This document shows, in pieces, positions 1 to 64,000 of a stretch of 64,000 nucleotides of DNA (positions are counted from its first letter, which is position 1; each line of letters opens with the position of its first letter). The translations under genes were made by a program, and so were the position numbers. This stretch comes from Gammaproteobacteria bacterium Milos-ODIII6 (GTDB taxonomy: Bacteria; Pseudomonadota; Gammaproteobacteria; Chromatiales; Chromatiaceae), in the NCBI GenBank assembly GCA_029228645.1, contig JAPTHR010000004.1, positions 1-64,000 on the forward strand, in the 5' to 3' direction. The notes beneath the pieces were generated by a model. That model did not search any database and was not told the origin of the DNA. It was given only the letters and a program-made list of their open reading frames with translations.

Positions 1-584
1 AAACAGAAGCAGGCACAGACACGTGCCTGTGGAAATCCACAGCCAGGCTTTTGATTCGCTGGCTGGGGCCATTGGGCTTGATTCGCCGGCGTATCCGGCA
101 TGCTTAACCCAGTCCCGTCAACGACAACGACACGGTGACCGTTCCAGCACTGATCGCCACGCCGCTGTTGGAGGCTATTGGCCGTGTGCGAAAGCAGGGT
201 TTCCAAAGTCGCCGTACTGAGTTTGCTGCGCGCCTGGCAGTAGGCTGAGGTCGACGTCGAGGGCTTCGGTAATGCGCGTGACGCCGAAACCGCCTGCACT
301 TTGCGTACGGCTTCCTGGCAGCCACCATCGGCATCCAGTACTTGGGAGAAGAATGCCCAGAACGTATTCTCTTTGCTGAACACGCGCCGACGACTGAAGG
401 CGCCGGATGTATCTCCGCCCAACTCCTGCACCGGAATGAATGACCCAAAGCTGTCACCGAGTCGGCTGAGCGAATGGTGCCGAATCCGCGCATGTTCCTC
501 AGCGAGCTTTTCGCGTGCTGAGCGAGGCTTTTTACGAAGGCTGGCGAGGTGAAATCCGGGCAGGTAATAGGAGCTGTTTTCCAT
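1..584 (-). CDS. IS4-family transposase, N-terminal part
   Basis: The frame is open from the ATG at 584 to the window edge, about 194 residues, and continues beyond it. Near residues 155-185 it reads VVVDGTGLSMPD followed by a Gln/Pro stretch and QKPGCGFP. This is characteristic of IS4-family DDE transposases, and the Asp of DGTG would be the first catalytic acid. The remaining catalytic Asp, the Glu and the YREK motif would lie outside the window. No frameshift or stop occurs in the visible part, so the copy may be intact. The start lies inside a hairpin described separately. The family identification rests on motif recognition. Confidence 0.8.
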   Translation of the reverse strand, partial: MENSSYYLPGFHLASLRKKPRSAREKLAEEHARIRHHSLSRLGDSFGSFIPVQELGGDTSGAFSRRRVFSKENTFWAFFSQVLDADGGCQEAVRKVQAVSASRALPKPSTSTSAYCQARSKLSTATLETLLSHTANSLQQRRGDQCWNGHRVVVVDGTGLSMPDTPANQAQWPQPANQKPGCGFPQARVCACFC

Positions 585-626
585 GCCCGATTTTCTCATT
601 CTAGGCCAAACAAAACAGCTCCTATT
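566..626. repeat. 15-base inverted repeat over transposase start
   Basis: Perfect arms AATAGGAGCTGTTTT (566-580) and its complement (612-626) are separated by 31 bases that contain the transposase ATG at 582-584. In RNA this would form a stable hairpin over the translation start. Some insertion sequences use such foldbacks to stop outside transcripts from being translated into transposase. That role is inferred here. The repeat could instead be part of the insertion-sequence end. Confidence 0.6.
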
Positions 627-642
627 TGCATGCTGGAGAGGC

Positions 643-1173
643 TTAACTTAGTGCCATTCGAAACTGACCCCTTTGATCTCGACGGAAATTGACTAGGGAA
701 CAATGTGTGGGATCATCTAGCCCGGCGGTATCAATCGAAACTGACCCCTTTGATCTGCCCCGACCCATGGATGTCATGCGGTACTTGCGGTTGCCGGGCA
801 GCACGCAGCGCACCCGGCTCGGCCACAACCAGCACACGCCCGCCGGGGTCATCATGTCGGCCAGGCTGTGGCTGAGCCTGCCCGAGATAAGCGCCAGAGC
901 GTAACCAAACGGCAGAGCGGCATACGCCAGCGCGCCGACACCTGCCTGCAGCAGCAGCGAATGGGTCAGCGTGCGGTGGCCGAAGTGATGCTCCAGCGGC
1001 TCGCTCACCATCGGCAGCAGCCGACCGAGATAGGACTGACGCGAGTCGAGGTCCGGCAACAACGACGCGGCCATCGCCAACCCCGCCTCGCCCAGGTTTG
1101 GCGCATGCCCGGTCACGATCGAGCCGACCAGGAAGGCGGTCTGGCCGGTGACCAGGTGGGTTGGGGTCAGCAC
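643..1173 (-). CDS. YdjM-like DUF457 membrane hydrolase, 3' end replaced
   Basis: This is a putative inner-membrane metal-dependent hydrolase of the DUF457/YdjM family. The visible signature motifs are LLPDLDSRQS, HRTLTHSLLL and GVCWLWPSR, with hydrophobic segments between them. I chose the GTG at 1173 because family proteins begin with a short run leading into THLVTGQ; an ATG at 1245 would add a tail unlike the family. After about residue 135 the sequence leaves the family pattern. It reads into DNA made of the 22-base direct repeats and ends at a chance stop, so the natural C-terminus appears lost. The product is probably non-functional, although the histidine motif is intact. Confidence 0.6.
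   Translation of the reverse strand: MLTPTHLVTGQTAFLVGSIVTGHAPNLGEAGLAMAASLLPDLDSRQSYLGRLLPMVSEPLEHHFGHRTLTHSLLLQAGVGALAYAALPFGYALALISGRLSHSLADMMTPAGVCWLWPSRVRCVLPGNRKYRMTSMGRGRSKGSVSIDTAGLDDPTHCSLVNFRRDQRGQFRMALS
658..756. repeat. 22-base direct repeat pair beside the IS
   Basis: The same 22 bases, containing AAACTGACCCCTTTGATCT, occur at 658-679 and 735-756, 77 bases apart in the same orientation. They sit between the IS4-type transposase and the truncated YdjM-like gene. Paired short repeats of this kind are typical of insertion-sequence ends, so this may be the scar of a second mobile element. I cannot name the family. Confidence 0.6.
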
Positions 1174-1256
1174 AGGTGGATCGCCGATACGGGATGTATA
1201 CTGAGCCCAACGGATCGAAACGCGCGACCCGGTGCAGACACCCACGGAGTGCCGAC

Positions 1257-1481
1257 ATGAACGAACTGGAACGCATTACCGTCGACCCGCAACAGTGCGG
1301 CGGACGCCCCTGCATCCGCGGCCTCCGTGTGCGCGTTTCGGACGTGCTCGACCTGCTGGCTTCGGGTGCATCGCGTGAGGAGATCCTCGAGGATTATCCC
1401 TACCTGGAAGATGGGGATATCAGCGCCGCCTTGGCGTACGCGGCCAAGCAACTGGACCACTCGGTAGTTCGCGTCGCCTGA
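1257..1481 (+). CDS. DUF433 antitoxin-like protein
   Basis: This is a 74-residue protein of the DUF433 family. The family has a small winged-helix-like fold and is usually the antitoxin partner of a PIN-like toxin. The conserved core is visible as ITVDPQQCGGRPCIRGLRV at residues 7-25, then VSDVLDLLASG and EEILEDYPYLEDGDI. The ATG at 1257 is preferred over one at 1161, which would add residues from the divergent neighbour's promoter. The stop is immediately followed by the ATG of the PIN-like gene, so the two genes are translationally coupled. The expected role is to neutralise that toxin and repress the operon. This is family knowledge, not shown by the sequence. Confidence 0.85.
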   Translation: MNELERITVDPQQCGGRPCIRGLRVRVSDVLDLLASGASREEILEDYPYLEDGDISAALAYAAKQLDHSVVRVA

Positions 1482-1811
1482 ATGCAGTTTCTGGTTGATG
1501 CCCAGTTGCCGCCGGCGCTTGCGCGTTGGATCGAAGACGCTGGCCACAGTGCCGCGCATGTCGCCGACCTCGATATGGCCGATGCCAGTGACCGCGCCAT
1601 CTGGCAGAAGGCACAGCAAATCAACGCGGCCATCATCAGCAAGGATGCCGATTTCGTCACCCTCGCGACCCTGGAATCGGATGGGCCGGCAGTCGTCTGG
1701 ATCCGGCTTGGCAATACTCGCCGCCAAGCGTTGCTTGCCTGGTTCGGCCCGCTGTTCCCAAAAATCCTGTCTCTTCTGGAGCAGGGCGAGAAGCTGATCG
1801 AGATCGAATAG
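1482..1811 (+). CDS. DUF5615 PIN-like toxin
   Basis: This 109-residue protein belongs to the DUF5615 PIN-like family, whose members are thought to be RNases in toxin-antitoxin pairs. The acidic positions expected of a PIN-like active site are visible: FLVDAQLPP near the start, then VADLDMADASDRAIW and IISKDADFVTL at about residues 50-60. Its ATG directly abuts the TGA of the DUF433 gene, the usual antitoxin-then-toxin order. RNA cleavage is inferred from the fold family. The pair lies in a stretch rich in mobile-element scars, which fits horizontal acquisition. Confidence 0.85.
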   Translation: MQFLVDAQLPPALARWIEDAGHSAAHVADLDMADASDRAIWQKAQQINAAIISKDADFVTLATLESDGPAVVWIRLGNTRRQALLAWFGPLFPKILSLLEQGEKLIEIE

Positions 1812-1816
1812 CACCC

Positions 1817-2260
1817 TCACCGCCCCAACCGTCGCAGCACCAGCATCAGCCCGTAGAACAGCGCCGAGGCCACACTGGAGAGCACCAGCAGTTCCATCTC
1901 GCCGATGCCGCGCGAGACGTAGCGCATCGCCATGAAGCCGATCAGGACCAGCACCAGCAGCGGGGTCATGTCGAAGTAGCGCGTGCCGGCCTCGTGACGG
2001 TAGGCGCGGATGCTGGCCGGGGTCACCTCGCCGTCGTTGGCAGCGGCCTGCAGCATGCCCTCGATGGCCGCGGGCACACCCCCGGAGTCCTGCTCGATGG
2101 CGCGCACGAAGGCCTCGCGCACACGTGGACTGCTGAAACGGATCGGGCGCCGCTCCAGCCAGCATTGCGTCTGCTCGCGCGTCAGCAGTTTGAGTTTGAT
2201 GGTCTTCTGAAAGCGCCACAGCAGGCGCTGGATGCGCACCCGGCGGTTGTCCGGGTCCAT
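1817..2260 (-). CDS. Hypothetical protein with two C-terminal TM helices
   Basis: I do not recognise this 147-residue protein. The N-terminal half is basic and probably helical (RRVRIQRLLWRFQKT). The C-terminal third carries two hydrophobic segments, around TPLLVLVLIGFMAMRY and LVLSSVASALFYGLML, which should span the membrane as a hairpin. It converges on the DUF5615 gene with only five bases between the stops. I chose the ATG at 2260. A longer frame to 2284 would overlap the repressor relic on the other strand, and even the chosen start overlaps that relic by about 30 bases. The 5' end may therefore have been rearranged. Confidence 0.5.
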   Translation of the reverse strand: MDPDNRRVRIQRLLWRFQKTIKLKLLTREQTQCWLERRPIRFSSPRVREAFVRAIEQDSGGVPAAIEGMLQAAANDGEVTPASIRAYRHEAGTRYFDMTPLLVLVLIGFMAMRYVSRGIGEMELLVLSSVASALFYGLMLVLRRLGR

Positions 2261-2456
2261 CGCCGCGGCCATCGGCGTGCCCATCGCCCTGCTCTACGAC
2301 GAACAGGACGACACGGCAAAGAAAGTGGCCGACCTCAGCGACGAGGCCATCGAACTCGCGCGCGCCTGGCAGGCCCTGCCGCCGGAGCAACGCGCGGCGA
2401 TGAAGGTGGCGGTGGCGGTGGAGGCCTTGGGGAGGCAGGTACAAGGGGAAGATTGA
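2232..2456 (+). pseudogene. Relic of an HTH repressor C-terminus, copy 1
   Basis: The frame encodes AAAIGVPIALLYDEQDD and then ALPPEQRAAMKVAVAVEAL. This resembles the last 60 residues of a Cro/C1-type (XRE) repressor, where the helix-turn-helix is followed by IA-x-aLgVPla-x-Lly and a Leu-rich dimerisation helix. The DNA-binding helices are absent and the preceding bases read in another frame, so I treat it as a fragment. A related fragment lies at about 3886-3960. Confidence 0.5.
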
Positions 2457-2692
2457 ATGCGTAGTGTGCTCGAGCGGTACGCGTAACGATTGACTGCTGC
2501 GGAGTAAAACCGGGCAGCAAGGTCGCCACGTGACCTGTAACGGAATGAATCAGTTTGGGTTATCCAGAGCTGTGAGTCAGTGGCACAGCTCGGCTGTCCG
2601 GGGCCCGTAGCTGAGTGATCCAATCTGAGCTTTAAAGATCGAATGACTGCCCCGATGGCTGTGATTGAAGGATCGCCCCGCGTGCAGCTTTT
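2457..2692. other. Intergenic stretch with no gene recognised
   Basis: These 236 bases between the repressor relic and the toxin-antitoxin operators contain no convincing coding frame. I see no tRNA-like fold and no insertion-sequence end. The only structured sequence is the operator region immediately downstream. Confidence 0.5.
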
Positions 2693-2725
2693 CGCCAAAT
2701 GGCGTATATTTATTGCCATATGGCA
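2693..2725 (+). promoter_or_regulatory. Two operator-like palindromes before Xre/RES genes
   Basis: Two copies of GCCANNTGGC occur as CGCCAAATGGCG (2693-2704) and TGCCATATGGCA (2714-2725). Their centres are exactly 21 bases apart, two helical turns, so proteins bound to both would lie on one face of the DNA. A TATATT sequence at 2705-2710 between them fits a -10 element. The Shine-Dalgarno AAAGGAGAG follows at 2727-2735 before the ATG at 2741. Xre antitoxins are known to autorepress, so these are the likely operators. Binding itself is inferred. Confidence 0.6.
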
Positions 2726-2740
2726 TAAAGGAGAGTCGCC

Positions 2741-3298
2741 ATGGCCAAGAAGACGTCCCAGAGCCGCATCACCAAGGACGCTTCCTTCGAGGGAGTCGTC
2801 GTTCAGAGTCCACGCAAGAAAAGGGCAAAAAAGAAAATAGGCGCTGCGCCGGGCAAGGTGCTTGCAAGGCGCTCGCCGCGTGAAGGCAGCGTTTGCCCAG
2901 GAGCGCGCATTATCGGGGTAAAAGCGGCGACTTCCTTTGACATGATCAAAATCATGCGCAAAGGCCTTAGCTATCGCTCAGTCGAGAAGCTGGGCGCAGA
3001 GCTTAATGTTTCGATCCCCGAGCTGGGGCGCATTGTCAATATCGCTCCTCGCACCCTGAACAGGAGAAAGGACATGGGGCGATTGGAAACTGATGAGTCG
3101 GAACGCATCTACCGCTTGTCTGCGCTGGTAGAGAAGGCAGAGGATGTTCTGGAAGGCAAGGACTCTGCCCAGCGATGGCTGAAGACGGCCAAGAAAGCAC
3201 TCGGCGGCAGGACGCCGCTTGATTACGCCGATACCGAAATCGGATCCCGGGAAGTCATGGATTTGCTTGAACGCATCGATTACGGGATTTACTCATGA
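2741..3298 (+). CDS. Xre/MbcA/ParS-family antitoxin
   Basis: This 185-residue antitoxin pairs with a RES-domain toxin. The C-terminal toxin-binding domain (DUF2384) is clear from RLSALVEKAEDVLEG through AQRWLKTAKKALGGRTPLDY to ERIDYGIYS at the end. The Xre-like helical DNA-binding domain occupies about residues 65-115. The first 45 residues are an added basic tail (SPRKKRAKKK) not found in the shortest family members. It may bind DNA non-specifically. The stop overlaps the toxin ATG by four bases, giving coupled translation. The protein should both block toxin activity and repress its own promoter through the palindromes upstream. Confidence 0.85.
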   Translation: MAKKTSQSRITKDASFEGVVVQSPRKKRAKKKIGAAPGKVLARRSPREGSVCPGARIIGVKAATSFDMIKIMRKGLSYRSVEKLGAELNVSIPELGRIVNIAPRTLNRRKDMGRLETDESERIYRLSALVEKAEDVLEGKDSAQRWLKTAKKALGGRTPLDYADTEIGSREVMDLLERIDYGIYS

Positions 3299-3795
3299 CG
3301 ACTGCCTGGCGGATCGTAAAGACCCGCCGAGCCGATGGTGTTGTGCGGATCAACGGCACGGAGATACCGACCCCCTTCGACGGTACGGGCGCCAGTCGTG
3401 TCGGCGGTCGCTGGAACAGTTGCGGCGTGCCCGTGGTGTATTGCTCCGAGTCTCAGTCCCTGGCGATGCTCGAAATCCTGGTACATATCGAGGATCCCGC
3501 TCTCATGGGAAGCTATTCGCTCTTCCCTGTGGAATTCGATCCGTCTCTGGTCTTGGTTGCCGGCGAAGATATCGACTTGCCTGAAGGCTGGGATGGGCAC
3601 CCGGCAGGCGCAGCCAGTAGAAGCGTGGGAGACGATTGGGCGTTTGGTAACCGGTCAGTAATCCTGAAGGTGCCGAGCGTCATCATTCCCAGCGAGAGCA
3701 ATTATCTGATCAACCCCTATCACCCAGACATGGACAAGTTGAGCATTGCTGGCCACCAGCCATTCCCATTCGATGATCGACTCACCGGCGCTTAA
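3295..3795 (+). CDS. RES-domain toxin (NAD+-degrading)
   Basis: This is a 166-residue RES-family toxin. Characterised members destroy NAD+ by hydrolysis or phosphorolysis, which stops growth. The family core is visible at residues 30-65: GASRVGGRWNSCGVPVVYCS followed by LAMLEILVHIED. It supplies the conserved Arg of GRW, the Tyr/Ser loop and the Glu of LEIL. A second conserved part, SNYLINPYHPD, lies near the C-terminus. The start overlaps the antitoxin stop. No truncation is visible and the length matches the family, so the toxin is probably active and kept in check by the Xre partner. Confidence 0.87.
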   Translation: MTTAWRIVKTRRADGVVRINGTEIPTPFDGTGASRVGGRWNSCGVPVVYCSESQSLAMLEILVHIEDPALMGSYSLFPVEFDPSLVLVAGEDIDLPEGWDGHPAGAASRSVGDDWAFGNRSVILKVPSVIIPSESNYLINPYHPDMDKLSIAGHQPFPFDDRLTGA

Positions 3796-3885
3796 TCAAA
3801 GGCAACCAGGGTGATAAAAGGCTTGCCGTAGACGCCGATAGTTACCCGTTCGGTGATCGCGCGGATCAACTTGGCCCCGCCCAAA

Positions 3886-3960
3886 TCCTGGCGATCGCGC
3901 GCGCCATTGATGTGCCCATCGCCCCGCTCCATGACGAGCAGGACGGCACGTCAAAGCCGC
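3886..3960 (+). pseudogene. Relic of an HTH repressor C-terminus, copy 2
   Basis: The plus strand reads ILAIARAIDVPIAPLHDEQD here. This is the same protein segment as in the relic at 2232-2456 (IAAAIGVPIALLYDEQD) and is clearly similar at DNA level too. There is no start, no helix-turn-helix and no downstream continuation. It lies between the RES gene and the MYG1-like gene. The two relics bracket the Xre/RES pair at similar distances. Confidence 0.5.
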
Positions 3961-4032
3961 CTCCGCACACAATCTGTTACGCCCAGACGTGATGTGATTG
4001 TCGAATAGTCCTGGATGCGTAGAATGCCCGCC

Positions 4033-4902
4033 ATGAAAAATATGACGGTAGTAACCCATAACGGGATCTTTCACGCAGACGATGTATTCAGTATCGCGGC
4101 CCTGAAGCACGTCTTCTCCTCTTTCACTCTGATTCGCTCCCGTGATTCAGACCTTATTGCGAAGGCCGATATTGTCGTCGACGTAGGTGGGCTGTATGAC
4201 GCTCCTGCGGGTCGCTTCGATCACCACCAACGCGGTGGTGCCGGCGCGCGCGATAATGGGATTCCCTACTCTTCAATCGGCCTCATCTGGAAGGAATATG
4301 GCGTCCGGATTTGCGATGGTGACCTGAATGTCGCCAAGGCCCTTGATGCGGGCCTTGTCTCTGCGATTGATGCCATCGATTGCGGTTATGTTGAAAGCGT
4401 GGCGGAGGGCATCAGTCTGAGCCAGACCATTTCAGCGTTTAACCCTTCCTGGGAAGAAGATGACGACATCGACCAATGCTTCGAGGAAGCCGTTGGTTTC
4501 GCCTATCGTTTACTGGAAAGGTTTATTGCTTCCGCCGCGGGTGGCGTTAAGGCAAAAGAGATTGTTGCAAAAGCCATAGAGAAAGCAGAAGACCCACGAG
4601 TCATCGTGCTGGAAAGATTTACGCCGTGGAAACGAACCGTACATGCCTTGTCGGAAGAAGCCTTGTACATGGTCTATCCATCTCAAACAGGTCAATGGCG
4701 AATTCAAGCCGTACCGGTAGAGCCTGGGTCATTTGAAAACAAAAAATCACTCCCGGCACCCTGGGGAGGGTTGTCAGATAAGGAACTCCAGAGTGCTACT
4801 GGCATCGATGACGCAATGTTCTGCCACAACGGCTTGTTTATCGCGGGCGCGGAATCGTTTGAAGGCGTGATGAAAATGGCTCGCTTTGCACTGGATGGTT
4901 AG
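4033..4902 (+). CDS. MYG1/UPF0160-family metal-dependent hydrolase
   Basis: This protein of about 289 residues belongs to the MYG1 (UPF0160) family, a DHH-like group whose eukaryotic member is a 3'-5' RNA exonuclease. The metal-binding motifs are THNGIFHADDV at residues 6-16, DIVVDVGGLYD near 47-57 and GRFDHHQRG near 61-69. The length fits the family. I chose the ATG at 4033 giving MKNMTVVTHNG, since the conserved strand begins with VVTHNG. An ATG at 4024 is also possible. Its base composition is visibly less GC-rich than the core genes, as for its toxin-antitoxin neighbours, so the gene was probably acquired with them. A strong terminator follows. The bacterial substrate is unknown. Confidence 0.85.
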   Translation: MKNMTVVTHNGIFHADDVFSIAALKHVFSSFTLIRSRDSDLIAKADIVVDVGGLYDAPAGRFDHHQRGGAGARDNGIPYSSIGLIWKEYGVRICDGDLNVAKALDAGLVSAIDAIDCGYVESVAEGISLSQTISAFNPSWEEDDDIDQCFEEAVGFAYRLLERFIASAAGGVKAKEIVAKAIEKAEDPRVIVLERFTPWKRTVHALSEEALYMVYPSQTGQWRIQAVPVEPGSFENKKSLPAPWGGLSDKELQSATGIDDAMFCHNGLFIAGAESFEGVMKMARFALDG

Positions 4903-4978
4903 CGGACGGTTACTCGGCGCCAGGAGCCTGTCGGATCCAGCACTGTACGGCTGCAAAGGGGTTCAGCAGTTGATAAGG

Positions 4979-5007
4979 AAAAACCCCGGCCGAGGCCAGG
5001 GTTTTTT
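4979..5007 (+). terminator. Rho-independent terminator after MYG1 gene
   Basis: The stem pairs CCC-GGCC with GGCC-GGG around a GA loop and is followed by six T residues. The A-run on the 5' side can pair with the T-run, so it could work in both directions. It ends the MYG1-like transcript before the repeat element. Confidence 0.8.
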
Positions 5008-5050
5008 GTCTTCGGGTTTCCCGGGTCAACGCCGAACGGCGGCCGCCAGG

Positions 5051-5318
5051 CTAGTGGGCCAAGCGGAAAGTTGTGTAACGCTCAGCCGTGCCACAAGCGT
5101 TGTGGGCAAGGCGTAGTCCGTAGGGAATGGCAGGCCCTTTCCAAGGACTGCAACACAGTCCACGACGTTTGTGGCGCGGCCCTTCGGGAGCCGCTGTGCG
5201 AGCGCGACGCTGTGTTGCGTTTCTTGACAAGGGAGGGACCATTGCCTGCGAAACGCGCCTTGATTCGCACTCGCACAGTGGCTCTGAGTGTTACAGAACT
5301 TTCCGCTTGGCCCACTAG
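5051..5318. repeat. CTAG-bounded palindromic element, copy 1
   Basis: This 268-base non-coding element begins and ends with CTAG. Its first and last 35 bases are inverted repeats with two mismatches (CTAGTGGGCCAAGCGG outward). The interior holds a core also present in the copies at 45234-45411 and 51228-51497, including AGGGAATGGCAGGCCCT and an AAGGACTGCAAC run. The last CTAG supplies the stop codon of mlaA on the minus strand. No transposase is encoded, so it resembles a MITE or a long structured 3' element. Confidence 0.75.
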
Positions 5319-6046
5319 TAGTAATCCTCTTCGATTCCCTCCAACTGGCCATCATGCACTTCGCTGCGGCGCTTCTGCAGGTAGGAGTCACGCACGAAGG
5401 CATACGGGTCGAGTGCCGCCTGATCCACCACGCGGCTTGCGCTGAGCAGATCTGAGCGCTTGTCGATCACCTCCAGTCCTTTCAGGCTGTAACGCACAGT
5501 ATCGTCTTCGATGTAATTGACGGGGTCGGTGAACCAGTCCGCCACCCGGCCGACCACATCGCGCCCGGTGGAGGGCCCAAGGACCGGCAGTACGATAAAG
5601 GGACCGGAGGCCACACCCCAGGTGCCCAGGGTCTGCCCAAAGTCTTCGCCGTAATGAGGCAGGTCCATGTTGCTCGCAACGTCGAACAGGCCGCCGATGC
5701 CGATCGTGGTATTGACCGCCACGCGCCCCAGATCACTGACCGCCCGCCCGACCTTGAACTGCAGCAGATTGTTGATCGCCGAAGTGATGTCGGAGATATT
5801 GCTGAAGAAGTTGGTCACGCCTTTGTCCAAGGGCTCCGGCATCACCGCCTGATAGCCTTCCGCGAGCGGCTTGATCATCGCGCGGTCGAGCAGGTCATTG
5901 AAACTGTACACGGCCCGGTTGAAGCCCTCCCAGGGGTCGCGGGGATCGGCGAAATCCGGGTCCACTGTGGCGCAACCGCCCAGGAAAATCAGGGCCGCGA
6001 CAAGCAGGGAGCGCAACGGCGCCCCTCTGAAATTGGTGAACTTCAT
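5315..6046 (-). CDS. mlaA: Phospholipid-transport lipoprotein MlaA (VacJ)
   Basis: MlaA is the outer-membrane lipoprotein that removes mislocalised phospholipids from the outer leaflet and hands them to the Mla pathway. The 243-residue protein starts at the ATG at 6046, giving a basic N-terminus, a hydrophobic stretch and a lipobox LGGC at about residues 20-23. The family signature follows: [15 protein letters not shown], then [19 protein letters not shown] and [13 protein letters not shown] longer start at 6103 would break the signal peptide. The stop codon TAG lies inside the terminal CTAG of the repeat element, so the element may have changed the last residue or stop. No other mla genes are in the window. 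Confidence 0.93.
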
Positions 6047-6274
6047 TTTCTTATTTCCACACTTTGTAGAACTGTATTCCAAGCGAATCCGAATTATAGG
6101 CATTTAAAGCGCGGGGAATCAGCCGAATTTTCCCAAAAACCGCTGATCTTTTCGGCTGTAGGGTCTGGATCTTTATCGTCGAATCGCGGCACGCACCGAA
6201 GGCGCTGGGCTTGGACAGCAGGCCAGTCGAACCGCGGTTTCCCTCTGCGCTGCCGTTTCCCTTATTCTGCTGCG

Positions 6275-6928
6275 ATGAACAGCAGTCTATACAACCCCCT
6301 CATGGCGAACCGGTTCCGCGGCTATCTGCCGGTCGTGGTGGACGTGGAAACCGGCGGCTTCGATGCCGCCACCGATGCGCTCCTCGAGATTGCCGCGGTA
6401 ACACTCCGCCTGGACGCTGAAGGAAGGCTCCTTCCCGCGGAATCCCTCGGCGAGCACGTCCTGCCCTTCGAGGGCGCCAATCTCGACCCAAAGGCACTCG
6501 CCTTCAATGGCATAGACCCCACCCATCCGCTACGCATGGCCAGGACGGAGAAGGACGCATTGAGCAGCCTGTTTGCGCCGATCCGCGCGGCGGTCAAGGC
6601 AAGCGGATGCAAACGCGCCATCCTGGTCGGTCACAACGCTTTCTTCGATCTCGGCTTCGTGAATGCGGCGGTGGCGCGCTGCGAGTACAAGCGCAACCCC
6701 TTTCACCCCTTCAGCACCTTCGACACGGTCACCCTCAGCGGGATGGCGCTCGGCCAGACAGTGCTTGCACGCGCGGTATCCATGGCGGGTATCGACTGGG
6801 ATCCCAGCCAGGCGCACGGGGCGGTTTACGACGCCGCAAAAACAGCAGAGCTTTTCTGCTGGATTCTCAATCAGTGGCATGATCTGGGCGCTCCGCAGCC
6901 CTGGCGCGAGCCCGGAAACGCCCCCTGA
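6275..6928 (+). CDS. rnt: Ribonuclease T
   Basis: RNase T is a DEDD-family 3'-5' exoribonuclease that trims tRNA CCA ends and finishes 5S and 23S rRNA 3' ends. The 217-residue product shows the exonuclease motifs in order. [10 protein letters not shown] (Exo I, Asp and Glu) lies near residue 25. [11 protein letters not shown] (Exo II, Asp) lies near residue 120. The C-terminal [14 protein letters not shown] (Exo III, His and Asp) lies near residue 190. The ATG at 6275 is used; an internal ATG at 6302 ([12 protein letters not shown]) is a reasonable alternative because conservation starts there. It converges on grxD with one base between stops, as in many gammaproteobacteria. Confidence 0.93.
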
Positions 6929-6929
6929 A

Positions 6930-7271
6930 TCAGGACGCGGCGTCCTCTTCGGGCCACTTTTTGGCAGCCTCTTTCACCATCTTCTGCAGGTCCCCGCTGC
7001 CGTGCATCTCGAGCGTGATGTCACAGCCGCCCACCAGTTCGCCGTCGATGTAGACCTGCGGGAAGGTCGGCCAATCAGCGAAGCGCGGCAGATTCTCGAA
7101 GATCTCGGGATCGGCCAAAATGTTGACATAGGCGAACTTCTCGCCGCAATCCTGCAGCGCAGCCGCCGCGCGCGAGGAAAACCCGCACTGCGGGAACTGC
7201 GGCGTGCCCTTCATGTAAATGATGACGGGGTTGGATTCCACCTGTTGCTTGATTCGCTCGAGTACGTCCAT
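6930..7271 (-). CDS. grxD: Monothiol glutaredoxin GrxD
   Basis: This is a 113-residue monothiol glutaredoxin. Such proteins bind a [2Fe-2S] cluster between two monomers with glutathione and deliver clusters to target proteins. The visible motifs are IIYMKGTPQFPQCGFSSRAA at residues 18-37, holding the single active-site Cys in CGFS, then WPTFPQVYIDGELVGGCDI, which binds glutathione. The ATG at 7271 is preferred because the family begins with MDVLERIKQQV. Its length is normal. It sits convergent to rnt and downstream of the asparagine-synthetase-like gene with about 117 bases between. Confidence 0.94.
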   Translation of the reverse strand: MDVLERIKQQVESNPVIIYMKGTPQFPQCGFSSRAAAALQDCGEKFAYVNILADPEIFENLPRFADWPTFPQVYIDGELVGGCDITLEMHGSGDLQKMVKEAAKKWPEEDAAS

Positions 7272-7388
7272 CGCGGGTTCACCTCTCGTGAAAATTAATC
7301 CTGGGCATGCAGCGCCCACTTCCGCCCGATTGTAGTGCCTTGCCCAAGGTGGAAAACCCACTCCTGGGCACGGGAATACGAACCGAAA

Positions 7389-9158
7389 TCACAGGCCGTG
7401 CCGTTGCAGCCAGAACTCCAGAAGGGCGAGGTGCCACAGCTTGCTGCCCATGATGCGTGTATGGTGCATGTCCGGCGCATCCAGCAGCATGTCGACGTAG
7501 GCCCGCTCGAACAGCCCGCGCTCCCGACACCGGCGCGAGTCGAGGATATCGCGCATGAAATCGAGAAACTCGCCGCGCACGTATTTCAGTGCCGGCATCG
7601 GGAAGTACCCCTTCGGCCGGTCGATGACCGCATCCGGCACCAGCCCGCGCGCAATGCGCTTGAGCAGGTACTTGCCGTCCTCCTTGAGCTTGATATCCAC
7701 CGGGCAGCGCGCGGCGACCTCGACCAGTTCGTGGTCGAGGAAGGGCACCCGGGCCTCCAGCCCCCAGGCCATGGTCATGTTATCCACCCGCTTGACCGGA
7801 TCGTCGACGATCAGGGTGGTGACATCCAGTTTGAGGACCGCGTCCATGAAGTCATCGCTGAGCGCATCATCGAGGCGCGCGGCGACGTAGCGCCCGGTGT
7901 GATCCGGACCATGATAGGCCGGGGTGAGCATGCGCAGCATCTCGTCATGGTCACGGTCGAAATAGTGCCGGCGGAAGCGTTCCAGACGGGTACCCTCGGT
8001 CTCCGCCGCCATGCGCGGGTACCAGAAGTAGCCGCCGAAGACCTCGTCCGCCCCCTGGCCCGACTGGACCACCTTGATGTGCTTCGATACCTGCTCCGAG
8101 AGCAGATAGAAGGCGACCGCGTCCTGCCCGAACATCGGCTCCGCCATGGCGTCGACCGCCTCCGGAAGGCGCTTGAGCACATCCTCGTTGGGCACCAGGA
8201 ACTTGTGGTGGGTCGGCCGGTAGCGCTCCACCACGAGATCCGAGAACTCGAATTCGCTGCCCTTCTCCTCCGGCTGGTCCTCGAATCCAACCGAAAAGGT
8301 GTGGAAGCCCTCGACGCCGATTTCGGCCAGCAGGGCGACCAGCAGGCTCGAATCCAGCCCGCCGGAGAGCAGGATGCCGACCGGCACGTCCGCGACCTCG
8401 TTGCGTTTGCGGACCGCGGCAAGCAGCTGCTCGCGCACGCGCTCGACCCACTGATCCTCGCTCAGCCGCTCGACAGTGCGACGCGCATCCAGGTCCCAGT
8501 AGCGGGTCTTGTGCAGCGTCCCGTCGCGTCCCACACGCAGGCTGTGCGCGGGTTCGAGCTTGCGAATCCCGCGCAGGACGGTGTGCGGCGCCGGGACCAC
8601 CGCGTGCAGGCTGAACTGGAAATGCAGCCCGACGGGGTCGATCGCAGCATCCACCTCGCCGCTCGCGAGCAGTGCCTGGGTATTCGAGGCGAAGCGCAGC
8701 CAGCCATCGCCTTGGGCGTAGTAGAAGGGCTTTATCCCGAAACGATCACGTGCCGCGAACAACTCACCTCGCACGCCATCCCACAGGGCGAAGGCGAACA
8801 TGCCGTGCAGGTGGCGCGGGCAGTCCCCGCCCCACTCACGGTAGGCCTTGAGGATGACCTCGCTGTCCCCATCGGAGACAAAGCGATGACCGCGGGCACG
8901 CAGCTCCTTGCGCAGTTCGCGGTAGTTGTAGATTGCGCCGTTGAACACCAGCACCAGCTCACCGTCGCGCATCGGCTGGTGCGAACGACTTGACAGGTCG
9001 ATGATCGACAGACGCCGGTGCCCCAGTGCGACCGGGCCGGCATGCCATTGACCCACATCGTCCGGCCCGCGCCGTTGCAGCGCCGGAAGCATCCGCGTCA
9101 CCCGCTCAGCGGACGCCGGGGACGAATCGAATCTCACTTCTCCACAGATACCGCACAT
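7389..9158 (-). CDS. Probable N-acetylglutaminylglutamine amidotransferase
   Basis: This 589-residue glutamine-dependent amidotransferase belongs to the asparagine synthetase B family. MCGICGE at the N-terminus gives the catalytic Cys2, RGPDDVG and the class II amidotransferase domain follow, and the synthetase domain carries the PP-loop LLSGGLDSSL near residue 280. The overall length and the end, GSKLWHLALLEFWLQRHGL, resemble the subfamily that amidates N-acetylglutaminylglutamine to make the osmolyte NAGGN, rather than ordinary AsnB. The usual partner, an ATP-grasp/GNAT synthetase, is not next to it. It follows hyuB with 13 bases between, so the two are probably cotranscribed. Plain AsnB is the alternative. 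Confidence 0.72.
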   Translation of the reverse strand: MCGICGEVRFDSSPASAERVTRMLPALQRRGPDDVGQWHAGPVALGHRRLSIIDLSSRSHQPMRDGELVLVFNGAIYNYRELRKELRARGHRFVSDGDSEVILKAYREWGGDCPRHLHGMFAFALWDGVRGELFAARDRFGIKPFYYAQGDGWLRFASNTQALLASGEVDAAIDPVGLHFQFSLHAVVPAPHTVLRGIRKLEPAHSLRVGRDGTLHKTRYWDLDARRTVERLSEDQWVERVREQLLAAVRKRNEVADVPVGILLSGGLDSSLLVALLAEIGVEGFHTFSVGFEDQPEEKGSEFEFSDLVVERYRPTHHKFLVPNEDVLKRLPEAVDAMAEPMFGQDAVAFYLLSEQVSKHIKVVQSGQGADEVFGGYFWYPRMAAETEGTRLERFRRHYFDRDHDEMLRMLTPAYHGPDHTGRYVAARLDDALSDDFMDAVLKLDVTTLIVDDPVKRVDNMTMAWGLEARVPFLDHELVEVAARCPVDIKLKEDGKYLLKRIARGLVPDAVIDRPKGYFPMPALKYVRGEFLDFMRDILDSRRCRERGLFERAYVDMLLDAPDMHHTRIMGSKLWHLALLEFWLQRHGL

Positions 9159-9171
9159 CGGTTGTAGCGCC

Positions 9172-10710
9172 TCAGTGTTCCGACCGTCCCCAGCCACCGC
9201 CGCCTGGCGTCGCCACCGTGAGGCGGTCACCCGGCTCGACGAAGGCCTCGACCTTGCCCGGAAGGTGTTGCTCGTTGAGCCGGTTCAATCCGACCGACCC
9301 ATTCCCACCGCCGGAACCACCCCAGGGAGGGTGTCGGCGGCGCTCGCTCAATAGTGTGAAATGCGCTGCGCGCAGAAATTCGAACTCGCGGATCAGGCCA
9401 TCGCCGCCCCGGCGCAGACCCTCTCCACCGCTCCCGCGCCGGATCGCATAGCGACGCACCCGCAGTGGGTACTGGCTCTCCAGTATCTCCACCGGGGTGT
9501 TGAGCGTGTTGGTCATGTGCGACTGAACCGCATCCAGGCCATCGTCGTACGCATGCGCGCCCATGCCCCCGCCGATGGTCTCGTAATAACTCCACCCATG
9601 CTCGCCTTCGGCGCCCATGGCGAGATTGTTCATCGTGCCCTGGCTGGCCGCGGGAGCCTGTTGCGGCAGGGCCTGCGCCAACGCCCCCAGAACCACGTCC
9701 ACCACCCGGGTGCTGGTTTCGACGTTCCCCGCCGCGACTGCAGCCGGTCGGCGTGCATTCAACAGGCAGCCCTCTGGCGCAAAGATGTGAACCGGACGGA
9801 AGGCGCCGGCGCAAGCCGGCGTTTGTGCTGGCATCAGGCAACGAAACACGTACCAGACAGCCGCCGCAGCCACCGCCAGGGGGCAATTGACGTTCCCGCC
9901 GACCTGTTCGGCAGTGCCGCTGAAGTCAACCTCGAAACGCGCCTGCCGAACCTGCACGCAGACCTCGATGCGGATATCGGCATTTCCCTGACCATCATCG
10001 TCGAGGCTGTCCGCGTGGCGGTAGACGCCGTCCGGTATCTGCGCCAGGGCATGCGTGGCGAGTCTTTCCGCATAGGCATTCAGCTCGAGCAGCCCGCTCA
10101 GGTAAAGCTCGCTTCCGTACTGTCGGACCAGCTGCTGCAAAGCCCGGGCGCCTGCCCGGTTGGCCGCGATCTGGGCGGCGTAATCGCCGAGCGACTCCCG
10201 GGGGTTGCGCGTACAGGCGCTGAGACGCTGCAACAGGCTCCTGTCTTCGCTGTCGCCGCGCAACAGGAAGGTCGGCGGGATGATCTGCCCCTCTTCCTCC
10301 AGGCGGCGCGAGATCGGCATGCTCCCCGGCCGATCCGAACCGATGTCCGCGTGATGGGCGCGATTCACCACGAAGCCGATGAGCCCGCTGTCGACAAACA
10401 CCGGCGCCACCAGGGTGACGTCCGGGAGGTGGGTTCCGCCGAGATAGGGATCGTTGAAAACCACCTGGTCACCGGGTCGCCAGTCCAGACCGCGCACCAC
10501 GTCGCGCATCGCGAAGGCCATGCTGCCCAGATGCACCGGGATATGCGCGGCCTGGGCGCACAACTCGCCGTCTATATCGAAAATGGCGCAGGAAAAATCC
10601 AGACGGTCCCGAATGTTGGGCGAGAAGGCGGCATTCCGCAGGACCAGCCCCATCTCTTCGCAGATGGCATCCAGGCGACTGGAAAAGATGTTCAGATCGG
10701 CGGCGTTCAT
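9172..10710 (-). CDS. Hydantoinase B/oxoprolinase family protein (HyuB)
   Basis: This 512-residue protein matches the HyuB family: the B subunit of ATP-dependent hydantoinases and 5-oxoprolinases, and also acetone or acetophenone carboxylase subunits. Family motifs are visible. LRNAAFSPNIRDRLDFSCA lies near residue 27, HIPVHLGSM near 60, GDQVVFNDPYLGGTHLPDV near 85 and NRAHHADIG near 120. The C-terminal TPGGGGWG is also typical. No HyuA partner lies beside it, so the substrate cannot be predicted. The ATG at 10710 is preferred over one three codons upstream because family alignments start at AADLNIFSSRLDAI. It is the first gene of a probable hyuB-amidotransferase transcript. Confidence 0.88.
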   Translation of the reverse strand: MNAADLNIFSSRLDAICEEMGLVLRNAAFSPNIRDRLDFSCAIFDIDGELCAQAAHIPVHLGSMAFAMRDVVRGLDWRPGDQVVFNDPYLGGTHLPDVTLVAPVFVDSGLIGFVVNRAHHADIGSDRPGSMPISRRLEEEGQIIPPTFLLRGDSEDRSLLQRLSACTRNPRESLGDYAAQIAANRAGARALQQLVRQYGSELYLSGLLELNAYAERLATHALAQIPDGVYRHADSLDDDGQGNADIRIEVCVQVRQARFEVDFSGTAEQVGGNVNCPLAVAAAAVWYVFRCLMPAQTPACAGAFRPVHIFAPEGCLLNARRPAAVAAGNVETSTRVVDVVLGALAQALPQQAPAASQGTMNNLAMGAEGEHGWSYYETIGGGMGAHAYDDGLDAVQSHMTNTLNTPVEILESQYPLRVRRYAIRRGSGGEGLRRGGDGLIREFEFLRAAHFTLLSERRRHPPWGGSGGGNGSVGLNRLNEQHLPGKVEAFVEPGDRLTVATPGGGGWGRSEH

Positions 10711-10956
10711 GCCACGCATTCTCTCGCAACAGGACCGTTTTCACCAAGCCATGCAATAGGCGAAGCCTGGATATCCCGGGCCCCGTGTTGAGCCGAACCC
10801 GGCAAAGCGCCGCCACCTCTGTGCTGCCGGGGCAGGTGCAGATCCACTCCCTGGCCCGCCACACGGCTCGCCGCGACCGACGGCAGAACTTGATTCGGGC
10901 CGCGAATCCGGCTATTTTCCGGTTCTTGCCGCTCAGTGTAGCGGCGCCATCTCGTG
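10711..10956. promoter_or_regulatory. Divergent hyuB/argD control region
   Basis: This 5' region between hyuB and argD contains no credible gene. It should hold both promoters. A perfect small hairpin, GCCGCT with loop CAGTGT and AGCGGC at 10929-10946, lies just upstream of the terminator-like hairpin before argD. I could not identify convincing -35/-10 boxes or ArgR operators by eye. Confidence 0.4.
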
Positions 10957-10986
10957 GGTGGTCCTCTCCTGGAGGCCGCCTTTTTT
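10957..10986 (+). terminator. Terminator-like hairpin in argD leader
   Basis: A GC-rich stem (GGTGGTCCTC pairing with GAGGCCGCC, one bulge and G-U pairs) is followed directly by six T residues at 10981-10986, then more T-rich sequence. It lies 28 bases before the argD start and does not follow any plus-strand gene, so it should act on the argD leader transcript as an attenuator. A second hairpin just upstream could be an alternative structure. Regulation is inferred. Confidence 0.55.
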
Positions 10987-11013
10987 GTTTTTTCGCAAGA
11001 CCAAAAGCGTTCC

Positions 11014-12192
11014 ATGAGCGACGTATTGATGCACACTTACCAGCGCCTGCCCGTGACCTTCACGCACGGCGAGGGCGCCTGGCTGGTCGACACTGACGGC
11101 AAGCGATACCTGGATGCCCTTTCGGGTATTGCCGTGTGCGGCCTTGGACACGCCCACCCTGCGGTCACCGTGGCGATTCGCGAGCAGGCCGGAAAGCTTC
11201 TGCACACATCCAACCTGTATGGCATCGCGGAACAGCAGCAGCTGGGCGAAACGCTGTGCCGCCTCTCCGGCATGCACCGGGTTTTCTTCGGCAATTCCGG
11301 GGCTGAGGCCAACGAGGCAGCGATCAAGCTCGCACGCCTGCACGGTCATCGTCGCGGCATCGACAAGCCGGCCATCGTGGTCATGGAGAACAGTTTCCAC
11401 GGTCGCACCCTGGCTACTCTCAGCGCCACGGGCAATCGCAAAAGCCAAGCCGGCTTCGAGCCCCTGGTGCAGGGCTTCGTGCGAGTGCCGTTCGACGACC
11501 TCGATGCGTTGCGAGCAGTCGCCGCGAACCACGCCAACGTGGTCGCCGTCCTGGTAGAACCGATTCAGGGCGAAGGCGGCATCCGGATACCCGGAGAGGG
11601 CTATCTCGAAGGCGTGCGCCAGATCTGCGATGCCCATGACTGGCTGATGATGCTCGATGAGGTGCAAAGCGGCATGGGGCGCACCGGCCGGTTCTTCGCC
11701 TTTCAGCACAGCGACGTCTCGCCCGATGTGATGACGCTTGCCAAGGCCTTGGGCAACGGCGTGCCGATCGGCGCCTGCCTGGCACGCGGCGGCGCGGCCG
11801 ACCTGTTCGGCCCGGGCAGCCATGGTTCGACCTTCGGCGGCAACCCGCTCGCCTGCCGCGCCGCGCTCGCGGTATGCGAGACGCTCGAATCCGAGAACCT
11901 GCCGGCGCGCGCGGCGGAGCTCGGTGCGCGGTTGCTGGGCGACTTGCGGAACGCGCTGCAAAGCCTCGCGGCGGTGCAGGATATCCGCGCTCGCGGCCTC
12001 ATGATCGGCATCGAACTGGATCGCCCCTGCGCGCCGCTGGTGCAGTCTGCCCTGCAGGCCGGCCTGCTGATCAACGTGACCGCCGGCAATGTGGTCCGCC
12101 TCCTCCCGCCCCTCACCCTCAGCGACGATGAAGCCTCCCACCTGGTGGAAACACTCAGCGGGATCATCCACGGATTCGTCGCTGACGCCTGA
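11014..12192 (+). CDS. argD: Acetylornithine aminotransferase
   Basis: ArgD is a PLP-dependent class III aminotransferase converting N-acetylglutamate semialdehyde to N-acetylornithine in arginine synthesis. It often also serves in lysine synthesis. The 392-residue protein shows YLDALSGIAVCGLGHAHP near residue 30, FFGNSGAEANEAAIKLAR near 90, LDEVQSGMGRTG near 215 and the PLP lysine in LAKALGNGVP near 245. STFGGNPLACRAAL follows. The ATG at 11014 starts MSDVLMHTYQRLPVTF, as in the family. Upstream in-frame codons run through the terminator-like leader and are not coding. argF follows 18 bases later. Confidence 0.94.
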   Translation: MSDVLMHTYQRLPVTFTHGEGAWLVDTDGKRYLDALSGIAVCGLGHAHPAVTVAIREQAGKLLHTSNLYGIAEQQQLGETLCRLSGMHRVFFGNSGAEANEAAIKLARLHGHRRGIDKPAIVVMENSFHGRTLATLSATGNRKSQAGFEPLVQGFVRVPFDDLDALRAVAANHANVVAVLVEPIQGEGGIRIPGEGYLEGVRQICDAHDWLMMLDEVQSGMGRTGRFFAFQHSDVSPDVMTLAKALGNGVPIGACLARGGAADLFGPGSHGSTFGGNPLACRAALAVCETLESENLPARAAELGARLLGDLRNALQSLAAVQDIRARGLMIGIELDRPCAPLVQSALQAGLLINVTAGNVVRLLPPLTLSDDEASHLVETLSGIIHGFVADA

Positions 12193-12210
12193 ATATACCG
12201 AGGAAGCCCT

Positions 12211-13116
12211 ATGGCCTCTATCCGTCATTTTCTGACCTTGCTGGATTTAAGCAGCGACGAACTCAACGCGATCATCGACCGCGCCAGCGAACTGAAGCGC
12301 CTGCAACACGCGCACAAGCCGCACGCAACGCTTTCCGGCCGCGTGCTTGGCATGGTCTTTGAAAAATCCTCGACACGTACCCGTGTGTCTTTCGAGGCCG
12401 GCATGGCCCAGCTTGGGGGAGCGGCCCTGTTCCTTTCCCCCCGCGACACCCAGCTCGGGCGTGGCGAACCCATCGAGGACACCGCGAGGGTGCTGTCGCG
12501 CATGTTGGACTGCGTCATGATCCGTACTTTCGAACACGAGAAGCTGGAGCGCTTCGCCGAATACTCGCAGGTGCCGGTGATCAACGGCCTGACCGACCTG
12601 GTGCATCCCTGCCAACTGCTCGCCGACATGCAGACCTACCGGGAGCATCGCGGGGATATCGCTGGCAGGACGGTGACCTGGGTCGGGGACGGCAACAACA
12701 TGTGCCATTCCTACATCAACGCGGCCCGCCGCTTCGGCTTCAGCTTGCGCATCGCCTGTCCGGAAGGTTTCGATCCGGACGGCGAGATCCTCGCCGCGGC
12801 AGGCGACCGGTGCGAGATCGTGCGTGACCCCATGAGCGCGGTCGAGAAGGCCGACCTGGTCGTCACCGACACCTGGGTGAGCATGGGCCAGGAAGAGGAA
12901 AAGAAACAACGCGAAACCTCGTTCGCCGGCTTCAGGGTGACCCACAGCATGATGGAACAGGCGAGCCCGGATGCGCTGTTTATGCACTGCCTTCCGGCGT
13001 ATCGTGGTCTCGAGGTGGACGCGGACATCCTGGATGCGCCCGACAGCGTGGTCTGGGAGGAAGCGGAGAACCGCCTGCACGCTCAGAAAGCGCTCCTGGA
13101 ATTCCTGCTTGCATGA
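12211..13116 (+). CDS. argF: Ornithine carbamoyltransferase
   Basis: ArgF joins carbamoyl phosphate and ornithine to make citrulline in arginine synthesis. The 301-residue protein carries the carbamoyl-phosphate motif [11 protein letters not shown] near residues 50-60, HPCQLLADM near 131, [14 protein letters not shown] near 155 and the ornithine-binding MHCLPAYRG near 260. It follows argD closely and is probably cotranscribed with it. Length and motifs are normal, so an anabolic enzyme is expected. The preceding GAGGAAG is a reasonable ribosome-binding site. Confidence 0.95.
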
Positions 13117-13234
13117 GGTCCATCGGCTTACCGCAGGCCAGACCCGGTTATGATGCGGACAACATAACGGGTGGCGCGGCGCGCTGAGCGCGCCCGCGCG
13201 ACCTAATTCGTATTCAGCTGTAGAGGACCCCAAG

Positions 13235-13900
13235 GTGAAAAAACTGGTTCTTTGGATGTCACTATTCCTGGCGCAGGGCCTGCTTGCCGAGACTGCGTGG
13301 GTGACAGACGACGTCAAGATCACGGTTCGCGCCGGGGAGAGCGCGAGGCACAAGATCATTTCGATGGCCCCATCGGGAATGCCCGTGACCGTGTTGTCGA
13401 AAAGTCGCGAGTCAGGCTACTCGAAGGTCAAGCTGCCCAATGGTCGGGAAGGCTACATCCTGAGTCGCCAGCTGCTGCCGGAACCGGTCGCACGCGACCA
13501 GCTCGCGGCGCTCAAGGAGGAGGTCGCCTCGCTCAAGGTCGCGCCGAGTGAACTTCAGCAGAGACTCTCCGAGCTGAGCAAGCAGTACGACGAACTGCAA
13601 CGCGCGCATGGCGAACTCGAAGGCATCAAGAAAGAGATCGAACAGGAGCTCGCCGCATTGCGCCGCACCTCGGCGAATGCGGTGCGCATCTCCGATGAGC
13701 GAAACGAACTACGCAAGCAGGTCGCCGAGCTGACGCGCACCTACGAGGAACTCAAGCAGGAAAAGCGCGAACTCGAGAACAGCAGCACCCAGCGCTGGTT
13801 CATGATCGGCGCCGGAGTCACCGTGGGCGGCATTCTGATCGGCCTGATTCTGCCGCACCTGCGCCTGCGTCGCCGGCGGGAGAGCTGGGGATCACTCTGA
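13235..13900 (+). CDS. ygiM: YgiM-type SH3-domain membrane protein (TIGR04211)
   Basis: This 221-residue envelope protein resembles E. coli YgiM. The order of parts is clear. A signal peptide ends around LLAETAWV (residue 20). A bacterial SH3 domain follows at residues 24-90 (TVRAGESARHKII, YSKVKLPNGREGYI). A Glu/Leu-rich coiled coil spans about 95-185. One transmembrane helix lies near 190-210, followed by a basic tail. It starts with GTG at 13235 after a weak ribosome-binding site AGGACCCCAAG. The SH3 domain would face the periplasm and probably binds peptidoglycan. The exact function is not established. Confidence 0.85.
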   Translation: MKKLVLWMSLFLAQGLLAETAWVTDDVKITVRAGESARHKIISMAPSGMPVTVLSKSRESGYSKVKLPNGREGYILSRQLLPEPVARDQLAALKEEVASLKVAPSELQQRLSELSKQYDELQRAHGELEGIKKEIEQELAALRRTSANAVRISDERNELRKQVAELTRTYEELKQEKRELENSSTQRWFMIGAGVTVGGILIGLILPHLRLRRRRESWGSL

Positions 13901-13908
13901 GGGCCGCA

Positions 13909-13933
13909 GGGAGATGGGATATCCCGCCTCCCC
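13909..13933. terminator. Possible bidirectional terminator, ygiM/sucrose operon
   Basis: GGGAG pairs with CTCCC around an inner GGGATATCCC palindrome, followed by GTTTAAT. It lies between the convergent stops of ygiM and the amylosucrase gene. The T-run is short, so the call is tentative. Confidence 0.4.
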
Positions 13934-13987
13934 GTTTAATGCCGGCTTTATCCCCGCCTTGCAATCGCTCCCGATCGGCTGCCGCGC

Positions 13988-15949
<1,962 letters not shown>

Positions 15950-15968
15950 TGCGAATCCAACTTTGCGA

Positions 15969-16844
15969 TTAGTGCCAACTGTCCAGGAATGCCCGGTAGT
16001 AATCGGGGTCGCTCACCGTGGCGCCCCGTTGACCGACGATCGCCGAGGCAAATGCCTGCGCCCGCTCCAGTATTTCCTGCCGGGGCCAGCCCCGCGCCAG
16101 GCCGAGCAGGATGACCGATGCAAATGCATCCCCCGCCCCCACCGTATCCACCACATCGGTGGACGTCGATGGCGCGATCGCGCCCTGTTCACCCTCTGCG
16201 GTGACCAGCTCGGCGCCGGCACCACCCCGGGTGATAATCAGCCCCTGCAAACCGTGCTGCTCGAGAAAAGCGCTCGCCGCCCCGGCAGTGGCCGGGTCCT
16301 CGCCCGAGATCAATTCGAGTTCGTGCTCGTTGAGCTTCACCCAGTCCGCGCGCGTCACTCGCTGCAACACCTCGTCCCGCGACCACCATGGTGAGCGCAG
16401 GTTGACATCAACGAACACGATCCGCGGCCTGCGATTCTGCAGCAGGCTATCCAGCGCGGCGCGCGATACCGGATCACGCAGTGCCAGGGTACCGTGGTAG
16501 AGCAGCCCGCAGGGCGGCGATTGAGCTGCCTGCTGGATGCGGTCATAGGCACTGGGGGCGACGATATCGTAGCAAGGCTCTCCATCCTGCAACGTGACCC
16601 TGACTTGGCCGGTTGGATGTTCGCGGTCGATCTGCAGCCCGCTGGTATCCATGCCCCAGGCCTGCATGGCCTTACGTACCTCGGCGCCTTCCGGGTCATC
16701 CCCCACCCGGCTGATGAAACTCACGGGTTCGCCCAGCGCCTGCAGATTCCAGGCGACATTGAAGGGTGCGCCGCCCAGTACTCGCGAGCCATCCGGAAAG
16801 TGGTCGAAGAGCACCTCGCCGAACACGCATATTGAGCCACTCAT
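15969..16844 (-). CDS. PfkB-family fructokinase
   Basis: This 291-residue PfkB-family sugar kinase is probably a fructokinase that phosphorylates the fructose released by amylosucrase. The substrate-end motif is VLGGAPFNVAWNLQALG near residues 22-38. The C-terminal ATP and base motif is DTVGAGDAFASVI near 236-248, with the catalytic Asp in GAGDAF. ADWVKLNEHELELISG is typical of fructokinases. It overlaps the stop of spp by four bases and precedes the amylosucrase gene. The same four-gene set occurs in halotolerant methanotrophs, where the kinase acts on fructose. Specificity here is inferred from that context. Confidence 0.88.
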   Translation of the reverse strand: MSGSICVFGEVLFDHFPDGSRVLGGAPFNVAWNLQALGEPVSFISRVGDDPEGAEVRKAMQAWGMDTSGLQIDREHPTGQVRVTLQDGEPCYDIVAPSAYDRIQQAAQSPPCGLLYHGTLALRDPVSRAALDSLLQNRRPRIVFVDVNLRSPWWSRDEVLQRVTRADWVKLNEHELELISGEDPATAGAASAFLEQHGLQGLIITRGGAGAELVTAEGEQGAIAPSTSTDVVDTVGAGDAFASVILLGLARGWPRQEILERAQAFASAIVGQRGATVSDPDYYRAFLDSWH

Positions 16845-17695
16845 GCTTCCTCCAACCCCATCAGGGGCAGCACCTCAGGATGATAATGAGCGATACCCTC
16901 GAGCATGCCGGCGCTGTAGTTGCCATTCGCCCCGTGGAAGCCGCCACAAGCGATATACAGGCTGCTTTCATGACCCGCGCGGCGCGCGGTCTCGGTCGCG
17001 GTACGCTTGATCTCCGGGTCCGCGTTTGCCACCAGCACCGACGGGATGTGACTGACCAGGACCTCGAGATCATTGCCACTGTCACCGCAGAATACGGTGC
17101 TCGCATCATCGAAGCCCTGGTCCCGCATGAGCGCCTCGATGGCATGGTACTTGGAGGCACTCGCGGGCAGAACGTCCAGGAGGCCGATACCCTGGGGTTC
17201 ATCCAGGCTCCAGATGAGATTGCAGCGCGCACCGGCCGACGTCAGGCGACCCTGTATATCCAGTGACAGGGCCTCCCTGTCGGCCTGCATGGGGACGTAG
17301 TAGCTCAACTTGTGTCGATTCTGCTTGCTCGGTTCCTGCAGCCGCAGGACACGAATCGGCTGCAGCAGCTTCTTCAGGTCAGCATGCGACTGTTGGCCCC
17401 AATCCTCGCCGATCTGCTGCTCCCAGCTCTGCTGTGGCGTCCAACTCGCATCCCTGCCCACGTAATAGATGGTGGTTCCGACGTCACCGATGACGAAATC
17501 CGGTATCGGCAGGCGATAGGAATCGATAGCCTTTTCCACCAGGGCACGATGACGCCCACTGACGTAGGCGAGCGTGACTCCGGGGTGAGAAGCGAACTGT
17601 GAAAACCGGGCCCGCGCCCCGCGCGACTCCGACTGGGTGCCATTCGGGATCAGGGTGCGATCGAGGTCGGTACAGACAAGCATTCGCATGGTCAT
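16841..17695 (-). CDS. spp: Sucrose-phosphate phosphatase
   Basis: This 284-residue HAD-superfamily phosphatase (Cof/SPP type) removes phosphate from sucrose 6-phosphate. The nucleophile motif is LVCTDLDRTLIPNG at residues 6-19. The second motif is YVSGRHRALV near 44. The Mg-binding motif is FCGDSGNDLEVL near 200. It overlaps the stop of the synthase gene by four bases and the start of the fructokinase gene by four bases, so all are translated from one message. The upstream synthase also carries its own HAD-like C-terminal domain, so this enzyme may be the main or a second phosphatase activity. Confidence 0.88.
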   Translation of the reverse strand: MTMRMLVCTDLDRTLIPNGTQSESRGARARFSQFASHPGVTLAYVSGRHRALVEKAIDSYRLPIPDFVIGDVGTTIYYVGRDASWTPQQSWEQQIGEDWGQQSHADLKKLLQPIRVLRLQEPSKQNRHKLSYYVPMQADREALSLDIQGRLTSAGARCNLIWSLDEPQGIGLLDVLPASASKYHAIEALMRDQGFDDASTVFCGDSGNDLEVLVSHIPSVLVANADPEIKRTATETARRAGHESSLYIACGGFHGANGNYSAGMLEGIAHYHPEVLPLMGLEEA

Positions 17696-19806
17696 TTTGG
17701 AGGCGGCGTACAGGTCTTGAAAAAGTCATAGTGCTCGGCCGCCTCCAGAATACCGGCGGCATGCGGCTGCCGGGCGAAATAGATGTGATCCTGTTCCACC
17801 AGTTCAGACAACTCCTCGTAATGTCGATTGGCCACCACGACCGCGAGGGTATTACCCCGCATCAGGTCCTCATCCGCACCGGATCCACCGGCCACCAGCA
17901 TATGCTCCAGGGGGATATCGAGTCGCTGCGACACGTAACGCAGCGCCTGGCCCTTGGAGGCGCGCGCAGGGACGATATCGATGAACTGACCAAAGGAATG
18001 CGACACGTTGGCCGTCAGTTCGTGTTGCCTGATCAGCGCAATGATCTCCTCCACTGAGGGTGCCCGTCGCGGATCGTGAAAATAGGAAACCTTGAAGCGG
18101 CTGAGCTCGGTCTTTGGTTGCAGCGTAATGCCTGGCAGGTCCGCCATCACGCGCCTGATGCGCTCCGGGTTCCAATCCCAGTCGATATGGTCGGCCCAGA
18201 AGTTATCTTCATCCAGCGCCTGGCCGTAGTGTATCCGGGTGCCCAGGCTTGAAATGAGGATATCGGGGGCGGGGATTTGATTCTTGCGCATCAACGCCAG
18301 GGCCGAATCCAAGCGCCGCCCGGTGGCGATTCCGAAGGTCACGCACTTGCGGTTTTCCCGGATCACTTTGGAGAAACGGCGCAGCGCCTCCGCATTGCCG
18401 ACGAGATTCTGATCGAGGTCGGTAATGATCGCGCGATCGCGGTAGCGAACCGCTCGTCCCTGGGCCCTAGACTCAGGCAGGGGTTCGTACTTGCCCTGCA
18501 GGCCTCGAACCTGCTGCAGATAACTGAGTGCGTGGGCTTCCCAGGTGTAATGCCTGCGAACACCGGCGAGGCCGTTTTCGGATGCCTGCTGCCAGGCATC
18601 CGGGTCGGTCAGGTATTTCAAGAGGGCTGCCGCAATCTCGCCCCTGTCCAACGGATCGACCAGTGACCCATTGTGGCAGTTGCCAATGATATCGACCGGC
18701 CCACCGTTCTCGGTCGCCACCAGGGGCAGACCGCTTCCGGCCGCCTCCAGGAGCGTCAGGCCGAAAGGCTCTGTAAGCGCCGGATTGATGAACACGCCCC
18801 GACTCTCGGCCACCATGCGGTAGATCTGCGCCACCTCCTCTGGCCTGTGGCGCTTCGGCACTGCCACTTTTCCGTAGAGATCATAGCTGTCGATCAGCAG
18901 CAGGATATTGGTCAGCACCGAGCGCGCGCCCTGATCGAGATCGCGGATATCCTCGCGCGTACCGGCGACGATCAGCAGGTTGGCGGCCGCCTGCAGTGGC
19001 TCGGATTCACCGTAGGCCTCGAGCAGGGTAAGAATGTTCTTGCGCTCGTCCGGTCGGGACAAGGCCAGGATCAGTGGCTTGCCGGGATCGCCAAGGAATC
19101 GATCCACGACCTGCCTGAAGGGGATCGTCTCGTCATCGCGCGGCGGCCGGAACTGCCCCAGATCGGTACCCGGGGGGATGACCGACATACGCGCCGGATC
19201 GTAGTAATTGTAGAGGCCGTACTGCTGCTCTATCTCGTTGCGTGTGCTGGCGATCACCAGGTCCGCATTGGCCAGCACCTCCTCCTCGGCATCGATGCGG
19301 CGCGCGATGTTATAGGTTTTCTCGATCTCGGCCTTGGACAGGCCCTTGGCAAGCAGGCGCTTGCGCTTGTCCCGGCCGAGCGAATGTCCCGTGTGAACCA
19401 GGGGGACACCAAGCAGGTTGGTCAAACGCACCCCGACATAGCCGGCGTCGGCGTAATGGCTATGTACCAGCTCAGGCATGCGCGGCTGTTCGTTCAGCCA
19501 ATTGAGCAGGTTGTCGGTAAAGCTGTCGAGGTAGTCCCAAAGCTGCTCTTTCGGGAGGTATTGTTCCGGCCCTGCCTCGATCCGGATGATCCGGGCCTTG
19601 TCCGACAGCGGCTCGATGGGCTGGGCGTAGTCGTCGCTGACGGAGGGATCGACGATTCTGCGCGTCACCAGGTCCACCTGCGCAACCCCCGCCTGCTTTG
19701 CCAGGCTGCGCGCGAGGTCGATCACATACTTGGTCTGGCCGCCGGTATCGGCGTCCCGGCCCAACTCGAGGTCATTGCCCCGGATGAGGCCATGCACGCT
19801 GATCAA
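17692..19806 (-). CDS. sps: Sucrose-phosphate synthase with fused HAD domain
   Basis: This GT4-family enzyme makes sucrose 6-phosphate from a nucleotide-glucose donor and fructose 6-phosphate. It opens with ISVHGLIRG and GRDADTGGQTKYVIDLARSL. The donor-site region carries SRPDERKN near residue 265 and FINPALTEPFGLTLLEAAGSG near 345. After about residue 465 a HAD-type domain follows (RAIITDLDQNLVG ... VAGGSGADEDLM), as in plant-like two-domain synthases. The HAD part keeps its first Asp motif in altered form (TDLDQNL), so its activity is uncertain. The listed start is TTG at 19806, which truncates the first strand. In-frame codons upstream encode the expected YLLLISVHG, but no ATG or GTG exists there. 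Confidence 0.88.
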   Translation of the reverse strand: MISVHGLIRGNDLELGRDADTGGQTKYVIDLARSLAKQAGVAQVDLVTRRIVDPSVSDDYAQPIEPLSDKARIIRIEAGPEQYLPKEQLWDYLDSFTDNLLNWLNEQPRMPELVHSHYADAGYVGVRLTNLLGVPLVHTGHSLGRDKRKRLLAKGLSKAEIEKTYNIARRIDAEEEVLANADLVIASTRNEIEQQYGLYNYYDPARMSVIPPGTDLGQFRPPRDDETIPFRQVVDRFLGDPGKPLILALSRPDERKNILTLLEAYGESEPLQAAANLLIVAGTREDIRDLDQGARSVLTNILLLIDSYDLYGKVAVPKRHRPEEVAQIYRMVAESRGVFINPALTEPFGLTLLEAAGSGLPLVATENGGPVDIIGNCHNGSLVDPLDRGEIAAALLKYLTDPDAWQQASENGLAGVRRHYTWEAHALSYLQQVRGLQGKYEPLPESRAQGRAVRYRDRAIITDLDQNLVGNAEALRRFSKVIRENRKCVTFGIATGRRLDSALALMRKNQIPAPDILISSLGTRIHYGQALDEDNFWADHIDWDWNPERIRRVMADLPGITLQPKTELSRFKVSYFHDPRRAPSVEEIIALIRQHELTANVSHSFGQFIDIVPARASKGQALRYVSQRLDIPLEHMLVAGGSGADEDLMRGNTLAVVVANRHYEELSELVEQDHIYFARQPHAAGILEAAEHYDFFKTCTPPPK

Positions 19807-20153
19807 CAGCAGATAGGATTTCCCGTCTCCGACGACTTCTGGTGTGTGAACGATTGTATGACTCCCTTATTCGTCTCGATCTTGACTATTCGCGCAACAG
19901 CGCTGGATGGGTATTCGACGCCATAGCGGAGCGGCACGACGAATGGCCACTTGTCCAAGTAGTGCAATTTTACTTTCTGACCCGGCCGGATCAACCGCAC
20001 ATGACGACCAGACCCGCGCAGGGACTGGGGTTTCGGAGGCCGATTGGCTGGCGAATGATTCGCTCAAGGGTCGTTCTGAAATGTACAGCAGGCGAAGGTT
20101 CCGGTCTCAGGCTCGCTCCTGCATCTCAAATGGCTGCAAAAGCGATTTTGAAT
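19807..20153. other. Leader of sucrose operon and gap before ubiA-like gene
   Basis: About 350 bases separate the minus-strand sucrose operon from the end of the next operon. The first 48 bases next to sps probably encode its true N-terminus. An AAGGGAG ribosome-binding site lies at 19862-19868 on the minus strand. The rest contains no recognisable gene. The sucrose promoter should lie here, but I find no clear -35/-10 pair. Confidence 0.45.
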
Positions 20154-21023
20154 TTACCACAGGAGTGCGCCCAAAGACGCACTGAAGACCCCTGCGGCGG
20201 TCAGAAGAAGTAAAGCAGGCCTGGGCGTCCGGCTGAACACGATGATCAGGCCTACGGCGGCAAATGGGACAAACAGAAACAGTTCCGGCAGTTTTCCGGC
20301 GAGCCAGATGGCGCTGGCAAAACTCAGCAGGGCGAGCAGGAAAAGCAGCCGCGATGCACGCACCGTGACAGCCGACCCATAGCGAACAGCGAAGGTGTGT
20401 TTTCCGGCAGCGCGGTCGGTCTCGATCTGCGGCGGCTGGTGTGAAAGGAGTAACGAGACCGCCAGGGACGCGAAAGTCAGCATCCCGATCAACGCCGGGC
20501 CGTCCACGTGCTCGAACGCCAGCAAATACAGGCACCCGAACACCCCCGGACCATAGCAAAGCCCGGTCACCCACTCGCCCAACACTGTGTAGGAAAGCGG
20601 GCGCTTGCCGGCATTGTAGAGATAGCCGAGCAGAACCATCGGTGTGGCGATCCACAATATCCAGAGTTTGTCGCCGAACACCAAGGTGGCCACACCGAGC
20701 GTCACCCCAAGCACGCTGCTGATCGCGCCATGCACCAGAGCGACGCGTGTATCGCCCCCATGAGCACGAATCCAGGAATCGAACTTTTCGGTATCTGCCC
20801 CGAGCCGCCAGTCACTGACGTCGTTAAAGACGTTGATGGCATGCTGTAACAGCACCACCGCGGCGGTGGCGCAAACAAGGCCGGCCCACCAGATTTCCTG
20901 GCGGGCCAGCAGAATCACACCAAGGGCCGGCAGCAGCGAAACCAGGTAGATGGCCGGGTTGAGCGCCACCCCGATACCGGTTTTTGCCACTGCCTTTCCC
21001 TGGAGGTTGGATCCAACCTCCAT
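20154..21023 (-). CDS. UbiA-family prenyltransferase, MenA-like
   Basis: This 289-residue integral-membrane protein attaches a polyprenyl chain to an aromatic ring. It has about eight hydrophobic helices. The first Asp-rich motif is NVFNDVSDWRLGAD near residue 65. The second is DRAAGKHTFAVRYG near 202, which resembles the DxxxGKxT form of MenA (naphthoate prenyltransferase) more than that of UbiA itself. It is the last gene of the eleven-gene cytochrome/NrfD operon, ten bases after the ferritin-like gene. The ATG at 21023 lies at the edge of a perfect 20-base palindrome; a GTG at 20990 is a plausible alternative start. It may make a quinone used by the two NrfD modules, which is an inference. 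Confidence 0.8.
   Translation of the reverse strand: MEVGSNLQGKAVAKTGIGVALNPAIYLVSLLPALGVILLARQEIWWAGLVCATAAVVLLQHAINVFNDVSDWRLGADTEKFDSWIRAHGGDTRVALVHGAISSVLGVTLGVATLVFGDKLWILWIATPMVLLGYLYNAGKRPLSYTVLGEWVTGLCYGPGVFGCLYLLAFEHVDGPALIGMLTFASLAVSLLLSHQPPQIETDRAAGKHTFAVRYGSAVTVRASRLLFLLALLSFASAIWLAGKLPELFLFVPFAAVGLIIVFSRTPRPALLLLTAAGVFSASLGALLW
21002..21021. repeat. Perfect 20-base palindrome at ubiA-like start
   Basis: The arms GGAGGTTGGA and TCCAACCTCC join without a loop. The palindrome directly follows the ATG at 21021-21023 and is preceded by seven T residues on the coding strand. It is not a terminator, since the T-run is on the wrong side. It could be a protein-binding site or a hairpin that hides the GGAGG sequence. 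Confidence 0.65.
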
Positions 21024-21035
21024 CAAAAAAACGGC

Positions 21036-21593
21036 TCAGGCGGTTGCCGCGAGTTCCTGGCGATAGTCGTGCAATGCCGTTTCGAACCACTGCGCATGCT
21101 GCTGCTCAGAGTCGATCACGCGTTGATAGACGTCGGCGGACCGCTGGTCGCCGTCCGCAATCGCCTGATCGCGGAAGCGCGGATAGATATCGAGATACTC
21201 GCGCTCCTCCACCCGGATCGCCACCATCAAGGCCTTTTCCAGCACACCTTCCGGGTTCATGGCCATCAATTCATCGCAGTTGGCGCGGATGGTCTCGAGT
21301 GCTTCGACTGCACGCGCGGTATCCTCGCCACGCTCCGGCGTTCCCATGTCGCTGTAGACCTCGCGCAGCCAAACCGCATGCAGGCCCTCCTCACCGGCCA
21401 CCTTGGAGAACAGACGCGCCAGATCGGGGCGACCAGCGGTCCTCGCCCAGCGGGCAAATTCGGGATACATGATCTTGTTTTCGTATTCCTCGACATCCAT
21501 GAACGAGGCAGCCGTGCCGGTACGATCGTCGCACTGTTGCGCAGCGGCAAAGCATTGGAAGATCATTTCTTCGGTGATTTCCGGTTTACTCAT
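21036..21593 (-). CDS. Ferritin-like diiron protein
   Basis: This 185-residue protein has a four-helix ferritin/rubrerythrin-like fold with repeated carboxylate and histidine positions. It reads EEYENKIMYPEFARWA near residue 35, KVAGEEGLHAVWLREVY near 64, IRVEEREYLDIYPRF near 126 and SEQQHAQWFETAL near 162. The E...EExxH pairs are those of a diiron site. There is no C-terminal rubredoxin domain and no signal peptide, so it should be cytoplasmic. Family members act in peroxide reduction, iron handling or specialised oxidations. It sits between the rhodanese-like lipoprotein and the MenA-like gene in the sulfur operon. The ATG at 21593 is preferred because an upstream start would read through promoter-like sequence. 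Confidence 0.7.
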   Translation of the reverse strand: MSKPEITEEMIFQCFAAAQQCDDRTGTAASFMDVEEYENKIMYPEFARWARTAGRPDLARLFSKVAGEEGLHAVWLREVYSDMGTPERGEDTARAVEALETIRANCDELMAMNPEGVLEKALMVAIRVEEREYLDIYPRFRDQAIADGDQRSADVYQRVIDSEQQHAQWFETALHDYRQELAATA

Positions 21594-21673
21594 CTCTATC
21601 GGTCCTCTCTTTGATGGAATGGGTATTTTTCGGTATCGGAATGATCGCATTTGAAGAACGAATATCGGGCTTC

Positions 21674-22432
21674 TCAGCAACCTTCGCCAATCAGCAGCCG
21701 GGATTTGGGTTTGGCCGACTGCATGGCTGGCCCCAGGCCGAGGCCCAGCCCGAGCCCAAGGCTATCCCCAGCGGCGCCACTCTCGCCAGCCCCGGCCGGC
21801 CCGAGTCCCACATCGAGCCCCAGGCCCAGGGTATCGCTTGCGGCTGCCGGCTGCAGCGGTGGCGTATATCCCCCGGCGCGATGGACCGGCTTGACCGACA
21901 AGCCGGCAGCAGCCACGTAATCGCCTTCAAACCAGCAGGAGACCGCCTGTTGGCGCGCCATATCCGCCGCCTCCTCCCCGTCTTTGGCCGCGCCGCTCAC
22001 ATTGCGCATCTGTTCTTTCCAGGCCTTGTGACCACCGGAAAGAAAATACGCATTCACCCCCGCAAGCCGCAGCAGGGTGGCGGTCTGCGCCGCCACGTCG
22101 CTGTTCTCGGAGTACAGGATGATATCCCGTCCCTGCGGGAGGCTCGCCTGCCCTTCTGCGGACAGCAGCACAGCGCTCGAGGAGGCCTCCGAGGTGCGAA
22201 TGCGATCATCCTCCTGTTCGGCTCCCGAGCGGATATCGAGCAAAAGGTAGTCGCCACGACGCTCGAGGACACGTCCGGACAAGCTATCCACATCAATGGC
22301 ATGGTCCTGGCGGGCAATGCCTTCGGCGATCACGCCAAGGGACTCGTGACTGTCCGTTTGAGGGGCGAACTGGTCGCAAGCAGTAAGCAACAAGGCAAGA
22401 GAGATGGCAATTATTCTACTCAGCATGGTCAT
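21674..22432 (-). CDS. Rhodanese-like lipoprotein lacking catalytic Cys
   Basis: This 252-residue protein starts with a lipoprotein signal (ISLALLLTAC, lipid Cys19). A rhodanese-like domain spans about residues 40-145: DYLLLDIRSGAEQ, DIILYSENSDVAAQTATLL and AYFLSGGHKAW. The catalytic loop normally begins with Cys. Here Ser108 takes its place, so sulfur transfer by the usual mechanism is not possible. The last 60 residues are low-complexity: DTLGLGLDVGLG, then LGLGLGLGLG, and the chain ends in EGC. It follows the second NrfD gene by ten bases. It may bind rather than transfer sulfane sulfur, or tether the complex to the membrane. Both ideas are inference. Confidence 0.72.
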   Translation of the reverse strand: MTMLSRIIAISLALLLTACDQFAPQTDSHESLGVIAEGIARQDHAIDVDSLSGRVLERRGDYLLLDIRSGAEQEDDRIRTSEASSSAVLLSAEGQASLPQGRDIILYSENSDVAAQTATLLRLAGVNAYFLSGGHKAWKEQMRNVSGAAKDGEEAADMARQQAVSCWFEGDYVAAAGLSVKPVHRAGGYTPPLQPAAASDTLGLGLDVGLGPAGAGESGAAGDSLGLGLGLGLGPAMQSAKPKSRLLIGEGC

Positions 22433-22442
22433 TTCCCCGTAG

Positions 22443-23453
22443 TCATCGCAACCGCTCGAGCAGCCCAGGATCGTATTGGACGGTGTATTCGCTCCAGGTG
22501 CTGGCCTGACCGATATCGAGGGTCACCTGACGAAGCAGGTACCCCCCAAACAACACCAGTAAGGGTGCCAACAGCACCAGACTGCGGCCACCACGGATCT
22601 CCCAAAGCTCGAGCAACAGAGGCACGGCGAGTCCGACGGTAACGAACAACACCCAGAAGATCAGCGCAAATGGCCCGTCCGGATAAGTGATCAACTGCAA
22701 TGCCTGCAACTGAGCCTGTGCACCGCTGGCCAGGCCGACGATGAGCAGCCCCACGAGGAGCAGTTCGACCGCGAGCAGACCGGCATCGATCTTCGCAAAC
22801 GCATGCCGTTCACCCTTGTGGCGCGCAAACAGAATGATCAGGGCGGCTGCCGCCGAGACCCCGGAAACAAGAAAGAGGGGACCCAGGATAGCCGTGTTCC
22901 AGAAAGGACGGGCGCTGAAGGTACTCAGCAACACCCCGGTATATATCCCCAGTGACACGGCGATCGGAATCGACCAGAGCATGATCGCCCGCCGGTAACG
23001 CTGGGAAACATCGAACGCGGCACCCAACCATCTGCCGAACAGGGGCAGGCGCTCCAGCCAGGCAGCGAATCCGGGGTAACCACCGCGCAGGGTGGCGGCA
23101 ATCTGGGCCACGCTGAGCGGGTAAACAAGCAACAGAACCCAGGACCCCCAGGACATCGGCGAAGCCGGCTGCAGCGTGGTATAGAAGCGAAAAACGTAAA
23201 GCTTGTGCTCCAGATCCAGGAACAGGGTGGTCATGCCCGCCGAAAGGACGACCGGGGCCCACAGCGCGAGACGATACGCGGTGAAAGGTCGCTCCTGCGG
23301 ACTACCCTGAAGGTGAACCAGGGCGACGAACAGCATGATCCCGGCAGTGAGACCACCGAGGAAAAGGTAAACCGCCACCTCCCAGGTCCAGATCCCGAGT
23401 GATGGATCAACCAGGGCATTGGAACGGGCCGTGCTGAGTACCTCTTCGATCAT
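22443..23453 (-). CDS. NrfD/PsrC-type membrane subunit
   Basis: This 336-residue protein of the NrfD/PsrC family forms the quinone-binding membrane anchor of molybdoenzyme complexes. It begins near WTWEVAVYLFLGGLTAGIML, typical of the family, and has about eight to nine hydrophobic helices, with LFLDLEHKLYVFRFY between helices 2 and 3. It follows the four-cluster Fe-S gene by nine bases, which in turn follows the molybdoenzyme gene. The three make a standard PsrABC-like complex: catalytic subunit, electron-transfer subunit, membrane anchor. Electrons could run to or from the quinone pool. Confidence 0.85.
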   Translation of the reverse strand: MIEEVLSTARSNALVDPSLGIWTWEVAVYLFLGGLTAGIMLFVALVHLQGSPQERPFTAYRLALWAPVVLSAGMTTLFLDLEHKLYVFRFYTTLQPASPMSWGSWVLLLVYPLSVAQIAATLRGGYPGFAAWLERLPLFGRWLGAAFDVSQRYRRAIMLWSIPIAVSLGIYTGVLLSTFSARPFWNTAILGPLFLVSGVSAAAALIILFARHKGERHAFAKIDAGLLAVELLLVGLLIVGLASGAQAQLQALQLITYPDGPFALIFWVLFVTVGLAVPLLLELWEIRGGRSLVLLAPLLVLFGGYLLRQVTLDIGQASTWSEYTVQYDPGLLERLR

Positions 23454-23462
23454 GGCGATTCC

Positions 23463-24005
23463 CTAGACCAGGTAGAACACATTGGGCTTGTTGCCCGTTT
23501 CCGGCATCAGTGTCTTGTAGTTCCGGCTGAGCAAGAGTTTCGACACATCGCTTCCCGGATCATCGAGCAGACCGAAATGCATGCAATGGGTGGGACATGT
23601 TGAAACACACGCCGGATCCAGTCCTTTTTCAACCCGGTGGTGGCAGAAGGTGCATTTGTCGATATAGCCCTCCGGGTGCATCACCAGGCGTGCGTCGTAG
23701 GGACAGGCGGCGATGCATGCCTTGCAGCCAGTACATTTATCCGCGTCCACCAGGACGATATTGCTATCGTTCCACTGGTGACTGGCGCCGGTGGGGCACA
23801 ACAGCACACAGGTCGCATGGCTGCAGTGGTTGCAACGTTCGGAGCGAAACTCGGTGCGCAAATTGGGATAGCGGCCACTGGTGGCTTCCACCACCCAGTC
23901 CCGGTTGAGCCCCACCGGCACCTTGTTTTCGCTCTTGCAGGCAACCACGCAATCACCGCAGCCGATGCAGGTGCGCGTATCGATGACCATGGCATAAGTA
24001 CGCAT
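23463..24005 (-). CDS. Four-cluster Fe-S electron-transfer subunit (PsrB-like)
   Basis: This 180-residue ferredoxin-type subunit should carry four [4Fe-4S] clusters. Cysteine groups are visible as CIGCGDCVVAC near residue 14, CNHCSHATCVLLCP near 58, CTGCKACIAACP near 91 and CTFCHHRVEKGLDPAC near 118. This is the DmsB/PsrB/NrfC layout. There is no signal peptide, so it would be exported in complex with the Tat-targeted molybdoenzyme encoded just upstream (four bases apart). It should pass electrons between the molybdenum subunit and the NrfD anchor. Confidence 0.88.
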   Translation of the reverse strand: MRTYAMVIDTRTCIGCGDCVVACKSENKVPVGLNRDWVVEATSGRYPNLRTEFRSERCNHCSHATCVLLCPTGASHQWNDSNIVLVDADKCTGCKACIAACPYDARLVMHPEGYIDKCTFCHHRVEKGLDPACVSTCPTHCMHFGLLDDPGSDVSKLLLSRNYKTLMPETGNKPNVFYLV

Positions 24006-24009
24006 AGGC

Positions 24010-26181
24010 TCAGGCTTCCAGCAATCGGACGAAATTGGCCCGCATGCCGGTACTTCCGGCGATCGGGTCGATCTTGACGTTGGTGATCAGGGCCGCATCG
24101 TCCGCGCCGACGCCATGTGTCAGGCGCATGCCTTTGGCGTCATGACCGAAACCATGCACCATGAACACCGCATTGGGCGCGACGCGCTCGGTGACACGTA
24201 CCCGAATCCGGTTACTGGTCACGCCGTCCTGGTTGCGCAGGCGTATGTAGTCACCGTTGCTGATGCCATGCTCAGCGGCCGCACGCGGATTGATCCAGAC
24301 ATTGTTCTCCGGCATCAGCTCGAATAAAACCGGGTTGTTGGTGGTCCGCCCGAAGGTATGCGCGGGTGCCCGCCCGTAGATAAGGTAGTAGTGATCGGCA
24401 GGTGGCTCCTGCGGTGGCGTGTAGCGCGGAAGCGGGTCATAACCGGCTTCGGAGAGCAGACTGGAGTAGAGCTCGATCCGGCCGCTGGGTGTCTTGAAGC
24501 GACGCTCCTCCCCCTCGGAGAAGTACATCGGGGTCTTGCGCGGATACATCTTCACCCCGATCCGCTGCATCTCCTCCAGTGAACTTCCAACCTGTTGGAG
24601 CTGCCAGTCCAGGACCTCTGCATAGTCTTTCCAGGGAAAGTATTCTTCCAGCCCGAGCCGCTGCGCGAGCGCCTTGGCCATCCACCACCCGGGTTTTGTT
24701 TGATCGCGGGGCTCGAACGCCGGACTGCGCAATGCCAGGCTCGGGACGCGCTCCGGCGCATTGCGCAGGTCGTCGTAGCGCTCCAGGTAGGTGCACTCGG
24801 GCAGTATCACATCGGCATAGCCGGTGATCTCGGCCGGCTGCGTCTCCACCACCACCAGAAGTTCCAGGCTGTCAGCGGCCTGCTGCAGACGATCGCGAAT
24901 ATTCGGGACAGTCAAAGGCAAATTGGTGGCGTAGACGAACAGCCCTTTCACATAGGCATCCGGCCCGATCGCCGCCTCGATGACCGCCTGGCTCAGCCCC
25001 GATGGAGCGAGCGGGAAATCGGCCTGCACCCTCGCCTTCCAGTCGCTTTTCGCCTTTGGCGGCTTGGGTGCCGGATAGGCCGGCAGATCGACCTTTTCCT
25101 GGATGTAGAAACCGCCTTTGCGCCCCCACGAGCCGAGTAGCGCATTGAGGATCGCGATGGCGCGTCCACGCTGGGTATCGTCGCCGTACCAGGTGGTGTG
25201 GCGCCCCGGATGAACCATGCTGGCCGGCGCATGACTGGCCATTGTACGCGCGGTTTCCCGAATCAGACCCGGCTCGAGACCGGTCTCGAGGTAGGCCCAT
25301 TCCGGGCTGAAAGGCTGCACATGATCGCGTAGCTGCTCGAAGCCGGTGGCATAGCGTTGAATGTAATCCTTGTCGTACAGATCCTCGTTGATCAGCACGT
25401 TCATCCACGCGAGCAACAGCGCAATGTCGGTACCGGGACGGATGGGAAGCCAGTGATCGGATTTGCCGGCGGCAACCGAGAACCGCGGATCCACGGTGAT
25501 CAGAGAAGCGCCCTGGTCCAGCGCCTGGGTAAGTGTCTGCACCTGGCCGTTGTGCAGGTTCTCGCCGATGTGAGAACCGATCAGCACGATACAGCGCGAG
25601 TGCTGCATGTCGGTACGGTCGGGCGAGCCAACCCCCTCACCATAGGTCAGCGCGAAGGCCACCTCACGCGGCCCACGGCATTGTGCGTACGAGGGGTGCG
25701 CGTAAACATGTGAGCCATAGGCTTTCAACAGTCGTTCGAAGTGCTTGCCGCCGGAACCATGCGACAGCAGAGCGACCCGGTCCCGGCCGTGACGCTCGCC
25801 AATGGCACGCATTCGGGTGGCGATGAAATCCAGCGCCTCCTCCCACGAGACCGGCTCGAAGCTGTCCTTGCCGTTGCGGCCTACCCGCATCAATGGCTGC
25901 TTGAGGCGGTCGCGATCCTCGTACGCGCCGAGCCCACCGCTGCCGCGGGTGCAAAGGCGCCCCATGGAATGCGGGTCGTCCGGGTTGCCGGTGATCTTCC
26001 AGGGCTCGCCGTCTTCGCTGTGCACCATGCCGGCACACTTCCAGAAACAGATGTCGCATACAGTCGGACTGACAGCGACCTTGCCATCACCCGGCAGTGG
26101 GCGCGGGGCACAACCGGACAGCAACATGCTCGGCGTTGCCACGCCCAACCCGGATATCTTGATGAATTCGCGACGGTTCAT
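24010..26181 (-). CDS. PsrA/PhsA-like molybdopterin oxidoreductase
   Basis: This 723-residue periplasmic molybdoenzyme belongs to the DMSO-reductase superfamily. The N-terminus has both a twin-arginine motif (RREFIK, residues 3-8) and a lipobox LSGC (Cys24), so it may be a Tat-exported lipoprotein. An Fe-S cluster is bound by Cys42, Cys45, Cys49 and Cys77 (CDICFWKCAG ... RLCTRG). YAQCRGPREVAF places Cys168 as the molybdenum ligand, as in polysulfide, thiosulfate and nitrate (Nap) enzymes and unlike the Ser or Asp enzymes. The C-terminal cofactor domain includes YLIYGRAPAHTFGRTTNNP. It lies between a triple rhodanese gene and PsrB/PsrC-like genes. A sulfur-compound substrate is likely but not proven; arsenate and tetrathionate enzymes are alternatives. 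Confidence 0.85.
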   Translation of the reverse strand: MNRREFIKISGLGVATPSMLLSGCAPRPLPGDGKVAVSPTVCDICFWKCAGMVHSEDGEPWKITGNPDDPHSMGRLCTRGSGGLGAYEDRDRLKQPLMRVGRNGKDSFEPVSWEEALDFIATRMRAIGERHGRDRVALLSHGSGGKHFERLLKAYGSHVYAHPSYAQCRGPREVAFALTYGEGVGSPDRTDMQHSRCIVLIGSHIGENLHNGQVQTLTQALDQGASLITVDPRFSVAAGKSDHWLPIRPGTDIALLLAWMNVLINEDLYDKDYIQRYATGFEQLRDHVQPFSPEWAYLETGLEPGLIRETARTMASHAPASMVHPGRHTTWYGDDTQRGRAIAILNALLGSWGRKGGFYIQEKVDLPAYPAPKPPKAKSDWKARVQADFPLAPSGLSQAVIEAAIGPDAYVKGLFVYATNLPLTVPNIRDRLQQAADSLELLVVVETQPAEITGYADVILPECTYLERYDDLRNAPERVPSLALRSPAFEPRDQTKPGWWMAKALAQRLGLEEYFPWKDYAEVLDWQLQQVGSSLEEMQRIGVKMYPRKTPMYFSEGEERRFKTPSGRIELYSSLLSEAGYDPLPRYTPPQEPPADHYYLIYGRAPAHTFGRTTNNPVLFELMPENNVWINPRAAAEHGISNGDYIRLRNQDGVTSNRIRVRVTERVAPNAVFMVHGFGHDAKGMRLTHGVGADDAALITNVKIDPIAGSTGMRANFVRLLEA

Positions 26182-26187
26182 GGCTAC

Positions 26188-27498
26188 TCAGAAGCTGATG
26201 TTTCCGGCCGCGTCGAAATGCGTGGTCTCGTTGAGAAAGCGCGCCTTGAAACCATTCTTGCGCAGCGTCTGGTAGGCCATCTCCGCGCGGATGCCGTTCT
26301 CGCAGAAAGAAATGATTTCCTTGTCGGCAGGCAATTCCTTGATACGCGCGCCTAGCTGATCGAGAGGAATATGCCGCGCCCCCTTGAGCGCCCCCTGTTT
26401 GATCAGTTCCGCGTCGGTACGCACATCCAGAAAAACGATGGCCGCTGGTTCGGCAAGAAGATCCTTGAATACCTGTGGCTCGATCGCGCCTTTCACCGGT
26501 TTCTTGCTGTAGCGGATGCTCGCGGCCAGCTGGCCCGAATCCAGCGGCAGACCATCGGCCTGCCATGACTTCATGCCACCCTCGAGTACCGCGACGTTGC
26601 TATAGCCCCACGAGCGGAGTTCTTTGTAGGCAAGCAGCACACCCCGGTCTGCCTGGGTATCCCCATACAGAATGATGGGCGCCCGGGTGTCGCTGACGCC
26701 CGGCAGACGGGCCACTTTCTGCTGTGCGATGAAGCTTTCCCGCATTGCACTCAGCTTCGCATCGGTAAGATTGACGGCGCCCGGGAGATGAGATTTCGCC
26801 GACACCGCTGGGTTCCTGACATCGATCACCACGTGGTGCGGATCGAGATTGCCGGCCAGCCAGTCGCGGCTCGCATGCAGCGGCAATTTCGCCTTCTTCC
26901 AGCCCGGCATCCCCTGCTGGAATCCCTTGACGTTGGTGTAACCGGCGTCGGTGGCGATCTTCACGGCCTTCTGGGTGAACGGACAGGTGGGCCCCCCGCA
27001 ATAGAACACGACCAATTGCCCCTTGTCCTGCGGCAGTTTTTTGAGCAACCCGTCCGCATCGGAAACCGCAGTGGAAACGGCCGAGGGGATATGCGACGGC
27101 CCGAACTTTTTCGCCGGTCGCGCGTCGCCGAGCAGATAGGGGCCACGCTGCTGCTGCAGGATAGCGAGCATTTCCCGTATATCGATCTCCACACCGGGCG
27201 GCAGCCCGAATACGACCTTGGTAATGATCGTGGCTCGCAGCTCAGGGCTGACCTCCACTTTAATCAGATCCTGCGGCGAGAGCTCCTTTATCCCGGAAAC
27301 CCCTTCATAGCGGGTGCTGGCATCGAAAGACACGACCACCGGGTCGCTGCCTTTCACATCCACCTGGATGGTGCTGGCCTTGTTGGAGATGTACATGATC
27401 CGACCTTTCAGCATCTCGCCCATGACGGGGCCAGTCGCCACCAGACTCATGAACAGAAGAATAAAGACCGACGAGGAGAGGCCGGTGGTTTTGTTCAT
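26188..27498 (-). CDS. Exported three-domain rhodanese
   Basis: This 436-residue protein has a signal peptide ending near ATGPVMG (residue 27) and a beta-rich N-terminal segment. Three rhodanese domains follow. Domain 1 has a catalytic loop at Cys167 (VVFYCGGPTCPFTQ). Domain 2 reads IILYGDTQADRG and lacks the Cys. Domain 3 has Cys399 (ISFCENGIRAEM). It therefore has two potentially active sulfur-carrying cysteines flanking a dead domain. The start at 27498 is chosen because an earlier ATG would break the signal peptide. It lies seven bases before the molybdoenzyme gene and seven after the first NrfD gene. It probably delivers or accepts sulfane sulfur for the molybdoenzyme in the periplasm. 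Confidence 0.85.
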   Translation of the reverse strand: MNKTTGLSSSVFILLFMSLVATGPVMGEMLKGRIMYISNKASTIQVDVKGSDPVVVSFDASTRYEGVSGIKELSPQDLIKVEVSPELRATIITKVVFGLPPGVEIDIREMLAILQQQRGPYLLGDARPAKKFGPSHIPSAVSTAVSDADGLLKKLPQDKGQLVVFYCGGPTCPFTQKAVKIATDAGYTNVKGFQQGMPGWKKAKLPLHASRDWLAGNLDPHHVVIDVRNPAVSAKSHLPGAVNLTDAKLSAMRESFIAQQKVARLPGVSDTRAPIILYGDTQADRGVLLAYKELRSWGYSNVAVLEGGMKSWQADGLPLDSGQLAASIRYSKKPVKGAIEPQVFKDLLAEPAAIVFLDVRTDAELIKQGALKGARHIPLDQLGARIKELPADKEIISFCENGIRAEMAYQTLRKNGFKARFLNETTHFDAAGNISF

Positions 27499-27505
27499 TA
27501 CGGCA

Positions 27506-28756
27506 TTACCTCTTTTCAGGTGATACGGGACAAATAGGGGAAGGGGCATCCACACCCGGTCTCCGCAGATTGCCACATTCGATGGGGAGGGCAGCCTTTA
27601 CCAGCAGGGTGAACAGCAGCAGCCCCATCCCCCAGATGCCCAGGGAAACAGCAATCTCGGGAAAACTCGGCGTGTACTCGTAGATCTCGCCGATCGGGGT
27701 CGGCACATAAGCCGGGATAACCATGCCCATGCCTTTCTCGATCCACACACCGACCACGGTCAGTACGCAGGCGACATTCAGGAGGAACACATTGTTACGC
27801 AGCACGTGCACCGACCCGATAAAGGTGGCGATGCCAATCAGCAGCAATGCCGTCCAGATCCAGGGGGTGAGCGCATCGAAACCGTTCAGGCCCAGATACA
27901 GGTACCGGGCGGAGGCCGCATGCTCACCCTCGTTATAGAACTCGGTGAACAATTCGACCCCGATCAGGAACAGCGTGATCTGCAGTGACACGGTCATCAC
28001 AATCGCCAACAGTTTGATCACGCTCTGCGGGACGGGATAGTTGCTGATCGAGCGGATCAGCTGCAGCCCCAGGATCATGAGCGCAGGCCCCGAGCAAAAG
28101 GCCGAGGCGATGAACCTCGGGGCCAGCAGCGGATTGCTCCAGAAGGGCCGCCCGGTATTGGCCGAATAGAGAAACGCGGTCACGGTGTGAATGCCGATCG
28201 CCAGGAATATCCCAACGATCACGAACGGGAAGTAATGCCGCAGTTTCGGATCGCAACCGCCATAGTGGCAGGAGATGATGTAGAAAGAGATACCCATGTT
28301 GAGCAGCAGGTAGCCGTTGAGAACAACGACATCCCAGGCGAGCATGGATTCGGGGAAGTTGAAGATGCCGATCCCCGGGATCAGGTGCCAAAGCCGGTCG
28401 GGACGGCCGACATCGACCACCACGAACATGATCGCCATGAACACCGCCGCGATCGCCATGGTCTCACCCATCAAGACCACGTCCTTGATGTCTTTACGAT
28501 GGAAGATGTAGGCGGGAATGGTCACCATGACGGCCGCCGCCGCGATGCCCACCAGGTAGGTGAAATTGGCGATGTAAAAGCCCCAGGACACCTGGTTGCT
28601 CATATGGGTGACCACCAGGCCCTGAATCACCTGCTGGGCATAAAACCACACGCCGAGCGCAATCATCAGCAGCAGCACCGCCACCCAGGCCCAATACCGC
28701 CAGGAGCCGGTCAACATTTCCCGGAAGGCATCGCGAAAGAGGTATAGCAGGGTCAT
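27506..28756 (-). CDS. NrfD-family quinone-site membrane protein (DsrP-like)
   Basis: This 416-residue NrfD-family protein is longer than PsrC and similar in form to DsrP/HmcC-type subunits, with about ten transmembrane helices. Visible segments include GFYIANFTYLVGIAAAAVM, GETMAIAAVFMAIMFVVVDVGRPDR and FNFPESMLAWDVVVLNGYLLL, all typical of the family. It follows the Tat Fe-S gene by 12 bases. That pairing, with the tetraheme cytochrome upstream, looks like a membrane redox module linking periplasmic cytochromes to the quinone pool. It is separate from the PsrC-like subunit in the same operon. Confidence 0.87.
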   Translation of the reverse strand: MTLLYLFRDAFREMLTGSWRYWAWVAVLLLMIALGVWFYAQQVIQGLVVTHMSNQVSWGFYIANFTYLVGIAAAAVMVTIPAYIFHRKDIKDVVLMGETMAIAAVFMAIMFVVVDVGRPDRLWHLIPGIGIFNFPESMLAWDVVVLNGYLLLNMGISFYIISCHYGGCDPKLRHYFPFVIVGIFLAIGIHTVTAFLYSANTGRPFWSNPLLAPRFIASAFCSGPALMILGLQLIRSISNYPVPQSVIKLLAIVMTVSLQITLFLIGVELFTEFYNEGEHAASARYLYLGLNGFDALTPWIWTALLLIGIATFIGSVHVLRNNVFLLNVACVLTVVGVWIEKGMGMVIPAYVPTPIGEIYEYTPSFPEIAVSLGIWGMGLLLFTLLVKAALPIECGNLRRPGVDAPSPICPVSPEKR

Positions 28757-28768
28757 GGCTGCGTGTCC

Positions 28769-29680
28769 TCAGGCATCGCGGTAGTACCAGAACTTGGGTT
28801 CGGTGCCGAGTTCCTCCTTGAGGCGGAACACGGCCTTGTGCTCCAACACGTAGCGTATCTCGCTGTTCGGATCGAGCAGGTTGCCGAACACCCGGGCGCC
28901 GGTCGGACAGGCCTCCTGGCAGGCGGGCTGACGCCCCTCACGGGTCCGCTGGACACAGAAATGGCATTTCTCGACGACCCCCTTGGGCCGGGGGCGGTTG
29001 CCGAGGTAGTGCGTCTTGGCGTTGATCTCTTCCGGCGGAAGCTTGGGGTTCCCCCAATTGAAATGACGCGCCTGGTAGGGACAGGCGGACATGCAGTAGC
29101 GACAACCGATACACCAGTCATAGTCGACTACCACGATGCCATCCGGCTCGGTCCAGGTGGCCTCCACCGGACAGGCCTTGACGCAGGGCGGATTGTCACA
29201 CTGCATGCACTGCATGGGTAGGTAGTAATGGCCCTCGCGCGGAACCTCCTCGGATGCGAAGTAATGGTCAGCGTGCAACAGATCCAGGCTGCCATCGGGC
29301 ATCTCGAGCACACGAATGTACTGGGTGTCGCGGCTCAGGTTGTTCTCTTGCACACAGGCATGCACGCAGTCCCGATACCCGCGACACTTCGAGATATTGA
29401 TCGCGTAACCGAAGACCACGTTCTCCTTTGCCGGCGTGTTGGCGCAGCTGATGTCCACCCCGTAACGCCGCTTGGCTTTGCGCTCGATCCGTTCGAGGGT
29501 GTCCGCGATCTCCTCGGCAGTCATGCGCTGATAATGCGCCTGGAAGAAATCGGCAAAGGCATCGCTCAGGGTATTGCCGCCCCAGGCAGGCATCGCAGCG
29601 GCGGCCCCGCTGGCAGCCGCGACGGATGCGACGCCCTTGAGGAAATGACGGCGCGCCAGATCTGTTTTGTCGCTACTCAT
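28769..29680 (-). CDS. Tat-exported Fe-S protein (DsrO/HybA-like)
   Basis: This 303-residue protein has a twin-arginine signal (RRHFLKG, residues 10-16) followed by an Ala-rich segment. It then carries four [4Fe-4S] cysteine groups: Cys99/105/109, Cys158/161/166/170, Cys190/193/196/200 and Cys239/242/254/258. In the first group the second Cys is replaced by Tyr102 (CRGYRDCVHAC), so one cluster may be a [3Fe-4S] or have another ligand. It overlaps the tetraheme cytochrome stop by four bases and precedes the DsrP-like gene by 12. It should pass electrons from the c-type cytochrome to the NrfD subunit on the periplasmic side. Confidence 0.87.
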   Translation of the reverse strand: MSSDKTDLARRHFLKGVASVAAASGAAAAMPAWGGNTLSDAFADFFQAHYQRMTAEEIADTLERIERKAKRRYGVDISCANTPAKENVVFGYAINISKCRGYRDCVHACVQENNLSRDTQYIRVLEMPDGSLDLLHADHYFASEEVPREGHYYLPMQCMQCDNPPCVKACPVEATWTEPDGIVVVDYDWCIGCRYCMSACPYQARHFNWGNPKLPPEEINAKTHYLGNRPRPKGVVEKCHFCVQRTREGRQPACQEACPTGARVFGNLLDPNSEIRYVLEHKAVFRLKEELGTEPKFWYYRDA

Positions 29681-30489
29681 GAGCCACTCTCCGGCTTGTT
29701 ATCCAGCCGCTTTTCCCAGCTCGCCTCATGGCGCGGGTATTTACTTTGACGCTGCGCCGCAGGCACCCAGTGTTCGGGACGTGGCAATTGCATACGAATT
29801 TCCGGACCAGGCATCGCGGTACGCGGATTCCAAGCCGGGGCATGCTGGTAGTGACAGGCCGTGCAGTTGTACACAACGCGCTCACCCTCCCAATTGCCGA
29901 CGCGCTTGCCGTGCACGCCATAAGCCCAGTCACGCGCCTGATTCACGTGGCATTGGCTGCACAGGATGTAGGCATCCTCGAACGGAAGCGCCTCGCCTTC
30001 CATGGTGCGCAGTTGGCGATCCTTGCCATTATCGTGACAGCTGAAGCACCAGAACTGCCCCTTGCCATGCAGGCCATGTTTCAGCTCGAAATTGTCATGC
30101 GGCGGGTTGAGCTTCCGCGGCGTGGTCATCGCCTCCTGCCATTCGTGGCAATTACTGCAGGGGTGCATGTCCTTGTCGATGCGACTCGGGATCACTTTGA
30201 ATTCCGGCATGCCCGTGAACAGGCTGTAGACCTGATGCGCTTCCCGTTGCATATCCGGCTGGGTGACGTCGTCCTTACTGGGCCGCTGCATCGGAACAGA
30301 GGCCGGCACCTCGCGCACGCTCTCCTGGGGCGTGGTCGGGGTGTCATCGAGTGCCTCGATGGCACCCCAGTCCCAGTCAGACGTCAGCGCACCGCTCTCG
30401 TCCGCACTCGAGGCGGAAACCCAGCAGGAGACCAGCAGGGCCGATAGAATCAGCCCTCCTGCAATACGCACACGTCCAAGCAAAGGCAT
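29677..30489 (-). CDS. Periplasmic tetraheme cytochrome c
   Basis: This 270-residue cytochrome has a signal peptide (LSALLVSCWVSASSADES) and four CXXCH heme motifs: CSNCH, CFSCH, CSQCH and CTACH, spread over residues 110-215. The region before the first heme (to about residue 100) is Pro- and Asp-rich and probably flexible. Several other His residues could be distal ligands. It is translationally coupled to the Tat Fe-S gene. This arrangement of cytochrome, Fe-S protein and NrfD matches known quinone-linked periplasmic electron conduits. It does not resemble DsrJ closely, since DsrJ is a triheme protein. Confidence 0.87.
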   Translation of the reverse strand: MPLLGRVRIAGGLILSALLVSCWVSASSADESGALTSDWDWGAIEALDDTPTTPQESVREVPASVPMQRPSKDDVTQPDMQREAHQVYSLFTGMPEFKVIPSRIDKDMHPCSNCHEWQEAMTTPRKLNPPHDNFELKHGLHGKGQFWCFSCHDNGKDRQLRTMEGEALPFEDAYILCSQCHVNQARDWAYGVHGKRVGNWEGERVVYNCTACHYQHAPAWNPRTAMPGPEIRMQLPRPEHWVPAAQRQSKYPRHEASWEKRLDNKPESGS

Positions 30490-30520
30490 GGGACCTGGCT
30501 CTCAAAGTTATCGATTCAAC

Positions 30521-31804
30521 TCAGAGCCTCACTTCAGCCGACGCGGCAAGCTTGGGCCGCAACAGATCCTCCGGCAGCTTGCCCTTCATCTGCGCCTTGA
30601 TTGGCGGCAGCAACAGGTCATACAGGGCCTCCGCACGGACGATGGCGATCTTCTCCCCGTTGATCGGGATGTCGTACTTCAGGGTGCGGCTTTCATTGGG
30701 CGCCAGGCGGGTGTCGGCCAGGACCTGGGTCGCCATCGGCGGACTGGTGGGCTTGCCGGCAGTGTCGCCCAGGGTGTACCAGAAGGCAGCCTGGGGATCG
30801 TCCTTGATCGGGTGCACCTTGTAGTTCTTCCACAGCTCCTTCCCGTCCTTGTCATACGCGGCAAGTTTGACGAAGAAATTGCGGAACGGCGCACCCGTGG
30901 GATAGGAATGAGGCAAACGATTGCGCACCGTGATCTCGGCACGGATGTTGCCCCCGTCGGCCTTGGCCTGCATCGTCATTGCCAGACCACGCGTGATCAT
31001 CTTGCCATCGTGGCCTCCACCCATGCTGTGATCGGCTATCGAGACGTACTTACCCGGAACGACCTTGCCATTCTCCATCTTGGGAACCGACACAATTCCC
31101 ATGTGGCAGGCCTGGCAGCTGATGAAGTTCTTCGAAGTCCGATATTCGTTGCCGGTGCGGCAAAGGGGCGTGCCATGCGGATTGGAGCGCTTCTCGTGGC
31201 ACCCCATGCAGGCATCGTTGCTCTTGAAAAGCTCGGCACCATTGCCCTGGAGGGGTTGTGGATGATGCGTCGGTGTGGGCCACTTCGCCCCTTCCGCCAC
31301 ACGCTCGGTTGTGTAGGTATTCCCGGAAGGTCCATGCAACGATGCGCTATCGATTTCATAGGCATCGACCCCGTACAGAGGCTTGCCATCGGGCGTGTCA
31401 GTGCCTTTGAAACTCTTGAAACTGTGACAGGTGACGCAGGAGATGCCATTGGCGTAGGCGGCCGTATCGTCCAGCTTGGTCTTGCCATCGATAGCCGCTA
31501 CCGGTGCGTGACACTTCAGGCAGACGGGGTAAGCGCCCTTCTTGTTGCGCACGCCCTCCTCCGCGGGATCACCCATGACCTTCTTATAGAAGGCGCCGTG
31601 GATAGGGTCTTTTACCGCCGAACTTTGCGCATGCATCGATCCAACCCATTGGGTGTAGATCTCCTCATGACACTGCTTGCAGGTCTCGGGCTTGATATGG
31701 TGCAGCGAACTGACCTGCTTCTCCCCCGCCTGCGCGGCGACGGACAAAAACAGACACGCGAGCGCGAGGAATGAAAAACGAGTGGAACATGCTGATAGAC
31801 GCAT
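30521..31804 (-). CDS. Secreted pentaheme cytochrome c
   Basis: This 427-residue protein has a signal peptide (FLALACLFLSVAAQAGE) and five CXXCH motifs: CKQCH, CLKCH, CVTCH, CMGCH and CQACH, all in the first 245 residues. The arrangement resembles cytochrome c554-like multiheme proteins. The C-terminal 180 residues contain no heme and look like a beta-sandwich domain (IRAEITVRNRLPHSYPTGAPFR). The ATG at 31804 is used; upstream in-frame codons run through the promoter. It is the first gene of the operon, 31 bases before the tetraheme gene. It may be the terminal oxidase or reductase module or an electron acceptor. No substrate is evident. Confidence 0.83.
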   Translation of the reverse strand: MRLSACSTRFSFLALACLFLSVAAQAGEKQVSSLHHIKPETCKQCHEEIYTQWVGSMHAQSSAVKDPIHGAFYKKVMGDPAEEGVRNKKGAYPVCLKCHAPVAAIDGKTKLDDTAAYANGISCVTCHSFKSFKGTDTPDGKPLYGVDAYEIDSASLHGPSGNTYTTERVAEGAKWPTPTHHPQPLQGNGAELFKSNDACMGCHEKRSNPHGTPLCRTGNEYRTSKNFISCQACHMGIVSVPKMENGKVVPGKYVSIADHSMGGGHDGKMITRGLAMTMQAKADGGNIRAEITVRNRLPHSYPTGAPFRNFFVKLAAYDKDGKELWKNYKVHPIKDDPQAAFWYTLGDTAGKPTSPPMATQVLADTRLAPNESRTLKYDIPINGEKIAIVRAEALYDLLLPPIKAQMKGKLPEDLLRPKLAASAEVRL

Positions 31805-31972
31805 GACGGTCCTCCTTTGTTGATTGCCAGGCCCTCTCGTCCTGCGTCTGCAGAAGTAAGGGCACTTTGGCGTGAACTGGGACTGCGTCACGCGTTTATT
31901 GGGTATACCCTTACAAAAGTAACGGAAAAAAAGTGGAAGCGAATTCGGGAAAACACCCACATCGGGCGTGTT
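31805..31972. promoter_or_regulatory. Divergent promoter region of cytochrome genes
   Basis: This 168-base gap lies between the start of the eleven-gene operon and the undecaheme gene. A perfect palindrome GGGTATACCC at 31901-31910 lies near its middle and is flanked by T- and A-rich stretches (TTTATT before it, TTACAAAAGTAACG after it). The palindrome is a good candidate operator that could control both transcripts. No well-matched sigma-70 boxes were identified by eye. Confidence 0.5.
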
Positions 31973-33712
31973 ATGGCTAATCCAGGTTATGGGTTCACCC
32001 GGCAAGAGCCTCGCCGAGTTCGCTTCTCCAGGATTAAAACCATCAAACCGTATTTGTTCTCTTGCCTCTGGCTGTGCATTTCACTGCTGCTCACTTGTGG
32101 ATCCGCTGGCGCCGGGGCTGTCGCTTGCACAGCTTGCCATTCCGGGGGGACAAGTGATTTGCACCCGATGCACCGTTTCGATTCCAAACCCTGCGCCTCG
32201 TGCCACCAGGGCGACGAGGCCACGAGCGACCAGACCGCAGCCCATCAGGGGCTGATCGCTTCGCCGGGGGAACTGGAGAATGCCTCGGTAAGCTGCGGTG
32301 ATTGCCATCGGGGCCATGTCGACACCGTACTAGCCAGCCCGATGCATACCGGGCATGGCATGGTGCGAGCAACCCGCGAAGCCCTGCAGAAACATAAGAA
32401 GACCCCACACCGACCGGCAAGCCTGCAGGCCCTGGGCCATGACCTCGCAGACGGTCTTTTGCGCAAACAATGCGCATCGTGTCATCTGGGACAGACTCGT
32501 CGCGTCGATGCGTCCATCGATCCATTGGCGGCCCGTGGCGGCGGTTGCCTGGCCTGCCATCTGAAAACAGGCGCCGCCCATCCACGCCTGGACATCCATA
32601 TCGGCGATGAACGCTGCCTCGGATGCCATTCACGGTCTGGCCGGATATCCCTCGCCTATGCCGGGCTCGCCGAGGTGGATAGCGGCACCGCCACCCGCAA
32701 TCCCGCCGGCATTGCCCGCCTGGGAGATGGCCGACTGGTCAGACAGCAACCCGCAGACGCGCATCACCGCGCCGGCCTGGCCTGCATCGACTGCCATACC
32801 GGACCCGGTCTGATGGGTTTCCTTGCGCATGACGGAGGAAACAGCAGCATCGATATCGCCTGTACCGACTGCCACGACAACCGGAACCCGCGCGCCCGGC
32901 TCAACGGGAAACAGGGCGCAACATCACCGGGGGATCAGCAGCCGCCTTACGCTCACGAACCGGAGCATGCGTTCCTGACCACTGCCAACGGAACCGTCCT
33001 CTGGCATATCCAGCTCGACGGCGATCAGGCCTACCTTCATCCCAAACACGGCGGACAAGCTGTACGCATACCGCATGCCGGAGAAGACCACGTTCCGTTA
33101 CTGGAGAGCCATGAGCGCCTGAGCTGCGACGCCTGTCACGCCCAATGGGTGCCCAGGTGCCTGGGCTGCCACCTGGAATACGATCCAGACAGTGAGCAAT
33201 GGGATCACCTGGAACAACGGGTGACCCCGGGACGTTGGAAGGAGAAACGTTGGGACACGGATGCCGGCGAGCCAGTACTGGGCATGCGGGACCAGGAAAC
33301 GATCGATACCTTTGTGCCCGGCATGATCCTGACCGCGACCCACCCGAGCCTGGAGGAGCCGCTGTTTCTGCGCCGCTTCACGCGACTGTCCCCACACACC
33401 ACGGGAAAGGCGCGCGGGTGTGATAGCTGCCACCGGTCGAGCTCACTGCTGGGGCTGGGCAGTGGCAAGCTGGAGTGGAAGGGAGAGGCCCTGCATTTCA
33501 CACCCAGCGTGCGCAAACTCCAGGATGGCCTGCCCATGGACGCCTGGACCTGTCTCGACGACGATTGCAATGCCTCTTCCGGGCAAGCCTACCCGGGACC
33601 GCTGAAGGCCTCGCAAATCGAACGGATCTTGAGGGTCTCGACCGACCTCACCGCGCCCGCCCGTTCCGGGCAGGCCCGTAAAAAGGAAACACCCCGCCAC
33701 TCGGACGAGTAA
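31973..33712 (+). CDS. Membrane-anchored undecaheme cytochrome c
   Basis: This 579-residue protein has a single N-terminal hydrophobic segment (YLFSCLWLCISLLLTCG), probably an uncleaved anchor or a signal peptide. Eleven CXXCH motifs follow: CTACH, CASCH, CGDCH, CASCH, CLACH, CLGCH, CIDCH, CTDCH, CDACH, CLGCH and CDSCH. The ATG at 31973 is preferred; a longer frame from 31817 would cover the shared promoter. The last 130 residues have one heme and a C-X4-C pair. It is divergent from the eleven-gene operon and probably works with it. I do not recognise a named family. It may carry electrons across or along the envelope, or bind a substrate. Confidence 0.83.
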   Translation: MANPGYGFTRQEPRRVRFSRIKTIKPYLFSCLWLCISLLLTCGSAGAGAVACTACHSGGTSDLHPMHRFDSKPCASCHQGDEATSDQTAAHQGLIASPGELENASVSCGDCHRGHVDTVLASPMHTGHGMVRATREALQKHKKTPHRPASLQALGHDLADGLLRKQCASCHLGQTRRVDASIDPLAARGGGCLACHLKTGAAHPRLDIHIGDERCLGCHSRSGRISLAYAGLAEVDSGTATRNPAGIARLGDGRLVRQQPADAHHRAGLACIDCHTGPGLMGFLAHDGGNSSIDIACTDCHDNRNPRARLNGKQGATSPGDQQPPYAHEPEHAFLTTANGTVLWHIQLDGDQAYLHPKHGGQAVRIPHAGEDHVPLLESHERLSCDACHAQWVPRCLGCHLEYDPDSEQWDHLEQRVTPGRWKEKRWDTDAGEPVLGMRDQETIDTFVPGMILTATHPSLEEPLFLRRFTRLSPHTTGKARGCDSCHRSSSLLGLGSGKLEWKGEALHFTPSVRKLQDGLPMDAWTCLDDDCNASSGQAYPGPLKASQIERILRVSTDLTAPARSGQARKKETPRHSDE

Positions 33713-33721
33713 CAGGGTGTT
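33688..33721 (+). terminator. Possible terminator hairpin at undecaheme stop
   Basis: AACACCC (33688-33694) pairs with GGGTGTT (33715-33721), enclosing an inner ACTCG/CGAGT stem that spans the stop codon. There is no long T-run, so factor-independent termination is uncertain. Confidence 0.35.
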
Positions 33722-33811
33722 GTGCTTGCCGATTGCCCGGGCAGCGCCAATTCAGGCGATCGGCTGGCGCGCAACGCGGACTTTTCCCCCGCGCCGCCGT
33801 GGCCGCGTCAA

Positions 33812-34903
33812 TCAGTTGTTCTGGATCACGATATTGGGGAACTTGGCCGCATAGCTCTTGGCCTGGCGCGACAGCTTGGCGGCCGCCTTGCGCGCGATCT
33901 CGCGGTAGATATGGGCCGGACGGGATTCCGGCTCGGCGACCACGGTCGGCTTGCCGGAGTCAGTCTCCTCGCGGATACGGGTCTCCAGCGGCAGTGCGCC
34001 GAGGAAGTCCACGCCGTACTGCTCGGCCATACGCTGACCACCGCCTTCACCGAAGATATGCTCCTCGTGGCCGCACTTGGAACAGATGTGGGTGGACATG
34101 TTCTCCACGATGCCGAGCACCGGCACCTCGACCTTCTCGAACATCTTGAAACCCTTGCGCGCGTCCAGCAGGGCGATGTCCTGCGGGGTGGTCACCACGA
34201 TCGCGCCGGAGACCGGCACCTTCTGTGCCAGGGTCAGCTGGGTGTCGCCGGTGCCCGGCGGCAGGTCGATGACCAGGTAGTCCAGGTCGGCCCAGTTGGT
34301 GTCGTTAAGCAGCTGCTCCAGTGCCTGGGTGACCATCGGGCCACGCCAGATCATCGGGGTTTCCTCGTCGATCAGAAAACCGATCGACATGGCCTGCAGC
34401 TCGTAGCTGCTCATCGGCTCGAGCGTCTGACCGTCCTTGGATTCGGGCTTGCCGGAGATTCCCAGCATGCGCGGTTGCGAGGGGCCGTAAATGTCCGCAT
34501 CCAGGATGCCAACGCGCGCGCCTTCTTCGACGAGCGCGAGCGCCAGGTTGACCGCGGTGGTCGACTTGCCCACGCCGCCCTTGCCCGAAGCAACCGCAAT
34601 GATGTTCTTGACGTTGTCGATCGGCTTGAGCGACTTCTGCACCGAGTGGGCGGTGATCTCCCAGCTGACGTCGACATCGCAGGATGCCACACCGTCCACA
34701 CCCTCGACCGCCTGCTTGACGGCAGCAGCAATCTCCTCCCGCACACCCTTGGCCGGGAAGCCGAGCACGACCTTGACCGAGACCTTGTCGCCATCGATGG
34801 CGATGTCCTTTACCGACTTGGCCTTGACCAGGTCGGTGTTCAGGTGGGGTTCGATGTAGCCCTGGATGGCGCCTTCGATCGCTTCACGGGTAACTTCTGC
34901 CAT
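33812..34903 (-). CDS. apbC: Fe-S cluster carrier ATPase ApbC (Mrp)
   Basis: ApbC/Mrp is a P-loop ATPase that carries [4Fe-4S] clusters to target proteins. The 363-residue protein begins with a MIP18-like domain (about residues 1-85). The deviant Walker motif is VASGKGGVGKSTTAVNLA near residue 105. ILDADIYGPSQPRMLG and YLVIDLPPGTGD follow. The cluster-binding CXXC (ICSKCGHEE) is near residue 285. It is divergent from metG, an arrangement conserved in many gammaproteobacteria. Given the many Fe-S proteins nearby it may be needed for them, but it is a general housekeeping factor. Confidence 0.93.
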   Translation of the reverse strand: MAEVTREAIEGAIQGYIEPHLNTDLVKAKSVKDIAIDGDKVSVKVVLGFPAKGVREEIAAAVKQAVEGVDGVASCDVDVSWEITAHSVQKSLKPIDNVKNIIAVASGKGGVGKSTTAVNLALALVEEGARVGILDADIYGPSQPRMLGISGKPESKDGQTLEPMSSYELQAMSIGFLIDEETPMIWRGPMVTQALEQLLNDTNWADLDYLVIDLPPGTGDTQLTLAQKVPVSGAIVVTTPQDIALLDARKGFKMFEKVEVPVLGIVENMSTHICSKCGHEEHIFGEGGGQRMAEQYGVDFLGALPLETRIREETDSGKPTVVAEPESRPAHIYREIARKAAAKLSRQAKSYAAKFPNIVIQNN

Positions 34904-35091
34904 TGCTCTTGACTCCTGATGCCGCGCCCCGCAGGGACGAGCTGAAACGGGTTATTTCACATGGGCGGCGATTCTAGCACCGCGTCCGGGGCAAACCCAA
35001 CGGAAACACTCGGGTTTTACCGCCCACCCGGTTCTCGTGGAATAATACGGCGCCTTGTCCCTTCCGCTTCACCACAGAACGCTACCCGGCC

Positions 35092-37146
35092 ATGCCTGAA
35101 ACACCGCGCAAGATACTGATCACCAGTGCCCTCCCGTATGCCAACGGCTCGATCCACCTCGGGCACCTGGTCGAATACATCCAGACAGATATCTGGGCGC
35201 GCTTCCAGAAACTGCGTGGCAACACCTGCTTCTACGTCTGCGCGGACGACGCGCACGGCACGCCGATCATGCTGCGCGCCCGCGCCGAGGGGATCGAGCC
35301 GGAGGAACTCATTGCTCGCGTCTGGAAGGAGCACACCGAGGACTTCGCCCGCTTCCACATCGATTTCGACAACTATCATTCGACCCACTCGCCGGAGAAT
35401 CGCGCCTGCGCCGAGTTGATCTACGCGCGCAACCGGGATGCCGGGCACATCGTGCGCAAAACCATCCAGCAGGCCTACGACCCCGAGGCGGAAATGTTCC
35501 TGCCGGATCGCTTCATCAAGGGTGACTGCCCGAAATGCGGTGCGCAGGACCAGTACGGGGACAACTGCGAGGTCTGCGGCGCGACCTACGCGCCGACGGA
35601 GCTGAAAAATCCGCGCTCGGCGGTATCCGGGGCGACCCCGGTGGAGCGGGAATCCGAGCACCTGTTCTTCCGCCTCGCGAACTTCGAGGACACCCTGAAA
35701 ACCTGGCACCAGGCGGGTCACGTGCAGGCAGAGATGGCCAACAAGCTGGACGAGTGGTTCGAGGCGGGTCTCGCCGACTGGGACATCTCGCGCGACGCGC
35801 CCTACTTCGGGTTCGAGATTCCGGATGCCCCGGGCAAGTATTTTTACGTCTGGCTGGATGCGCCGATCGGCTACATGGCCAGCTTCCGTCATCTTTGCGA
35901 CCGCGAGGGCATCGACTTCGACGCCTTCTGGCGCAAGGACTCCGAGGCCGAGCTTTATCATTTCATCGGCAAGGACATCATTTACTTCCATGCCCTGTTC
36001 TGGCCGGCGATGCTGCATGGCGCCGGCTTCCGCATGCCAACCGCGGTGTGGGCGCACGGCTTCCTGACCGTCGACGGCGCCAAGATGTCGAAGTCGCGCG
36101 GCACCTTCATCAAGGCCAGCACCTACCTCAAGCACCTCGACCCCGAGTACCTGCGCTACTACTTCGCGGCCAAGCTCAGCCCGCACATCGACGACATCGA
36201 CCTCAACCTCGAGGACTTCGCCCAGCGGGTCAACAGCGACCTGGTGGGCAAGGTGGTCAACATCGCCAGCCGCTGCGCCGGGTTCATCCGGAAACGTTTC
36301 GCGGGCAGGCTCGCCGGCAACGTCGATCAGCCCGAGCTCTACGAGACCTTCGTCAAGGCAGGCGCTGAGATCGCCGGACTGTTCGAGAAACGTGAATTCG
36401 GTCGTGCGGTGCGCGAGATCATGGCGCTGGCCGACCTGGCCAACCAGTACATCGACGAAAAGGCCCCCTGGGTGATCGCCAAGCAGGAAGGACGCGACGC
36501 CGAACTGCATGCGGTCTGCTCCATGGGCATCAATCTGTTCCGCGTGCTGATGGGTTATCTCAAGCCGGTGTTGCCTCACATGGCGAACGAGGCCGAGGCG
36601 TTCCTCGCGATCGAACCGATGACCTGGGATTCCCAGTCGGAGCCCCTGCTGGATCACGCCATCAATAAGTTCAAGCCGCTAATGACGCGCGTCGATCGCG
36701 ACAAGATCGGGGCCATGATCGAGGATTCGAAAGAGGATCTGGCAGCAGAGAGCCAGGTCGCTACGGATACGACTCAAAACAAGCAGGCGGATTCGCCGCT
36801 GCTGGCAGACCCCATCTCGGAAACCATCGGGTTCGAGGATTTCGCCAAGCTCGATCTACGCGTCGCCCGCATAGCCAAGGCGGAACACGTCGAAGGGGCG
36901 GACAAACTGCTCCGCCTGACCCTGGACCTCGGCGGCGAGACGCGCAACGTGTTTGCCGGGATCAAGTCCGCCTATGCGCCGGAGGATCTGCAAGGTCGGC
37001 TGACCGTGATGGTGGCCAACCTGGCACCGCGCAAGATGCGCTTCGGCGTCTCGGAAGGGATGGTGCTCGCCGCCGGTCCCGGCGGCAGTGACCTTTTCAT
37101 CCTGAATCCCGACGACGGCGCCGTTCCCGGCATGCGGGTCAAATGA
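35092..37146 (+). CDS. metG: Methionyl-tRNA synthetase
   Basis: MetG charges tRNA-Met. The 684-residue protein has the class I signature SIHLGHLVE near residue 18 and KMSKSRG near 330. A zinc knuckle CPKCG/CEVCGA lies near 146-163. A C-terminal EMAP/Trbp111-like tRNA-binding domain spans about 580-684 ([20 protein letters not shown]). This is the long, dimeric form found in enterobacteria. The ATG at 35092 gives [19 protein letters not shown], which matches the family start. It is divergent from apbC with 188 bases between. Confidence 0.96.
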
Positions 37147-37317
37147 CAAAATTCTGGTCCACGCCGAAGCGCAGACCTCTTCAGAACTGCCATTTGCTGC
37201 CGTTGGCGTTATGATCCGGGAAATCGCACCTGGATCACGGAATCTCGTGGCAAGGCGGCTGGCCTGCGGCAACCGGCCAGGTCTGCCCGCACAGTACGAC
37301 AAGGACATCGCTCCTCT

Positions 37318-39309
37318 ATGCCTCTGAACCTGAAAAAACCGATTGCAGTTGGCCTTCTGCTTGGGCTGCTGAACTCGCCAGTGGCGCACGCCCTGTCGAT
37401 CGGCGAGACCGCCCTGAAGTCCTATCTGATGCAGCCGCTCAACGCCGAGATTCAATTGCAGGGCACCGAGGGGATGAACCCCGCCGATCTGCGCGTGCAG
37501 GTGGGCGACCCCGCCGAATTCGAAAAGCTGGGCATCGAATTCGACGCCTTCGCTGCAAAGTTGAAGCTGGCCGTGGAACCCCGCGATGGCGGCTGGATCA
37601 TTCTCGTCACAACGACCGAACCGATACAGCAGCCCTACCTGCAGTTCCCGATCCGGCTGCGAGCGGGGCCGATGCGCCTGGTCAAGGAAATCACCCTCCT
37701 GCTGGATCCGCCGAGGCGCGAGGTCAGGCCGGCGCAAAGCACCGCGCCCGCTCCCCGCGAGACGGCGGGGGCGCCCGGTCCCGGCGAACAGGCAGCCGCC
37801 GAGCGCCGCACCTACCGGGTGCGCGCGGGCGACACCCTGTGGCCAATTGCCGACCGGCTGCGTTCGCCGGAGGTCACCCGCTACCAGATGATGATCGCCC
37901 TGCAACGCGCCAACGCGGACGCCTTCGACAACGGCGACATCAATCGCCTGCGCGCCGGCAGCCTGCTTGCCGTTCCCTCGACCCGGGAGGCCCTGCAGAT
38001 CGGTCGCCGCGAAGCATCCAACGCATTCTGGCGCCAGCAGAAACCCCGCCAGGCGACCCAAGCGGCGGCTGCCGTCGCTCCGGTCGCCAGCATGGTGACC
38101 GGGTCAGACGCGCCCACCGGCTCGGCCGACGCCCCGTCCTCCAGCCAGGCAACCCCTGCAGCCCCGCTTCAAGAGGCCACCGCTGCAGTCCTGGAGGTAT
38201 TGCCACCCCCGCAACAGGAGGTGACGGAGGAACCGCTGGCAACCGACCCGGAGGCGGTTCAGCGTGAGATCCTGCGCAGCGAGGAAGAGAGCCGTAGCCG
38301 CGAACTCGAGCAGTCCAATATTCGCCAGCAGATCGCCAACCTGCAGGCCCAGATGGATCAGATGCAGGCGCTGCTGGCCCTCAAGGACCAGCAGATCGCC
38401 ACACTGCAATCGATTATCGAGACCGGCGCCCTGGCAAGCCAGCTGGATAGCGGGGACCCGGCAACAGCGCTGAGCGAAGCGCCTCCCCCCGCTAGCGCAG
38501 CGAGCGCGCCGCCAGAACCGGAACAGCCCCTGCAGCGGCCGCTGGCGGTGGACGCGGAAACGCCACTGGCCTCGCCCGATACACCGGCTGAGGCAGAGGA
38601 GCTCGCCTACCTGTGGAACTGGCTGTGGATGATCCTGGTGGCCATTGTCATCCTGCTGTTGGTGTTGCTCCTCAAGCGGCGCAGCAGTTCTGACGAGGTA
38701 CATGGCGAACTGCCGCTGGCGGCCTACCCGGAGACGAGAGGCAACAACACATCCCATCGCGAGGAACGCGCCCCGGCGCCGTCCCCCCCTGCACCGCCAC
38801 CGGTCGAAACGCGCGCCCCACCGCCCGCCGCGGGGCTTGCCGCGGTCCCGCCGGCGTTGGCAACCGGCGTCACCTTGGCTGAAACACTTTCCGGGACTGA
38901 AGAACCCCCGGTCGTCGAGCCACCGCCTCCAGCCGAAGCCGCGCCGCCGGAAGAGGAGGAGATCGACCTCGATCTCGGCCTAGACGAATTCAAGGACCTG
39001 CCGGAACTGGATGACATCCTGGTTCCCGGCGAGGACACCTCCGGCGAAGAGGTCACTGAAGAGGCTGAAAAGACGGACCCGATCGCCGCCTTCTGGAACG
39101 AACTGGACACCGACGAACTGGGAGAGGCCGACGCCGAACCGGAACAGAACGAGGAAGACCAGAGTCTCGAGATTCTGCTGGAGATGGCCCGCGCGTACGT
39201 CGAGCTGGGCGACCGGGACGAGGCGGTTGCCATTCTGAAGCAGGCACGCTCGGCTGCCGAGGACGATGAAAAACGCGTCCGGATCCAGGAAGCGCTGGAA
39301 GAGATCTGA
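37318..39309 (+). CDS. fimV: FimV-like peptidoglycan-binding hub protein
   Basis: FimV proteins help assemble type IV pili and polar complexes. The 663-residue protein has a signal peptide ending at HALS (residue 26) and the FimV N-terminal domain (GETALKSYLMQPLNAEIQL). A LysM domain lies near residue 165-220 (YRVRAGDTLWPIADRL). A coiled coil spans about 310-380. One transmembrane helix lies near 430-455 (LWMILVAIVILLLVLLLKRR). An acidic Pro/Glu-rich cytoplasmic region follows, and a short TPR-like C-terminus (LLEMARAYVELGDRDEAV). It is shorter than the Pseudomonas protein but has the full domain order. No pilus genes are nearby. Confidence 0.9.
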   Translation: MPLNLKKPIAVGLLLGLLNSPVAHALSIGETALKSYLMQPLNAEIQLQGTEGMNPADLRVQVGDPAEFEKLGIEFDAFAAKLKLAVEPRDGGWIILVTTTEPIQQPYLQFPIRLRAGPMRLVKEITLLLDPPRREVRPAQSTAPAPRETAGAPGPGEQAAAERRTYRVRAGDTLWPIADRLRSPEVTRYQMMIALQRANADAFDNGDINRLRAGSLLAVPSTREALQIGRREASNAFWRQQKPRQATQAAAAVAPVASMVTGSDAPTGSADAPSSSQATPAAPLQEATAAVLEVLPPPQQEVTEEPLATDPEAVQREILRSEEESRSRELEQSNIRQQIANLQAQMDQMQALLALKDQQIATLQSIIETGALASQLDSGDPATALSEAPPPASAASAPPEPEQPLQRPLAVDAETPLASPDTPAEAEELAYLWNWLWMILVAIVILLLVLLLKRRSSSDEVHGELPLAAYPETRGNNTSHREERAPAPSPPAPPPVETRAPPPAAGLAAVPPALATGVTLAETLSGTEEPPVVEPPPPAEAAPPEEEEIDLDLGLDEFKDLPELDDILVPGEDTSGEEVTEEAEKTDPIAAFWNELDTDELGEADAEPEQNEEDQSLEILLEMARAYVELGDRDEAVAILKQARSAAEDDEKRVRIQEALEEI

Positions 39310-39447
39310 CGGCATGCAGCGGGGCAGAACAGCGCCATATCGCAGCGTTGATCTGTCTCAATCGCCCAAGGTTTGCGCGGAAACCCGGTTTGCCTGCCCC
39401 AAGGCCATTGCTTAAGCTAGTCCTCCACTCCAGGATTTTCCTTATCC

Positions 39448-40029
39448 ATGGCCGAATACGCGCTCATTCTCGTCAGCACCGTACTGGTTAACAACTTCGT
39501 ACTGGTCAAGTTTCTCGGCCTGTGTCCCTTCATGGGGGTGTCCCGCAAGCTCGAGACCGCCATGGGAATGGGCTTGGCCACCACGTTCGTGCTGACGCTG
39601 TCGTCTGCCAGCAGTTACCTGGTCGACACTTATCTTCTGCAGCCGCTCGGACTGGGCTACCTGCGCACCATTGCTTTCATCCTCGTGATCGCCGCGGTCG
39701 TGCAGTTCACCGAGACGGTCATGCACAAGACCAGCCCGGTGCTCTACCAGGTGCTGGGCATCTTCCTTCCCCTGATCACGACGAATTGCGCCGTGTTGGG
39801 GGTGGCCCTGCTGAATACCCAGGAACAACACAACTTCGTCCAGTCCGCCCTGTATGGCTTTGGCGCCGCCGTCGGATTCTCGCTGGTCCTGGTGCTGTTT
39901 GCCGCGGTGCGCGAACGGGTCGCGGTGGCGGATGTCCCGGAGCCCTTCCAGGGAAACGCGATCGCACTGATCACCGCGGGCCTCATGTCGATGGCTTTCA
40001 TGGGCTTTGCCGGCCTGGTGGCGGGCTGA
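39448..40029 (+). CDS. rsxA: Electron transport complex subunit RsxA (RnfA)
   Basis: RsxA/RnfA is a membrane subunit of the Rnf-type NADH:ferredoxin oxidoreductase, which couples electron flow to ion transport; in E. coli it also reduces SoxR. The 193-residue protein has six hydrophobic helices and the conserved [18 protein letters not shown] and [13 protein letters not shown], with Cys residues in the membrane half. It is first of rsxABCDGE. One base separates its stop from the GTG of rsxB. Confidence 0.95.
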
Positions 40030-40030
40030 G

Positions 40031-40600
40031 GTGGGCGTGCTCTCGGCCATCCTGACCCTGGCCCTGCTGGCCGGCGTTTTCGGGCTGCTGCTCGGTTACG
40101 CGGCGGTGCGCTTCCGGGTCGAGGGTGACCCGATTGTCGACCAGATCGACGCCCTCCTGCCGCAGACCCAATGCGGCCAATGCAGCTACCCGGGCTGTCG
40201 CCCCTATGCCGAGGCCATCGCAGCGGGCGAGGCCGAGATCAACCGCTGCCCGCCGGGTGGCGAGGCAGGGATGATCGCGCTCGCCGACCTGTTGGGCCGG
40301 GATCCGGTTCCGCTGGAAGACGAGGAGGCCGCTGCCAAGCCGAAATCCGTGGCGTACATCCGCGAGCCGGAGTGCATCGGCTGCACCCTGTGCATCCAGG
40401 CCTGCCCCGTGGATGCCATCCTCGGCGCCGCCAAGCAGATGCACACCGTCATCGAGGACGAATGCACCGGTTGCGAGCTGTGCATCCCGCCATGCCCGGT
40501 CGAATGCATCGACATGATAGCCATCCGCGACACACCGGAGACCTGGCGCTGGCCCTACCCCGACCGCAAACCCTGGTTGCAGGAGGCCGGCGATGCCTGA
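40031..40600 (+). CDS. rsxB: Electron transport complex subunit RsxB (RnfB)
   Basis: RsxB is the peripheral Fe-S subunit. The 189-residue protein has an N-terminal membrane helix ([20 protein letters not shown]). A four-Cys Fe-S domain follows ([16 protein letters not shown] ... INRCPPGG), then two [4Fe-4S] ferredoxin motifs, [12 protein letters not shown] and [12 protein letters not shown]. The GTG at 40031 is preferred because the membrane helix begins there. An ATG at 40007 lies inside rsxA and adds unrelated residues. The stop overlaps rsxC by eight bases. Confidence 0.94.
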
Positions 40601-42182
40601 TTACCCCAAGCCGGCCTGGGACTTCCACGGCGGTCTGCATATCGACGGCCACAAGAGCGAATCACTTGCGACGCCCCTGCGCGAGGCGAAGATTCCAGCA
40701 AGCCTCACCCTCCCCCTGCAGCAACACATCGGGCTGGCCGCCGAACCGGTGGTGCAGGTCGGGGATGAGGTGCTCAAGGGACAACTGATCGCACGTGCCT
40801 CGGACTACGTGAGCGCAAATCTGCACGCGCCAACGTCGGGTCGCGTGACAGAGATTGCGGAGCGACCGATCGCGCATCCCTCCGGCCTGTCTGCTCAGTG
40901 CGTGGTCATACAAAGCGACGGGCAGGACCGCTGGACCGAACTGCCCGAGCCGATCGCGGACTTTCGCGAAGCCGATCCGGCCGACCTGCGCGAGCGCCTG
41001 CGCTGGGCGGGGATCGTCGGCCTCGGCGGTGCGGTCTTCCCCACCAACGTCAAGACCAATACCACCGGCCGGACCGTCGACACCCTGATCATCAATGCCG
41101 CCGAATGCGAGCCCTACATCACTTGTGATGACCGCCTCATGCGCGACCACCCGGGTGACGTGATCGACGGCGCCCTGATCCTGCAGCACATCGTGAGTGC
41201 GGCACGGGTGCTGATCGGCATCGAGGACAACAAACCCGAGGCGATCGCTGCGCTGCAGGCGGACATCGATACACGTGGCCTGGACGAGGTGAAACTCGTC
41301 GTGGTTCCGAGCAAGTACCCGAGCGGCGGGGAGAAGCAGCTCATCTACCTGCTGACCGGCATCGAGGTGCCTTCGCGCGGGCTGCCACTGGAGGTCGGCA
41401 TCCTGTGCCAAAACGTGGCCACCAGTGCGGCGATCGCGGACGCGGTGCTGCGCGGTCGCCCGCTGATCTCGCGCATCGTCACCCTGACCGGAAAGGGGAT
41501 AAGGCAACCCGGCAACCTGCGGGTGACCATCGGCACGCCGATACGGGACCTGGTCGAGGAGATGGGCGGCTACACCGGGCAGGCGCATCGCCTCATCATG
41601 GGCGGCCCGATGATGGGATTTGCGCTCGGCTCGGACGAGCTGCCCGTGGTCAAGGGCAGCAACTGCTTCATCGCCGCCTCGCGAGAGGAAATCCCGGATC
41701 CGCTTGCCGCTTCGCCATGCATCCGCTGCGGCGAGTGTGTCAAGGTATGCCCCGCGCAATTGCTGCCACAGCAGTTGTACTGGTATGCGCGCTCGCGGGA
41801 CTTCGACAAGACCCAGGATCATTCCCTGTTCGACTGCATCGAGTGCGGCTGCTGCGCCTACGTCTGCCCGGCGAATATTCCGCTGGTGCATTACTACCGC
41901 TTTGCCAAGACCGAAATCTGGGCGGGTGAAAGGGAGCGCGGCAAGGCGGATCATGCCCGCCGCCGGCACGAGTTCCACGAGGCCCGGCTGAAGCGCCTCG
42001 AGGAGGAACGCCAGGCGCGCCTGCGCAAGAAGAAGGAGGCCCTGGGCAAAAAGTCGGCCGCGGGTGGCGATCCCAAGAAGGCTGCCATCGAAGCCGCGAT
42101 GAAACGGGTAGCGGCCAAGAAGGCCGCACAAGGCCAGGAGCCGTCGCCGGAACAGGCGCGGGACCAGGAGAAAGAGGCCTGA
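40593..42182 (+). CDS. rsxC: Electron transport complex subunit RsxC (RnfC)
   Basis: RsxC is the NADH- and FMN-binding subunit. In the 529-residue protein, [13 protein letters not shown] near residue 145 and [14 protein letters not shown] near 168 are family hallmarks. Two [4Fe-4S] motifs, [12 protein letters not shown] and [12 protein letters not shown], lie at about 377-425. The C-terminal 90 residues form a Lys/Arg/Ala-rich helix, a common but variable extension in this subunit. It overlaps rsxB at the start and shares a base with the rsxD start. Confidence 0.95.
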
Positions 42183-43225
42183 TGCATTTCCCCATCACGA
42201 GTTCACCCCACCTGCAGGGCGGCAACGCCATCCGCTCTGTCATGGGCCAGGTGCTGCTGGCGCTGGTGCCGGGCACCGTCGCGCTGTGGTGGTATTTCGG
42301 TTGGGGCGTAGTGATCAACGTCGCCCTGGCCGGGGTGACTGCGGTCGCCGCCGAATGGCTGGTGCTCAAACTGCGCAAGCGCGACCCCTGGCCTGCGGTA
42401 TCCGACCTGAGCGCCCTTGTCACCGCCTGGCTTTTGGCGCTCGCGCTGCCGCCGCTGCTCCCCTGGTGGCAGACCCTGGTTGGCAGCCTGTTCGCTATCG
42501 TGCTGGTCAAGCAGTTGTTCGGCGGCATCGGTTTCAACCCATTCAATCCCGCCATGGCGGCCTATGCCTTCCTGCTGATTTCCTTCCCGGCCGACATGAC
42601 CCATTGGCTGCAGCCTTCGGTCCTGACGGGAGAAAACCTGCCCCTGCAAGAGACACTGCAGGCGATATTCCAGGGAACCGCGGTGCTGGGAGCGCAATGG
42701 GACGCCATCAGCGGCGCCACCCCGCTGGACCACATGCGCACCGAGCTGTCGCGCAACCTCATGATCAGCGAAATCCGCCAGAGCCCGGTCTGGGGTGACT
42801 TCGGCGGACTCGGCTGGGAGTGGGTCGGGAACTGGTTCCTGCTCGGCGGCCTGTTTCTGATCTGGCGTGGGGTGATCAGCTGGCGCATCCCGGTGAGCAT
42901 GCTCGCGGCGCTGCTCCTGATTGCCGGCATGTTCTGGGCGGTGGATCCGCAAACCCATCCCTTTCCCGCCTTCCACCTGTTCAGCGGTGCCGCCATCCTC
43001 GGTGCGTTTTTCATCGCCACCGACCCGGTCAGCGCCAGCACCACGCCGCGCGGGCAGCTCATCTATGGCGCCCTGATTGGGCTGCTGGTCTTCGCGATCC
43101 GCACCTGGGGCGGCTACCCCGACGCGGTCGCCTTCGCGGTGCTGCTGATGAACATGGCCGCGCCCACCATCGACCATTACACCCAGCCCCGGGTTTTCGG
43201 CGCCAGGGAAGAGGACCATGGCTGA
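42182..43225 (+). CDS. rsxD: Electron transport complex subunit RsxD (RnfD)
   Basis: RsxD is a membrane subunit with covalently bound FMN. The 347-residue protein has nine to ten hydrophobic helices. It carries the flavinylation motif SGATPLDHMR near residue 178, where the Thr is the expected FMN attachment residue. GGIGFNPFNPAMAAYAFLL is also typical. Its ATG overlaps the rsxC stop and its stop overlaps rsxG. Confidence 0.95.
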   Translation: MHFPITSSPHLQGGNAIRSVMGQVLLALVPGTVALWWYFGWGVVINVALAGVTAVAAEWLVLKLRKRDPWPAVSDLSALVTAWLLALALPPLLPWWQTLVGSLFAIVLVKQLFGGIGFNPFNPAMAAYAFLLISFPADMTHWLQPSVLTGENLPLQETLQAIFQGTAVLGAQWDAISGATPLDHMRTELSRNLMISEIRQSPVWGDFGGLGWEWVGNWFLLGGLFLIWRGVISWRIPVSMLAALLLIAGMFWAVDPQTHPFPAFHLFSGAAILGAFFIATDPVSASTTPRGQLIYGALIGLLVFAIRTWGGYPDAVAFAVLLMNMAAPTIDHYTQPRVFGAREEDHG

Positions 43226-43877
43226 GGGCCCCGAAAAGCCAGTTGCCTCGGCCCTGATCGGGGCCGCCGTGCTCAGCCTGTTTGCGATCATCGGCGCACT
43301 CCTGGTCGGCCTCAGCTACGAGGGCACCGTCGAACGGATCGCACAGAACGAGCGCGAGGCGCTTTTGACACAGCTGAATGCGATCCTCCCGGCCACCGAG
43401 TACGACAATCCGCTGCTGCAGGATTACCTCGACGTACAGGCCCCCGCACGCCTCGGAGCGCAGCAGACCCGGGTGTACCGGGCGCGCAAGACCGGGCAAC
43501 CCGTTGCGGTGATTCTTTCGCCGGTGATCGCGAACGGCTACAGCGGGGCAATCAACCTGGTGGTCGGAATTCGGCAGGATGGCCGCCTCGCCGGCGTGCG
43601 CGTGCTGTCGCACCGCGAGACACCCGGCCTCGGGGACAAGATCGAGGCCGACAGGAATCCCTGGATACTCGGCTTTCACGACAAATCGCTGCAGGATCCG
43701 GCGCCAGCACAATGGAAAGTACGTCGGGACGGCGGGGTATTCGACCAGTTCACCGGTGCTACCATTTCGCCGCGTGCGGTCGTGGCGGCCGTAAGGCAGT
43801 CACTGCTGTACTACCGCTCCGAGCAAGCCAATCTTTTCCGCGCGATTGATGAGAAGGGGAAGCCCGCCGATGGCTGA
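43218..43877 (+). CDS. rsxG: Electron transport complex subunit RsxG (RnfG)
   Basis: RsxG is a single-span periplasmic subunit with covalent FMN. The 219-residue protein has an N-terminal helix ([20 protein letters not shown]). The flavinylation motif [12 protein letters not shown] lies near residue 178, with Thr as the expected FMN site. [12 protein letters not shown] is also conserved. The first residue of the SGAT motif is Thr rather than Ser, a mild variation. It overlaps rsxD and rsxE. Confidence 0.94.
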
Positions 43878-44562
43878 CATTGAATACAGACGCATCACCC
43901 TCGACGGCCTGTGGCACAACAACCAGGCGCTGGTCGCGCTGCTCGGGCTGTGTCCCCTCATGGCGGTTACCAACACCCTGGTCAACGGCCTGGGGCTGGG
44001 ACTGGCCACCACGGCGGTATTGCTGATGTCCAACCTGAGCGTGTCCGGCATCCGCCACTGGGTGCGCGCCGAGGTGAGGCTGCCGGTGTTCGTGATGATC
44101 ATCGCCTCCTTCGTGACCGCGGTGGAACTGCTCATGAACGCCTATTTCCACGAGCTGTACAAGATCCTCGGTATCTTCATCCCCCTGATCGTGACCAACT
44201 GCGCCATCATCGGTCGCGCCGAGGCATTTGCCTCGCGCAATCCGATCAGCGCCTCCGCGGTGGATGCGCTCTCGATCGGGGTTGGCTTCACCCTGGTCCT
44301 CTCCGTGCTTGGGGGCCTGCGCGAGTTCATAGGCCAGGGGACACTGTTTGCCGGCGCTCCGTTGCTGTTCGGTGATATCGCCAGCTCCTGGGAGCTTTCA
44401 CTGGGAGAGGAATATCCGGGGGTGCTGCTGGCGATTCTGCCGCCGGGCGCCTTCATCGGCCTTGGCTTTCTGATCGCGTTGAAGAACATCATCGACAAGC
44501 GGCTCAGCTCCCGGGCGGTCGAGGTCACTGCCGCCACGGCTCCCGCCGGAGCCCCGTCCTGA
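43870..44562 (+). CDS. rsxE: Electron transport complex subunit RsxE (RnfE)
   Basis: RsxE is a membrane subunit related to RsxA. The 230-residue protein has six hydrophobic helices and the family motifs [19 protein letters not shown] and [16 protein letters not shown]. The ATG at 43870 overlaps the rsxG stop; a frame starting at 43846 would lie within rsxG. It completes the six-gene complex, and nth follows after 39 bases, as in E. coli. Confidence 0.94.
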
Positions 44563-44601
44563 ACCGGCATTCCTGCGCTACCTCCCTGACCAGCGACTGA
44601 C

Positions 44602-45237
44602 ATGAACCGCGCCAAGAGACAACAGATATTCGAGCGTCTGCGCGCCGACAATCCACACCCCACCACCGAGTTGCGCTACAGCTCACCTTTCGAGTTGCTG
44701 ATTGCGGTCATCCTTTCGGCCCAGGCCACTGACAAGGGGGTCAACAAGGCGACGGCGAGGCTCTTCCCGCTGGCCAACACGGCAGAGGCGATCCTGGGCC
44801 TGGGGGAACAGGGGCTGAAAGAACACATCAAGACGATCGGCCTGTTCAACAGCAAGGCGAAGAACATCATCCAGACCTGCCGTATCCTGGCAACTGAATA
44901 CGGAGGCGAGGTGCCGCGCGAGCGGCGTGCTCTCGAGGCCCTGCCGGGGGTGGGACGAAAAACCGCCAATGTCGTGCTCAACACGGCCTTCGGCGAGCCC
45001 ACCATGGCAGTCGACACGCACATCTTCCGGGTCGCCAACCGCACCGGCATCGGACCCGGGAAAACCGTGCTGGAAGTGGAAAAACGGCTGCTGCGACTGA
45101 TACCCGGGGAGTTCCTCAAGGACGCCCACCACTGGCTGATCCTGCTCGGGCGCTATACCTGCACCGCGCGCAAGCCGCGCTGTGGGTCCTGCCTGATCGA
45201 GGACCTGTGCGAATACCGGCACAAGGTGGTCGACTAG
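44602..45237 (+). CDS. nth: Endonuclease III
   Basis: Nth removes oxidised pyrimidines and cuts the DNA backbone in base-excision repair. The 211-residue protein shows the helix-hairpin-helix LPGVGRKTANVVLN near residue 114, with the catalytic Lys in GRKT, and VDTHIFRVANR near 138 with the catalytic Asp. The [4Fe-4S] loop C-X6-C-X2-C-X5-C (CTARKPRCGSC) is near the C-terminus. Its TAG stop is part of the CTAG that begins the second repeat element, so the element sits exactly at the 3' end of the gene. Confidence 0.96.
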   Translation: MNRAKRQQIFERLRADNPHPTTELRYSSPFELLIAVILSAQATDKGVNKATARLFPLANTAEAILGLGEQGLKEHIKTIGLFNSKAKNIIQTCRILATEYGGEVPRERRALEALPGVGRKTANVVLNTAFGEPTMAVDTHIFRVANRTGIGPGKTVLEVEKRLLRLIPGEFLKDAHHWLILLGRYTCTARKPRCGSCLIEDLCEYRHKVVD

Positions 45238-45411
45238 TGGGCCATGCGGATAATTCTGTAACGCTCAGCCGCGCCCGAAGGGAGCCCCACAAACAGGCCA
45301 ATACTGCGTTACAGTCCTCGCATAGGGCCTGCCATTCCCTTCGGACTGCGCCTTGTCTTGGCCCGTTTTTGGGGCTCTGAAATGCAACCAACTTATCACT
45401 CACCACACTAA
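45234..45411. repeat. CTAG-bounded palindromic element, copy 2
   Basis: This shorter (about 178 bases) and inverted copy shares the internal core with the elements at 5051-5318 and 51228-51497 (reverse strand AAGGCGCAGTCCGAAGGG ...). Its left arm is like copy 1 (CTAGTGGGCCATGCGG). Its right arm resembles copy 3 (reading inward TTAGTGTGG ... TTTCAG). The two arms therefore do not pair as well. It fills almost exactly the gap between the nth stop and the DUF1841 start. Confidence 0.65.
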
Positions 45412-45839
45412 TGTTTCCCCAGGATCGCGAACAGCTGCGCCGCTTCTACCAGAACGTGTGGCACAAACAGGAACAGGGGCACGCGCTACAGGGGGTCGAG
45501 CTGATCATCGCCCAGGTGCTCGCCCAACACCCGGAGTACCACGAACTCATCCAGGGTCCCGAGGCCATTGAGCGCGACTTCAGTGTCGAATCCGGCCAGA
45601 CCAACCCCTTCCTGCACATGGGTATGCACATCGCGCTTGCGGAACAATTGCAGGCCGACCGTCCCGGCGGCATCCGCCAGCTCCACCAGGCCATGGCCGA
45701 ACGGCGCGGGGACGTCCACGAGGCGGAACACCAGATGATGGAATGCCTTGGCCTGGTGATGTGGGAGGCGCAGCGAAACAACACTGTCCCGGACGAGCAG
45801 GCCTACCTGGAATGCATCAGGAAACTGGCATCGAAATAA
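45411..45839 (+). CDS. DUF1841 family protein
   Basis: This 142-residue protein of the DUF1841 family has no assigned function. It is alpha-helical and acidic, with HKQEQGHALQGVELII near residue 18 and NPFLHMGMHIALAEQL near 66. The conserved His/Glu positions could hold a metal, but this is a guess. There is no signal peptide. In many gammaproteobacteria the gene directly follows nth; here the two are separated by the repeat element, which ends at the ATG. The start codon may thus have been rebuilt by the element. Confidence 0.85.
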   Translation: MFPQDREQLRRFYQNVWHKQEQGHALQGVELIIAQVLAQHPEYHELIQGPEAIERDFSVESGQTNPFLHMGMHIALAEQLQADRPGGIRQLHQAMAERRGDVHEAEHQMMECLGLVMWEAQRNNTVPDEQAYLECIRKLASK

Positions 45840-46028
45840 AACGGGGGCTTCGCCGGTCCCAAACACGCAATCCACGGCTTGCCTGGCCCGCAGGGCCGGT
45901 GAAACTTTGATCGGCTTGAATGAACTTTTCGACGCGTTTCAGGCCACACCCCTAGACCGGGCCCTCCGTGGGGGTGCTCGGGGAACCTCAACCACCAACC
46001 AATAAAACCTCTGATCCGGAGTAAAGAC

Positions 46029-46457
46029 ATGTCCGACAAGACCCGTAAACCCGTAGCCCATGCCATCGGGGCAGCCATCGCCGGTTCGATGCTCCTCGGT
46101 GGAGCTGCCTCTGCCGGCGAAAACCCCTTCGGCCTCAGCGAACTCGATCGTGGCTACATGCAGCTCGCATCGGCCCACATGGAAGGTAAATGTGGCGCCG
46201 GCAAGTGCGGCAGCAATATGCCGGCCGAGGCCGCTGACGCCGCCAAAGCCGATGCCATGCAGGGCAAATGCGGTGCCGGCAAATGCGGCAGCAATATGCC
46301 GAGCGAAGCCACCGGTGACATGAAAGCCGACAGCATGGAAGGCAAGTGTGGTGCCGGCAAGTGCGGCAGCAACATGGCCACCGAGGGCGCAGACGCCGCC
46401 AAGGCCGACGCCATGCAGGGCAAGTGCGGCGCCGGCAAGTGTGGTTCCGCCAAGTAA
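46029..46457 (+). CDS. Bufferin/HvfA-type Cys-rich RiPP precursor
   Basis: This 142-residue precursor has a signal peptide (residues 1-29, ending GGAASAG) and then four near-identical blocks, each with KCGAGKCG, spaced exactly 26 residues apart. The Cys pairs are 55/60, 81/86, 107/112 and 133/138. Precursors of this form (EGKCGxxKCG repeats) are modified at Cys by an MNIO enzyme to give copper-binding peptides (HvfA or bufferin families). The blocks are joined by Ala/Asp/Lys-rich linkers. The gene starts the operon, with a GGAG site eight bases before the ATG. Likely role: binding excess copper in the periplasm. Modification type is not visible from sequence. Confidence 0.87.
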   Translation: MSDKTRKPVAHAIGAAIAGSMLLGGAASAGENPFGLSELDRGYMQLASAHMEGKCGAGKCGSNMPAEAADAAKADAMQGKCGAGKCGSNMPSEATGDMKADSMEGKCGAGKCGSNMATEGADAAKADAMQGKCGAGKCGSAK

Positions 46458-46460
46458 ACG

Positions 46461-46503
46461 CTGACGGCGGGCGGGCCGGAACATCTCCGCCCCGCCCTGT
46501 CAG
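46461..46503 (+). promoter_or_regulatory. Strong intercistronic hairpin after precursor gene
   Basis: CTGAC-GGCGGG pairs with CCCGCC-CT-GTCAG around a GC-rich centre, with small internal mismatches. It lies between the precursor stop and the MNIO start. The first downstream base run is AAAGGA, which is the MNIO ribosome-binding site, and there is no T-run. It may stabilise the precursor message or partly block read-through, so that precursor exceeds enzyme. Confidence 0.55.
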
Positions 46504-46516
46504 AAAGGACTGCCCG

Positions 46517-47374
46517 ATGAACCAAACCGACACCCGCTACCCGGTCACCGGAACCGGACTGGGTTTGAAAAACGAGATCATCGCGCAACTGCTTGAGTCG
46601 GAGCCGGGCGTGGTCGACTTCGTCGAGGTCGCCCCGGAAAACTGGATCGGGGTCGGTGGGCGACGCAAAAGAGTCTTCGAGCGCGTGCTCGAACGCTATC
46701 CCCTGGTGTGTCACGGTCTCTCCCTGAGCATCGGTGGTCCACATCCCCTGGACGAGCCCTTCCTGCACCGGGTCAAGGACTTCCTGGATCGTAGCGATGC
46801 CCTGGTCTATACCGAGCACCTCTCCTATTGCGCGGATGGGGGCCAGCTGTACGACCTGATGCCAATACCCTTTACCGAAGATGCGGTGCACTATGTCGCG
46901 GACCGCATCCGGCGCACCCAGGACATCCTGGAGCGACGTATCGGCATGGAGAACGTGTCCACCTATGCCATGCCGGCAGGCGAACTGAGCGAAATCGAAT
47001 TTCTGAATGCAGTCCTGCAGGAGGCCGACTGCGGCTATCACCTGGACGTCAACAACATCTTCGTGAACGCCATCAATCATGGCTTCGACCCGTACGATTA
47101 CCTGGCGCGTATTCCAGCCGACCGCATCCTGTATGCCCACATCGCCGGGCATTATGTCGAGGCAGCGGATCTGCGCATCGATACCCACGGCGAAGACGTG
47201 ATCGACGAGGTCTGGCAGCTCCTGGACAGCGCCTATGATGCGTATGGGGTGTTCCCGACGCTCCTGGAGCGCGATTTCAACATCCCTCCCCTGCAGGACC
47301 TGCTGCAGGAAATCGACCGGATCGCGGCCCTGCAGGCGAAGCACGCGGGCGACGAGAATGAACATGTCGCCTGA
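46517..47374 (+). CDS. MNIO (DUF692) enzyme, BufB/HvfB-like
   Basis: This 285-residue protein is a multinuclear non-heme iron oxidase (DUF692) with a TIM-barrel fold. Such enzymes oxidise Cys residues of RiPP precursors. Motifs match the family: GTGLGLKNEIIAQL, DFVEVAPENWIG, PLVCHGLSLSIGG, VYTEHLSYC, IGMENVSTY, HLDVNNIFVNA, YAHIAGH and THGEDVIDEVW. The His, Glu, Asp and Asn of these motifs would bind the iron ions. It follows the precursor by 59 bases and overlaps the DUF2063 gene by 17, in the standard precursor-MNIO-partner order. Confidence 0.93.
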   Translation: MNQTDTRYPVTGTGLGLKNEIIAQLLESEPGVVDFVEVAPENWIGVGGRRKRVFERVLERYPLVCHGLSLSIGGPHPLDEPFLHRVKDFLDRSDALVYTEHLSYCADGGQLYDLMPIPFTEDAVHYVADRIRRTQDILERRIGMENVSTYAMPAGELSEIEFLNAVLQEADCGYHLDVNNIFVNAINHGFDPYDYLARIPADRILYAHIAGHYVEAADLRIDTHGEDVIDEVWQLLDSAYDAYGVFPTLLERDFNIPPLQDLLQEIDRIAALQAKHAGDENEHVA

Positions 47375-48125
47375 TAGGCGCCCCGGTTTTGCACAGCAGC
47401 AACTTGCGTTCAGCGCCCATCTGCGCGATCCGGAAAAAGAGCCTGCGCCGGAGGGGATGCCCGCAGAGCGCCTGTCGGTGTATCGCGAACTGATCTTCAA
47501 CGGCTTCGACAGCCATCTTTCGACCAATTTCCCGGTGCTGCGCGCGATCTGCGGCGACGACCAGTGGCAGGCGCTGGTGCGCGACTTCCTGGTGCGGCAT
47601 CGCGCACGCACGCCGCTGTTCACCGAGATCGGGCTGGAGTTCCTCGACTACCTGCAGCACGAGCGGACCCCGGCGGCGGACGACTGGCCCTTTCTGCTGG
47701 AACTGGCTCACTACGAGTATGTCGAGCTCGCCGTCGCGATCAGCGATGCCGAGGCGCCGCCACACGACCCCAATGGCGACCTCCTGGCCGGGCACCCGGT
47801 GGTGGCCCCGAGCACCTGGAACCTGAGCTATCGATACCCGGTTCACCGGATCAGTCCCGATTTCCTGCCGGCGTCGGAGGGGGAAACCCCGACCCACCTG
47901 GTCGTGTATCGCGACCGCCAGGACGAGGTCCACTTCCTGGAGATCAATGCGGTCACACAGCGCCTGCTGACATTGCTGCAAGAAAACCCGGAGCAAACCG
48001 GTCTGGAGATATTGCAGACCATCGCTATCGAACTGGGGCATACCCGGGCGGACAATGTCATCCGGGCCGGCACCGGTCTGCTGCAGGACCTGAAGGAGCG
48101 CAACGTCATTCTTGGTAGCCGTTGA
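47358..48125 (+). CDS. DUF2063 partner protein, BufC/HvfC-like
   Basis: This 255-residue partner of the MNIO enzyme probably binds the precursor leader. The N-terminal helical domain (residues 10-110) shows QQQLAFSAHLRDP and RLSVYRELIFNGFDSHLSTNFPVLRAI, typical of DUF2063. The C-terminal part (about 165-255) is a winged-helix-like domain (INAVTQRLLTLLQENP). The ATG at 47358 overlaps the MNIO gene; an ATG at 47364 is also possible. The operon context makes the call firm, although the family has no catalytic motif. Confidence 0.9.
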   Translation: MNMSPDRRPGFAQQQLAFSAHLRDPEKEPAPEGMPAERLSVYRELIFNGFDSHLSTNFPVLRAICGDDQWQALVRDFLVRHRARTPLFTEIGLEFLDYLQHERTPAADDWPFLLELAHYEYVELAVAISDAEAPPHDPNGDLLAGHPVVAPSTWNLSYRYPVHRISPDFLPASEGETPTHLVVYRDRQDEVHFLEINAVTQRLLTLLQENPEQTGLEILQTIAIELGHTRADNVIRAGTGLLQDLKERNVILGSR

Positions 48126-48147
48126 GCATCGCCAGATGGAGAGAACC

Positions 48148-48717
48148 ATGATCAAGCTGCTGAACCGCTTACAAGACCTCCTCGACGGCCTCCGGCCGCT
48201 GGACTTCCTCGCCCCGCTGGCGATCCGGATCTACCTGGTACCGGTCTTCTGGATGGCGGGAACAAACAAGCTGGGTGACATGCAGAGCGTGATCAGCTGG
48301 TTCGGCAACGCCGAATGGGGGCTCGGTCTACCCGCGCCCGCGGCGATGGCCTGGGCGGCCGCCCTGACCGAGGCGGGTGGCGCCATCCTGCTCGCGCTCG
48401 GGCTGGCGACGCGCTGGATCAGTATCCCGCTGATGGTGACCATGGCGGTCGCGGCGGTCACGGTCCACTGGGCCAACGGCTGGGCGGCCATTGCCGAAAC
48501 CGCCGAGTCCGCGGAGCGGCTCGAGCACGCCACCGCGATCCTGCAACAGCACGGCAATTACGAGTGGCTCACCGGCGCAGGTGAGTTCGTTGTACTCAAC
48601 AACGGAATCGAATTCGCTGCGACCTATTTCGTGATGCTGCTGGTGCTGTTCTTCCAGGGTGGCGGCCGCTACCTGAGCCTCGACTACTGGATCGCGCGCC
48701 GCTGGCGCAGGACCTGA
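48148..48717 (+). CDS. DoxX-like membrane protein, HvfD-type
   Basis: This 189-residue DoxX-family membrane protein is commonly the fourth gene in MNIO operons. It has four to five hydrophobic segments: PLAIRIYLVPVFWMAGTNKL near residue 25, AAALTEAGGAILLALGLATR near 70, SIPLMVTMAVAAVTVHWANG near 95 and FAATYFVMLLVLFFQGG near 155. I chose the ATG at 48148 because a GGAGAG site lies seven bases upstream. Its role in the copper-peptide pathway is not known; membrane redox or export functions have been suggested for the family. Confidence 0.88.
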   Translation: MIKLLNRLQDLLDGLRPLDFLAPLAIRIYLVPVFWMAGTNKLGDMQSVISWFGNAEWGLGLPAPAAMAWAAALTEAGGAILLALGLATRWISIPLMVTMAVAAVTVHWANGWAAIAETAESAERLEHATAILQQHGNYEWLTGAGEFVVLNNGIEFAATYFVMLLVLFFQGGGRYLSLDYWIARRWRRT

Positions 48718-48721
48718 GCCG

Positions 48722-50488
48722 CTAACCCTGTTTCCGCTTGTGCTTGCGTTTGGCGGCTTTCTTCTTGCGTTTTTTTTCGGGATCTGTCGATTTGCCATCC
48801 AGGCGGCTGATTTCGAGACGTTCCCCGCACACACGCGCCTTCTTCAGATCACGAAAGGTCTCAGGCGGCATGCCGGCCGGCAGATCCACCACCGAGAAGT
48901 CCTCGAGGATCTGAATCCGGCCGATATAGCGGCTCTCGAGGTCGGCCTCGTTGGCGATCGCGCCGACGATGTTACCCGGCTTGACTCCGTGACGGGCCCC
49001 CACTTCGACCCGAAAGCGTTCCATCGCGATCTCGGGGTCGTCCTTGAGTGGCGGCGCCTCGGGTGAGAGGTCCTGTGGCCGGGCGGCGCGGGCGCTCTCT
49101 CTGGGCTGCCTGTCGCGGGGTTTCCCCGCCTTCGGCTCGCCGGCGAACTCGTGCTTCGACTGCGGGCGCTCCGCCAGCAACAGCGGCGCATTGCCCTGCA
49201 GCATGGCCGCCAGCACCGCGGCGAGTTCAAGCGGATCGGCATCCCGCTCGTCTTCAATCTCGCGCACCACCCGGTAGTAGAGGCTCCGATCGCGTTCCTT
49301 ATCCATCTCCTCGAGGATGCGCTGCTTGAAGCGCGCCAGGCGGCTCTCATTGACATCCTCGATCGAGGGCATCTCCATGGCCTGCATGCGCTGGCCGGTC
49401 GCGCGCTCGATGACCTTCAGCATGCGGCGCTCGCGGGGTGCGGCAAATAAAATCGCGTCGCCAGCCCGGCCGGCGCGACCGGTACGCCCAATCCGATGGA
49501 CGTAGGCCTCGCTGTCGTAGGGGATGTCGTAGTTGATCACATGGCTGATGCGCGGCACATCCAGCCCGCGCGCGACCACATCGGTCGCCACCAGCAGGTC
49601 GATGCGGCCATCCCTGAGTCGCTCCACGGTCTTTTCCCGCTGCGCCTGCGGGATATCGCCATTGAGCGCCTCGACCGGGAAGCCGCGCGCGGCCAGGCGA
49701 TCCGCCAGCTCGACGGTAGCGGTTTTGGTGCGCACGAAGACGATCGCCGCATCGATGGTCTCGGTCTCGAGCACCCGGGTGAGGGCGTCCAGCTTGTGCA
49801 TCCCACTCACCACCCAGCAACGCTGCCGGATGTTCGCGGCGGTCATCGTGGGCGACTCGATACTGACGGTCTCGGGCTTGCGCAGGTGGCGACCCGCCAC
49901 CTCGCGGATCGCCGCGGGCATGGTGGCCGAGAACAGGGCGATCTGGCGCTCCTCAGGCAGTCGCTCGAGTATCCAGTTGACGTCGTCGATGAAGCCCATG
50001 CGCAGCATCTCGTCCGCCTCGTCGAGAACCAGGGCATTCAGTCCATCGGTTGCGAGCGAACCGCGCCGCATATGGTCCATGACCCGCCCCGGGGTCCCCA
50101 CAATCACCTGCACGCCGCGTCGCAGATGGCGCAACTGCACATCGTAGGCCTGCCCACCGTAGATCGGCAGCACGTGGAAGTCCGGCAGGTGATGCGCGTA
50201 GACCTGCAAGGCCTCCGCCACCTGAATGGCCAGCTCACGCGTGGGCGTCAGGACCAGTAGCTGCGGTACGCGCCGCTCCAGGTTGACACGCGCCAACAGC
50301 GGCAGGGCAAAGGCCGCGGTCTTGCCGGTACCGGTTTGCGCCTGGCCCAGCAGATCATGCCCGGCCAGCAGCAAGGGGATGCATGCCGATTGAATCGGAG
50401 AGGGACTCTCGTAGCCTGCGTCCTCGATTGCACGCAACAGCTCGGGTGGAAGGCCCAGGTCGGAAAATCCGCTCGGGGATGTATTCAT
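48722..50488 (-). CDS. deaD: DEAD-box RNA helicase DeaD (CsdA)
   Basis: This ATP-dependent RNA helicase is involved in ribosome assembly and mRNA handling, often in the cold. The 588-residue protein has all motifs: AQTGTGKTAA near residue 50, PTRELA, TPGRV, LDEADEML near 155, SATMP, ARGLDVPRISHVINYD and HRIGRTGRAGR near 330. A C-terminal DbpA-type RNA-binding domain spans about 480-560 (GRIQILEDFSVVDLP). A Lys/Arg-rich tail ends the protein. It converges on the DoxX gene with four bases between the stops. Confidence 0.93.
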   Translation of the reverse strand: MNTSPSGFSDLGLPPELLRAIEDAGYESPSPIQSACIPLLLAGHDLLGQAQTGTGKTAAFALPLLARVNLERRVPQLLVLTPTRELAIQVAEALQVYAHHLPDFHVLPIYGGQAYDVQLRHLRRGVQVIVGTPGRVMDHMRRGSLATDGLNALVLDEADEMLRMGFIDDVNWILERLPEERQIALFSATMPAAIREVAGRHLRKPETVSIESPTMTAANIRQRCWVVSGMHKLDALTRVLETETIDAAIVFVRTKTATVELADRLAARGFPVEALNGDIPQAQREKTVERLRDGRIDLLVATDVVARGLDVPRISHVINYDIPYDSEAYVHRIGRTGRAGRAGDAILFAAPRERRMLKVIERATGQRMQAMEMPSIEDVNESRLARFKQRILEEMDKERDRSLYYRVVREIEDERDADPLELAAVLAAMLQGNAPLLLAERPQSKHEFAGEPKAGKPRDRQPRESARAARPQDLSPEAPPLKDDPEIAMERFRVEVGARHGVKPGNIVGAIANEADLESRYIGRIQILEDFSVVDLPAGMPPETFRDLKKARVCGERLEISRLDGKSTDPEKKRKKKAAKRKHKRKQG

Positions 50489-50617
50489 GAGACACAGCCT
50501 CGGTTGACGCTGCGGTTCCGGGAAAGGGCCGGCTGGAAAACCGGGTCACACAGCAGGAAGGGGAGCGGGACTATACGCGCTTCGCGCCAAAATTGCCTGC
50601 AAATCAACCGGCCGCAG

Positions 50618-50959
50618 TCAATAGGGATGCTCGAAAAACACATAGGGGGTGGAGTAATCGCTGAACTCGAAGTAGACGCGCTTCTCGCCCGGGTCCTTGC
50701 GCATGTTCATGTTCTCGTCGAACACCCCGTAGCCGAAACGGTAGGGGCGCGAGGCATCGCCCTGGGTCGATACCGCCGTCGAGAGCTTGTCGATCTCGAT
50801 GAAGCGACGCACCAGGCTCTCACCCGCGTAGATCTCGAGCACCCCGTTGGTGCCGGTCCAGTTCTGGATCGCGCGACCGAGCTTGTTCTGGGCTTCCTGG
50901 GTGCAGCCGACGAGCAGCAACAGAAAACCAGTGGTTACCGTCAAACCCAGCCAACGCAT
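50618..50959 (-). CDS. Hypothetical lipoprotein
   Basis: I do not recognise this 113-residue protein by family. It has a lipoprotein signal (LTVTTGFLLLLVGC, Cys near residue 19). The mature part shows GVLEIYAGESLVRRFIEIDKL and FEFSDYSTPYVFFEHPY, suggesting a small beta-rich domain. It is most likely attached to the outer membrane. The ATG at 50959 is the only start that gives a proper signal. It stands alone, with the helicase start about 130 bases away and a REP cluster upstream. Confidence 0.75.
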   Translation of the reverse strand: MRWLGLTVTTGFLLLLVGCTQEAQNKLGRAIQNWTGTNGVLEIYAGESLVRRFIEIDKLSTAVSTQGDASRPYRFGYGVFDENMNMRKDPGEKRVYFEFSDYSTPYVFFEHPY

Positions 50960-51060
50960 CGCTTCTCTCCCGAAAACATGTCTTCCCGAAAATACTCCGA
51001 ACCGGTGACGAAACCGTAAAGCGGCGATTACCCCGGGGCGCGCCTGCTCACGATTGGTTC

Positions 51061-51219
51061 TTCGCGGCCAGGGCCGCTCCGACAATTCCACACCACTTGC
51101 GATCGCCTCGGGCGCGCAGGAGCGAGCTTGCTCGCGAAAAATTCGCGGCCAAGGCCGCTCCTACAATTGCCCACCCATGATCGTCCCGGAGTGGCTGGCG
51201 GCACGCTTGCTCGCGAAAG
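51061..51219. repeat. REP-like cluster, three to four copies
   Basis: Imperfect palindromic units occur as TTCGCGGCCAGGGCCGCTCC (from 51061), an inverted AGGAGCGAGCTTGCTCGCGA (from 51119), TTCGCGGCCAAGGCCGCTCC (from 51142) and a partial unit near 51200-51218. These match the REP form found widely in gammaproteobacteria. They lie upstream of the lipoprotein gene and next to the third CTAG element. Confidence 0.75.
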
Positions 51220-51227
51220 TCCAGATG

Positions 51228-51497
51228 CTGGTGTAGTGTTGCACACTGATTGGCACTTTCAGCGAGGCGGAAAATAGTCGGATGCAAGGCGCTATCTGCA
51301 GTGAATGGCATGCCCTTTACAAGGATTGCAACGCAGCAGACGGCTGTTTCCCGCCTCGCCCGGAGGGAGGCGCACAAATTGCCCAATACGGCGTTGCCGT
51401 TCTTGCCAAGGGAACAACCATTGCCTGCGAACGCCGCCTTGTCTTGAGCAATTTGTGTGCCTCTGAATGTACCAATCAGTGTGCAACACTACACTAG
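51228..51497. repeat. CTAG-bounded palindromic element, copy 3
   Basis: This 270-base element has 35-base terminal inverted arms with three mismatches (right end read outward CTAGTGTAGTGTTGCACACT). These arms are unlike those of copy 1 except for the ends CTAGTG and TCAG. The interior core matches copies 1 and 2 (TGAATGGCATGCCCTTT, ACCATTGCCTGCGAACGC). The left terminal base triplet has drifted to CTGG. It lies 31 bases before the ygiQ start and carries no gene. Confidence 0.75.
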
Positions 51498-51528
51498 ACT
51501 GCCCTCTCTCTTCCGCTCGCTCCTGCCG

Positions 51529-53733
51529 ATGATGCCAGCCCCCAAGGATCTTTTCAGCTACCGCCGTCACTGGGCACACAAGTTCGGCCCGGCGCCCTTC
51601 CTGCCGATGTCGCGCGAGGAAATGGACGAACTGGGCTGGGATGCGTGCGACATCATCATCGTGACCGGCGACGCCTACGTCGATCACCCCAGCTTCGGCA
51701 TGGCGGTGATCGGGCGCACTCTGGAGGCGCAGGGCTTCCGTGTGGGCATCATCGCGCAACCCGACTGGGACTCGGCCGAGCCCTTTACCCGCCTGGGGCG
51801 ACCCACCCTGTATTTTGGCGTGACCGCGGGCAATATGGACTCCATGGTCAACCGCTACACGGCGGAGCGGCGGCTGCGCTCGGACGATGCCTACACCCCG
51901 GGCAATCTCGGCGGACGACGCCCTGACCGCGCCACGATCGTGTATGCGCAGCGCTGCCGCGAGGCCTTCCGCGACGTACCCATCGTGATCGGGGGCATCG
52001 AGGCCAGCCTGCGCCGGATCGCCCATTTCGACTATTGGCAGGAAAAGGTCCGGCGCTCCATCCTGCTCGACAGCAAGGCCGACCTATTGCTGTACGGCAA
52101 TGCCGAACGGGCCATCGTCGAACTCAGCCACCGCCTTGCCGCTGGCGAGCCAATCAGGCAGATCCAGGATCTGCGCGGTAGCGTCTTCGCTGCCGGCGGT
52201 ACCGATCACTCCGGCTGGACCGAGATCGACTCATCGCAGATCGATGAACCGGGCGAGATCGACCCGCACCCCGACCCCTACCTGGATACCAGCGCAACGG
52301 CGACAGATTCATCCGGGGACGTCCGGCAGGAGCCCACGGGTGACGCCGACGCCCAAGGCGCTGCGCAAACGCCCGTGAAACCACAGGTGGTTCAATTTCA
52401 CGACCGTCCACGTGGGCTCGACCGCAGCCGCAGCGTGGTGCGCATTCCCGCCTTCGAACAGGTACGCGATGACCCGGTCCTGTACGCACACGCATCCCGC
52501 ATCCTGCACCTCGAATCCAACCCGGGTAATGCGCGCGCCCTGGTTCAGCGGCATGGCAGACGGGACATCTGGGTCAATCCCCCGCCGCTGCCCTTGAGCA
52601 CCCCGGAACTCGACCGCGTGTTCGAACAACCCTACCAGCGCGTGCCACATCCCAGCTACGGAGATGCCCGCATTCCCGCGTACGAGATGATCCGTTTCTC
52701 GGTCAACATCATGCGCGGTTGTTTCGGCGGGTGCAGCTTCTGCTCGATCACCGAGCACGAAGGCCGGATCATCCAGAACCGGTCCGAGGACTCCATCCTG
52801 CGCGAGATCGGCAACATCCGCGACATGACCCCAGGGTTCACCGGGGTGGTCTCCGATCTCGGCGGCCCGACCGCGAACATGTGGCGGCTGCACTGCAAGG
52901 ACCCGAAGATCGAATCCAGCTGCCGGCGGCTGTCGTGCGTTTATCCCGGCATCTGCAAGAACCTGAACACCGACCAGATGCCACTGGTGCGCCTCTACCA
53001 GCGTGCACGCGAACTGCCCGGCGTCAAAAGGGTCCTGATCGCCTCGGGTCTGCGCTACGACATCGCGGTGGAAACGCCGGAATACGTACGCGAACTGGTC
53101 ACGCACCACGTCGGCGGCTACCTCAAGATCGCGCCGGAGCATACCGAGGACGGGCCCCTCTCCAAAATGATGAAGCCGGGCATGGGCACCTACGATCGCT
53201 TCAAGGCCCTGTTCGACCGCTACTCGCGCGAGGCCGGCAAGGAGCAGTACCTGATCCCCTATTTCATCGCCGCGCATCCCGGTACGCGCGACGAGGACAT
53301 GCTCGAACTCGCGCTGTGGCTCAAGCGCAACGGTTTTCGCGCCGACCAGGTGCAGGCCTTCCTGCCCTCGCCGATGGCGCTCGCGACCGCGATGTGGCAC
53401 TCTGGTCGCAACCCGCTGAAGAAGATCACGCGCCATTCGGAGCCGGTGTTGTCGGCCAAGGGTCGGCGCCAGCGACGCCTGCATAAGGCCTTCCTGCGTT
53501 ACCACGACCCGGAAAACTGGCCGATCCTGCGCGAAGCGCTGCAACAGATGGGCCGTGCCGACCTGATCGGCAACGGCAAGCGCCACCTGGTGCCCCGCTG
53601 GCAGCCGGCCGGCACCGGCGAGAAACCGGAGGGCGTTCGACGCGGCAGTGGCCGTCGTCCTTTCCGCAGCCGCCATACCCGCGCCGAGGCACAGGATTAC
53701 AAGGGTCCACGCAAGCGCAAACCATCCCGGTGA
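51529..53733 (+). CDS. ygiQ: YgiQ-family radical SAM protein
   Basis: This 734-residue radical SAM protein of the YgiQ family has an unknown reaction. The N-terminal B12-binding-like region starts with [17 protein letters not shown]. The cluster motif is GCFGGCSFC with Cys398, Cys402 and Cys405. [11 protein letters not shown] and [13 protein letters not shown] follow. The ATG at 51529 gives [15 protein letters not shown], as in the family; an earlier frame start would be translated from the arm of the CTAG element. The C-terminus is Arg-rich. No neighbouring gene suggests its role. Confidence 0.92.
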
Positions 53734-53763
53734 AGGATTGAAGGGACTCTCTTCTTTCGGGTA

Positions 53764-56028
53764 CTACTTGCCCGGGCGAATCAATCCGCCCAAGCCCATT
53801 TCCTCGAGGCTCTTCTTCATGAGTTGCCGCACCTGTGAGGCCTCCTCCATGCGCAGCGCCACCGAGAGCAGGTGACGGGCGCGCGAGCGGCTGATGCTGC
53901 GCACCACCCACTTGACCCGCAGCAGGCTACCGACACTCATGCTGAGCACGTCCACCCCCATGCCCACCAGCAGGATGGTGGCCAAGGGATTGCCCGCCAT
54001 CTCGCCACACAGGCTGACCGGCCGATTGAAGCGACGCGCACCCTCGACCGCCATGTTGAGCGCACGCAATACAGCCGGATGCAGCTCGTCGTAGAGGTCG
54101 GCAACCCGCGGATTGTTGCGGTCGACCGCGAGCAGGTACTGGGTGAGATCGTTGCTGCCGATCGAGACGAAGTCGACCCGGCGCGACAGCTCCTCGATCT
54201 GGTAGACCGCGGAAGGCACCTCGATCATCACCCCCAAGGAGGGCATCGAGACCGGATAGCCCTCTTCGAGCAATTCGTCGTGCGCACGCTCGATCAGAAT
54301 GCGCAGTTCATCGACCTCGCCGACGCTGGTGATCATCGGCAGCATGATCTGCAGGTTGCCCAGCCCGATATCGGCGCGCAGCATGGCGCGTATCTGGGTG
54401 AGGAATATCTCCGGGTGCTGCAGCGAAATGCGCACCCCGCGCCAGCCCAGGAACGGGTTCTGCTCGCTCACCGGGAAATACGGCAGGTCCTTGTCGCCGC
54501 CGACGTCCAGGGTACGCAGCGTCACCGGCCGCGGGGCGAAATTCTCGAGCACCCGCCGGTAATTCTGGATCTGGGTTTCCTCGCCCGGGAAGCGGTCCCG
54601 AACCATGAACGGGACCTCAGTGCGATACAGGCCAACGCCCTCCGCCTCGGCCTGCTCCTCGCTGCGCATCTCGTTGACCAGGCCGGTATTGAGGTACAGC
54701 GGCACCTGGTGACCATCGGTGGTCTCACTGGGCAACCCCCGCAGCGCCTCGACCTCGAAGCCGAGGGCACGCTCCTCTTCCAGCAGGCGGCGATACTCGG
54801 CGCACACGGCCGGGGTCGGATCGACGTATACCCGCCCGCGGTAGGCGTCCACCACCAGGTGCCGCCCCTGGATGCGGCCCACCGGCATCTCAGACACCCC
54901 CATGACCGCCGGGATGCCCATGGCGCGCGCCAGGATGGCCGCGTGCGAGGAACCGGATCCGGCCGCCGACACGATCCCCACCAGCTGGCCCGGCGGCACC
55001 TCGGCTATCTGCATGGCGCTGATATCCTCGCCCACCAGGATGGTGTCGTCCGGGAAGCTCATCTCCTGCGGCTGGTCGTGCTCGAGGTGGGTCAGCAGAC
55101 GCCGCCCCAGATCGCGCACATCCGAGGCGCGCTCCCGCAGGTAGGTGTCCTCCATGGCGTCGAAGATCTGCGCATGGCTCGAGATCGTGTTGCGCAGAGC
55201 CGCCGGCGCCCACAACCCCGACCGGATGGCTTCCTCGGTCTGCTGCAACAGGGATTCCGATTCGAGCATCAGCAGGAGCGCATCGAACAGCGCCCGGTCC
55301 TCGCTCGGGAGCTGCTCGCCCACGCGCGCCTGCAGGGTGCGCAGGTCCTTACCGACCTCGCGCACCGCACGACGCACACGTTCGCATTCGCCATCCGGGT
55401 CTTCCGCCTGACGGTCGGGGACGCTTTCCAGGTCAGAGGCGGGGTAGGCTACCACCGCGGTCCCAATCGCAACGCCCGCATAGCCGGCCTGGCCGGAGAA
55501 GAAGCGATGCAGCGGCTCCTCCCCCCCGGTCATGGCATTCAGTTCGCCACTGGCGCGCGCATAGGTGATGGCGCCTGCGAGCTGCGCCGCGAGGGTGAAC
55601 AGGAAGCTCACTTCCTCGTCCTGGAACTTGCGCGTCTGCAGCTGCCGCACGACCAACACGCCCAGCACGCGGCGGTTCTGAATGATCGGCACGCCCAGAA
55701 AACCGCGGAAACGGGTCTCGCCGGTGTCGGTGACGCGGAAATACCTTGGGTGCGCCCCGGCATCCGCGACGTTGACGGGCTCGGCCCTCTCGGTGACCAG
55801 CCCGACCAGCCCGCGCCCCATGGGCAGGCGCACCTTGCCGACCGCGTCGGGATCCAGACCGATGGTTGCCATCAGCACATTGGCGCGGGCGTTCTCGTCC
55901 AGCAGGTAAATGGAGCAGACATCGCAGGCTATCGCGTCCTTCACTCCAACCACCAGCAGGGAAAGCGCTTCCTGCAGACCCGGCGCCTTGTTGACGGCGC
56001 TGACGATGCTGTGCAGCGTATCGAGCAT
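53764..56028 (-). CDS. ptsP: Nitrogen-PTS enzyme I (PtsP)
   Basis: PtsP passes phosphate from phosphoenolpyruvate to NPr in the nitrogen-related PTS. The 754-residue protein begins with a GAF domain (about residues 15-160: LVVGVKDAIACDVCSIYLL). The PTS enzyme I domains follow. The phosphorylated His is in GSGSSHAAILARAMGIPAVMG near residue 358. The PEP-binding part includes GLYRTEVPFM, LRTLDVGGDKDLPY and SIGSNDLTQYLLAVDR. It lies 32 bases after rppH, the same order as in E. coli. Confidence 0.95.
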   Translation of the reverse strand: MLDTLHSIVSAVNKAPGLQEALSLLVVGVKDAIACDVCSIYLLDENARANVLMATIGLDPDAVGKVRLPMGRGLVGLVTERAEPVNVADAGAHPRYFRVTDTGETRFRGFLGVPIIQNRRVLGVLVVRQLQTRKFQDEEVSFLFTLAAQLAGAITYARASGELNAMTGGEEPLHRFFSGQAGYAGVAIGTAVVAYPASDLESVPDRQAEDPDGECERVRRAVREVGKDLRTLQARVGEQLPSEDRALFDALLLMLESESLLQQTEEAIRSGLWAPAALRNTISSHAQIFDAMEDTYLRERASDVRDLGRRLLTHLEHDQPQEMSFPDDTILVGEDISAMQIAEVPPGQLVGIVSAAGSGSSHAAILARAMGIPAVMGVSEMPVGRIQGRHLVVDAYRGRVYVDPTPAVCAEYRRLLEEERALGFEVEALRGLPSETTDGHQVPLYLNTGLVNEMRSEEQAEAEGVGLYRTEVPFMVRDRFPGEETQIQNYRRVLENFAPRPVTLRTLDVGGDKDLPYFPVSEQNPFLGWRGVRISLQHPEIFLTQIRAMLRADIGLGNLQIMLPMITSVGEVDELRILIERAHDELLEEGYPVSMPSLGVMIEVPSAVYQIEELSRRVDFVSIGSNDLTQYLLAVDRNNPRVADLYDELHPAVLRALNMAVEGARRFNRPVSLCGEMAGNPLATILLVGMGVDVLSMSVGSLLRVKWVVRSISRSRARHLLSVALRMEEASQVRQLMKKSLEEMGLGGLIRPGK

Positions 56029-56060
56029 CCCTCAGGAAACCCGCGCGGGCGCGCGGGCGC

Positions 56061-56588
56061 TCATGTATTGCTCTGCCGGTGATGCTCGCGAATGGGCGGA
56101 CGCGCCGGCGCGCCGTTCGGAAACAGCAGCGGGGCCAATTCCTCCAGCGCGCGCTCGTAAACGCGTCGCTTGAAATAGATGACGTCGTGGACCGGCGCCC
56201 AGTAATCGACCCAGCGCCAATGGTCGAACTCCGGTTTGGCGCAACGATCCAGGCAGAAATCGTTCTCCGTGCAGTTCACGCGCAGCAGGAACCACCGCTG
56301 TTTCTGGCCGATACAGACCGGGTGAGAATGGCGTCGGATAAAGCGCTTGGGTAGACGATAACGCAGCCAGCGTCGGGTTTCTCCGAGCACTTCGACGTGC
56401 TCTGGCTTGAGCCCGACCTCCTCTTCGAGTTCGCGAAACATGGCCTCGCGCGCCGACTCTTTCCTCTTGATCCCGCCTTGGGGGAACTGCCAGGCATTCT
56501 GGCCGACACGGCGCCCCCAGAACAGGCGGTTTTCGTCGTTGACGAGGATTATCCCGACATTGGGCCGAAAACCATCCGCATCGATCAC
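56061..56588 (-). CDS. rppH: RNA pyrophosphohydrolase RppH
   Basis: RppH removes pyrophosphate from mRNA 5' ends and so starts decay. The 175-residue Nudix protein has the Nudix box [23 protein letters not shown], complete with the Glu residues that bind metal, near residue 38-60, and [11 protein letters not shown] before it. I chose the GTG at 56588 because family proteins start with [15 protein letters not shown]. Longer frames lead into the promoter. ptsP follows. It is divergent from the HAD gene. Confidence 0.94.
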
Positions 56589-56674
56589 ATCTCTCACCGC
56601 TGAATAACTGATGATTCCGATTGTCCCTAATGCACGCCCTCCCCGCAAGCGATCGCGATCACACACAGCATCCA

Positions 56675-56708
56675 TAAGCTATTGCTTATAAATATTTTTC
56701 TGTATGAT
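56675..56708 (+). promoter_or_regulatory. AT-rich promoter-like region before HAD gene
   Basis: TAAGC and GCTTA form a small palindrome at 56675-56688. TTGCTT (56682-56687) and TATGAT (56703-56708) could be -35 and -10 elements, but the 15-base spacing is short. This is the most AT-rich spot in the area and lies between the divergent rppH and HAD genes. Confidence 0.4.
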
Positions 56709-56740
56709 CACCCGATCTGAATCGAAACCCGGAACAGAGC

Positions 56741-57415
56741 ATGGCGCTGGCCATTTTTGACCTGGACAACACCCTTCTCAGCGGCGACTCGGACTACCTC
56801 TGGGGACAGCACCTCGTGGAGATCGGGGTGGTCAACGGCGAGGTGTATGAGGCCACCAATCAGCAGTTCTACGAGGACTACAAACAGGGGCGCCTGGACA
56901 TCTTCGCCTTCCTCGGTTTTTCCCTGCGTCCCCTGGCTGAGAACGACCCCGCCGACCTGCGAAACTGGCGCGAGGAATTCGTACAGGAAAAGATCCGACC
57001 ACTGGTCGGGCAAGCGGCGAAGGAGCTCGTCGAGCGTCACCGCGAGGCGGGCGACACGCTCCTTATCGTCACCGCCACCAACAGCTTCGTGACCTCGCCC
57101 ATCGCGCAACTCTTCGGCATCGACAACCTGATCGCGACCGAACCCGAATTCCGCGATGGCGCCTTTACCGGGCGGGTCGCCGGCACGCCCAGTTTCCGCG
57201 AAGGCAAGGTCACGCGCCTGCGGGAATGGCTGCAGGAACGGGAGCATTCCTTGCAGGGTTCTTCGTTCTACAGCGATTCGCACAACGACCTGCCGCTGCT
57301 CAACCTGGTCGATCACCCGGTCGCGGTCGACCCGGACGAAGCCCTGCTCGCGCACGCCGGGAAATCCGGCTGGCCGGTCATCAGCCTGCACAAGCATGCG
57401 ACGAGCGCGGCCTGA
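56741..57415 (+). CDS. HAD-IB family hydrolase (SerB-like)
   Basis: This 224-residue HAD-superfamily phosphatase belongs to subfamily IB. The nucleophile motif is IFDLDNTLLSGDSDY at residues 5-19, followed by a helical cap. Motif II is LLIVTATNSFV near 107 and the Mg site is YSDSHNDLPLL near 180. Family members act on phosphoserine, histidinol phosphate or small phosphomonoesters, and the substrate here is unknown. The gene overlaps the transporter permease by 20 bases, so it may serve the same pathway, possibly cobalamin salvage. That is an inference from position only. Confidence 0.85.
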   Translation: MALAIFDLDNTLLSGDSDYLWGQHLVEIGVVNGEVYEATNQQFYEDYKQGRLDIFAFLGFSLRPLAENDPADLRNWREEFVQEKIRPLVGQAAKELVERHREAGDTLLIVTATNSFVTSPIAQLFGIDNLIATEPEFRDGAFTGRVAGTPSFREGKVTRLREWLQEREHSLQGSSFYSDSHNDLPLLNLVDHPVAVDPDEALLAHAGKSGWPVISLHKHATSAA

Positions 57416-58376
57416 AAAACTGGCCCTGCTGGCGCTGCTCCTATCCCTCGCCAGCCTGCTCATATCGCTCAGCACCGGCAGCACCGACATCCCCTTCGTC
57501 GAGGTACTGTCCTGTCTGGTGAACGACGACGGCAGCACCCACGACCGCATCATCGACCAGCTGCGTCTGCCACGCACCGTATCCGCTTTCGCGGTCGGCG
57601 GCATGCTCGCGCTGGCCGGCGCACTGATGCAGGTGCTGCTGCGCAATCCACTCGGCGACCCCTATGTCCTGGGGGTGTCTGGCGGGGCATCCAGTGCGGT
57701 ACTCGCCGGCATGTTGCTCGGCATACCGGCATTCTGGCTCAGCCCGGTCGCATTCATCGGCGCCCTGGCCAGCACCCTGATGGTGTTTTCCCTGGCGCGT
57801 TCGCGCACCGACCCCGGCAGCACAAGGCTGCTGCTGACGGGCATCATCATGGCGGCTGGCTGGTCGGCGATCATCAGCCTCACGCTGAGCCTGAGCCCGG
57901 CCATGCAGCTGCCGGGCATGCTCTTCTGGCTGATGGGAGACCTGAGCGACGCCCTCAACCCGGCGCCGTTGCTGGCCGTGTTGGCGGCCGGCCTGGCGGC
58001 CAGCCTGTGGTTGGCGCCGCAACTGAACGTGGCGCTGTACGGGCTGGAACAGGCATCCCTGCTCGGGGTCAACCCGATGCGCCTGCGCATGCAGTTGTTT
58101 TTCCTCGCCTCGCTGCTGACCGCCGCGGCCGTGGCGGTGGCTGGCGCGATCGGTTTCGTGGGTCTGATCACCCCGCACCTGGTGCGCCTGCTCGGTGCAA
58201 CCGACCAGCGTCAACTGTTGCCGCTCGCGGCACTTTGCGGCGGCTCACTGCTTACCCTGGCGGACACCGCTGCGCGCACGATGATCGCACCGATGCAGCT
58301 GCCGGTGGGGGTGTTGACCGCCGTCATCGGGGTGCCGGTCTTTCTCCTGCTCCTGCAGCGCGAGAAAAACCTGTGA
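57396..58376 (+). CDS. FecCD-type permease, BtuC-like
   Basis: This 326-residue permease of the FecCD/BtuC family has about ten hydrophobic helices. Typical motifs are RLPRTVSAFAVGGMLALAGALMQ near residue 52, LGDPYVLGVSGGAS near 85 and GFVGLITPHLVRLL near 255, the last contacting the ATPase. The ATG at 57396, inside the end of the HAD gene, gives MRRARPEKLALL and the right helix number. The ATPase gene overlaps the stop. No substrate-binding protein or TonB receptor lies in the window, so cobalamin, heme or siderophore are all possible; BtuC is favoured by similarity of motifs. Confidence 0.82.
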   Translation: MRRARPEKLALLALLLSLASLLISLSTGSTDIPFVEVLSCLVNDDGSTHDRIIDQLRLPRTVSAFAVGGMLALAGALMQVLLRNPLGDPYVLGVSGGASSAVLAGMLLGIPAFWLSPVAFIGALASTLMVFSLARSRTDPGSTRLLLTGIIMAAGWSAIISLTLSLSPAMQLPGMLFWLMGDLSDALNPAPLLAVLAAGLAASLWLAPQLNVALYGLEQASLLGVNPMRLRMQLFFLASLLTAAAVAVAGAIGFVGLITPHLVRLLGATDQRQLLPLAALCGGSLLTLADTAARTMIAPMQLPVGVLTAVIGVPVFLLLLQREKNL

Positions 58377-59149
58377 GCGCCCTGATCGAGGCGCATGCCC
58401 TGACCCTCGCCCGGGGCGAACGCTGTCTGGTGCGAGACCTCGATTTCAGGATGGACGCGGGCGAGTGCTGGGCAGTGCTGGGCCCCAACGGTAGCGGCAA
58501 GACCACCCTGCTCAAGGCGCTCGCCGGGCTGGTCCCGGTTCCGCCGGGGCATCTCGAGCTGGGCGGTCAGGCGCTCGAGCGCATCGGGGTGCGCGAACGC
58601 GCCCGCTCGATCGGTCTGGTCCTGCAGCAGGGCCATCCCGGGCTGCACAACACCGCGCTGGAACTGGTCATGAGCGGTCATCACCCTCACCGCCGGCATT
58701 GGTGGGACACGCCCGAGGAGTACCAGGACGCGCACCGGGCCCTGCGCGAGGTCGGCCTCGATACACTCGCGCAACAGGACACACAGACCCTCTCCGGCGG
58801 GGAGCTGCGTCGCGCCGAGATCGCCCGCCTGCTGGTGCAATCGCCCGCCATCGCGCTGCTCGACGAGCCGTTCAACCACCTCGACATCGGGCAACAGGTG
58901 AGCATGATCCGGCTGCTCAGGCGGCACTTCGTGCGGCGGGACAAGGGCCTTCTGCTGGTGAGCCATGACCTCAACCTGGCAACCCAGGTCGCGAGCCACT
59001 GCCTGCTGCTGCATGGCGATGGCCGTTGGTCCGCCGGGCCCACATCCGAGGTGGCGGCCGGCGCGGCCTTCGGCGAACTGTTCCAGTTCCCTCTGGTCGA
59101 GTACCGCGGCGCGAAGGGTCCCTACTGGGGGATTGATTGGGAGGGATAA
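58373..59149 (+). CDS. ABC transporter ATPase, BtuD-like
   Basis: This 258-residue ATPase partners the FecCD-type permease. Motifs in order: Walker A GPNGSGKTTLLKALAGL near residue 40, Q-loop LVLQQGHPG near 83, signature LSGGELRRAEIARLL near 140, Walker B IALLDEPFNHLD near 160 and H-loop LLVSHDLN near 195. The start is the GTG at 58373, which overlaps the permease stop as GTGA, and gives a normal N-terminus. With the permease it forms an importer for a metal-chelate ligand, perhaps vitamin B12. Confidence 0.85.
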   Translation: MSALIEAHALTLARGERCLVRDLDFRMDAGECWAVLGPNGSGKTTLLKALAGLVPVPPGHLELGGQALERIGVRERARSIGLVLQQGHPGLHNTALELVMSGHHPHRRHWWDTPEEYQDAHRALREVGLDTLAQQDTQTLSGGELRRAEIARLLVQSPAIALLDEPFNHLDIGQQVSMIRLLRRHFVRRDKGLLLVSHDLNLATQVASHCLLLHGDGRWSAGPTSEVAAGAAFGELFQFPLVEYRGAKGPYWGIDWEG

Positions 59150-59173
59150 ACGCAGAAACGCGCCGGCTCGGCT

Positions 59174-59428
59174 ATGCTGAAAGTCGAATCAGCTTTCCCT
59201 CGGCTCCGTCAAATGCGCATGCCCCGGCGACAAAACCGAACCCACGTCTACCTGCTCCTGTTGGCGGTCACCATCGCCGCCATCGTGGCCTATCACCTGA
59301 CTGGCAAGGATGGCAGCCGGGAGGGCGTCTACTCCCACAAGGAGTACATGCAGCTGGTGGAGGAAAGTCGCGCCCGGAGAATGCAGCCACCGCCCGCCGA
59401 TGAGTCGGCTGGAGATACCCGCCATTGA
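59174..59428 (+). CDS. Small single-span membrane protein
   Basis: I do not recognise this 84-residue protein. A basic N-terminal region (RMPRRQNRTH) precedes one hydrophobic helix (VYLLLLAVTIAAIVAYHL), then a charged tail (KEYMQLVEESRARRM). The topology would put the tail outside the cytoplasm. The start may be the ATG at 59213 rather than 59174. It follows the ATPase by 24 bases and could be cotranscribed with it. Confidence 0.5.
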   Translation: MLKVESAFPRLRQMRMPRRQNRTHVYLLLLAVTIAAIVAYHLTGKDGSREGVYSHKEYMQLVEESRARRMQPPPADESAGDTRH

Positions 59429-59578
59429 GGGGCTTTATCGGCCCGCCCCGTTTTCCGCAAACCCGGCCTGCCGCGCACAAGACATTCCTCTAAACAGACG
59501 GGTGATTATCCGAATGTGTGGCCAACGGGAAATGACCTATGATGGCTCGGGCAAACATACCAAAGAGAGGAACGTTAT

Positions 59579-60229
59579 ATGCGTCTGAAAAATGCTTTGC
59601 TCGTCGCCAGCCTTGCAGCTGCAGCACTGACGGGCACGCAGGCGAGCGCCAGCCAATGGGCCCCATGGAGTGGCGGCAATACTCCGTGGAGCGGGGGCAA
59701 TACTCCGTGGAGTGGCGGCAATACTCCGTGGAGCGGCGGCAATATGCCCTGGAGCGGCGGTGGCAACTCCCCCTGGAGCGGCGGCAATATGCCCTGGGGC
59801 GGCGGCAACTCCCCCTGGAGCCGCGGCGGGAACAACCGGGGCCCCGGGCGCTGGGACCGCGGCATGAACTTCAGCGGCAACGACTTCAGGCCCTGGGAAA
59901 GCGGCCCCTGGGGCGGCGACAGTTGGGGCCGCGATGCCCCCTGGGGACGTGAGCGTGTCTATCCCTGGAGCCGTGACCGCATGTGGGAAGACCTGCCCTG
60001 GTCCGGCAACCGTCCCTGGGACGACAGCGATATGAGCATGCCGTGGAGCAAGAAGAAGAAAAGGCCGATGCCCCCGCCCGGCTATTGGGGTCGTCCGCCG
60101 CAGCCAGGCCAGATGCCTCCTGCGCAGTTCCGAGGGCCCGCTGGCGGTCCTCCGCCGGGGCAGACAGGTCCACGGGGACCGGCACCGGCGCCGATGGCAC
60201 CGCCTGCGCCACCGGGACCCGCACAGTAA
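59579..60229 (+). CDS. Secreted PWSGGN-repeat protein, sulfur-globule-like?
   Basis: This 216-residue protein has a signal peptide (LLVASLAAAALTGTQASAS, cleavage near residue 25). A tandem repeat PWSGGN(T/M/S) of about eight to nine units at residues 28-85 follows, then a Trp/Gly/Arg/Asp-rich middle and a Pro/Gly-rich tail. It has no Cys. Low-complexity Gly/Asn/Pro/aromatic proteins with signal peptides coat periplasmic sulfur globules in purple sulfur bacteria (Sgp proteins). Composition and the sulfur genes in the window make that a candidate role, but repeat composition alone is weak evidence. A GAGAGG site precedes the ATG and a terminator follows. Confidence 0.6.
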   Translation: MRLKNALLVASLAAAALTGTQASASQWAPWSGGNTPWSGGNTPWSGGNTPWSGGNMPWSGGGNSPWSGGNMPWGGGNSPWSRGGNNRGPGRWDRGMNFSGNDFRPWESGPWGGDSWGRDAPWGRERVYPWSRDRMWEDLPWSGNRPWDDSDMSMPWSKKKKRPMPPPGYWGRPPQPGQMPPAQFRGPAGGPPPGQTGPRGPAPAPMAPPAPPGPAQ

Positions 60230-60240
60230 CAAGTGCCTAC

Positions 60241-60263
60241 AACGCGCCTTCGGGCGCGTTTTT
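60241..60263 (+). terminator. Rho-independent terminator after PWSGGN gene
   Basis: AACGCGCC pairs perfectly with GGCGCGTT around a stable TTCG tetraloop, followed by TTT and C. It is a clear intrinsic terminator 11 bases after the stop codon. Confidence 0.85.
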
Positions 60264-60294
60264 CATTGCTCGCTTCTGCCTCTAATAAGGTTTG

Positions 60295-60365
60295 TTCGCG
60301 AGCAAGCTCGCTCCTACGGCACGGCGGAGATGATATGCCCTGATAGGAGCGGCCTTGGCCGCGAA
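60295..60365. repeat. Pair of inverted REP-like units
   Basis: TTCGCGAGCAAGCTCGCTCC (60295 on) and an inverted unit TAGGAGCGGCCTTGGCCGCG (60344 on) face each other across 26 bases. They belong to the same REP form as the cluster at 51061-51219 and lie between the convergent PWSGGN and clpB genes. Confidence 0.75.
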
Positions 60366-60391
60366 GGCCCGAGCGAACGGGCGTAAGCGGC

Positions 60392-63022
<2,631 letters not shown>

Positions 63023-63059
63023 GGTTTATCTCTCCGGGTAAATCGGTCAACTGATCGAC

Positions 63060-63087
63060 AAATGGGGATAAGCCACGCTTTTGCAAG
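63060..63087 (-). promoter_or_regulatory. Sigma-32-type heat-shock promoter of clpB
   Basis: On the minus strand CTTGCAA (63087-63081) and CCCCATTT (63067-63060) are separated by 13 bases. The sigma-32 consensus is CTTGAAA, a spacer of about 11-15 bases, and CCCCATNT, so only one base differs. It lies 37 bases before the clpB ATG. Confidence 0.8.
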
Positions 63088-63104
63088 GGTTGCCCGATCG
63101 GGCC

Positions 63105-63629
63105 TCAAGTCTTTTTGGCGCCGCCTTTCTGATAGACCTTGCGCCGGAAGAGGTCGGTGCGGCGACTGACCACGCGGTCGACGAACAGCATCCCGTCGAG
63201 GTGGTCTATCTCGTGCTGCGCGGCGCGCGCCTCGTAGCCCTGCATGTCGTACTCGACCGCAGCACCCTCGCGATTTTGGGCCGAGAGCCGGATCCGGGTC
63301 GCGCGGATCACGTTACCGGTGTAGTCCGGCACCGACAGGCAGCCTTCGCGGCCGGGCTCAAAGCCCTCCCAATGCGTTATCTCGGGGTTCACCAGGATGA
63401 GGTGGCCGTGGTTCGGCACCGGCTTGCGGGTGTTCGAGCAGTCGATGATCACGACGCGCTTGAACATCCCGACCTGCGGCGCCGCGATCCCCACGGCCGC
63501 AGGGCCGTTGCACCGCGTCTCCTCGAGATCGTCGATGAAACGCTGCAAGGCATCGTCGAACGCGGCGACCGGCTCGGAGACCTGCTTGAGGCGTGGGTCC
63601 GGCAACTGGAGAATCTCGAGTACCGCCAC
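63105..63629 (-). CDS. def: Peptide deformylase
   Basis: Def removes the formyl group from new proteins. The 174-residue protein shows the three motifs: AVGIAAPQVG near residue 45, REGCLSVPDY near 90 with the metal Cys, and QHEIDHLDGMLF near 135 with the two metal His and catalytic Glu. The first motif has AVGIAAPQ instead of GxGLAAPQ, a mild change seen in type I/III relatives. The GTG at 63629, giving VAVLEILQLPDPRLK, matches the family start and begins four bases after the upstream stop. A longer frame to 63665 would overlap the ACT gene. Confidence 0.92.
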   Translation of the reverse strand: MAVLEILQLPDPRLKQVSEPVAAFDDALQRFIDDLEETRCNGPAAVGIAAPQVGMFKRVVIIDCSNTRKPVPNHGHLILVNPEITHWEGFEPGREGCLSVPDYTGNVIRATRIRLSAQNREGAAVEYDMQGYEARAAQHEIDHLDGMLFVDRVVSRRTDLFRRKVYQKGGAKKT

Positions 63630-63633
63630 GCCA

Positions 63634-64000
63634 CTACCCGATATAGGTGTCGATTGCAGAGACATTGACCGAAACCCCGCTGCGACGCAGGGAATCGAGG
63701 CGTTCCTCCACCTCTTCCACGGACTCGCTCGCGATTCCGCTGATCAGGAGGATGTAGACCGGCTTGTCCTCGCTGCCCGCCACGTCGGAATCGAGATCCA
63801 GGATGTTGAAGCCACCCTCAGCCAGCGCGCTGGTCACCTGCGCCACGATACCCACCCGATCGGCGCCGCTGACCGTCACCTGCACATTCGGCACGAGATG
63901 TTGATGCAGGTGCGCGTCGATCGGATCGATATGCAGGCGCATCGCGTGCGTGCTGACGACGGGCTTCAGCATCCGGCGCAGATCCTCGTCGCTGGCATCC
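63634..64000 (-). CDS. ACT-domain protein, GcvR-like, C-terminal part
   Basis: The frame is open to the right edge, so the 5' part of this gene is missing. The visible 121 residues include an ACT domain: VPNVQVTVSGADRVGIVAQVTSALAEGGFNI and then VYILLISGI. Two-ACT proteins of this type resemble the glycine cleavage regulator GcvR. An internal ATG at 63972 is probably not the start, since the preceding codons are open and read DASDEDLRRM. It lies directly before def and is probably cotranscribed with it. Confidence 0.75.
   Translation of the reverse strand, partial: DASDEDLRRMLKPVVSTHAMRLHIDPIDAHLHQHLVPNVQVTVSGADRVGIVAQVTSALAEGGFNILDLDSDVAGSEDKPVYILLISGIASESVEEVEERLDSLRRSGVSVNVSAIDTYIG

Follow-up and report, generated by a model that had tools for sequence, protein, structure and literature searches.

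Sud is a secreted protein that is thought to pass polysulfide sulfur to PsrA, and it works via a Cys in its rhodanese loop. In DsrC, the sulfur-carrying Cys sits on a flexible C-terminal arm, at its tip or close to it. The arm of SoxY has the motif GGCGG. For SoxY, a swinging arm has been described, a flexible C-terminal segment that holds the sulfur on a Cys at its tip or close to it (PMC11237559; this source and those marked "in part" below were available in part, and statements based on them are limited to the available text).

Rhodanese genes are also known from the surroundings of psr operons. In Desulfurivibrio alkaliphilus, the rhodanese DaAHT2_0417 occurs with the psr operon and has been proposed to function in sulfur binding and transfer (PMC5016858, in part). 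The Psr operon of Desulfurivibrio dismutans contains a three-domain rhodanese (RS06465) and is reported to be strongly upregulated in sulfur disproportionation (PMC12142623, in part), and in a relative within the Ignavibacteria psrABC is followed by genes for a PF04143 transporter and a rhodanese (PMC6338057, in part). Rhodanese genes that accompany psr operons have thus already been described as sulfur donors or carriers. Because no rhodanese is reported near the psr clusters of Deferribacter autotrophicus (PMC6896113, in part), a gene of the type considered here does not belong to every psr operon. We found no account, in open-licence PubMed Central papers, of a rhodanese that has lost its loop Cys and bears a terminal Cys. 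Likewise, there is no mention of such a rhodanese in the available text of PMC12481199, PMC6620896, PMC10100899, PMC7331816, PMC6896113, PMC3534657, PMC11896075, PMC13047784, PMC12545173 or PMC12998232.

Here we analyze a protein of this kind, a Cys-less rhodanese lipoprotein that we abbreviate LP. Our main reading, to which we assign a probability of roughly 0.6 on the basis of sequence conservation, gene order, gene fusions and predicted fold, is that LP is probably anchored in the membrane and works as a swinging arm, with sulfane sulfur borne on its terminal Cys to PsrABC or away from it. LP is encoded in the window, i.e., the whole stretch of 64,000 nucleotides that was analyzed, among the following genes.

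20154-21026 (-): UbiA/MenA-like prenyltransferase (PF01040; NCBIfam MenA-type matches below the cut-off)
21036-21593 (-): rubrerythrin-like protein (PF02915)
21674-22432 (-): LP, 252 amino acids, fourth gene in the PsrABC block
22443-23453 (-): PsrC, NrfD-type membrane subunit (PF03916)
23463-24005 (-): PsrB, 4Fe-4S subunit (PF13247)
24010-26181 (-): PsrA, molybdopterin catalytic subunit (PF00384, PF01568, PF04879; twin-Arg start by eye)
26188-27501 (-): three-domain rhodanese, two domains with Cys loops, signal-like start by eye (PF00581, three stretches)
27506-28756 (-): second NrfD-like membrane protein (PF03916)
28769-29680 (-): second 4Fe-4S protein (PF13247)
29677-30489 (-): small multiheme c-type cytochrome (CxxCH motifs in the translation)
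30521-32005 (-): multiheme cytochrome with a cytochrome c554 domain, true start unsure (PF13435 on 30524-31804)

In the direction of transcription, the three-domain rhodanese is followed by PsrA, PsrB, PsrC and LP, and then by the rubrerythrin-like and UbiA-like genes. A MopB catalytic subunit, a 4Fe-4S subunit and an NrfD subunit are present in one block, as in PsrABC enzymes, and polysulfide is the presumable substrate; the substrate specificity of Psr-family enzymes cannot be told from sequence (PMC3534657, in part). The two Desulfurivibrio loci resemble this one in having a rhodanese gene with PsrABC that is proposed to bind and transfer sulfur. However, the published descriptions, in the part available, are of ordinary sulfur transferases; they mention no loss of the loop Cys and no Cys at the C-terminus. 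RS06465, with its three domains, would correspond to the window's three-domain rhodanese and not to LP. The C-terminal residue of this three-domain rhodanese is not Cys, which counts against a carrier role for LP.

The following features were located within the LP gene.

22376-22378 (-): codon of the lipobox Cys19 (LTAC), from the translation
22004-22315 (-): rhodanese domain, residues 40-143 (PF00581, AlphaFold, PDB rhodanese folds)
22109-22111 (-): codon of Ser108, at the place of the catalytic Cys (translation and alignment)
21935-21937 (-): codon of the internal Cys166, within RQAVSCWFEGDY (alignment)
21737-21829 (-): Gly-Leu low-complexity stretch, residues 202-232, lineage-specific
21677-21679 (-): codon of the terminal Cys252 (GEGC-COOH), the invariant feature

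The LP reading frame is open throughout, and its translation ends in GEGC, followed by a TGA stop. Residues 16-19 read LTAC, which from general knowledge we take to be a lipobox, and a helix spans residues 2-18 in the AlphaFold model; lipidation itself is a prediction. The Pfam rhodanese family PF00581 matches residues 59-140 with 30.9 bits, against a cut-off of 22.2. In the AlphaFold model, which was built on the 58-row alignment described below, block-mean pLDDT is 90-97 for residues 41-140 and 52-54 for residues 201-252; the rhodanese domain is predicted to be ordered, and confidence in the tail is low. The rhodanese part, when compared with the PDB, matched solved rhodanese folds with Z up to 16.8. 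Among the PDB matches is 1qxn (E 7.2e-6), listed as 'sulfide dehydrogenase', which we take to be Sud, the polysulfide-sulfur transferase of Wolinella succinogenes. The rhodanese fold is common to Sud and LP, but Sud has a loop Cys, whereas LP lacks it and has a conserved Cys at the chain end. The LP loop reads LYSENSD, with Ser108 at the catalytic position, and the tail holds two Gly-Leu stretches, LGLGLDVGLG and LGLGLGLGLG. Against NCBIfam, LP gave four matches (MoeZ/MoeB types and rhodanese_LYCAU), all far under the cut-off, and ExtH was not among them.

Homologues were collected in several ways. A search with LP alone in 93 related genomes, its own included, found one other full-length homologue (43% identity, E 2.5e-37), which also lies behind PsrC and PsrB genes and keeps the Ser, an FEGDY motif, the Gly-Leu stretches and GEGC. 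A two-row profile added four homologues from 210 genomes of the order, and a six-row profile without the tail added seven from 369 genomes of the class. All of these first 13 LPs, the window's included, end in Cys; the catalytic place holds Ser in 12 and Gly in one (L047), and the Gly-Leu repeat is missing from five (L043-L047). In a phylum-wide sample of 398 genomes, the six-row profile matched nine further genomes, with the matches confined to the rhodanese part. A PsrA profile found two distant Psr-like loci in a phylum-wide sample of equal size, and the LP profile had no match around them. A search of the genome contig collection with LP alone found no relative, and a PsrA-anchored search of the same collection succeeded.

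Sampling was anchored on PsrA because we wished to avoid selection by the LP tail. The PsrA proteins of eight LP operons served as queries on the contig collection; 84 loci were confirmed, of which the best 80 were used. LP homologues beside PsrA were then sought with a profile of the rhodanese part alone. This yielded 67 matches in 64 loci, of which 57, together with the window's LP, form the 58-row alignment. Left out of it were L094 (broken frame), L099 and L150 (both cut by the contig end), L163 (a multi-domain rhodanese with Cys loops, beside a PsrA of 43% identity), the second and third matches of L154 and the second of L135, as well as L125, L134 and L157, which are complete and have Cys last or second to last. 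Catalytic-residue counts come from this alignment, and not from the profile alignment, which contains fragments of three-domain rhodaneses. Families of neighbour genes were defined by BLAST linkage, with one member per family checked with Pfam.

The conserved block is PsrA-PsrB-PsrC-LP. Where at least 3 kb lie downstream of PsrA, an LP-profile match is present in 60 of 62 loci, one of the 60 being the Cys-bearing L163. The two loci with no LP after PsrA despite this room, L102 (71% PsrA identity) and L164 (44%), count against LP as a sulfur carrier for the enzyme. L102 (contig JALSSO010000008.1, 85,908 bases) has PsrABC without LP; L048, which probably comes from the same contig, has a homologue of the Gly-Leu type about 25 kb from there, where the contig ends.

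Nearly every homologue has a Cys at its C-terminus or one residue before it. Of the 62 complete downstream matches in the best 80 of 84 loci, 55 have Cys as the last residue and 5 as the penultimate one. The two exceptions are L094, in which the -DDEGC end is found in another frame, and L163. Counted from the end over the 60 LPs that remain without these two, the commonest residues are Cys (55), Gly (47) and Glu (40), after which no residue reaches 21. In 28 of the 60, the end Cys is the sole Cys beyond residue 30. The invariant columns of the 58-row alignment are Asp66, Arg68 and the terminal Cys only. As a control, no PsrA (0/74), PsrB (0/71) or PsrC (0/64) in the same loci ends in Cys, and among other stop-to-stop ORFs of at least 300 amino acids in these loci, 10 of 807 do, six of them being YeeE-type tails. 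Since all 58 rows have Cys in the terminal column, at a mean column identity of 26%, compared with 10 of 807 control ORFs, we conclude that the terminal Cys is not there by chance. The thiol need not be on the very last residue, because Cys is second to last in 5 of the 60 LPs, which counts against the carrier reading in its strict form. The internal Cys166 column holds Cys in 25 of the 58 rows.

The catalytic column holds Ser in 49 rows, Gly in 4, Asp in 3 and Ala in 2, and never Cys, so the loop Cys of active and Sud-type rhodaneses is lacking throughout. LP keeps the rhodanese fold and the DxR motif without the nucleophile, and has a thiol at the tip of its arm. These results agree with the earlier note on this DNA as to the kept fold and the lost catalytic Cys. 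Its suggestion that the terminal Cys could stand in for the lost one also gains from the alignment, in which the terminal Cys is a conserved candidate for this replacement. The note had asked whether Ser and terminal Cys are conserved among homologues: in the 58-row alignment the Cys is without exception, and the Ser is replaced in some rows, although never by Cys. Homologues with the normal Cys and no tail, which it had named as evidence to the contrary, did not emerge as regards the Cys. We also considered selenocysteine, encoded by the TGA after GEGC, and rejected it: the stops of the 55 Cys-ending LPs are TGA in 32, TAA in 15 and TAG in 8, L015 has TGATGA, and the downstream letters are unconserved among the six compared.

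Two other features to which the earlier note drew attention have a narrower distribution. It had pointed out the Gly-Leu tail; the repeat is real, but with 14 carriers among 58 rows it is lineage-specific and does not define the family. In a PsrA tree of 60 rows, the 13 carriers fall within one gammaproteobacterial clade of 16 rows, and the distribution requires two changes, in the simplest case a single gain plus one loss, the latter in Wenzhouxiangella, whose L116 has the weak remnant HGLGLHLGVG. We therefore reject the idea that the repeat forms the functional core of LPs. The lipid anchor proposed in the note is supported for the window's LP by its LTAC lipobox; it is not universal, as 23 of 58 rows match a simple regular expression for a lipobox. 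Most LPs without the pattern have, by eye, a hydrophobic N-terminal stretch. In L015:1444-2259, a homologue of the Gly-Leu type, Trp replaces the lipobox Cys (LLAGW), so this protein may be helix-anchored instead.

The rows of the PsrA tree carry at least 10 phylum labels (Pseudomonadota, Ignavibacteriota, Calditrichota, Acidobacteriota, Spirochaetota, Bacteroidota, Gemmatimonadota, Planctomycetota, Bdellovibrionota, Myxococcota and Thermodesulfobacteriota). Single labels may be wrong, because nearly all rows are metagenome-assembled genomes. L108, titled Halobacteria archaeon, is placed among Gammaproteobacteria, and L165, titled Gammaproteobacteria, is placed among Ignavibacteriota and Acidobacteriota.

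Several other genes recur near LP. The three-domain rhodanese of the window is preceded by the second NrfD/4Fe-4S pair and two multiheme cytochromes (27506-32005 (-)), and members of this block also occur in L110, L112, L113, L119, L136, L140 and L172. The L136 homologue of the small multiheme cytochrome (L136:1729-2589) has Cytochrome_C7 and Cytochrom_c3_2 matches below the cut-off. Rubrerythrin homologues are present in 5 of the best 80 of 84 loci (L108, L113, L118, L136 and L140), and a UbiA homologue is labelled in L118 only. It is conceivable that the adjoining UbiA/MenA-like and rubrerythrin-like genes (20154-21593) help to supply Psr with quinone. A cytochrome of about 520-615 amino acids with about 11 or 12 Cys-His pairs adjoins LP in L093-L098, L101, L103, L104, L111, L116, L117 and L120; its BLAST cluster extends to 38 loci, and a few of the members lack such motifs. 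This adjacency suggests an electron-transfer link beyond the quinone pool. An outer-membrane protein of the FadL/TodX type (PF03349; L170:16100-17344), whose BLAST cluster is found in 8 of the best 80 of 84 loci, is possibly a route for hydrophobic sulfur. Finally, in L154:12769-14159, in a locus titled Flavobacteriaceae, two LP homologues are adjacent, both ending in -EGC.

A further neighbour is a YeeE/YedE half-transporter, whose BLAST-linked cluster, identified as PF04143 from one tested member (L146), occurs in 40 of the best 80 of 84 loci: between PsrC and LP in 30, and upstream of PsrA in 10. The former order is that of the PSRLC2-like psrABC operons of Ignavibacteria and green sulfur bacteria, although there the genes are named with no mention of Cys loss or a terminal Cys (PMC6338057, in part). 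In L144, L148, L151 and L161, the PF04143 half and LP form a single reading frame (in L151 the rhodanese match, at 21.0 bits, is just below the cut-off of 22.2). In addition, L170 has upstream a PF04143 half that is joined to a rhodanese with no Cys in its loop and with IGGC at its end. The -EGC end also appears on other scaffolds. It terminates the second YeeE half in L093-L098 and L103 (7 of the 12 halves of the upstream group). Similar ends occur on the three-domain rhodaneses of L133 (by Pfam; EEGC) and L166 (by similarity; SQGC), and on a 102-residue stop-to-stop ORF with no Pfam match in L126 (EEEEGC). A Pyr_redox_2 protein, SQR-like by our reading, is encoded in L170, and the window's genome has seven DsrC-family matches above the cut-off. 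The LP-YeeE fusions and the reuse of the -EGC end on YeeE support the view of LP as a swinging arm.

Other observations count against a carrier role. No YeeE half of the same cluster was found in the other 40 of the 80 loci, some of which are incomplete; the window's own operon has none, and one PF04143 gene lies elsewhere in its genome. The -EGC end is missing from the YeeE halves of L099, L100, L104, L107 and L167. Genuine DsrC (PF04358), with a Gly-Cys-Val end, counts in favour of the carrier role by its presence in L159 and L170, but was seen in these two loci only.

The same conserved chain-end Cys and natural YeeE fusions would also fit if the Cys formed a permanent disulfide or other covalent tether to PsrA, PsrC or YeeE, making LP a structural clamp, and the variable length of the linker is compatible with this. 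However, the four YeeE-fused LPs still keep a Gly-Cys end, so tethering to YeeE cannot be the sole reason for the Cys, and similar ends recur on other rhodanese and YeeE scaffolds. We therefore regard a clamp as unlikely, while taking it as the most serious competitor.

A second alternative concerns the substrate. The tail might bind zero-valent sulfur, selenium or arsenic, or deliver oxyanions, to an enzyme resembling selenite reductase, the Cys being a ligand and not a persulfide carrier. The srr operon of Bacillus selenitireducens also has rhodanese-domain proteins (a review, PMC12481199, in part), and PsrA, PhsA and SrrA form one lineage (PMC10100899, in part). Sulfur genes (YeeE/YedE, the Pyr_redox_2 protein, DsrC) lie near some of our loci, however, and the best solved match of the PsrA group profile is 2vpw, at 775.8 bits, far ahead of ArrA (6cz7) at 165.7 bits, which makes this alternative improbable.

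Close synteny with the Psr genes would also be expected of an assembly factor or chaperone for PsrA, acting, e.g., in cofactor sulfuration and outside the working enzyme, and a dead enzyme domain can serve as a binding module. Cofactor insertion into Tat-exported enzymes takes place in the cytoplasm, whereas LP has a lipobox or, by eye, a hydrophobic N-terminal stretch, and we consider such a factor distinctly improbable. That LP is merely a decaying rhodanese copy with a chance final Cys, as the loop Ser and low-complexity Gly-Leu repeats of the window's LP might suggest, is rejected with near certainty by the terminal Cys itself (58 of 58 rows; within the last two residues in 60 of 62 complete matches), the control ORFs and the same pattern under at least 10 phylum labels.

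If LP is indeed a swinging arm for sulfur, it would be a dedicated fourth partner of a PsrABC-type polysulfide reductase. PsrABC faces outward, and a lipid or helix would anchor LP at the outer face of the cytoplasmic membrane. The rhodanese domain, with catalysis lost, is probably a docking and persulfide-binding module, from which a flexible C-terminal arm ending in -Glu-Gly-Cys-COOH would extend. The Cys would be loaded with sulfane sulfur, as persulfide or polysulfide, and would carry it, in one direction or the other, between partners with which LP may make contact: the PsrA active site and, depending on lineage, the YeeE/YedE transporter or the three-domain rhodanese. What LP has in common with DsrC/TusE and SoxY is a flexible arm with a Cys at its tip or close to it, seen here in the end Cys of 60 of 62 complete matches and the low pLDDT of the tail; this likeness is one of analogy, not membership. 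LP differs in being anchored, in its rhodanese module and in its EGC arm end (GEGC in the window), and neither the DsrC profile PF04358 nor any SoxY family matched LP in Pfam at E up to 0.1.

The observation made in the window is real and is part of a wide pattern, and this pattern suggests an undescribed bacterial way of passing sulfur at the membrane. We see about even chances that it represents a new class of sulfur carriers on the outside of the membrane, in which a portable -EGC-COOH arm is borne by dead rhodaneses, multi-domain rhodaneses and YeeE/YedE transporters. In many phyla, this arm would relay sulfur between PsrABC on one side and, on the other, YeeE/YedE or a three-domain rhodanese. 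How zero-valent sulfur and polysulfide are passed to periplasmic reductases, and how they cross the membrane, is still an open question for sulfur respiration and disproportionation. A partner gene that is widespread and keeps a single Cys at the chain end offers a hypothesis that can be tested directly at one residue. It also follows that a 'rhodanese' label on a gene next to a psr operon may be misleading as to the location of the reactive cysteine. If the proposal is true, the -EGC-COOH arm would be the outside counterpart of the cytoplasmic DsrC and TusA.
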